From the IMG/VR virus record IMGVR_UViG_3300001213_000203, positions 1-24,869 of that record: 24,869 nucleotides of DNA; one strand, given 5' to 3'. Below are positions 1 through 24,869 of the stretch, piece by piece. Positions within the stretch are counted from its first letter, which is position 1. Each line of letters begins with the position of its first letter. A program made the translations under genes and the position numbers. The notes under the pieces are model-generated. The model ran no database searches. It was not told the origin of the DNA and was given only the letters and a program-made list of their open reading frames with translations. Source of the DNA: a virus.

Positions 1-62
1 TGCGAACTCGTGGACGGACTAAAAAGAGTTACTTGAGTTTTTGTTATGGTGATTAAAATTCA

Positions 63-98
63 AACCCTCTCAGCTGAAAAGTCGAGAGGGTTCTTTTT
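63..98 (+). terminator. Rho-independent terminator of an upstream plus-strand unit
   Basis: A perfect 9-bp stem (AACCCTCTC at 63-71 paired with GAGAGGGTT at 84-92) with a 12-nt loop is followed at once by CTTTTT. The U-run lies on the plus-strand side, so it terminates rightward transcription from a gene lying mostly or wholly left of the window. It also separates that unit from the convergent small gene ending at 121. Confidence 0.75.
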
Positions 99-120
99 AT
101 GTGCGCTGCGCATTTCACTT

Positions 121-354
121 TTATGACAACTGCGCTTGGTCATTAATCATTTCTGCACTTCGATCTGCGAATAAATTCATCATGTCACACAAATCATTGG
201 CATTGATCTCACCTTGCTCGGGCATTGATTCGGAGATGTCACGTCGAAGATCAAGGAGTCCAATCAGTGCTGAGGCTTGTGTGCGGTTAATGATCGCTTG
301 ATCAATTTGAGCCAGTACTTCTGCTTTGGTCAGGTTTTTTACTAGGGTAATCAT
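121..354 (-). CDS. Small hypothetical protein (77 aa)
   Basis: I do not recognise this protein. The start at 354 is chosen because GGGAGG lies five bases before that ATG. An in-frame ATG 13 codons upstream (393) has an AGAAGG placed almost against the start codon and is less likely. The product is soluble, acidic and probably all-helical (an N-terminal stretch like KNLTKAEVLAQIDQAI, then a leucine-rich helix and a C-terminal helix), with no signal peptide or metal motif. It is transcribed away from the recombination ATPase gene at 552, which places it in an early or regulatory area rather than in the late operon. A small regulator or host-takeover protein is possible, but nothing in the sequence shows that. 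Confidence 0.55.
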   Translation of the reverse strand: MITLVKNLTKAEVLAQIDQAIINRTQASALIGLLDLRRDISESMPEQGEINANDLCDMMNLFADRSAEMINDQAQLS

Positions 355-551
355 ATCGTCCTCCCTTTCGCCTTTGTGAGCTCTCTTGCTCATACCTTCT
401 TATCGGTCTTTTCCTTGAAAACTTGAGGAGTTGAACAATAAGTTTCGGTTAAGAAATTCTCAGATTGATTTGATTTCAAACTCTATTGTGACCCCTCTCA
501 AATCCCGTTACATATGGCGAACTCTAGAACCCTAAACGAAAGTGAACAGAC
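355..551. promoter_or_regulatory. Divergent intergenic region, promoters expected but not resolved
   Basis: This 197-base AT-rich gap separates two divergently transcribed genes, so promoters in both directions are expected. A short inverted repeat, TTTGA-TT-TCAAA at 469-480, could be a half-site pair for a regulator. I could not find a convincing -35/-10 pair at 16-18 base spacing in either direction. The only ribosome site visible for the right-hand gene is a weak GAAAGTGA. Confidence 0.3.
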
Positions 552-1523
552 ATGAGTCTAAAAATAAGATTCGAAAAAGCGACACGTACCTCATCAAATC
601 TCAAAATAGGCATAATGGGCCCTCCTGGCTCGGGAAAGACTCGTGCGGCCCTTTCGTTAGCCTCGGGACTTGGAACACGCATAGCCGTGATAGACGCCGA
701 AAATAAGGGGTCTCTCGCCTATAGTGATATGTTTGATTTCTCGGTGATTCACATGACCGCGCCTCACTCAGTGGAAAAATATATTGAAGCGATACAGAGC
801 GCTGAGGATAGCGGATTTGAAGTCCTGATCCTGGATTCGATTTATCACCAATGGAGAGGGGAAGGCGGCATCCTGAACCGAAAAGAGATCATGGATTCCA
901 AGAATGGGATTTCAAGTGCCAATTGGTCCAAGCTGATACCAGATCATGATCGATTTATGAATGCCCTTACCAACTCATCGATCCACATCATTGCGACAAT
1001 GAGGTCTAGATTTGAATACGTGATTGTCGAAGATCAAAATGGCCAAAAGATGACTGAGAAGATTGGTCTTGGTCCCATCCAAAAAGACGGTATTGAATAT
1101 GACTTTTCAGCGGTCCTAGATCTTTCAATGAATCACTCTGCGAAAGTATCCACTGATAAAACCGGGATATTTCCTAAACAGCCATTTTTGATCACACCTG
1201 ATCATGGGACTGCTTTGAAGACCTGGATGGAACCAAAGAAGATCATTCAAAAACCTTTAGCTCCAAAGCCGGAAAAATCGAGCTCTATCGAAAGTGAAAA
1301 GCTTCAGGATTCCATTGTTCAACCTCAGCCGTGGAGGATGACTGCGACCCTTTGGGGATTTCTGATACAGTCCGGAGCTCTGAAGCAAGGTTGGACAGAG
1401 GATGCAGTGAAAAGATTTGTGGTGCGGGCTTACGGGCTTTCTCGAATCAACGACATGACGAAACTGCAATATGATCAGTCAGTGGCATTTATTTCGAAGA
1501 ATGATGCGCCGGAAGGTGCGTGA
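552..1523 (+). CDS. Sak4-like phage recombination ATPase (AAA_24, RecA-like fold)
   Basis: A P-loop ATPase of 323 residues. The Walker A motif GPPGSGKT is at 23-30 and the Walker B strand VLILDS at 91-96. A following PDHDRFMNAL...IHIIATMRSRFEY segment matches the arrangement of the Sak4/AAA_24 group of phage RecA-like proteins, which help single-strand annealing and strand exchange in phage recombination. The core spans about residues 15-225. A proline/serine linker (about 228-258) leads to a separate C-terminal domain (260-323) that may bind a partner such as an SSB. This is the only clear plus-strand gene. It stands apart from the late operon and its 3' end faces the dehydrogenase gene with a 34-base gap. 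Its ribosome site is weak (GAAAGTGA). The ATPase assignment is strong; the recombination role follows from the family. Confidence 0.8.
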   Translation: MSLKIRFEKATRTSSNLKIGIMGPPGSGKTRAALSLASGLGTRIAVIDAENKGSLAYSDMFDFSVIHMTAPHSVEKYIEAIQSAEDSGFEVLILDSIYHQWRGEGGILNRKEIMDSKNGISSANWSKLIPDHDRFMNALTNSSIHIIATMRSRFEYVIVEDQNGQKMTEKIGLGPIQKDGIEYDFSAVLDLSMNHSAKVSTDKTGIFPKQPFLITPDHGTALKTWMEPKKIIQKPLAPKPEKSSSIESEKLQDSIVQPQPWRMTATLWGFLIQSGALKQGWTEDAVKRFVVRAYGLSRINDMTKLQYDQSVAFISKNDAPEGA

Positions 1524-1525
1524 CT

Positions 1526-1559
1526 CCAAAAATAATTTGGTGAGATATTTGGTTTTTTT
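1526..1559 (+). terminator. Weak terminator candidate between convergent genes
   Basis: In the convergent gap, CCAAA at 1526-1530 can pair with TTTGG at 1536-1540 or 1548-1552, and the second arm is followed by seven T residues. The stem is only five pairs, so this is a candidate based mainly on position and the T-run. Confidence 0.3.
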
Positions 1560-2355
1560 ACTTTTTTTGATTGATCGATCGGAAGGCTTCATTGATTGAA
1601 ATCATCTCTTTGATCAGATCAGATCCTGGTACCCGTTCTCGAATCAGAATCTCTTGGAAGGCTTTTGAATCCTTTGGGAAACAAGAGCCTCCAAAGCCAT
1701 ATTTCCCGTCAGGGCCCGGGACCTTCGTGTACCAGGCATCCATGTGTCCTATTGCCAATAATGACTTTCGAATCTCATCATACTCGCAAAAAGCGTATCT
1801 CTCGCAGAGTTGTTGAACCATATTGAAATAGGTCACCTTCAATGCACCAAAGACATTGTGGGCGTACTTCAAAATCTCGCCTTCTTTTGCCGAAAGCAGA
1901 ATGAACTGATTGTCGAATAACTCAGAGACTTGATCTGTTGAACAGACAATCGGCAATCGATCCATGTCCTCATCCGCTGTACTCTCAGAAAGGAATTCCG
2001 GCATAAAATGGATCTCTTTGCAGAATCTTCGAGTCAAAGAATCACAGGTCGAGGGAGGGACTGTGCTTCGAATCACAATGCATGAGACATCGAAATTTTT
2101 GAAAATTGCGTTTTTAATATTCGTGAGATCAACAATATCTTTATGCCCATTTGGCATTGTTGGGGCATTCACACAAATGAATAGAACATCTGAATCATTT
2201 AAATTGTCATGATACCCTTTCGAGGGGTCATTGATCTTGGTAGACGTTCGAACGAGCCTGAAAAACTTTTTGTTCCTTCTTTCAAAATATCGGTGAAGAG
2301 CGCTTCCGACCATTCCATATCCGACAATCCCAACCTTCACCGTTTTGAAAATCAT
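1558..2355 (-). CDS. Short UDP-glucose/GDP-mannose dehydrogenase-like enzyme
   Basis: This is a nucleotide-sugar dehydrogenase. Family members oxidise UDP-glucose (or a related UDP/GDP sugar) to the uronic acid with two NAD+. Visible landmarks are the Rossmann loop GYGMVG (12-17), RSTVPPST (96-103), PEFLSE (119-124), LKYAHN with the conserved Lys and Asn (162-167), and the active-site loop GFGGSCFPKD, with the catalytic Cys at 225 and Asp at 229. The family is usually about 390-450 residues. This protein stops at 265, soon after the central helix, so the C-terminal nucleotide-sugar domain is missing. The stop is not an obvious frameshift, and the catalytic residues are intact. It starts with an ATGA overlap to the 74-residue gene and follows a glycosyltransferase, suggesting a shared job in sugar modification. 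It is the last gene of the minus-strand run. Confidence 0.85.
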   Translation of the reverse strand: MIFKTVKVGIVGYGMVGSALHRYFERRNKKFFRLVRTSTKINDPSKGYHDNLNDSDVLFICVNAPTMPNGHKDIVDLTNIKNAIFKNFDVSCIVIRSTVPPSTCDSLTRRFCKEIHFMPEFLSESTADEDMDRLPIVCSTDQVSELFDNQFILLSAKEGEILKYAHNVFGALKVTYFNMVQQLCERYAFCEYDEIRKSLLAIGHMDAWYTKVPGPDGKYGFGGSCFPKDSKAFQEILIRERVPGSDLIKEMISINEAFRSINQKK

Positions 2356-2576
2356 TTATCTGCTTTTTTCCGAGGAGTTTTTGAAATGAACAAATTGAAA
2401 AATCCATCCATTTGATTACAGACTTCATCAGGAGTCTCCTGAATAGCTCTAGATATCCCTCCCGAAAGAAGAACCATGGTCCCAATCCCATCAGAATCCT
2501 CATTCCATGTAACAACATGATCATGGCTCATAAATACTTTTTTGCCGCCATTTTTGAGTGTAAAGACAAGTGTCAT
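2352..2576 (-). CDS. Small hypothetical protein (74 aa) between sugar genes
   Basis: I do not recognise this protein. It has a good ribosome site (GGAG six bases before the ATG) and its stop overlaps the start of the dehydrogenase gene (ATGA), so the two are probably translationally coupled. The N-terminal half reads as short beta strands (MTLVFTLKNGGKKVFMSHDHVV) and the tail is lysine-rich. There is no signal peptide or membrane segment. The position suggests an accessory or companion to the sugar enzymes, but the sequence gives no direct evidence. Confidence 0.6.
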   Translation of the reverse strand: MTLVFTLKNGGKKVFMSHDHVVTWNEDSDGIGTMVLLSGGISRAIQETPDEVCNQMDGFFNLFISKTPRKKADK

Positions 2577-2585
2577 TTGTTCTCC

Positions 2586-3644
2586 TTAATACGGGTTGTT
2601 GTTCAAAAAACCAGACCCCGAAAGGTATCGCTTCCACGCCATGATCCCGAGACGATTGTGATCATGTAGATTCATCAGACCGTCTCTCGATGCATTGGCA
2701 TGTTTCAAAAGAGTAATCCCTTTGATTGTGATATCTCCCGCCGAATCTGAATCAGCCTTCCAATAATCAGGAACCCATCTAATTGCACGACTTGTGACTG
2801 TTGGAACCCCTGTCGCAACCCCATCAGCTGTCACCTGATTGAAGCTTTCCGTATGACTTGCCTGGATCAGAAGATTCATTGATCCAATAAACCTTCGGAA
2901 AGCGGGCCATGGCGCCCATGCAAATTCCTTGTACACACAAAATGGATTTCTCTCGATTGCGCGTTTTGCAGCTTCCCTGATGGTCTTCCCATCTCTTTCA
3001 TCCCTATTGGAATTAAGCCAGATCTCCGTGTGAGCCTTTAGGCTTTGAGCAATCCCAATAGCGCCTGCAACGCCTGTCATGACATTTTTCTGGGCCCGTG
3101 GGGCTCCAAAGATTCCTATTCGAAGCACTCCACCATCCCACAGTGGTCTTTGCGTCAGAGCCATTTCATCAAGGTAATAGAGATTTGGAAGATATGTGCA
3201 CATTGACTGATAGGAATCCTTGATCCAATTGCAGAATTCGACGCTATTTCCAGCTGCATGGACATTGTGACTTGATTGCTCGAGCCCCAAAAGATCAATC
3301 ATCTTGGTAATGGCTTCCGGCTCAGTTTGAAGGAACCCGACATTCGAATGGCATGTTACCGAGAACTGAACATTTTGATGATTGAAAGCAAGAGTCTGAA
3401 GTTCAATTAAAGGAACCCAAGGTGCTTGAATTACCAAATGAGTCACATCTGGATTTTTGACGATGAAATCATCGATTTCTTGTGAGCTAATCACAGGGAT
3501 CATGGTCGCCTTAATGTGATGCTGGATCAGGGTTTTCATCGTGTTTACAGCACAGACTCCAAGTCCCTGATGACTACTGGTTGAATCTCTTGTGCTTCGA
3601 TAGGCAATTGCGACTTTGACACTGTTCAAATCGAATAATGGCAT
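2586..3644 (-). CDS. GT-B fold glycosyltransferase (GT4-like)
   Basis: A 352-residue protein with two Rossmann-like halves. The N-terminal half has strands such as VTHLVIQAPW and VQFSVTCHSN. The C-terminal half begins near residue 174 with LRIGIFGAPRAQKN, the usual start of the donor domain in GT4 enzymes. It continues to HTESFNQVTADGVATGVPTVTS (264-285), corresponding to the family's E-x7-E donor-binding motif. Here the second acidic residue is Asp (E266, D274). No signal peptide is seen, so it should act in the cytoplasm. The start is supported by AGGGGATCAA before the ATG. Lying just upstream of a small protein and a UDP-sugar dehydrogenase, it probably transfers a sugar to a surface glycan, a virion component or DNA. 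The acceptor cannot be told from sequence. Confidence 0.8.
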   Translation of the reverse strand: MPLFDLNSVKVAIAYRSTRDSTSSHQGLGVCAVNTMKTLIQHHIKATMIPVISSQEIDDFIVKNPDVTHLVIQAPWVPLIELQTLAFNHQNVQFSVTCHSNVGFLQTEPEAITKMIDLLGLEQSSHNVHAAGNSVEFCNWIKDSYQSMCTYLPNLYYLDEMALTQRPLWDGGVLRIGIFGAPRAQKNVMTGVAGAIGIAQSLKAHTEIWLNSNRDERDGKTIREAAKRAIERNPFCVYKEFAWAPWPAFRRFIGSMNLLIQASHTESFNQVTADGVATGVPTVTSRAIRWVPDYWKADSDSAGDITIKGITLLKHANASRDGLMNLHDHNRLGIMAWKRYLSGSGFLNNNPY

Positions 3645-3701
3645 TTGATCCCCTCGTGAGAATCAAATTCGAAAAACTGACAATTGCCAAGAGTTTTCGA
3701 T

Positions 3702-3941
3702 CTAAGGCTTTTTATTGGGATCAGGAGGCCAAAGGATGACATCCATGACTGATTGCTTAGCTTGCCAAAAAAGGTGCCCCATCAGGACACCCATGGCAAA
3801 AGCCGTAATTGGATATTCGTGGGAATACTTCCAAAACCAGGCCGAGATGGTCCCCTCCTCGCCGAAACGAGCGGCGAAAAAGATATCCACAAAGATAGCA
3901 ATGCTCACCCAGACTATGATGAAAACGGTTTGAATGATCAT
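3702..3941 (-). CDS. Two-helix membrane protein, putative holin
   Basis: A 79-residue protein with two hydrophobic segments (about 2-24 and 43-59) separated by a short charged, aromatic loop, and ending in a proline/lysine tail. Size, topology and a position among small membrane proteins at the end of the structural operon fit a class II-type holin, which would open the inner membrane at lysis. The segment HEYPITAFAMGVLMGHLFWQ ends in a GHLFW block that looks like a conserved feature of small phage membrane proteins. Its start overlaps the stop of the preceding gene (ATGA). The function is inferred from topology and context only. Confidence 0.55.
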   Translation of the reverse strand: MIIQTVFIIVWVSIAIFVDIFFAARFGEEGTISAWFWKYSHEYPITAFAMGVLMGHLFWQAKQSVMDVILWPPDPNKKP

Positions 3942-4354
3942 TTGGCAATCATCTCCAAATCAACATTGAACCCTTTTGCGATCCCACTAAGAGTCAATCG
4001 AGTCACAGAAATGTATTGTTCCTTGAGGCTTACTTGGACTGCACCTGCAAGGTTCAGATCGGGCGCTGAGAGATGGACATCGGCAAGACCCATAGTCTGG
4101 CTCACAACTCCAAATTTGATCTTGAGGCCCTTGAATCCCAATTCAAGGCCTTCCTTGATAGATGAGGACAAAAGAAGATTCAGATCGATTTTCGAAACAA
4201 GATCATCATGCTCATGATAGGCGGTAATTCCCCACATTCCAAAATCGAGATCTAGTCTGACGCTTCCGACGCCCGTTTTGTCATCAATGATGATTGAGGC
4301 ACTTCCGCTTTGAAGCATTCCCTTAGGAATGACCTTGAGACTTTGAGTGATCAT
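3938..4354 (-). CDS. Hypothetical protein (138 aa), beta-rich
   Basis: I do not recognise this protein. It has a strong ribosome site (AAGGAG seven bases before the ATG), overlaps the spanin-like gene by ATGA at its start and the putative holin gene by ATGA at its end. The product has no signal peptide or membrane helix. It reads as alternating strands throughout (ASIIIDDKTGVGSVRLDLDF, GLKIKFGVVS, QYISVTRLTL), compatible with a beta-sandwich or LEA-like lipid-binding fold. The coupling shows it is made together with the membrane proteins. Confidence 0.6.
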   Translation of the reverse strand: MITQSLKVIPKGMLQSGSASIIIDDKTGVGSVRLDLDFGMWGITAYHEHDDLVSKIDLNLLLSSSIKEGLELGFKGLKIKFGVVSQTMGLADVHLSAPDLNLAGAVQVSLKEQYISVTRLTLSGIAKGFNVDLEMIAK

Positions 4355-4629
4355 GGTTTGACTCCTTCTTTTGTGGAACCGACAGAGGTCGGGTTTTCGA
4401 GTTCCTTTTGGATTTTATCTAAAGCCTGATCTTGTTTTTCAATGGAGTCTCGATCATTCACCGAAATGGCTCCATCTCCTTGATGATCGGAAAGGGCCTG
4501 ATTCTCGGCATTGATCGCATCAGTCTTCTCTTGTTGTCGTTTGGCCCACCAATTTATGCCCAAAGAGACTATCTGACCGAGCCACGGGATCTGAGCAAGA
4601 AAGTTGGTGATGACCGCGAGAAATGCCAT
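4351..4629 (-). CDS. Small membrane-anchored protein, possible inner-membrane spanin
   Basis: A 92-residue product with one N-terminal hydrophobic segment (about 3-28, ending in WWAKR) followed by a charged, glutamine-rich helical stretch (29-80) likely to form a coiled coil. This layout matches inner-membrane spanins (Rz-like), which bridge to an outer-membrane lipoprotein at lysis. The preceding gene encodes a lipoprotein and the two overlap as TAATG. It is smaller than most Rz proteins, and the partner lipoprotein is much larger than a usual o-spanin, so this remains a guess from topology and order. Confidence 0.5.
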   Translation of the reverse strand: MAFLAVITNFLAQIPWLGQIVSLGINWWAKRQQEKTDAINAENQALSDHQGDGAISVNDRDSIEKQDQALDKIQKELENPTSVGSTKEGVKP

Positions 4630-5471
4630 TACTTGGGCCCTCCGACATATTGAGGAATGTCATATGGAATGACGGTCAATTTTCCCCGTCGATAGGGTTT
4701 TGCCATTTCCATAAATTCGATCACACACTCTTTATTCGGAACTAGATATTCAAACAAGGTATGGGCTTCATCCAAAAAACGCCCTTCGCATTGGTCGTGA
4801 ATCTTTGAAGGCTGACAATTTGAGTTATTCAAAGGGTCACATTCGCCCCCGGTTTTTGGATCTTGATTGGATTGTGGGGCAATCATGACTGTAGACTCGA
4901 ATTTGATTCTTTCAATGAGTCCTATCTGAGTATGGCAAAGAGCGGTCCCTACAGCTGATCCAGATGCCCCATTGCAGATATTTGTCGCCGGCAATTGAAA
5001 TTTGTCGTTATGAAAGTCAACAGCCCCACAGGTGACTGGACTTGATCCAACTTCACTCGAAAAAGCACAAAAACGAGCTATGCAATTTCCATCATCTTCA
5101 ATTCCGGGAGATTGATTGTACATCCATTGAGCTCGTCTTTTGGGCGTGAGCCATTTGAACAGAGGATTGAAAGTGATGAAATCCTGGACCTTATCTGATC
5201 GATGACATGTCTTGATTGTGAAATAGTTTATATCGACTGGGCTTTCGACGATGATCTCATGGGTCTTTGCAGACGATCCAATAGCAATCCCCGTGAATTC
5301 GCGACCGTCGAGCCAACCGTGAAGCGTGAGCTCAGTCTTAGGTTTTGTGGATTGAACGCTCTGAATGGATCCTGTCGTACAAGACAAAAGAGAGACAAGG
5401 CAGATCGCAAGTAGCGACCCGCCCAAAATCAAAATCTCTCGAAGTTCACGTTTTGAAAATCTGATTTTCAT
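4629..5471 (-). CDS. Cysteine-rich predicted lipoprotein (280 aa)
   Basis: The N-terminus is a lipoprotein signal: basic MKIRFSKRELRE, a hydrophobic core (about 13-29), and a lipobox ending LLSC with Cys at 31. The mature part has ten more cysteines, including TCHR, ARFC, NICNG and ALCHT, so up to five disulfides could form in the periplasm. I do not recognise the fold. The ICNGASGSAVG stretch recalls a serine-protease-like turn but no full triad can be made out. No clear ribosome site precedes the start (stop of the upstream gene at 5474), suggesting translational coupling. It lies between small membrane proteins and is followed by a spanin-like gene. A lysis role, a superinfection-exclusion lipoprotein or a prophage-encoded surface protein are all possible. 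Confidence 0.65.
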   Translation of the reverse strand: MKIRFSKRELREILILGGSLLAICLVSLLSCTTGSIQSVQSTKPKTELTLHGWLDGREFTGIAIGSSAKTHEIIVESPVDINYFTIKTCHRSDKVQDFITFNPLFKWLTPKRRAQWMYNQSPGIEDDGNCIARFCAFSSEVGSSPVTCGAVDFHNDKFQLPATNICNGASGSAVGTALCHTQIGLIERIKFESTVMIAPQSNQDPKTGGECDPLNNSNCQPSKIHDQCEGRFLDEAHTLFEYLVPNKECVIEFMEMAKPYRRGKLTVIPYDIPQYVGGPK

Positions 5472-5473
5472 TT

Positions 5474-5857
5474 TTAGGCCAAAAAGGCATCAACAACTTG
5501 TTCAAGTGCCGCTGCAAGGAAAGCCCGGTCATCTGGATTAGATTTCACGTCGGCTCCGATATTGGCAATATTTGAGAGTTCGGGCATCAGTCGAGCACTG
5601 ACATCAGCAAAGTCTTGAGCAAGTGATGCTTTTGCTTTGATGTCTTTTGCCAAAGCCAAAAGAGCATCTCCGATTGCTGCAACCTCTGAATCCACTTCGA
5701 AACTTTTCGTAACTTTCCCCATTTGATCCTCCTTAGTAGAATCCTTTTTTTTGTTACGCGTAACAATTACGTGATGAGTTCCATGTGAGCACAAAAAGGT
5801 CAGAATAAACAAGATGACTTTGAGCCATGTCGGAAGTCCACAGAGCTCGATGGTCAT
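5474..5857 (-). CDS. Small protein with possible dual start (127 or 82 aa)
   Basis: The full frame encodes 127 residues with an N-terminal hydrophobic helix (about 11-24), a basic segment VTRNKKKD, then a soluble alanine-rich helical domain. A much stronger ribosome site (AAGGAGG) precedes the internal Met 46 at 5722, giving an 82-residue soluble form beginning MGKVTKSFEVD. The start at 5857 has only a weak AAGTGAG. Either the short form is the true gene, or both membrane and soluble forms are made. The family is unknown. The long helices and lack of cysteines suggest a small helical bundle. Confidence 0.6.
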   Translation of the reverse strand: MTIELCGLPTWLKVILFILTFLCSHGTHHVIVTRNKKKDSTKEDQMGKVTKSFEVDSEVAAIGDALLALAKDIKAKASLAQDFADVSARLMPELSNIANIGADVKSNPDDRAFLAAALEQVVDAFLA

Positions 5858-5867
5858 GATGGGAATC

Positions 5868-6104
5868 TCACTTTCTGAGACTAGATTGAAGTCTCGTAAT
5901 TTCCCTTTCGAGTTCTTTCAAACGTGTTTCGTGTTCAGCATTTACTTTAGATTCATATGAAATCTGTGTGACGATGACTGCGATCTTTTCATTGAGTGCA
6001 GTGATCGACATCGCGATCCAAAATAGAAAACCGGAGATGACAAGCCAGAATACCTTGTCCACAAAATCACCGAAAACCATTCGGTTTTTCTCATCAATCT
6101 TCAT
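5868..6104 (-). CDS. XhlA-like small membrane protein with coiled coil (78 aa)
   Basis: Start at 6104 is preferred because GGAG lies seven bases upstream; an in-frame ATG at 6155 has no ribosome site. The product has one membrane segment (about 18-35) followed by a charged heptad-like helix (50-76, TRLKELEREITRLQ). That resembles XhlA-type holin-associated proteins, which place a coiled coil beside a single membrane helix, although XhlA usually has the order reversed. It is the first gene after the terminator that follows the tail fibre, so it may open a separate lysis unit. Confidence 0.55.
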   Translation of the reverse strand: MKIDEKNRMVFGDFVDKVFWLVISGFLFWIAMSITALNEKIAVIVTQISYESKVNAEHETRLKELEREITRLQSSLRK

Positions 6105-6200
6105 TATGTCGCTCCAATAATATGGTCGCCACGACTTAGATATTATTGCAGACATCGGAATGAGAAGAATGTGTTTTGTTGATATTCTGGACCAACATTG

Positions 6201-6234
6201 AAAATTGAGAACAAACAGAAATGTCTGTTCTCAA
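6201..6234 (-). terminator. Rho-independent terminator after the tail fibre gene
   Basis: On the minus strand a 9-bp stem (TTGAGAACA at 6226-6234, read in reverse, with its complement at 6205-6213) encloses a loop with a further small inner pairing, and is followed by TTTTC. The plus-strand reading has no T-run, so it works leftward. It lies 55 bases after the fibre stop, and separates the structural block from the small membrane genes. The rest of the 185-base gap (6105-6289) holds no gene and no clear promoter. Confidence 0.6.
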
Positions 6235-6289
6235 TGAATCTATCGAGATTAGAATCGATTTTTCCAAACAACCCCCCTCATTGGAATGA

Positions 6290-7402
6290 TCAGAATTTTT
6301 CTATTGCCACACCAATTCCAGATCCACCTGTTCCTCCACTATAACCTCCACTAGCTCCGGCACCTGAAGTTCCAGCGGCACCGATGACATATGGATAGCT
6401 TCCCGATGGTGATGGAATCGAAGCAAAAATGAATCCTCCGGCACTTCCTCCGGTTCCTCCGGTATTTCCGATCACTCCGGTCCGAACGACTGTTCCACCG
6501 CCGCCGCCACCTGATCCTGAATTAGTGGCACCATTGGTTCCGAGTGCTGAGACTTGTCCACCGCCGCCGCCGCCCCAAGGGCCTGATGCTCCACTTCCAC
6601 CGCCCGCATACCAATTGGTAACTCCACCATCGAGAGTGTCTGGAACAGTCCCGGTTCCTCCGGGTAAAGCAATCGTTGTAAGTGCAGGAGAATTGACTGT
6701 AACGGTCCCTCCGGCTGTAGCTGGAGATCCAGCTGCTCCTCCGCCGCCGCCGCCATTGGCGATCAATAGAGATGTTCCAAAGGTTGAATTACCTCCGGTT
6801 CCACCTGCGCCGCCTCCTGAAATAGCGCCGCCGCCGCCGCCGCCTCCACCAACAAGATAAACTTGAGTCTCAACAGGTTTTCGAAATGCATAAAAAGTAA
6901 GCGTTGCATCGCCTGTTCCACTTGATTTCGTGAGGACCCCTGAATATCCAGGATCACCTGTTCCAGTGGTTCGAAGAATTGTTCCTGCACTGATTGTCGT
7001 GACGACAGTGAAACTGAATGTCGAATTCGTGTAGACCGCCGATGCCGTCGCGTTTCCAGCGGCGATGAAAAAATAATAGGTCGTGTTGTGATTTCCTGAT
7101 CCTGAAAGATATCGATTGATCACAGGGCTCAACGGATAAACAGCCGCATAGATTTGAGAGAGAAGTTTTGCCGGTGTGGCATCATCCAAAATATCAGTAT
7201 TTGTCTTTTCACCGATATATTGAGCAAGTTGAGCCGTGATGTAACTTGATTGTCGAATGGCTTTATTGACCAATTTTGAACTTGCGACCCCTGGTTTATT
7301 TCCGCTCGTTCGGTCCGTCGAAGCCAAATATTCAGATTCAGTTAATAGATTCGTGCCAGTGTCTGTCGCGCAAAAATCCAGAAAATTATTCGTAATCGTC
7401 AT
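6290..7402 (-). CDS. Glycine-rich tail fibre / receptor-binding protein
   Basis: A 370-residue fibre. Residues 1-90 form a helical N-terminal module (NNFLDFCATDTGTNLLTESEY...NKAIRQSSYITAQLAQYIG) of the kind seen at the start of phage tail fibres. A beta-rich middle (about 95-180) follows. The end, from VYLVGGGGGGGG at about 184 to 370, is a long glycine-rich domain with many GGGG and GGxGG runs. The long glycine runs recall the adhesin gp38 of phages such as S16, where polyglycine helices carry the receptor-binding loops; homology is not shown here. It is preceded by AAAGGAG and comes last after the baseplate genes, the usual place for host-recognition genes. It probably sits at the baseplate or fibre tip. 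Confidence 0.75.
   Translation of the reverse strand: MTITNNFLDFCATDTGTNLLTESEYLASTDRTSGNKPGVASSKLVNKAIRQSSYITAQLAQYIGEKTNTDILDDATPAKLLSQIYAAVYPLSPVINRYLSGSGNHNTTYYFFIAAGNATASAVYTNSTFSFTVVTTISAGTILRTTGTGDPGYSGVLTKSSGTGDATLTFYAFRKPVETQVYLVGGGGGGGGAISGGGAGGTGGNSTFGTSLLIANGGGGGGAAGSPATAGGTVTVNSPALTTIALPGGTGTVPDTLDGGVTNWYAGGGSGASGPWGGGGGGQVSALGTNGATNSGSGGGGGGTVVRTGVIGNTGGTGGSAGGFIFASIPSPSGSYPYVIGAAGTSGAGASGGYSGGTGGSGIGVAIEKF
6495..6849 (-). repeat. Short GGC/GGT triplet tracts in the glycine domain
   Basis: Four separate tracts of the triplet CCG (plus strand), at about 6498-6511, 6561-6574, 6741-6754 and 6826-6843, encode the GGGG runs of the fibre. The uniform codon choice in the runs is striking against the AT-rich surroundings, and the triplet period means length changes would keep the frame. 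Confidence 0.65.
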
Positions 7403-7414
7403 CTAGAACTCCTT

Positions 7415-8077
7415 TTATGTCGACGGAACTGCGATGGACCAAGATCCCTCATTCCATCCTTGAATAAATGAATTTTCAATATCCCAACCAAAAATCGGAC
7501 CGCTATTCACTGGAACGTAATACGTATTGACGTACACTCCTTCAGGCTTCAGGGGAATATATCCTCCTGTCAAAAGAGCGAGAGTCAATGAATCGATAAT
7601 TGCCCCAACCAGAATCACGTCATAGGTCATATTCTGATTATCGGCGATCAAAATACTGATTGTCGAAAATAGCCGAGACCAAATTGCATAGGCTGATTCA
7701 ATCGTTCCATCCCATTGGTTTGCAGCTATTTTTGCCTTCACCAAAAGTTTGTATGCATCATCTGGAAGAACCGTCACACTTGCGGGAAGATCACTCGGTT
7801 GCCATGAGCCGTAATCCCATCCGACTGTGTCTGTTAAGTCCCAAGAAAAATAAATTTCAGTGATCGGAATTTTGATATTCCTCGATACTCCGGCCCATTC
7901 CCCGATGATATCTAATTGGTTACCAACAGCATTATCGATATCGAAAATCGGAATCATTGAAAGAAGTAATTCCTGAACTCGGACTTGGACCGAGACATCA
8001 AGCGAAACCGTATTCACAAAATTCGGTTTGTCTTGATGCTCAGCAATTATGAGTCCTGTGTAATCAATGATTTCCAT
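7415..8077 (-). CDS. Baseplate protein, DUF2612 family (gpI-like)
   Basis: A 220-residue protein with the DUF2612 layout. An N-terminal part has a helix ending LLLSMIPIFDIDNAVGNQLDIIGEWAGVSR, the gpI-like signature for proteins that follow J in the baseplate. A middle part holds DDAYKLLVKAKIAANQWDGTIESAYAIWSRLF, and the C-terminus is beta-rich. It likely forms the outer baseplate and connects the fibre to J. The start is supported by AAGGA before the ATG, and this site overlaps the stop of the J gene. Gene order J, DUF2612, fibre is typical of contractile tails. Confidence 0.8.
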   Translation of the reverse strand: MEIIDYTGLIIAEHQDKPNFVNTVSLDVSVQVRVQELLLSMIPIFDIDNAVGNQLDIIGEWAGVSRNIKIPITEIYFSWDLTDTVGWDYGSWQPSDLPASVTVLPDDAYKLLVKAKIAANQWDGTIESAYAIWSRLFSTISILIADNQNMTYDVILVGAIIDSLTLALLTGGYIPLKPEGVYVNTYYVPVNSGPIFGWDIENSFIQGWNEGSWSIAVPST

Positions 8078-8086
8078 CTAAAATCC

Positions 8087-9265
8087 TTAAGTCACAATGA
8101 ATGTGAAATCAGTGAGTGCGTTACAGTTTGGATATTCATTCCATACAATCGTGATATTCGAAGCTGCAAAAGATCCAGCCCCTTTTTTCAGGCGAATCTG
8201 AGAAATATCATAGGTCTGACTTTGGCTCGCTCCACCCAAGTATGCGGCTGAAAAAAGACGGGTGAGAAGAACACTTTTCCCAATTCCGAAATTATTCACT
8301 TCGGTTGCTACAGCACTTGCGATGAGAGATTCGAAATCTGTTGTCCATCCTGTTTTTGCAGAAAGAGTTATTTCGACTCCAATTTCAGCAACCGTTGGGC
8401 GACTAAACCGAATCACATAGGGCATTCCTTTTGAATCCGTCACACTGATCGGGGTCGTGCCGTAAGTATAGGTTCCAGGGGTTTTATGAATCAAAATTGT
8501 ATTCGCAATCGCTGAATCAGTTCCACCCAAGATCATGATTGCAATACTATGAGGATCCTGACCATTAGCGTCGACTATTCCAGTGTCATTCTCATATCCC
8601 ACACATTGAGTGACTCCGGATAAATTCAAAAGAGATCCAACAGTCCCAGCCAATATTGTCTGAGATGGATCGGCGGTCGATACGGCTTGTCTTGCTCGAA
8701 GTTCAGCATCGCTTTCGACTGATTTTCCGGCGGTTGCAGCACTTGGATTTGTGACGCTCAACCATCCAAGTGTGGGAGTAAAGATGCCTGTAATTGTCCC
8801 TGCTTCGGCATGGATTGCACCTGCATCTTGGGATGTCGCCGTCACAGTTATGGTTCCTGAAATTGGAATTAAAACAGAAGTTGGAAGAACCCATTTTTGT
8901 TTCAAAGTATCGATAGCAATCCCATTGGTAATCAAGGTCCCAACGGTTCCGACCAAGACCAAATCCACTGAGGAATTGGTGGCACTTCCCTTGATGAGTC
9001 CGTTGATTTTTACGACCCTTGCAAGACCTGTCCCTTGAGCCGTCACCGGAGAAAATGAGGCATAGATCGATGCCCCAAGAGCGGCTGTGTCGTAATCTGA
9101 TTTTGCCTGGATAGCGAGGAGTTCACCATCTTGAGAATCAGACCCAAGATAGACATCCGATCCATAAATGGCTTTGTATTGATCAGTCCTCCACTGCAAA
9201 AACGTTGGATAGTCAGCGTAATGATATCCTGTGGAATCTATGTAAACCAAATCAGATAAAACCAT
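8087..9265 (-). CDS. Baseplate J-like protein
   Basis: A 392-residue baseplate wedge protein of the gpJ type. The N-terminus YPTFLQWRTDQYKAIYG...DSQDGELLAIQA and the following helix (AALGASIYASFSPVTAQGTGLARVVKINGL) are typical of J-like proteins. A beta domain follows (about 95-160), then ESDAELRARQA near 190 and a C-terminal region with IRFSRPTVAEIGVEITLSA. J proteins form the arms of the baseplate wedge around the hub. AGGAG precedes the ATG by six bases, overlapping the stop of the preceding gene. Confidence 0.88.
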   Translation of the reverse strand: MVLSDLVYIDSTGYHYADYPTFLQWRTDQYKAIYGSDVYLGSDSQDGELLAIQAKSDYDTAALGASIYASFSPVTAQGTGLARVVKINGLIKGSATNSSVDLVLVGTVGTLITNGIAIDTLKQKWVLPTSVLIPISGTITVTATSQDAGAIHAEAGTITGIFTPTLGWLSVTNPSAATAGKSVESDAELRARQAVSTADPSQTILAGTVGSLLNLSGVTQCVGYENDTGIVDANGQDPHSIAIMILGGTDSAIANTILIHKTPGTYTYGTTPISVTDSKGMPYVIRFSRPTVAEIGVEITLSAKTGWTTDFESLIASAVATEVNNFGIGKSVLLTRLFSAAYLGGASQSQTYDISQIRLKKGAGSFAASNITIVWNEYPNCNALTDFTFIVT

Positions 9266-9274
9266 TTAGGACTC

Positions 9275-9643
9275 CTAAAAATTCACATAGTTAACAATTT
9301 GGACTGTCGTCGGACCGTAAACCGTATTTATGGTCAAATCAGTCACAGCCATTTTCCTAGAATCAGGATCCAAAACGCTCGCGTAGCTTGCAATATCCGT
9401 CACGCCAGTCACAGAAAGAACTCGATTTCGGATTGCTCGATCAGCTTCATCCTTGGACCGTTTTCCAAGAATCTGGGTCATGTAAGGCGTACCTTCATCG
9501 ATATTGAGGAACCATTCCCCTTGCCAAAATAGCAAAGCGGTTTGGACCGCTTGTCCAATTGCCTCCGGCGAATCTTGATAAAAATCTAAAAGGCCGTTGC
9601 CGAAGGTATAGTCTCCCGACGATGAAAGTTTTCGATATCGCAA
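9275..9643 (-). CDS. Baseplate wedge protein, gp25/W-like
   Basis: A 122-residue protein with the shape of gp25/W-like baseplate subunits: a short N-terminal region, a helix (SPEAIGQAVQTALLFWQGEWFLNIDEGTPYMTQILG) and a C-terminal strand pair (RKMAVTDLTINTVYGPTTVQIVNYVNF). Such proteins link the sheath end to the wedge. The start is TTG at 9643, chosen because AGGAGGGG lies five bases upstream and the next Met is inside the conserved region. Its place between spike and J is the expected one. Confidence 0.8.
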   Translation of the reverse strand: MRYRKLSSSGDYTFGNGLLDFYQDSPEAIGQAVQTALLFWQGEWFLNIDEGTPYMTQILGKRSKDEADRAIRNRVLSVTGVTDIASYASVLDPDSRKMAVTDLTINTVYGPTTVQIVNYVNF

Positions 9644-9654
9644 GTTTTCCCCTC

Positions 9655-10326
9655 CTATGGCAATGGTCCGCTTGTGGGACTCCCAGGTGCCGCACTTGTA
9701 TGAGTATGGCCCGTCAAGCTGATCGGAGCAATCGTTCCGAAATGCCCTTGGACATCCCCCGTTGCAGTGATAGCCCCGGCGACTTTCAAATTCCCTGTAA
9801 CGTCAATTTCCGATGGACTGACAAGCTTGATCTTCCCATCATCTGATAACTCGACATAGGTCGTCCCCGCTTTGTTCCTTAACTGGGCTCCGGTCGAACT
9901 CACATTCGGGATGATATTTGGAACTGAACATGGTCCAGGAATGCAAAAACCATCACTTAGATCATGCATCCGAAGTTCCATCGGCCTTTGAACTCCACCT
10001 AATTGCCACCAAGAATCAATGCAGCGAGAAGAAAAAACGACCAAAACCTCATCATCTTTCTTGATCGGAAGAGTGAGAAGAAATCCTCCGGCTTTCGGGA
10101 AACAAATCGGGACATGGATCAGAACCGGAAGATTCACATAGGTCACTTGACCATTTTCATCTGTGACTTGCGCTTGAATGGCGAGTTGGACAGAACAGGT
10201 CAAATTGACAAAATCAACGTCGATGATGATCCCTGGACACGCAGTCCAGACTCCCGACATCAGGCCGTCGAAGGCCAGTCTCAGAGAGTTTTCGAGGTCA
10301 TTATATAGTTGAGAACGATCACCCAA
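9655..10326 (-). CDS. Baseplate central spike, Gp138 N-terminal domain (gpV-like)
   Basis: A 223-residue spike protein. Residues about 25-140 form an OB-fold of the Gp138 type (ACPGIIIDVDFVNLTCSVQLAIQA, then FLLTLPIKKDDEVLVVFSSRCIDSWWQLGG). The following segment (RNKAGTTYVELSDDGKIKLVSPSEIDVTG...) is a beta-helical shaft. The end contains GHTHT, matching the metal-binding HxH tip seen in P2 gpV-type spikes, then a proline/glycine tail. It should be a trimer that pierces the outer membrane. The start is TTG at 10326 with AAAGGAG upstream; the next Met would cut into the fold. Confidence 0.88.
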   Translation of the reverse strand: MGDRSQLYNDLENSLRLAFDGLMSGVWTACPGIIIDVDFVNLTCSVQLAIQAQVTDENGQVTYVNLPVLIHVPICFPKAGGFLLTLPIKKDDEVLVVFSSRCIDSWWQLGGVQRPMELRMHDLSDGFCIPGPCSVPNIIPNVSSTGAQLRNKAGTTYVELSDDGKIKLVSPSEIDVTGNLKVAGAITATGDVQGHFGTIAPISLTGHTHTSAAPGSPTSGPLP

Positions 10327-10340
10327 AATTCACTCCTTTC

Positions 10341-11273
10341 TCAACCATAATTGGTCTGGACAGAATTGATCGGATTGGCTGAGACGTCCATATTCAAGGT
10401 GATCAGATTCGAATACCATTCAGTCCCTCGGGTATCTCCCTGATGCTCAACAACTAGGATGTAATAGACACCGTCTGAGGTATAGGGCGCTGGAGTGTTG
10501 GCCGCACTATTTGGAACTGCGAGGTTGATTTTGAAGTCCTGAACTGAGGCATTATTGATCTCAACACGCCCACCAATCTGCAGATTTGGATTCAGAAGGC
10601 ATTTGATATTCACGCCCTCATTGGTTTGTTGAGGTGTTCCTATCATCCCTGTCTTCGATGTCAGGACGACTCTCTCACCCGGGGCATATCCCTTCTTTGG
10701 AATCATCGTGATTTTCTCATCCTGGATCGACCATGACTTGTCTGAGGTCGAGGCGATGTCTTTCAGGTAATCTCGGGCATTCCCAAACATGACCTTGCCT
10801 CGGGGTAATGAGCTCGTCGGAAAGCTTCCCACATAGCCTTGAGTAACACCCTTTTGAGTCATTGCAGTCGTTGCTGCATTCAGCTGATCGGTCTGTGTCG
10901 TTCCTTGGGCAAGAGTCGAATTAACAATGGCGAAATTGTAAGCATGATCTCCGTCACCGGCGACAATGTCGATAAATGTGTCTGTCGCCGATTCTCGTCC
11001 CAGGATCACCTGTTTGATGTTTCCCTGGAAAATGACGCCGAAATTCCCTGGATAACCGGCCTGTAATATGACCCTTTTGAACTCATCTTTTATTCGAAGT
11101 GCCGTCAAAAGTTCCAGATTGTAGACCCGGATATCAGCGATATTCGGGGTCATTGTGTCTGATCTTTTCACATTGAATTTGATTCGAAGAAATGAAAGAT
11201 CCAGACCATTAAGATCGGTCCCAAAAACAACAAGACTACATACCCTATCATATTGATAATTTTCATCTGTCAT
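10341..11273 (-). CDS. Baseplate hub protein
   Basis: A 310-residue hub-type protein. The N-terminal beta domain (KFNVKRSDTMTPNIADIRVYNL, VILQAGYPGNFGVIFQGNIKQV) and a middle region (RDYLKDIASTSDKSWSIQDEKITMIPKKGY) match phage hub proteins such as P2 gpD/Mu gp44-type and T4 gp27-like proteins. A beta-barrel follows near 200-300, with VYYILVVEHQGDTRGTEWYSNLITL. It should form a trimeric ring between the tail tube and the spike encoded next. The start codon directly follows the stop of the plug gene (TAA-ATG), so coupling is likely. Confidence 0.82.
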   Translation of the reverse strand: MTDENYQYDRVCSLVVFGTDLNGLDLSFLRIKFNVKRSDTMTPNIADIRVYNLELLTALRIKDEFKRVILQAGYPGNFGVIFQGNIKQVILGRESATDTFIDIVAGDGDHAYNFAIVNSTLAQGTTQTDQLNAATTAMTQKGVTQGYVGSFPTSSLPRGKVMFGNARDYLKDIASTSDKSWSIQDEKITMIPKKGYAPGERVVLTSKTGMIGTPQQTNEGVNIKCLLNPNLQIGGRVEINNASVQDFKINLAVPNSAANTPAPYTSDGVYYILVVEHQGDTRGTEWYSNLITLNMDVSANPINSVQTNYG

Positions 11274-11594
11274 TTATGGACTCGTCACAAAATAGAGTTT
11301 TGATTGAACTCCGAGGTTTTCCATCGTTGGAACTTCGAATTGATTTCCATCAGTGTAGATATAGAGCGCCCCACCAAAGTTCAGGTATTCAAGGCCACTA
11401 AGGATATCGATTCCAGTGATCAATGGGACATTGGAAACAATGGAGGTATTCGTGTCTGCATCTGCAAAATCCAAGGTCCATCCCGCTTCAAAGGCATCAT
11501 TCCATTTTGAAGTGATAAGATAGTTTTTCCCAGCAAGAGACATTTGAAAGGATTGAGGAGTGTTTGAAAGCGGAATTTCATAAAGAGTGCTCAT
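11274..11594 (-). CDS. Phage baseplate plug-like protein (Pam3 gp18 type)
   Basis: A 106-residue beta-rich protein with the pattern of the small baseplate plug family known from cyanophage Pam3: LSNTPQSFQMSLAGKNYLITSKWNDAFEAGWTLDF, then IPL/GIDI and a C-terminal LYIYTDG...LYFVTS. In that phage the plug sits inside the hub opening. ATGA overlaps the Dit-like gene. The position between Dit-like and hub genes agrees with this role. Confidence 0.78.
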   Translation of the reverse strand: MSTLYEIPLSNTPQSFQMSLAGKNYLITSKWNDAFEAGWTLDFADADTNTSIVSNVPLITGIDILSGLEYLNFGGALYIYTDGNQFEVPTMENLGVQSKLYFVTSP

Positions 11595-12121
11595 TTAAAG
11601 AATCCTCCGACTCCTTCTTTGATCGCCTGAAGAGCCGATTTCCGACCTGCATTTTGGATTGCGCCTGTGACTCCCGGGAATTTTTGCTTTTGCCGAGGAA
11701 CTGTCGTCGTAGTCACCGGGACGAAAATGACCTCCTGAAAACTTAGAGTGATTGAAAGACAATTTTCAGTAGTCTTATCAGTCGTCTGTCCCAAAGACGA
11801 AATGAGCATATTGTCATAGGTGCGCTTTGGAGTCGTCACTGTGATCGGAGCTCTTGAGCTCTGAAGATCAATTAATTGCTGATAGACCTCAGAAAGAGAC
11901 GTCGACACATTGTCCCTAAAATAGATCACCATCGATAAGGCGGTCGGCTCTTTGAAGGAATGATCAGTGACCGAAGCCCCTTGCTGAACTGGTTGTTTGG
12001 TAATGGTCAGAGTATCGTTGGTGCTTTCTTGCATCACCACATCGACCTCAATAGAGCCGATCATTCTCTTATTGAGTCCAAAAATGCTCGAGATCGAAAT
12101 GGGGACGCTTAGAAAGCCCAT
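11591..12121 (-). CDS. Dit-like phage tail protein
   Basis: A 176-residue protein resembling the N-terminal domain of Dit-like distal tail proteins: IGSIEVDVVMQESTNDTLTITKQPVQQGASVTDH, a central LSMVIYFRD, the RAPITVTTPKRTYDNMLISSL region, and a strand LSITLSFQEVIF. The C-terminal 35 residues are basic. Dit-like proteins join the tail tube end to the hub. The start at 12121 is chosen because GGAGG lies five bases upstream; the frame opens four codons earlier at a TTG inside this site. Confidence 0.82.
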   Translation of the reverse strand: MGFLSVPISISSIFGLNKRMIGSIEVDVVMQESTNDTLTITKQPVQQGASVTDHSFKEPTALSMVIYFRDNVSTSLSEVYQQLIDLQSSRAPITVTTPKRTYDNMLISSLGQTTDKTTENCLSITLSFQEVIFVPVTTTTVPRQKQKFPGVTGAIQNAGRKSALQAIKEGVGGFFK

Positions 12122-12134
12122 GGAACCCTCCAAA

Positions 12135-13391
12135 TCATCTCACAGCCCCTTTCATATTCCGTGTCAGATCAAAGTTAACTCGGGTCTGTTGTTCAGCGAC
12201 AGATCGACCTGTTGAATTCGCATCAGCTGCGCCCGTGACATTGATTTGGGTCTGTTGACTGACATTCACATTGGTTTGTTTTTGATTTGAGATATTGGTC
12301 CCAAGTGGAGCCGGTCGGACCAAGGGTTGAACATTGGACATTTGAGATCCAACCTGATTCTGATCATTTCCACCAAAGAGCGACTTTAGACGTTCTCCCA
12401 CTGTGGCCCCAACGGTTGCTGCAACGCCAACGAGTCCTTTGAAGACTTCCCAGACCTCGCCAAAGACCTTTAGTAGATCCTTTCCAGCTGCAATCAGTGA
12501 ATCAAAGGCCCCGGACCAATCAGTTTTGAAAAGCTTTGAGAAGATATCCCAGACATCTTTTGCGACTTTTCCAAGACCCATCAAAACGTCGAAGACTGAA
12601 CCCATCAGTTTTTTCACAGCCTCAATAGCTGGAAGCATCGGGGTCCAGTCAAACAGGCTTTTCCCGCCTTCTTTGAAGGTCATAAAATCATCGTAAAGGG
12701 CAAGGATTGCGAGAAGTCCCGTCAAAAGCATTCCAAGTGGAGTCGCAAGGAAAGCCAGATTCAAAAGCTTCCACGCGGCAATCACCCCGATAATGACGGT
12801 CGACCATCCGTCAGTGGCCTTGTGAAGCTGATAAAAGAAGTCGTAAACCCTTTGAAGTATGCTCCAAACTCGAGTCCCCAAAATAACTGTCGCTTCAAAT
12901 GCCTTGAAAATGAATTTGATGAACTTCTCGAGCATTGACTGAATTCTAGGCATCGAGGCATATAATTTGCCTCTAAATATATCCATTTGTTTGGTGAGCA
13001 TGGGAAGGAACCTAGATCCCACCGATTTATAAATGGCTTCGAAGGCGAATTTTGTTTTCGCGAGCGACATATTGAACTTGATGGATTCGACGACGACTTG
13101 TCGGAGATTAATTCCGGCGGCTCGATAGGCCTTCAAAAGTTCGTTCCGAAGGACAATGGCCTTGTTTATTGCCGGGGCAATGATTCGATATTCATAACCC
13201 ATCTGTTCAAAGCCTTCGGAGATCTTTGAGATCGACCAAAAAACTCCGGCGGCGGTCGCTTTGATTGAGGCATAAAGAGCCACAATTCGAACTGAGGCAC
13301 TTGTGACGGCTTTATTGAATTTAGAGAGGGAAGCATCATCGACATCAAAGCCGAGACCGACCATAAAAGCTTTGAGTATTTCCCCCGTCAT
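12135..13391 (-). CDS. Tail tape measure protein (short)
   Basis: A 418-residue, mostly helical protein with long amphipathic helices, a strongly hydrophobic segment (about 196-232) that fits the membrane-inserting part of tape measures, and a glycine/asparagine/glutamine-rich C-terminal tail. It follows the frameshifted chaperone pair, the usual arrangement. At the usual 1.5 angstrom per residue it would specify a tail near 60 nm, which is short for a contractile tail. It starts by ATGA overlap with the extended chaperone frame. Confidence 0.85.
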   Translation of the reverse strand: MTGEILKAFMVGLGFDVDDASLSKFNKAVTSASVRIVALYASIKATAAGVFWSISKISEGFEQMGYEYRIIAPAINKAIVLRNELLKAYRAAGINLRQVVVESIKFNMSLAKTKFAFEAIYKSVGSRFLPMLTKQMDIFRGKLYASMPRIQSMLEKFIKFIFKAFEATVILGTRVWSILQRVYDFFYQLHKATDGWSTVIIGVIAAWKLLNLAFLATPLGMLLTGLLAILALYDDFMTFKEGGKSLFDWTPMLPAIEAVKKLMGSVFDVLMGLGKVAKDVWDIFSKLFKTDWSGAFDSLIAAGKDLLKVFGEVWEVFKGLVGVAATVGATVGERLKSLFGGNDQNQVGSQMSNVQPLVRPAPLGTNISNQKQTNVNVSQQTQINVTGAADANSTGRSVAEQQTRVNFDLTRNMKGAVR

Positions 13392-14022
13392 TTCTCATTC
13401 GCCTTTCGATATTGTTCCTCGTTGTAATACTTTACCTCGAGGGCATCATTCATTCTTGCAATATCTTCGAGGTCTAGAGAACAATCTTTTAGGCTTTCGT
13501 ACTTGCAGAGGCCTTCCAGGACTGGCCGTAAGATCCAGTCTTCACCATGAGGCATCGAGGCAAAATTGCCTTCCACTCCCGCGCTTACGACTTTTGCGGG
13601 AGTGCGCTGAAAAAACCCTGCAGGTTGTACATAAAAGCCCTCCCCGCGCACTGAAGCATTGTCGCAAGATCGAGATCCTGAAACATGAGATTTCCATTCG
13701 AGACAAGTCTTGCCCAATTCCCAAACTCAGCCTGCTTCATTTCCACAGCTTCCAGAAGTCCCATCAAAACTTTATCCGAGTCCTCATCTGAAAGCTTTGA
13801 AATCCCGGTAATCACAGGACTCAAGAATTTGGCCAATTGGTCAAACTTCTCCTCCTCAGAATTGGACTTTTTCTTCTTTTGAACTTTTGAGATTTCGGCC
13901 ATGGCGGGGATTAGTTCAGCAAGTATCGGAGCCATTCGTCGAACCAAATGAAACTGTTTGAAGGCATCGATCTTCATCAATTTGAAAGATCGATTGCCTA
14001 TCTTGAACTCATTCTCCGCCAT
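13388..14022 (-). CDS. Tail assembly chaperone, frameshifted long form (GT-like)
   Basis: The long product arises by -1 slippage at 13609-13615. Reading 14022 to 13609, then re-reading base 13609 as the first base of the next codon and continuing to 13388, gives 211 residues: the 138 residues ending LQGFF plus 73 starting QRTPAKVVSAGVEGNF and ending YNEEQYRKANEK. The second frame has no start codon with a ribosome site of its own at a sensible place, and it joins the tape measure gene by ATGA. By analogy with lambda G/GT and the P2 E/E+E' pair, the extension should recruit tail tube subunits while the N-terminal part binds the tape measure protein. Confidence 0.8.
13574..13615 (-). promoter_or_regulatory. 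Programmed -1 ribosomal frameshift site with hairpin
   Basis: The slippery heptamer TTTTTTC (minus strand, 13615 to 13609) is in the required X-XXY-YYZ phase, read as GGT TTT TTC in frame zero. Four bases later begins a perfect 9-bp hairpin, CACTCCCGC paired with GCGGGAGTG (13604-13596 and 13582-13574), with a 13-base loop containing the zero-frame stop. Slippage puts Gln (CAG) after the second Phe and joins the two chaperone frames without a gap. Confidence 0.85.
13585..14022 (-). CDS. Tail assembly chaperone, short form (G-like)
   Basis: A 145-residue, helical protein with a charged segment VQKKKKSNSEEEKFDQLAKFL. The start is supported by AGGAGG five bases upstream of the ATG. Its stop at 13585-13587 lies within the loop of the hairpin following the slippery site. 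Directly after the tube gene and before the tape measure, this is the standard place of tail chaperones, which are absent from the mature virion. The short form is expected in excess over the frameshift product. Confidence 0.82.
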   Translation of the reverse strand: MAENEFKIGNRSFKLMKIDAFKQFHLVRRMAPILAELIPAMAEISKVQKKKKSNSEEEKFDQLAKFLSPVITGISKLSDEDSDKVLMGLLEAVEMKQAEFGNWARLVSNGNLMFQDLDLATMLQCAGRAFMYNLQGFFSALPQKS

Positions 14023-14038
14023 CCAGGCCTCCTAAAGA

Positions 14039-14485
14039 CTACAGCGTACCCTTTCCAAGGATGCTGTTTATTTTGATGAAATCGAATACCCATTCGATCA
14101 TCCCGCCTTCTTTAGCGTATGTCAGATTCGGACGTTTTTTGAAAGCGCCGGCCTGACATGTCGTAAGATCTCCACGTGATGTATCTGTAACTACAATAAC
14201 GTTTTGACCCCAAAGAGAGGGACTTGCTGATTGAAGATCATACATGAGCATTAAATTTCCATTGATCAATGAAGTCTTCAAATAACGAAGTGTTACGATT
14301 CCACCATCACTTGCAATGAGAGAATGCTGGCCCTGACCATCGGCACCGATGGTCATAACGTTCTTGTCTTCAGCACCTTCGATTGTGATTCCCTCTTCAG
14401 CTGCAGCGGCACCCGCTGCGAGGTTGAATGAGCCTCCGGGGCCAACAATGGTCGCCTGAATACTCAAAAAACTATAGACTCCCAT
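14039..14485 (-). CDS. Tail tube protein, DUF3277 family
   Basis: A 148-residue protein beginning MGVYSFLSIQATIVGPGGSFNLAAGAAAAEEGITIE, the typical opening of DUF3277, a family that includes a structural protein of phage KPP10. The rest is alternating strands with a central helix (VTLRYLKTSLINGNLMLMYDLQ) and an end EWVFDFIKINSILG. Tube proteins stack as hexamers inside the sheath. It directly follows the sheath gene, as expected, and GGAGG precedes the start. Confidence 0.85.
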   Translation of the reverse strand: MGVYSFLSIQATIVGPGGSFNLAAGAAAAEEGITIEGAEDKNVMTIGADGQGQHSLIASDGGIVTLRYLKTSLINGNLMLMYDLQSASPSLWGQNVIVVTDTSRGDLTTCQAGAFKKRPNLTYAKEGGMIEWVFDFIKINSILGKGTL

Positions 14486-14498
14486 GTTTCAATCCTCC

Positions 14499-15974
14499 TT
14501 ATCGATTCACATCGACCAAAATATCGAGTTCTTGAGTAGCGCCTGCTAATTTGACGGCGATCTGAATCGGGGGCGCTTTTCTCAAATCCCTGTCAGATTG
14601 AGCCTGAAGTGCAATTGGCTGAGCATAAATGTAATAACCATTTTTTAGATAATCCCCAGTCTGAAGTTGTCCAAAACTATCAGAATTCCATGTCCCGGGA
14701 CCAATCAAACCATTCGAAATACCTTGATCACAGACCTGACTGATTACTGTGGAAAATCGATTTTGACCTGCATCGGTCTGAGGAATTTTTGTGGGGCTTG
14801 TGTACATCTCATTATAACAAGAAGTTTGAATTGCATCGATTAACCAATCGAGACCATGGATTTCATCAAACCAAGCGGATCCACTCATAGTTCCGTATTG
14901 AATGATTTTTGTGTCATTCACGTAGTTGACGAAAACATTATAGCGTTTTGTTTGAAGCACATTGGCTTGAGAGGTCGTAAGAGTCTCGCCTGTTACGCCG
15001 GGCTCTTGTTTGTACATCAAGGTAATGGTCGATTTATTCGCATTGAAATTGACGGAGAAGGCTCGACCAATGAAAGAAGAGATCGCATAAACACTTGATG
15101 TCGAATATTGGACACAAGTCCTCAAATAATTGAGGGCTTTCAGGCGATATCCGATATCACTCGTTGCCCCTGAAACAATGGCATTGGCGTCATGTGATGA
15201 AATCCCAAAGATTCGAGAAGGACTTGCAGCTTCAATATACGCTGCGACCGCGATACTTTGATCATCAGTCGGCATCGTACTTGCGGCGAAAGTAAGTCCA
15301 TACCAAGCGGTTGAAATGGTTGCGAGCGCCGTTGCACATTCAACTGGGCTTTCTGCAGCATATCCAGGAACAATCGATTGAGCCAAACCTGACGTCAATT
15401 TTAATTGAGCCGAGATATCAGTTCCAGATCCATGAGCCGTCGCATAGCCCACAGAGGACAAAATTCCAGTCGTAAGGCTTGTAACGACAAATTGGCTTCC
15501 ATTCCATGTGCATACGCCCCATGAGCTCATTGCAGTCGAAATGACGGATGCAACCCCTGGAAGCGTTGTCTGGCCCGAAAAATCAAGGGTCGTAAGAGCC
15601 CTCAAGGTTCCATCGATATGAATATCAAATGATCCAGCGGTAACCGAGGTCCAGGCACTCATGGCCTGTTCAGCTGTAGAAAGAACTCCACCAAGATTGA
15701 ATCCAGCTGTAGCAACCCTCAACCATCGACCGATCATCAAGGTTGCAGGTTTTGGAGTCTGCCCGAAATATAAACTTGCAGATAAATATTCCGGAGCCGA
15801 AGTTCCAAAGTCAGCGATGACCTCATCAATGGTTGCGTAAGTTCGAACTCGTTCCAGACCATTAATGATTGCTGAATCACCGGCGATCAGAAGAATTCCA
15901 AAAGATCGAGGTGAAGCTGAAATTGGACTTAGATTGAATGATGCCCTGACAAGCCTTGAAACTGGTAATGCCAT
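14499..15974 (-). CDS. Tail sheath protein, DUF3383 family
   Basis: A 491-residue protein with the DUF3383 pattern. It begins LPVSRLVRASFNLSPISASPRSFG, then has a region on periodic position and loading (YATIDEVIADFGTSAPEYLSASLYFGQTPKPATLMIGRW, about 45-83). The middle is beta-rich, with IFGISSHDANAI, and the C-terminal sheath core includes VNYVNDTKIIQYGTMSGSAWFDEIHGLDWL and KNGYYIYAQPIALQA. DUF3383 members are the contractile sheath of KPP10-like tails. AAAGGA precedes the ATG. Length is normal for the family. Confidence 0.88.
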   Translation of the reverse strand: MALPVSRLVRASFNLSPISASPRSFGILLIAGDSAIINGLERVRTYATIDEVIADFGTSAPEYLSASLYFGQTPKPATLMIGRWLRVATAGFNLGGVLSTAEQAMSAWTSVTAGSFDIHIDGTLRALTTLDFSGQTTLPGVASVISTAMSSWGVCTWNGSQFVVTSLTTGILSSVGYATAHGSGTDISAQLKLTSGLAQSIVPGYAAESPVECATALATISTAWYGLTFAASTMPTDDQSIAVAAYIEAASPSRIFGISSHDANAIVSGATSDIGYRLKALNYLRTCVQYSTSSVYAISSFIGRAFSVNFNANKSTITLMYKQEPGVTGETLTTSQANVLQTKRYNVFVNYVNDTKIIQYGTMSGSAWFDEIHGLDWLIDAIQTSCYNEMYTSPTKIPQTDAGQNRFSTVISQVCDQGISNGLIGPGTWNSDSFGQLQTGDYLKNGYYIYAQPIALQAQSDRDLRKAPPIQIAVKLAGATQELDILVDVNR

Positions 15975-15975
15975 A

Positions 15976-16317
15976 TCACAATCCTTTCAAAGAGAGAGTC
16001 AAAGTACGAGCCGCACCCTCTGCCGAACCTGAAACAACTTTCAAAAATTGAATGCCTTGAAAATCTTTGGGATCAATTGCGACATATCTAGACGCAGCAA
16101 CCGTGTAAGAGACCGCTCCTGATGAGTTGTAAACGGGCTCGAAAGTCCCATCAATCGCAGTGGATGCTTTGAAACTAATCGCAGTTCCGGTGAAAGCTGC
16201 AGGCATAAAAATTCCGGCAAGTGAGAACCCTTTGAGATTTAAAGCGGAACTTTCCGTTCCACCATTGGCAATAGATGCAGAGACAGTATTCAAAATTCCC
16301 TGATATCCGCTGATCAT
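15976..16317 (-). CDS. Hypothetical virion protein before the sheath (113 aa)
   Basis: A beta-rich protein (ISGYQGILNTVSASIANGGTESSALNLKGFSLAGIFMPAAFTGTAISFKAS and a C-terminal TLTLSLKGL) that looks like a jelly-roll or F5/8-like decoration domain. The start at 16317 is chosen for its ATGA overlap with the neck gene; a GTG five codons upstream is also in frame. Position between neck terminator and sheath suggests a minor virion protein. A binding role for the domain is inferred from the fold-like pattern only. Confidence 0.65.
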   Translation of the reverse strand: MISGYQGILNTVSASIANGGTESSALNLKGFSLAGIFMPAAFTGTAISFKASTAIDGTFEPVYNSSGAVSYTVAASRYVAIDPKDFQGIQFLKVVSGSAEGAARTLTLSLKGL

Positions 16318-16910
16318 GGCCCCGCCTTCCACGCAAAGTTCTTTTTATTCCCTGCGAGCACAGTATGAATTGTCCCGCTTGCGGATGCAAACGAAAGGAC
16401 AGGGTATGTCCTTTGGACCTGTCGAACTAATGTCAAAGTCGTAATAAATCGGTCGTACCATCTTTCATTAAAAAGATCGGCTGATCTGATAGAATCACTG
16501 ATGCTTTTGAATCCCATCTTTGCAATCGATAGAGCCTCAAGATTTTGCTGAACCTGAAATCCATCTCTAAAAACACTGATGTTCTCAAGACAGTTTGGTC
16601 CATAAAAAGAACACTGAATATCAAGTTCCTCGAACCTCTGAAGGACTGAATTGGCATTTGTTGAGGTCGGGGAAATCATCAAGGCATTGGCATCACCCTT
16701 ATTGACCGTGATTCCAAAAGCGATCCAATCAACCGGCAAATCAGGTTGCTTCGGTGGATCGGGTTGCCAGTCAGGTCTAATCAAGGTCCCGTCGAATCCC
16801 GTAATTCCGGCGATTACGCTTTGAATGAACTGAGTCAGAGTCAGGGACCCTGGAAGTGGATCACTTGAGGATGCGACTAAATATCCACCCGTGGCTGATG
16901 TATTTGTCAT
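16314..16910 (-). CDS. Neck terminator protein, gp12-like
   Basis: A 198-residue protein of the kind annotated as phage neck terminator gp12-like (LIC_12616 group). The opening LTLTQFIQSVIAGITGFDGTLIRPDWQPDPPKQPDLPVDWIAFGI is typical, followed by RFEELDIQCSFYGPNCLENISVFRDGFQVQQNLEAL and a C-terminal strand region. It should form a ring that ends the tube at the neck. The ATG at 16910 is chosen because GGAG lies eight bases upstream and it overlaps the preceding stop by ATGA. A TTG seven codons earlier is in frame but lacks a site. Confidence 0.8.
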   Translation of the reverse strand: MTNTSATGGYLVASSSDPLPGSLTLTQFIQSVIAGITGFDGTLIRPDWQPDPPKQPDLPVDWIAFGITVNKGDANALMISPTSTNANSVLQRFEELDIQCSFYGPNCLENISVFRDGFQVQQNLEALSIAKMGFKSISDSIRSADLFNERWYDRFITTLTLVRQVQRTYPVLSFASASGTIHTVLAGNKKNFAWKAGP

Positions 16911-17272
16911 GACGGAGACTCCACAACGCAAAGGCCTTCATTCCAGCCTTCTCCAAAATTGAGCCATGGTGAAGTCGAAATCACTTGGAACCGCTTTGAT
17001 TTGAAAATCAAAATGTCTGGGTATCTTCCTGTCCCATCTGTCGTAATCTCCGCTTTGATATAAAAGGTTCGAATATCAGATTGTCGCAATGCTTCAGGTA
17101 TTCTATGGAGCTCTTTCCCGCTGATTGGTTGAATTGAACCAAAAGTTGAAACGGTTGTTTCAACGAGAACATTTTCACCCTTGGAATTCACCGTCGATGT
17201 CCTGTGAACGAGAGACATCGCATCCACAAAGTCGATGTCTAACAGAAGTTCACTGACATCTAAATCAGCCAT
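16907..17272 (-). CDS. Head-tail connector/neck protein (121 aa)
   Basis: A 121-residue, beta-rich protein: a short acidic N-terminus (DLDVSELLLDIDFVDAMSLVHRTS), then strands covering TTVSTFGSIQPISG, RTFYIKAEI, PDILIFKSKRFQVISTSPWLNFGEGW and a final LCVVE. The FxVI...W pattern near the end resembles small head-tail joining proteins. The start directly follows the stop of the preceding gene (TAA-ATG) and it overlaps the neck terminator gene by ATGA. Assignment to a neck role rests mainly on order between the gp10-like and gp12-like genes. Confidence 0.65.
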   Translation of the reverse strand: MADLDVSELLLDIDFVDAMSLVHRTSTVNSKGENVLVETTVSTFGSIQPISGKELHRIPEALRQSDIRTFYIKAEITTDGTGRYPDILIFKSKRFQVISTSPWLNFGEGWNEGLCVVESPS

Positions 17273-17773
17273 TTAAAGACCCTTCTGAACGACATAGGTG
17301 ATTGCGTTTCTCAATTGGCCCGTGACCAAAAGCCTCTTGGTTCCTTTGAACCCAGATTTGGTTAGATATTTTCTGGCCTCCAAAGTGGATTCTTTCGGAG
17401 GTGGAAACCCGATTTGTTCATTTATGACCTTTTTCACAGAATTCGAAACGATGATCCCGATCCTCTCATAATGCTGATCGATTGCCGATGATCCCGCGTT
17501 GAGTGCCGTTTTTGCAGCTTTTGCGAATTCAAGGGTGATCTCATCTCTTGCAAGCTGAAGTCCCTTTCGCATTGGCTGAACCGGAGGGATATTGTTTAGA
17601 GGAGATCCAAACTCATTCATCGCTAGAATTGATGCATTGTTGATTTCATCGGTATCGTTTCGACTTTCATCGGTCGAAGGAATTCCAAACAGGACTTTAT
17701 CATTTCGAAATTTATTGATGAGCTCTTTGAAAGACTCGGTATTATCGATTGTGACTTCAAATGTGGGTTTCAT
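17273..17773 (-). CDS. Tail completion/neck protein, HK97 gp10-like
   Basis: A 166-residue protein with the motif NEFGSPLNNIPPVQPMRKGL (about 71-90), matching the NEFG...IPxRPFMR core of gp10-like tail completion proteins and Mu-type virion morphogenesis proteins. A long helix follows. A C-terminal part (FPPPKESTLEARKYLTKSGFKGTKRLLVTGQLRNAITYVV) contains the typical LxxTGxLRxAITY ending. The start at 17773 is chosen for the ATGA overlap with the DUF4054 gene; the longer frame begins at a TTG without a site. Confidence 0.78.
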   Translation of the reverse strand: MKPTFEVTIDNTESFKELINKFRNDKVLFGIPSTDESRNDTDEINNASILAMNEFGSPLNNIPPVQPMRKGLQLARDEITLEFAKAAKTALNAGSSAIDQHYERIGIIVSNSVKKVINEQIGFPPPKESTLEARKYLTKSGFKGTKRLLVTGQLRNAITYVVQKGL

Positions 17774-18153
17774 AGCTGGACGACTCCGGCGCCATAAATC
17801 CTCATTAGTCTCCAAAGCTGCATCCCATAGGTCGTTCTATTCCACCATCCGGCATTCTTTTCGGACTGTGTCGCCGAATCATAGGAAGCACTTACTGATC
17901 CAACGGTCTTCGAATTCACAATCCCGCCATGCTGACCGGGAGTTCCACCGATAGTCGAAGCTTTCAGATTTTGTCTTGCGAGTGTGATCTCATGGGCCAC
18001 ATAGAGTTGGACTGCAAAAACCCAAGTTGTTGTCCATCTTGTTTGATCAAGTTGGGCCTCGGCGATTGCAGACCAAAAATTGATTTGAGCATCTGGATAG
18101 ACCAGGACATCAGCGAATTCAGGAAATCCTGATCTAAAAGTCGCGATATCCAT
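17770..18153 (-). CDS. Head-tail connector, DUF4054 family
   Basis: A 127-residue, all-helical protein with the DUF4054 pattern: FRSGFPEFADVLVYPDAQINFWSAIAEAQLD, WTTTWVFAVQLYVAHEITLARQNLKA, a glycine-rich turn, and a terminal YGMQLWRLMRIYGAGVVQL. DUF4054 members are adaptor proteins under the portal, joining head and tail. GAGGA precedes the ATG. Order after the capsid genes is standard. Confidence 0.87.
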   Translation of the reverse strand: MDIATFRSGFPEFADVLVYPDAQINFWSAIAEAQLDQTRWTTTWVFAVQLYVAHEITLARQNLKASTIGGTPGQHGGIVNSKTVGSVSASYDSATQSEKNAGWWNRTTYGMQLWRLMRIYGAGVVQL

Positions 18154-18163
18154 TTTCTATTCC

Positions 18164-18415
18164 TCACTGTCCAGATTTTTTTCGTCCCCCACGCTTTTGG
18201 ACACTTGTTTTTTCTTCGGGGATACTTGATGCAGAATCACCTGACTCCACCGAAATTTCTTCTGATTTCTCGGGTGGAACCACAACTACGACGGTTTTAT
18301 CACTCACCATCGCTTTAAAATACCAGTGCTCAATCAATTCATCAGGGACCTCGTGGGTCCCTTTTGAATAATGCTTCCCCTCCAAAGAGATGGTCGCATT
18401 GAATAAAACCTTCAT
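18164..18415 (-). CDS. Small protein with basic tail downstream of capsid gene (83 aa)
   Basis: An 83-residue product whose first half is a compact beta unit (VLFNATISLEGKHYSKGTHEVPDELIEHWYFKAMVSDKTVVVVVPP) and whose second half is an acidic linker ending in a basic tail (KRGGRKKSGQ). The first half recalls small phage proteins found just after the major capsid gene. The start at 18415 is chosen since it lies two bases before the capsid stop region with GGA upstream; a longer frame reaching 18616 runs inside the capsid gene and is not likely used. Function unknown. Confidence 0.65.
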   Translation of the reverse strand: MKVLFNATISLEGKHYSKGTHEVPDELIEHWYFKAMVSDKTVVVVVPPEKSEEISVESGDSASSIPEEKTSVQKRGGRKKSGQ

Positions 18416-18416
18416 A

Positions 18417-19406
18417 TTAAATTCCGTCTGCGTATTGGATCGTTTCTGGATAAACCAATTCAAGTTCACCAAACGCCCACAAATATGGAGCCGTGAATCG
18501 AATGCCTTTGTAGTAAGCAGTCTCACGTCGGATAGGAACCATCGGGAATCGAACTCGACTTTCGTCATTGGTGTAAGCAACCATTCGATCCACTTGTCCA
18601 GATCCACGTCCTGCAAGCCATTTTATAGGCTGGATATCCAATTTAGCTCCGTTGACTCTCAAAGAGATCGAGTTGTCCTCGAGGAATGTCAAAATCGAGA
18701 CATTTCCTGCAGAGGAAACTTTTTGTGAAGCGATATATGAGAATTGAGCCGCCGGTAATCTCAACACTGAAGGACATACGGCAAAAGCTGAGGCCTGCCA
18801 TGTGCTATTCAAAAGTGTGTTTACGTCAGCCAAAATCTCATCAGGAGTCTTATTGATCCACAAAGGAGATCCACTCACTCCATTCGCAACGGGAGTCGCA
18901 GTCACCGTCGAATCATTCAAGAGTCCGGTTGCTCCGACATCAGATGATCCTATGTACACCATCTGATCGGTGTTCATCTGATAGATCATATTCAGAGAAT
19001 CCATCTTTTGAGCATCGATGGGCTGACCTAACAATTGAGATCTTTCGAGCTCAACAGAAGTATAACTAACTTCTCGAGCCATGAGTCTCAAAGGCAAAGT
19101 CACCTTTTGTCCATTGATGCTTACGCCTGGGATGTCATCGGTCTCACCGGAGATCCATGACATATTTCCACCGGCGCCGGGCGCCGAAACACCACCTGAA
19201 TTCTTCAAAGTACCCGCAGCTGCAAAACTGGATCGGATAAATGAAGTGCTTTCGTTAGACATCGTAATTCCACTTCGGAGTTTGATGTCTCGTCCCCAGC
19301 TTACTGAAACAAGGGGCTCATAAAGCCGCCGGTCCAGATTCTCAAGCTGGTTGACATAATAAGCGAGCGCGGAATCCTTTGTTTTGAAGCGGCCTATTCT
19401 TCTCAT
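18417..19406 (-). CDS. Major capsid protein, DUF2184-like
   Basis: A 329-residue protein of the DUF2184 group with an HK97-type fold. Pieces recognisable are the N-terminal arm (about 1-45), the segment TDDIPGVSINGQKVTLPLRLMAREVSYTSVELERSQLLGQPIDAQKMDSLN (90-140), YIGSSDVGATGLLND (about 151-165), and the C-terminal VRFPMVPIRRETAYYKGIRFTAPYLWAFGELELVYPETIQYADG. Such proteins form the icosahedral shell. AAGGGGA precedes the start. Lying after the scaffold and cement genes, it is in its expected place. No delta-domain cleavage site is obvious. Confidence 0.85.
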   Translation of the reverse strand: MRRIGRFKTKDSALAYYVNQLENLDRRLYEPLVSVSWGRDIKLRSGITMSNESTSFIRSSFAAAGTLKNSGGVSAPGAGGNMSWISGETDDIPGVSINGQKVTLPLRLMAREVSYTSVELERSQLLGQPIDAQKMDSLNMIYQMNTDQMVYIGSSDVGATGLLNDSTVTATPVANGVSGSPLWINKTPDEILADVNTLLNSTWQASAFAVCPSVLRLPAAQFSYIASQKVSSAGNVSILTFLEDNSISLRVNGAKLDIQPIKWLAGRGSGQVDRMVAYTNDESRVRFPMVPIRRETAYYKGIRFTAPYLWAFGELELVYPETIQYADGI

Positions 19407-19421
19407 TAAAATCCCCTTTTT

Positions 19422-19925
19422 TTATCTGTAAACTCGAAGTTCAGCATTTAAATCTGCATCCATTCCATCTGACGCCCATGTAGCTTGTGTCGAAGACAAT
19501 GCCACGTTGTTTCCAGGATCAGATGTAGCTTCGAAATCACCAATTGCTTTGCTTCCGGAAACGACAGTTCGAATATAAACAACTCCGCCTCGTGCAGGAG
19601 TTCCGACTTTACAAAGAACACTCACATAACCTCGAACCAATAAATTTTGAGGCTGAAGTGGATTTGGAGTCGTGTCTGTGAAACCTGAATTCAAATTCCC
19701 AGAAATTTCAGGTGCAGTCCGTGCAAGAACACCCGCAAAATCAGCGGCAACGTTACTTCCTTGCCATTGAGATACTCCACCTGAAGCGTATGCCACAGGG
19801 ATTCCGTAAGCTTGTGCATAAACTGAGGAGACGGCAATAAGCATCGCCGGCTCTACTGAACTCTCATCAGTTCTTGTGATGTCACCAACGACGCCCGCAG
19901 GTGCATTATAAAGATATGCTGGCAT
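19422..19925 (-). CDS. Structural cement protein, Gp24-like
   Basis: A 167-residue, beta-rich protein with the pattern of Gp24-like cement proteins: a glycine-rich N-terminus (NAPAGVVGDITRTDESSVEPAMLI), GIPVAYASGGVSQWQGS, FAGVLARTAPEIS, a strand region LVRGYVSVLCKVGTPARGGVVYIRT, and a final GDFEAT...AELRVYR. These trimers clamp neighbouring capsomers. AAGGAG precedes the start. It sits between scaffold and capsid genes, as in many phages of this type. Confidence 0.83.
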   Translation of the reverse strand: MPAYLYNAPAGVVGDITRTDESSVEPAMLIAVSSVYAQAYGIPVAYASGGVSQWQGSNVAADFAGVLARTAPEISGNLNSGFTDTTPNPLQPQNLLVRGYVSVLCKVGTPARGGVVYIRTVVSGSKAIGDFEATSDPGNNVALSSTQATWASDGMDADLNAELRVYR

Positions 19926-19936
19926 TGACTATCTCC

Positions 19937-20722
19937 TTATTTTTTTTGGTAAGCCTTAGCGTTAATTTCATTCATTTTCTCAGCGGTCATAATTCCAAAT
20001 GATTTTTGAGAAGACGAGTCATCATTCACACGTCTTGTATTCGAAAATTCATTTGAACGAGATTTTTTCAGAAGTTCCGATGCAGCAACGAAAAGAACCT
20101 CGACTTCTTTCTTGTTGTCGTAAGAAGGCGACTTACCTCCGGTCAAAGAATCAATGACCTTCTTACCATCCCTGGTCCCGTAAGCCGCCTTCAAAGCCTT
20201 CACTTTCAGACCTTTAAAGGCTTTGATTCCGGGAGCCAGAATCTCAGCGCGTGATTTTTCATCAGTCGCTTTGCTCATCTCTTCATCATGAGCCTTATCA
20301 TCGTCATCATCACATGTATCATCGTCATCTTCAGCCTCTTCTTCTTCATCATCGACTGAGACTTCTTCTTCTTTTGATTCTCTCTCAACAAGCTTTGCCA
20401 CTACCTCTTCGAGTGCTTTGATGCGGGAAAGAAGTTCACCTTCTCCTTCTGCATCATCATCATCTTTGGCTTTATCATCATCATCATCGTGTCCTTTTCC
20501 TTTAGATTCAGAGACACGTTCAGTTTCTTCATCATCATCTTTGGCTTTTGATCCAGCCAAAACAGAGACTTTTTCTCCAAGGTCTTTCACCATTTTCACT
20601 AATTCATCGAGGGCTTTTTCTTCATCTGCCACTTTGCCTTCAGATTTTTCTTCATCTTCGATCGCTTTATCGATGGTCTGAGAAAACATTGATTTCAATT
20701 TTTCAGCGAATTTGTTTTTCAT
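19937..20722 (-). CDS. Nested scaffold protein (internal start)
   Basis: Within the protease-scaffold gene, Met 181 at 20722 is preceded by AAGGGGA eight bases upstream, a ribosome site as good as those of many genes here. Starting there gives a 261-residue product beginning MKNKFAEKLKSMFSQTIDKAI, which is just the acidic, coiled-coil scaffold without the protease part. This is the arrangement of lambda C/Nu3. The site and position are seen; that both products are made is inferred. Confidence 0.5.
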   Translation of the reverse strand: MKNKFAEKLKSMFSQTIDKAIEDEEKSEGKVADEEKALDELVKMVKDLGEKVSVLAGSKAKDDDEETERVSESKGKGHDDDDDKAKDDDDAEGEGELLSRIKALEEVVAKLVERESKEEEVSVDDEEEEAEDDDDTCDDDDDKAHDEEMSKATDEKSRAEILAPGIKAFKGLKVKALKAAYGTRDGKKVIDSLTGGKSPSYDNKKEVEVLFVAASELLKKSRSNEFSNTRRVNDDSSSQKSFGIMTAEKMNEINAKAYQKK

Positions 20723-21262
20723 CGAAGAAATCCCCTTTTGGTCTTTGATTTTGAATGACGGTCCGGCTCTTCCTTCATCGACGAGAGCAACGTGGTTACC
20801 GACTATGTCAGTCTGTTCTCCACGTCCTTTCTCTATCTCGATATATTCCGCCTCATATCCACAAGATAAGCCTCGCATTCCACTCTTTACAAGGGAAATT
20901 GCGACGAGGTCCGTGACAAGAATATCAGCCACAAGACAATCTGAAAGATGACCTTCACCTCGGCGAATATTTTGAATTATGCCTTTTGCGAGTTCTTTCC
21001 AGTTTTCTGGTTCGACAAAATCTTCTGGATGCCGAATGGTAAAGGGCTTTCCTTCGAAGGAAGCAATTGTCTTCGGAGCAAAAACTTCTTTTTCAGATCG
21101 AACAATTATGACCTTACCATTCGAACCAACTTCAATCGGAGTTTCACCGGGACCATATTCATATTCCCCGGTTCGAGCGATAGGGACATCAGAACACAAA
21201 AGATATCCCTCGGGAGTTTCGCTGATATTTTCCGATAATTTAGTTGGTGCGAAATACTTCAT
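19937..21262 (-). CDS. Prohead protease-scaffold, DUF2213 family
   Basis: A 441-residue, two-part protein. Residues 1-175 are DUF2213, with TIRHPEDFVEPENW (75-88; probable catalytic His in RHP), VADILVTDLVAISLVKSGMRGLSCGYEAEY (111-140; Ser in LSCGY) and IVGNHVALVDEGRAGPS (153-169), an order of conserved elements like prohead proteases. Residues 181-335 are a very acidic, coiled-coil-like scaffold with several runs of four or five Asp. The rest (336-441) is basic, suiting capsid-binding. The fused layout suggests self-cleavage after assembly. AAGG precedes the ATG. It lies before the cement and capsid genes. Confidence 0.82.
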   Translation of the reverse strand: MKYFAPTKLSENISETPEGYLLCSDVPIARTGEYEYGPGETPIEVGSNGKVIIVRSEKEVFAPKTIASFEGKPFTIRHPEDFVEPENWKELAKGIIQNIRRGEGHLSDCLVADILVTDLVAISLVKSGMRGLSCGYEAEYIEIEKGRGEQTDIVGNHVALVDEGRAGPSFKIKDQKGISSMKNKFAEKLKSMFSQTIDKAIEDEEKSEGKVADEEKALDELVKMVKDLGEKVSVLAGSKAKDDDEETERVSESKGKGHDDDDDKAKDDDDAEGEGELLSRIKALEEVVAKLVERESKEEEVSVDDEEEEAEDDDDTCDDDDDKAHDEEMSKATDEKSRAEILAPGIKAFKGLKVKALKAAYGTRDGKKVIDSLTGGKSPSYDNKKEVEVLFVAASELLKKSRSNEFSNTRRVNDDSSSQKSFGIMTAEKMNEINAKAYQKK

Positions 21263-21269
21263 TCCAACC

Positions 21270-21929
21270 TTATTGCATCAAATGAGCCGCTTGAAGTTTA
21301 GAAAGCAAGGCATTGAAATCTGATACAAGTCCGGCAACGTCCGTTGCAGTTGAATCATTTTGGTGAGCCGCCACGTTTCCAGCGACCTTATTGAAAGCTG
21401 AAAGAACAGTATCAGCTGATGAAATGGTTCCAGTCCCAGCACTTAGTCCAGTCAGGACATTCGTCAAAACAGTTTTATTTTGAAGATCTCCTGAAAGCTT
21501 TTGAATCCCCTGAAGAACGGTATCACTCGCTGAGATGGTTCCGGCACCGGAAGTGAATCCAGTGAGCACATTGGCAATCACCGCTTTGCTTTGCGTATTC
21601 CCATCAATTTTTTGAAGACCCGCGATGACGGTATCGGTTCCAGCAACCGTTCCAGCGCCCGGAGTCCATCCAGTCAAAAGCATCGTGGGAAGCATTTTTG
21701 ATGAAACTGCAGAATAGGAATTCGCAATCGGAAGGGCTGTACTTCCAGTGATATTCGAAACAATCGTATTCGCTGAGATTTGAGTTCCACTGAGACCAAC
21801 AAGATTTCCACCCAAAACAGTATTATTCGATTGTTCTCCAAATTGATTCTTCAGAATCAAAGTCGGATAGGTCGAATAGGCGAGTGTCCCAATCGAAAAT
21901 GATATTAAAAGTGCGATGAAAGATTTCAT
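21270..21929 (-). CDS. Exported fibre-like protein with 37-residue repeats
   Basis: A 219-residue product with an N-terminal signal peptide (MKSFIALLISFSIGTLAYS) and then YPTLILKNQFGEQS at 21-34, shared with the next large fibre-like gene. Residues 84-187 are two full and one nearly full copy of a 37-residue repeat with core LTG...GAGTISASDTVLQGIQKL; similar repeats are common in phage fibre and cell-surface proteins. The C-terminal ~30 residues look like a trimerising coiled coil. A GAGGGGG site precedes the ATG. A signal peptide is abnormal for a virion protein, so it may be exported by infected or lysogenic cells. Function unknown. Confidence 0.68.
   Translation of the reverse strand: MKSFIALLISFSIGTLAYSTYPTLILKNQFGEQSNNTVLGGNLVGLSGTQISANTIVSNITGSTALPIANSYSAVSSKMLPTMLLTGWTPGAGTVAGTDTVIAGLQKIDGNTQSKAVIANVLTGFTSGAGTISASDTVLQGIQKLSGDLQNKTVLTNVLTGLSAGTGTISSADTVLSAFNKVAGNVAAHQNDSTATDVAGLVSDFNALLSKLQAAHLMQ
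21369..21680 (-). repeat. Tandem 37-residue repeats in fibre-like gene
   Basis: Residues 84-120, 121-157 and 158-187 align without gaps on a 37-residue (111-base) period: each has LTG, then G(A/T)GT(V/I), then DTV(I/L), then (Q/N)K(I/L/V), then G(N/D). The third copy is partly diverged. The DNA similarity has largely drifted, so the duplication is not recent. Confidence 0.75.
21807..21869 (-). repeat. Conserved N-terminal block, copy in small fibre-like gene
   Basis: Encodes residues 21-41 (YPTLILKNQFGEQS, then NN, T, VLGG), at the same offset as in the large fibre-like gene at 24296-24358. The DNA copies are also clearly alike. Confidence 0.8.
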
Positions 21930-22009
21930 TTTGCCCCCTCGGGAAATTATCCGATATCGATAAACTCAGTATATTTATTTTTCTCCGGTCTGCAACCAAC
22001 TCAATCATT

Positions 22010-24418
22010 TTAAAAAGTACAGGCTGTGGATCCATCAACGGTTTTGACCCAACTAGACCCATTACAAACACAAAGGACATATGCACTGGTTAGGGATAAA
22101 ATTCCATTTCTTGCAGCTGAACAAGTCGGAGTGACTCCGGCACCCTGAACGTCGATTTGAGTAAGAGTATCTCCCATTTTCGTTACGACCGTCGAGACTG
22201 AAAGAACTTGTGAAGCAATCGGTGGAACAGAGATTTTATCAGCAAGGAGTGCGACAGTCCCCGTGGTTGTTAGATTGATCCCAGTTGATCCAAATGGTGA
22301 AGCTGAAAATTGCATTGTGTCGATGAACGTTCCATTCAAAGTCACATCAGCATTGAAGTTGGAATTGATAAATGTCCCTGAACAAGGGGCGAGCGAGCAT
22401 CCATGAGTCAATGTATTGGCAAAAACACCGCCTTGCCATTGAATCAGAGTCTGATCGAGACTTACGGCTCCAAATGTGAAGGTGTCATAGGCTTCAATAT
22501 AATCGCCTCCACCGGCATTTCGTCCTTTCCAGGTAACTGCTCCACCGATCCAACAATCTTGAATTACGACATTGGAATTTGATCCACCTATCGCCTGAAG
22601 ATCAAAATTGAGTTGAGTTGATCCTCCCAAATACAGACTTTTGAACGTGGTCCAGCTTGAACCTGTCGCCCAATCTGATGTTGGTTTTATGGAGTTGGTC
22701 CCTCCGTTAACTCGAAGATAGGCTGACCTATGACCATCACCAATGATGTCTGTATATGGAGGAATCAAGAGATCAGCGGTTTCGATGTAACGTCCCGGAG
22801 CAAGCCGAATCACCCAATGATGATCCTGATCAAAAGGACCCGTAATCGTCGAAAGAGCCTTCGAAGGAAGATGATAGGGATTCCCCACCGATCCATCTCC
22901 TGTTGTGTCATTTCCCCAAACAGCGACATAGATGGTTTTCAAAGTCAGGGACCCGACATTTGTCATCTTCGCATTGAACGTCGTCCAATCTGTGGATGAG
23001 AGATATCCGTTCAAACTTGAACTTGATGCCTGAATCGAAAGAGTCCCTGAAGACAGACTTAAGGGAGATGACGCGGAAGCCAATTGTCGATCGAGTTGAT
23101 ACTTAGTTGATCCAATCGAGAACCAAAGATGAGTTCCATCATATTCTTGAGCCCCATCATACACGAGAGGAGTCAGTGTCTGGGAATGAAGCTGAAACGA
23201 GGACATCGGAACAGGTGAAGCACCGGCACCTGCATTGAGAGTCGTTGCGAATCCTTGTCCTGTTCCTAGATAGATATTCAAGGCTTGAGCAAAGGCTCCG
23301 GCACCTGTCACAAGTGGAGATGCTGAACTGTAATGGATCACCTGACTAAGACTTGAGATCCCAGTCGAATTCGTGACGAGTGAGGGGACAGTCGCGGTGA
23401 TGAGTTTTAGATTCACTCCTGAATATGCTGCAGTACTTGAAACTGTGATCTGTCCCTGAACTTGATCCTGATTGTGGACGAAAGACACGGCTCCACCCAA
23501 AGCAATTGCTACATGGTCTGGATTATCAAGATTTTCAACTGAGACATCTTCGAAATAGATCGATCCAGCCCCGGAGACTGTCATGGCTTTCGTTGAGGTC
23601 GTTAGCGCAGCGGTGATTGCACAGTTATCAGCATTGAATTTTGATGCTGCATTCGAGTTCGAATAGATAACCGCATCTCCGAGACCCGCGAGACTATCCA
23701 TGTGAGTATCATCGAGTTGAAGATTTAGGGCGCTTGATCCTGAAATGGTCAAAACGGTTCCAGCACCGGCAAGATCACAATGATGGATATAGACGGTTCC
23801 GGCAAAATTGGCGGTCATACTTCCAACGATTGCAACCCCTCGAGACTCCGAGCATGAGAGGCTGACTCCTGCTTTCAAAGTCACATTTTCGGAATATGTT
23901 CCTTTGAAAATGATGACGTCAGATCCTGAACTTGCGACGGTGACTGCTTTTCCGATGGTCAAATAGGGATTCGCATAGGTTCCGTTTCCGGTCGTATCGT
24001 TTCCGTTTTTCGAGACATAGAGCGTATTTGTTATGCCGAGAGTATTCAGAGCCCATGCTCCGACGGAATTTCGACTTAGAAGTCCGATGACCGATCCAGA
24101 AAGCCCCGAGAGACTATCAAGTGCGAGGGTTCCGGTGGATGCTCCGGTTCCACCATTTGAGACACCGAGAGTTCCGGTGAGAGATACTCCGAATGTCCCT
24201 GATCCAGTAATCGGGGACCCGGTAACTGTGAACAAAGGGGGCATCGAAAGTCCCACATTTGTCACAGTTCCGGTTCCACCGCCCCCTCCAAATGTTCCAC
24301 CGAGAACCCAGTTATCGGATTGCTCACCAAACTGATTTTTCAGAATCAAAGTCGGGTAGCTTCCATATGAAACAAAACTCGAAAAAAGGATCAAAAACCA
24401 AATCGAGAATGAATACAT
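22010..24418 (-). CDS. Exported tailspike-like protein with two beta-helix domains
   Basis: An 802-residue product. It begins with a signal peptide (about 1-19), followed by the shared YPTLILKNQFGEQS block (21-34) and a glycine hinge. Next come fibre repeats ISGSGTFGVSLTGTLGVSNGGTGAST-like (70-95) and a first beta-helix (about 132-350), opening LYVSKNGNDTTGNGTYANPYLTIG. A linker has GYLSSTDWTTFNAK, a common phage fibre piece. A second beta-helix (about 496-700) starts IYVAVWGNDTTGDGSVGNPY. The C-terminus contains several cysteines (CSAARNG, CVCNGSSW, ACTF) suggesting disulfides outside the cytoplasm. The start at 24418 is used because the upstream extension has no site and would put the signal peptide inside the protein. 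The gene lies between head genes, unlike normal fibres. Confidence 0.72.
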   Translation of the reverse strand: MYSFSIWFLILFSSFVSYGSYPTLILKNQFGEQSDNWVLGGTFGGGGGTGTVTNVGLSMPPLFTVTGSPITGSGTFGVSLTGTLGVSNGGTGASTGTLALDSLSGLSGSVIGLLSRNSVGAWALNTLGITNTLYVSKNGNDTTGNGTYANPYLTIGKAVTVASSGSDVIIFKGTYSENVTLKAGVSLSCSESRGVAIVGSMTANFAGTVYIHHCDLAGAGTVLTISGSSALNLQLDDTHMDSLAGLGDAVIYSNSNAASKFNADNCAITAALTTSTKAMTVSGAGSIYFEDVSVENLDNPDHVAIALGGAVSFVHNQDQVQGQITVSSTAAYSGVNLKLITATVPSLVTNSTGISSLSQVIHYSSASPLVTGAGAFAQALNIYLGTGQGFATTLNAGAGASPVPMSSFQLHSQTLTPLVYDGAQEYDGTHLWFSIGSTKYQLDRQLASASSPLSLSSGTLSIQASSSSLNGYLSSTDWTTFNAKMTNVGSLTLKTIYVAVWGNDTTGDGSVGNPYHLPSKALSTITGPFDQDHHWVIRLAPGRYIETADLLIPPYTDIIGDGHRSAYLRVNGGTNSIKPTSDWATGSSWTTFKSLYLGGSTQLNFDLQAIGGSNSNVVIQDCWIGGAVTWKGRNAGGGDYIEAYDTFTFGAVSLDQTLIQWQGGVFANTLTHGCSLAPCSGTFINSNFNADVTLNGTFIDTMQFSASPFGSTGINLTTTGTVALLADKISVPPIASQVLSVSTVVTKMGDTLTQIDVQGAGVTPTCSAARNGILSLTSAYVLCVCNGSSWVKTVDGSTACTF
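24296..24358 (-). repeat. Conserved N-terminal block, copy in large fibre-like gene
   Basis: Encodes residues 21-41 (YPTLILKNQFGEQS, then DN, W, VLGG). It is the partner of the copy at 21807-21869, with both starting directly after the likely signal-peptidase site. Confidence 0.8.
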
Positions 24419-24437
24419 GGGCCCCCCCTTTATTTTT

Positions 24438-24869
24438 TCAATCCTCCGGCAAAACAGGATCTTGATAACACCGACAATTGGGGAAAGTTCCAGCATGTCC
24501 CGTTGTCCCATCACTCAATTTTGGAGGACTCGCATAGTCTACATACTTTCCATTCATTTCAGCATGAGATTCTCGTTCGGCCCCATCCATGGTCGTGCGC
24601 CAAATGTAACCTTGGGCGCCGATAGCTTTCGCTCTTGTCTCAACAAAGGATGAATTCGCCCTAGATGTTTCAGTACGAGCAATGAGGCGAGCCCTATTCA
24701 CGGCGACTTCCGTCGACATGCCCATCTGCTTTTTGAGCTCTTCGATTATTTCTGGATCGGGAAGGGCCCTCGTACCTTCGATAAAATGGCGTGCCGAGAT
24801 ATCTTGGGCACGAAGGCCTGCTTCAATGGGAATCGATTTGATCAAATCGACCTGTTCATTCAACAACTC
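24438..24869 (-). CDS. Head morphogenesis protein, Mu gpF/SPP1 gp7-like (5' end missing)
   Basis: The last 144 codons of a minor head protein; the start is beyond the right edge. The segment RARLIARTETSRANSSFVETRAKAIG (about 58-83 from the first visible Met) and the C-terminal core YIWRTTMDGAERESHAEMNGKYV...GTFPNCRCYQDPV are the conserved C-terminal signature of MuF-type proteins. These bind the portal and package with the genome. A portal gene is therefore expected immediately upstream, outside the window. The next gene starts 19 bases after its stop. Confidence 0.85.
   Translation of the reverse strand, partial: ELLNEQVDLIKSIPIEAGLRAQDISARHFIEGTRALPDPEIIEELKKQMGMSTEVAVNRARLIARTETSRANSSFVETRAKAIGAQGYIWRTTMDGAERESHAEMNGKYVDYASPPKLSDGTTGHAGTFPNCRCYQDPVLPED

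Follow-up and report, generated by a model that had tools for sequence, protein, structure and literature searches.

The frameshift that produces the lambda tail assembly chaperones gpG and gpGT, together with many phage relatives, was reportedly described by Xu, Hendrix, and Duda in 2004. The lambda slip site is G_GGA_AAG. The G/GT frameshift is widely conserved among long-tailed phages (PMC5009743), and the window analysed here, which is the whole 24,869-nt virus record IMGVR_UViG_3300001213_000203 (positions 1 to 24,869), is a further case of a mechanism that numerous phages are known to use. It differs from lambda in its slip site (T_TTT_TTC / G_GGT_TTT), in its protein families (Phage_TAC_15 and DUF6889), and in the presence of a clear stem downstream of the slip. 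Klebsiella phage Mulock (MN098327) and Burkholderia phage Magia (NC_070954) carry the homologous gene pair with the same -1 relation and gene order as the window, and their records already contain a joined tape measure chaperone frameshift CDS (annotation context in PMC7883833). Their slips are GGGAAATTTTTTG and CCCTTTT, and their zero-frame stop lies 45 nt past the slip, whereas the distance in the window is only 21 nt. The -1 cassettes of E. coli dnaX and the IS3 family resemble the window in having a slippery heptamer with an RNA structure a few nucleotides downstream, but dnaX uses A_AAA_AAG with an upstream Shine-Dalgarno stimulator, of which no counterpart was seen 6-17 nt upstream in the window, and the dnaX and IS3 products are a polymerase subunit and a transposase, while that of the window is a chaperone.

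From the frames, the slip site, the stem, its covariation, the conservation, and the gene order, we infer slippage, its rate, and the roles of the products, and on this basis the cassette almost certainly serves -1 programmed ribosomal frameshifting of the type seen in lambda G/GT, here in a phage with a contractile tail. The features are collected in Table 1. The minus strand carries all late genes around the frameshift site, and family matches of the neighbours included sheath, a KPP10_Orf10-type structural protein, and tape measure. The zero frame matched Phage_TAC_15 PF21822 (E=1.4e-20) and the tail assembly chaperone family phrog_1688 (E=4.3e-29), and the -1 frame matched PF21829 DUF6889 (E=6.8e-15) and phrog_4364. 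The -1 frame overlaps the chaperone frame out of frame and sits directly before the tape measure gene, whose ATG overlaps the -1-frame TGA in ATGA (13391-13388). Among 166 relatives, the tape measure start most commonly lay 4, 8, or 11 bases before the -1-frame end (46, 32, and 23 relatives), so that it is mainly shifted ribosomes that would reach this start directly. Elsewhere on this phage record, a gene at 1558-2355 of the window was found to carry UDP-glucose/GDP-mannose dehydrogenase domains (PF00984, E 2.7e-12; PF03721, E 1.1e-10).

Table 1 Features of the putative frameshift cassette in the window
Feature	Position	Strand	Remarks
Zero-frame tail assembly chaperone ORF, G-like	13585..14022	-	145 aa; coordinates include the stop; Phage_TAC_15, phrog_1688
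Slippery heptamer G_GGT_TTT, in phase	13612..13618	-	3 nt upstream of T_TTT_TTC and overlapping it; spacer of 7 nt to stem
Slippery heptamer T_TTT_TTC	13609..13615	-	In phase with the 145-aa frame
5' arm of predicted stimulatory stem, CACTCCCGC	13596..13604	-	
Loop of 13 nt	13583..13595	-	Holds the zero-frame stop
Zero-frame stop UAA	13585..13587	-	Inside the loop, 21 nt past the heptamer
3' arm of predicted stimulatory stem, GCGGGAGTG	13574..13582	-	
-1-frame extension, T-like, DUF6889	13388..13609	-	73 aa from shift site; stop TGA 13390-13388; PF21829
Tape measure protein gene	12135..13391	-	phrog_2276 tape measure, E=8.8e-25

An earlier note on this DNA had described a TTTTTTC in correct phase, which is present in the window, and had missed a second heptamer: the slippery run is GGGTTTTTTC, in which G_GGT_TTT and T_TTT_TTC overlap, both in phase. 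A computed -1 shift at T_TTT_TTC joined Phage_TAC_15 to DUF6889 in a 211-aa protein with the junction LQGFF-QRTPAK, which reproduced the protein given in the note, and a -1 shift on either heptamer gives the same peptide. About 0.011 in-phase TTTTTTC would be expected by chance in the 139-nt overlap. The nearest relative, L068, retains G_GGT_TTT only, and a literature search for overlapping tandem slippery sites gave no specific phage precedent. Heptamers of the U_UUU_UUN type are weaker than those of the A_AAA_AAG type, in a ranking that comes from E. coli, which may not be the host of this phage (PMC4066793, PMC5009743).

The perfect 9-bp stem and the 4-base spacer of the earlier note were both recovered, and folding of CACTCCCGC with GCGGGAGTG gave -17.3 kcal/mol. 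A stem of at least 9 bp at that distance appeared in 1.4% of dinucleotide shuffles. The spacer from T_TTT_TTC to the stem is AGCG, and its 4 nt, which the note called shorter than the usual 5-9 bases, fall within the 2-9 nt (mode 6) of the relatives with strong stems. According to a review, spacers of 5-9 nt have been the focus of many studies and known spacers are more varied (PMC5009743). Because the spacer is 7 nt if counted from G_GGT_TTT, and because of the range in relatives, the short spacer may be no real anomaly. The proposed sharing of one structure by termination and frameshifting, with the stop in the hairpin loop, corresponds to an arrangement visible in the sequence. A Shine-Dalgarno stimulator, which is optional and follows a distance rule of 6-17 nt before the slip (PMC4066793), was not seen at that distance in the window. 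A strong Shine-Dalgarno-like GGGGAGGG does lie about 20 nt before the heptamers and, within the region 13630-13645, is followed by an in-frame ATG 17 nt upstream of T_TTT_TTC, where an internal start would yield a peptide of 15 aa or, after the shift, a protein of 81 aa. This arrangement is similar in L004, L068, and L139, and the ATG is missing in L058, L110, L080, and L113.

Viral contigs, species genomes, and annotated phages were scanned for relatives, which gave 215 loci with both domains, some contigs being taken twice. The profile search placed the DUF6889 frame at -1 relative to the chaperone in 214 of the 215 loci and never at +1, and in a single locus the two domains shared one frame. 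A chaperone frameshift of the Mu type, which is -2, was ruled out, since the window and 214/215 loci have a -1 relation and +1/-2 occurs nowhere. The one locus with both domains in a single frame, L204 (2500-3200), has no slip site and an N at the junction; a genuine fusion and an error of assembly are both possible. The junctions comprise 170 distinct sequences, of which 149 have an in-phase heptamer of canonical type, and the other 21, mostly of the type GCCTTTTAT, retained an in-phase TTT after T. In nearly all of the 170, the in-phase T_TTT occupies one and the same site. The slip types include TTTTTTT, TTTTTTC, GGGAAATTTTTTG, CCCTTTT, AAATTTT, and GGGTTTT. Three in-phase heptamers (GGGAAAT, AAATTTT, TTTTTTG) overlap in the GGGAAATTTTTTG of L039, L043, L046-L049, L052, L054, and L056, which are phages of other hosts, mostly enterobacteria. 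The slip Phe codon was TTT in 159/159 junctions scored with Phe there, compared with 49% TTT elsewhere in the same frames, a count that omits L148, which has TTC, and is partly circular because the slip was located by its TTT.

The stem was followed in the closest relatives of the window (L068, L004, L058, L139, L064, L076, L066, L110, L005, L057, and L080), which have 6-11 bp starting 2-7 nt after the slip. Compensatory changes occurred at several pairs of the stem in this clade (A-U to G-C or U-A, U-A to C-G, G-C to U-A or C-G). Pairs were counted with a stem-anchored script, because the MAFFT junction alignment misplaced the 3' arms owing to different loop lengths. This analysis showed that 91 of 96 cells over eight pairs were paired in the window clade, versus 79.0 ± 2.6 with the 3' arms exchanged, and 0 of 5000 reached the observed value; the figure is somewhat generous, because the register was picked per sequence for maximal pairing. 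Protein coding also constrains part of the 5' arm. Single stems of the clade were mostly unlikely by shuffling, L139 and L076 being the exceptions. The comparison of related phages that the earlier note had proposed thus gave a conserved slip and, in the window's clade, a covarying stem. No simple stem of at least 5 bp was found at the expected place in one large subgroup (L081, L083, L087, L089, and others), despite its slip site. In L081, L083, L087, L089, L092, L106, and L114, T_TTT_TTC is followed by a conserved CTCCCCTCGGATTTGAAAGAAG-like stretch with no simple stem. Most members of the window's clade have the stop within the loop, as do the groups L041/L073/L118 and L125/L152/L160. Among the 68 strong stems of the whole family, the stop falls within the loop in 22, past the hairpin in 36, and inside the stem in 10, and stop-in-loop is a recurrent, non-defining arrangement in the family.

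The same reading frames could be explained if DUF6889 were a separate gene with its own start (the ATG of SMPHGEDW near 13550, or reinitiation after the UAA) and the heptamer and hairpin were incidental. The window does have an in-frame ATG downstream of the zero-frame stop, and several GenBank records annotate a short separate DUF6889 CDS, but an ATG with a Shine-Dalgarno core was found between slip and domain in 0/166 junctions, and 89 of the 166 lack any start codon (ATG, GTG, or TTG) in that interval. In addition, many relatives have Leu at the hydrophobic position of the candidate Met of SMPHGEDW, the -1 frame conserves RTP-like residues upstream of this Met, and all but one of the 215 loci share the fixed -1 relation. 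We consider a separate gene very improbable, and independent translation of DUF6889 is judged unlikely from the start-codon counts and the Leu at the candidate Met in many relatives. Relatives that lack the heptamer and keep an independent start, which the earlier note had named as the refuting case, were looked for and did not turn up among the relatives.

The -1 product could also arise if RNA polymerase slipped on the T6 run and inserted one U, which gives the same frame as ribosomal slippage. The run is present, but six T are short for this, as programmed transcriptional realignment is cited for T runs longer than 8 (PMC3711429), the CCCTTTT, GGGAAAT, and GCCTTTT of relatives have no such run, and a covarying stem at ribosome-entrance distance suits translation; transcriptional slippage is an extremely remote explanation. 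Both this and independent initiation were rejected on the evidence of start codons, slip types, and stem. The -1 frameshift joining tail chaperones that the earlier note had proposed is supported by the family matches, the frames of the relatives, the slip site, the covarying stem, and the lack of usable starts.

In the predicted model of the chaperone (mean pLDDT 86.6), the C-terminal helix closes at the shift site. The extension is predicted to start with about 20 residues of low confidence and no regular structure, followed by a helical part. These predictions suggest that the stem-forming nucleotides encode a linker, and they may therefore be freer to keep an RNA structure. The TAC model gave fold matches to predicted tail assembly chaperones of viruses and phages. 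A profile search with either domain found no sequence relative among solved structures, and Foldseek gave no significant match in the PDB. The structure alignments were built from the window and from the viral-contig and genome loci only.

Under the frameshift reading, most ribosomes would translate the 145-aa chaperone and terminate at the UAA in the hairpin loop. A ribosome positioned at GGT-TTT-TTC would meet, at its mRNA entrance, a stem that resists unwinding, and a minority of ribosomes would slip back one base, so that the tRNAs leave GGT/TTT or TTT/TTC and pair again with GGG/TTT or TTT/TTT. The slipped ribosomes would continue for 73 codons through DUF6889 and make a small proportion of the 211-aa fusion. 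If the two products act like those of lambda, the short form would coat the tape measure protein and the fusion would recruit the tail tube subunit.

Besides a real frameshift, the stop in the loop could be regulatory, in that a ribosome terminating there keeps the hairpin from closing and lowers the frameshifting of the next one. Almost all members of the window's clade, and at least two other lineages, have the stop within the loop, but in the family's strong hairpins it mostly lies after the hairpin (36/68) or in the stem (10/68) rather than in the loop (22/68), and a short dual-coding overlap accounts for its position without regulation, so we regard such regulation as improbable. We would likewise give little credence to the idea that the loop retains the stop in this clade so as to set termination against frameshifting on a single RNA element, with ATGA giving shifted ribosomes alone a direct passage into the tape measure gene.

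If the stop in the loop were such a regulatory device, the frameshift ratio would be tuned to ribosome density, and if it were also coupled through ATGA, the shift would govern both the chaperone ratio and the synthesis of the tape measure protein. For the family, the relatives make a strong comparative case that Pfam DUF6889 is a frameshift-only C-terminal extension of Phage_TAC_15 chaperones, many records of which annotate the short form alone or two separate genes. The family has one homologous shift site with many different slippery sequences, which could be used for studying the evolution of slip sites.

Follow-up and report, generated by a model that had tools for sequence, protein, structure and literature searches.

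What do two genes that lie in the head module of a phage, and that seem to encode exported proteins, contribute to the phage? The two genes, ORF A and ORF B, are in a viral sequence from IMG/VR (IMGVR_UViG_3300001213_000203, positions 1 to 24,869; we refer to this whole 24,869-nucleotide stretch as the window). A preliminary description of this DNA had pointed out that the same block of residues, and then VLGG, follow an export-signal-like segment at equal residue numbers in both proteins. The sequence bears this out: YPTLILKNQFGEQS is identical in ORF A and ORF B at residues 21-34, and VLGG is at residues 38-41 in both. Tentatively, and with slightly less than even confidence, we propose that ORF A and ORF B are accessory head proteins that combine a capsid-docking tag, a displayed domain, and an optional Sec signal, and that are captured at lysis.

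Both genes lie between a MuF-like gene and a DUF2213 prohead protease (Table 1). Each has an ATG start codon and a Shine-Dalgarno-like sequence, and the gaps to their neighbors are 19, 80, and 7 nucleotides. On the coding strand, we found no excess of promoter-like sites of their own (using the sigma-70 consensus, which may not be that of the host), and there was no terminator-like excess around them. A UDP-glucose dehydrogenase gene is present in the window as well.

Table 1. Features of the head module and of other parts of the window that are discussed in the text.
Feature	Position	Strand	Description or basis
ORF A, 219 aa	21270..21929	-	Putative signal peptide and tag, followed by three fibre-like repeats of 37 residues and a C-terminal head-fibre module
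ORF A signal-peptide-like segment, residues 1-19	21873..21929	-	Likely cut between AYS and TYPT, by visual reading
ORF A N-terminal tag YPTLILKNQFGEQSNNTVLGG, residues 21-41	21807..21869	-	Sequence comparison
ORF A three 37-residue repeats, residues 84-194	21348..21680	-	Similar repeats in tail fibres
ORF A C-terminal head-fibre module, residues 187-218	21276..21371	-	Match to B2 gp45, PDB 9D82
ORF B, 802 aa	22010..24418	-	Putative signal peptide and tag, followed by a glycine-rich stretch, two regions like DUF1565 (beta-helix), and a Cys-rich C-terminus
ORF B signal-peptide-like segment, residues 1-19	24362..24418	-	Likely cut between SYG and SYPT, by visual reading
ORF B N-terminal tag YPTLILKNQFGEQSDNWVLGG, residues 21-41	24296..24358	-	Sequence comparison
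ORF B beta-helix-like region 1, which has a DUF1565-like start at residue 134 and extends to region 2	22931..24019	-	
ORF B beta-helix-like region 2, which starts at residue 497 and includes the Cys-rich C-terminus	22013..22930	-	
MuF-like head morphogenesis gene	24438..24869	-	Upstream border of the slot; truncated by the window end
DUF2213 prohead protease	19937..21262	-	Downstream border of the slot
Cement/minor capsid protein	19422..19925	-	XM1 gp53 and E217 gp24/Pam3 gp6 families
Major capsid protein	18417..19406	-	
Tail-end fibre gene	6290-7402		

The tag is conserved as protein more than as DNA. Across residues 21-41, ORF A and ORF B have identical codons at 11 of 21 positions, synonymous differences at 8, and residue-changing differences at 2 (50 of 63 nucleotides are the same). 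Because the amino acids are conserved while the codons drift, the two tags are not a recent DNA copy. The sharing is not due to chance either, because the block (eroded in L056, one of these loci) is found ahead of this protease in 29 other loci and also in locus L054. The tag of one relative (L013) was modelled as two short strands; the tag is probably a beta-hairpin. A scan with the tags alone found no additional genes.

The place between MuF and the protease, which we call the accessory slot, is filled in many relatives. Furthermore, head-fibre genes do occur in head modules, so the earlier argument that fibre genes are not normally found at this position does not hold. In one clade of phages, a tag gene is in the slot in all 30 tree rows with a readable slot (SH-aLRT support of 99; one change on the tree). 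The slot genes of this clade have a constant N-terminal tag (eroded in L056) and variable domains behind it: among the genes that we read, these domains are beta-helix-like regions, other beta domains, fibre repeats, or collagen-like repeats. Also, one slot body recurs behind other N-termini in 50 ORFs of other phages, and none of the 50 has a credible signal. Among 50,697 records of cultured phages, the tag of ORF A and two slot bodies had no match; only the repeats and the C-terminus of ORF A did (55 records). A first scan of named genomes matched 93 stretches, none of which was confirmed, and a scan for the protease found 42 loci, of which one has the tag (L113, from a Nitrospirota bin). 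In a sample of 395 Nitrospirota genomes, two had a relative at E = 1e-15, and both were known before.

Are the signals genuine? We identified putative signal peptides with a simple home-made rule and by eye. We found a signal peptide in 19 of the 32 tag genes, while the other 13 encode a methionine and 3-5 residues and then the tag core. In a table of 31 genes, the rule was passed by 18 of 18 signal-bearing genes and by 0 of 13 signal-free genes. As a control, 3 of 150 other ORFs from the same loci (with ATG, a ribosome-site-like sequence, and at least 110 codons) passed, and two of these three are a stretch of the protease. By visual reading, all signal-bearing genes but ORF B (18 of 19) encode a lysine or arginine among residues 1-8; shortly before the tag, the signal-bearing proteins have A, G, or S at -1 and a small or aliphatic residue at -3. 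(The cut site of ORF A is also a visual reading, as the scripted rule halted at an earlier site.) ORF A thus appears to have the traits of a substrate of Sec signal peptidase I (a charged start, a hydrophobic core, and small residues before the cut), and ORF B appears to have them without the charge. So, the export signals that had been proposed for ORF A and ORF B look real by this rule, and signals of the same type are common among their relatives. Outside the clade, the slot genes L098 and L135 also start with signals, as judged by eye.

The tag itself does not seem to be an address for export. On the protease tree, signal state requires 8 changes (the starred branches force at least 4 changes for either group). 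For the signal-free group, shuffles required 10.7 changes and 14 of 500 shuffles were as low as 8, so signal state is partly clustered on this tree. On the tree of the shared body, there are 3 changes, of which 1 is forced. Some of this scatter could stem from the transfer of entire slot genes. Close pairs also differ in signal state: L022 and L050 are 55% identical, and L038 and L042 are 61% identical. Because 13 of 32 tag genes are signal-free, because sister phages and close pairs differ, and because signal state changes on the tree, we rejected the idea that the tag is an export address. The preliminary description had imagined a "modular exported system", and had suggested a search for the block behind signals in other genomes. 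That search found the block with and without a signal, as described above: the fixed N-terminus with interchangeable domains behind it stands, and the tag as part of an export system does not. The export-system reading is also unsupported because other phages have one of the bodies behind N-termini that differ from the tag and have no signal.

The domains behind the tag are of several kinds. The 37-residue repeats of ORF A, which had been noticed before, begin at residues 84, 121, and 158. In ORF B, the motif Y(V/A)..GNDTTG occurs twice, at residues 134 and 497, and each copy begins a region that resembles DUF1565; we take such regions to be beta-helices. For the first of the two beta-helices that had been proposed, there is support from Pfam (DUF1565) and a weak match to a xylosidase (E = 6e-4), while the second is supported by its sequence only. 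The C-terminus of ORF A matches gp46 of Salinivibrio phage CW02, a cultured head fibre (67% over 43 amino acids), and PDB entry 9D82, which is the capsid decoration protein gp45 of phage B2 (1.2e-3). It also has a weak match to the head-fibre family PF11133 (score of 20.4, below the curated cut-off of 24.6). The best PHROG for ORF A is phrog_18880 (5.6e-12), which has no assigned function, and matches to PHROGs named head fibre were weak (4e-3 and 3.5e-2). ORF B had no head-fibre match in PHROG, phage, or PDB searches. The structure model of ORF A is poor (pLDDT of 42). Fold searches with the L013 body gave no clear solved relative, and the L007 protein had no PDB match.

Cultured phages provide partial precedents. 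The head fibres B2 gp45, KB57, CW02, and 268TH002 share a C-terminal module (ATDVAGLV-DFNALL-KL-AAG-M) with ORF A, and the genes annotated as "head fiber" in Klebsiella phage KB57, Salinivibrio phage CW02, and Bacillus phage 268TH002 follow the major capsid gene at a distance of one or two genes. On its capsid, B2 gp45 forms a trimer (PMC11654681). As judged by eye, all four of the cultured head fibres that we compared (KB57, CW02, 268TH002, and Salmonella phage TR2) lack a signal peptide or tag. In contrast, ORF A adds the signal, the tag, and the 37-residue repeats, and both ORF A and ORF B have a putative signal. The head fibre gp8.5 of phi29 (PF11133) has an N-terminal base on the capsid and a protruding C-terminal fibre, which is like the layout that we propose, and the available part of its description makes no mention of a signal peptide (PMC6542822); but its base is a large beta-barrel instead of a short tag. 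In the gene transfer agent RcGTA, a short N-terminal peptide of the head spike fibre Rcc01080 is described, in the part of the paper available, as anchoring a long flexible fibre on the head (PMC7296036). Rcc01080 binds a separate base protein, and we liken it to the tag proteins by layout, not by sequence. The available text on Dec reports that it attaches to P22 heads in vitro, and "signal peptide" is absent from the main text as available (PMC7602432). Among the matches listed in a search of open-access literature, titles and abstract openings gave no description of an exported phage head protein.

In the mechanism that we propose, the short N-terminal tag would dock on the virion head, and the swappable domain (fibre repeats, a DUF1565-type beta-helix, other beta domains, or collagen-like repeats) would be held outwards. 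A Sec signal peptide, which ORF A, ORF B, and 17 relatives are predicted to have, would direct the protein to the periplasm. The predicted cut places the mature N-termini of these forms where the signal-free relatives begin, so cleavage would yield the same kind of mature protein. Because the tag is conserved in both forms, its partner must be reachable with and without export, and released virions would fit this most simply: the forms with a signal would be kept in the periplasm until lysis and would then bind virions. The reason for export may be this capture of a periplasmic pool or the coating of the host cell. It is odd, however, for a decoration protein to leave the cytoplasm before heads are complete. 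A more specific scenario, which we consider possible but rather doubtful, is that head-fibre precursors are secreted and held in the periplasm, away from the heads that are being assembled, and that at lysis the exposed tag clips them to virions (perhaps also to debris or sister cells). The rest of the clade would produce this protein in the cytoplasm, and a lineage would switch between the two routes by gain or loss of the signal.

It had been suggested that these proteins are a surface-altering, adhesion, or exclusion device. If so, the signal-bearing forms would not be parts of the virion, but would be exported to the periplasm or the cell surface, where the domain would mask receptors, alter adhesion, or block superinfection. 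The superinfection-exclusion proteins of phages that have signal peptides, such as Llp of T5 and the lambdoid Cor, are small lipoproteins. They are like the signal-bearing forms in being phage proteins that are exported from the infected cell, but ORF A and ORF B lack a lipobox cysteine right after the signal (ORF A has no cysteines, and the first of the 10 in ORF B is residue 189). The signal-peptide features of 19 tag genes and the signals of the two slot genes outside the clade do fit a surface device, as do the cysteines of ORF B, which would suit an oxidizing compartment, and the UDP-glucose dehydrogenase, which makes an envelope change by the phage plausible. (Four of those cysteines, at 766, 783, 785, and 800, are C-terminal. 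As ORF A has none, we rejected a need for disulfides as a shared reason for export.) We nevertheless consider a surface device unlikely. We find it more likely that they are head fibres or decoration proteins of the virion, because the tag is kept without the signal, because the body is found behind signal-free N-termini, and because the C-terminus of ORF A is common to head-fibre and decoration proteins. Signal-free forms would be unable to reach the periplasm before lysis. Also arguing against a surface device are the lack of cysteine in ORF A and the position in a head operon with no promoter-like site on the coding strand. Lysogenic conversion is without support: searches for integrase and resolvase families came up empty in all 10 records that were covered, which are from relatives only and are possibly fragments. 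The signal-bearing forms may still fit a role at the cell surface.

Quite improbable, in our view, is that the hydrophobic start is not for export, being either inefficient or an uncleaved membrane tether (for instance, of proheads at the inner membrane), so that the protein joins heads in the cytoplasm as its signal-free relatives would. This would be the simplest route to the head, ORF B does begin without lysine or arginine, and the segment is present in some relatives and absent from others, whereas the tag is kept. But the charged residues near the start of the other signal-bearing proteins and the small-residue pattern at -1 and -3 are as expected for export; for a membrane-spanning segment, the hydrophobic core is short; and a tether would have no need to recreate the signal-free N-terminus. 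That ORF A and ORF B are ordinary tail fibres, placed in the head module by chance, seems very improbable. The repeats of ORF A do match a PHROG named tail fibre (7e-7, better than the head-fibre PHROGs) and tail fibres of Acinetobacter phages, 5 of the best 30 of its 55 phage matches are tail fibres, and ORF B matches a tail-protein PHROG. However, the tail end has a fibre gene of its own, and the slot position, the clade-specific tag, and the head-fibre C-terminus point to the head.

The heads of tailed phages are thought to be built in the cytoplasm. ORF A and ORF B belong to a family of proteins that probably stud the virus head, and in which a Sec signal seems to have been gained and lost with no change in the mature N-terminus. 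This family offers a natural experiment in which close protein relatives would be routed through two compartments. It makes it possible to test whether virions can receive decoration from the periplasm at lysis, or whether a head fibre has been re-used as a secreted coat for the cell. And the tag may be a compact docking handle that is compatible with many domains.

The preliminary description held that ORFs A and B carry the same tag at equal residue numbers in front of unlike regions, and comparing the two sequences within the window, a virus record of 24,869 bases, confirmed this. In both, residues 21-34 read YPTLILKNQFGEQS and residues 38-41 read VLGG. Across the 21 codons of residues 21-41, 11 match exactly, 8 show synonymous differences, and 2 encode a different residue. 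ORF A has three 37-residue repeats and ORF B has two DUF1565-like starts. Both genes occupy the slot between MuF and the DUF2213 protease.

Head-module genes of the window, in reading order from the MuF end
Feature	Position	Strand	Order
MuF	24438-24869	-	first
ORF B	22010-24418	-	after MuF
ORF A	21270-21929	-	after ORF B
DUF2213 protease	19937-21262	-	after ORF A
cement protein	19422-19925	-	after protease
major capsid protein	18417-19406	-	after cement protein

Elsewhere in the window, a UDP-glucose dehydrogenase-like gene lies beside an ORF without family matches (1558-2355 and 2586-3644, both minus strand). By eye, this ORF resembles a glycosyltransferase, so the phage may change surface sugars. 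A 280-residue protein (4629-5471, minus strand) has a lipoprotein-like start (LVSLLSC) and many cysteines, and no Pfam or PHROG match. The tail-fibre gene (6290-7402, minus strand) has an extremely glycine-rich C-terminal half, and the long open frame opposite it (6429-6860) is probably its shadow.

A protein search and tag scans of viral contigs found loci in which one gene stands ahead of the same protease; these genes have the tag in common and differ in their C-termini. We also made a tag-unbiased survey with the neighbouring protease as the query, which kept 80 of 410 viral loci and 42 genome loci. (L numbers denote these relatives' loci and their slot proteins.) Slots were read by script in 79 of the 80 viral loci (all but L036, which nearly duplicates L034). 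The MuF motif was missing in 12 of the 79: L035, L038, L041, L060, and L071 were re-read, six start at or near the protease, and the last is L109. Frames were listed from 80 codons in the scripted viral reading and from 90 codons in the genome loci and the five re-read loci. The slot may hold a tag gene, a second small family (MQTTTPKL...GRMVNEENEIHNVVD), or unrelated genes, or it may be empty. Re-reading five seemingly empty slots gave one tag gene, in L054, which had been overlooked because it is short: L054:4750-4977 encodes 75 residues comprising a signal, the tag, and collagen-like repeats. The second family (in L055, L062, L070, L078, and L102) has its own conserved start (GRMVNEENEIHNVVD.YG) and is signal-free there by eye. 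Among 480 records matching the capsid protein, the five cultured relatives that we examined have no comparable slot gene; the slot of one, Ab105-1phi, has a single 87-base frame.

The N-terminal module is the mark of one phage lineage. On a protease tree of 73 hand-picked rows (leaving out near copies and most named prophages of the genome loci), the 30 phages whose tag gene could be read all fall on one branch (SH-aLRT 99), along with 4 phages whose slot is cut, and one change suffices for tag presence. The branch recurs (support 94/95) in a 45-row tree with 16 hand-picked comparison rows, from which L013 (cut protease) and L018 (a copy) were dropped.

At least one body moves between N-terminal modules. 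A 230-residue body (A4) is common to 16 relatives; the model of one of them, L013, is mostly beta, with its first two strands within the tag (mean pLDDT 77). A further 50 checked ORFs contain this body with varied N-termini, such as MANRNWASGGKIYSMHVKP. The signal rule was passed by one of these (L183, on a strand within the body itself), and by rule and reading together none of the 50 has a credible signal. This body (VDSxNGNGLGxRSLK; the 50 ORFs of L166-L228) is widespread in phages behind several signal-free N-termini. The relatives scanned had no convincing match in Pfam, PHROG, or PDB; L206 has a capsid-like ORF upstream, labelled by eye only.

A signal-like segment precedes the tag in 19 of 32 tag genes (31 tabled, including L056 with its eroded tag, plus L054). 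The other 13 start with Met and 3-5 residues ahead of the core block (L-L-NQFGE-like); a ribosome-site-like sequence lies upstream, and the upstream stretch inspected contains no in-frame hydrophobic extension. Among tabled genes, the 10-residue hydrophobicity peak was at least 2.2 in 18/18 signal-bearing and at most 1.7 in 13/13 signal-free genes, and the signal rule, which takes the first allowed cut site (often ahead of the site preferred on reading), was passed by 18/18 versus 0/13. It was passed by 3 of 150 other ORFs of these loci, two of which are a protease stretch. By the -3,-1 pattern, read by eye, in most genes the cut site lies 4-5 residues ahead of the tag core; the distance is 7-14 residues in L015, L017, L037, L061, and L113. 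Thus, the predicted mature starts and the signal-free starts coincide (A, TYPT-LILKNQFGE; L013, M-SYPT-ILLKNQYGE).

Signal state needs 8 changes on either protease tree. On the 45-row tree, starred branches require no fewer than 4 changes for each group when it is set against the rest of the rows, and the signal-free group's 8 changes compare with a shuffled mean of 10.7 (14 of 500 shuffles were as low); signal state is partly clustered. The sister phages L090 and L050 (support 99/89 on the 45-row tree, 88 on the 73-row tree) differ in signal state, and L022, on the L090 contig, is 55% identical to the L050 protein, with residue 2 of the signal-free protein aligned to residue 21 of the signal-bearing one. 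L038 and L042, which have another body in common (61% identity), likewise differ. On a poorly resolved 16-row tree for the shared body, signal state needs 3 changes, 1 of them forced, so transfer of entire slot genes may account for part of the scatter. Beyond the tag clade, L098:4491-4982 and L135:4329-4994 are slot genes with signal-peptide starts (by eye) and unrelated bodies, so the signal habit may be wider. (The L135 protein has several cysteines, and its relative L234 has a different signal-bearing N-terminus.)

Head-fibre proteins of cultured phages have ends that match residues 176-218 of A (67% over 43 residues for the one from Salinivibrio phage CW02), and the end of A matches B2 gp45 (PDB 9D82, E = 1.2e-3), which its authors describe as a trimer that decorates the capsid (PMC11654681). 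L041 has A's layout with a textbook signal (56% identity). However, four of four cultured head-fibre proteins examined show no signal by eye, while A has a signal-like start. Three of their genes follow the major capsid gene at a distance of one or two genes; the fourth adjoins lysis genes. A's top PHROG, phrog_18880 (5.6e-12), has no assigned function, and the PHROGs that carry the name head fibre give 4e-3 and 3.5e-2. ORF B matches DUF1565, a tail-protein family, and, weakly, xylosidase, with no match in cultured phages. A's repeats match a PHROG named tail fibre (7e-7) and five tail fibres among the 30 listed of 55 matching cultured-phage records, but it is unlikely that A and B are plain tail fibres.

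The signal-bearing forms could instead be an exported cell-surface device, as the preliminary description proposed, but this would not explain why signal-free forms keep the tag, unless the protein serves two functions. It is also possible that the hydrophobic start is not used for export or is a membrane tether, although this agrees poorly with the pattern at the cut site.

A lineage-bound N-terminus with a travelling body is the pattern to be expected if a docking tag carried displayed domains that can be swapped. We propose that the tag docks the protein, that the displayed domains can be exchanged, and that the signal is an optional third module ahead of the tag. The RcGTA head fibre would be a precedent, as a short N-terminal peptide can hold it (PMC7296036). 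Because the tag is kept in both signal states, whatever it binds should be encountered with or without export; virions set free at lysis would be reachable either way. Capture by virions would parallel Dec, which can bind finished P22 heads (PMC7602432). On the slot's coding strand we found no promoter-like site by the sigma-70 consensus (which may not be the host's), so the slot proteins are probably made together with the capsid, and a virion role would fit better than early exclusion. Every step of this model after translation is one that we infer.

In the open-access literature, as far as its text was available, we came across no account of signal peptides on head-decoration proteins. The head fibre is already known; the novelty, as far as we can see, lies in the optional signal and the modular tag.
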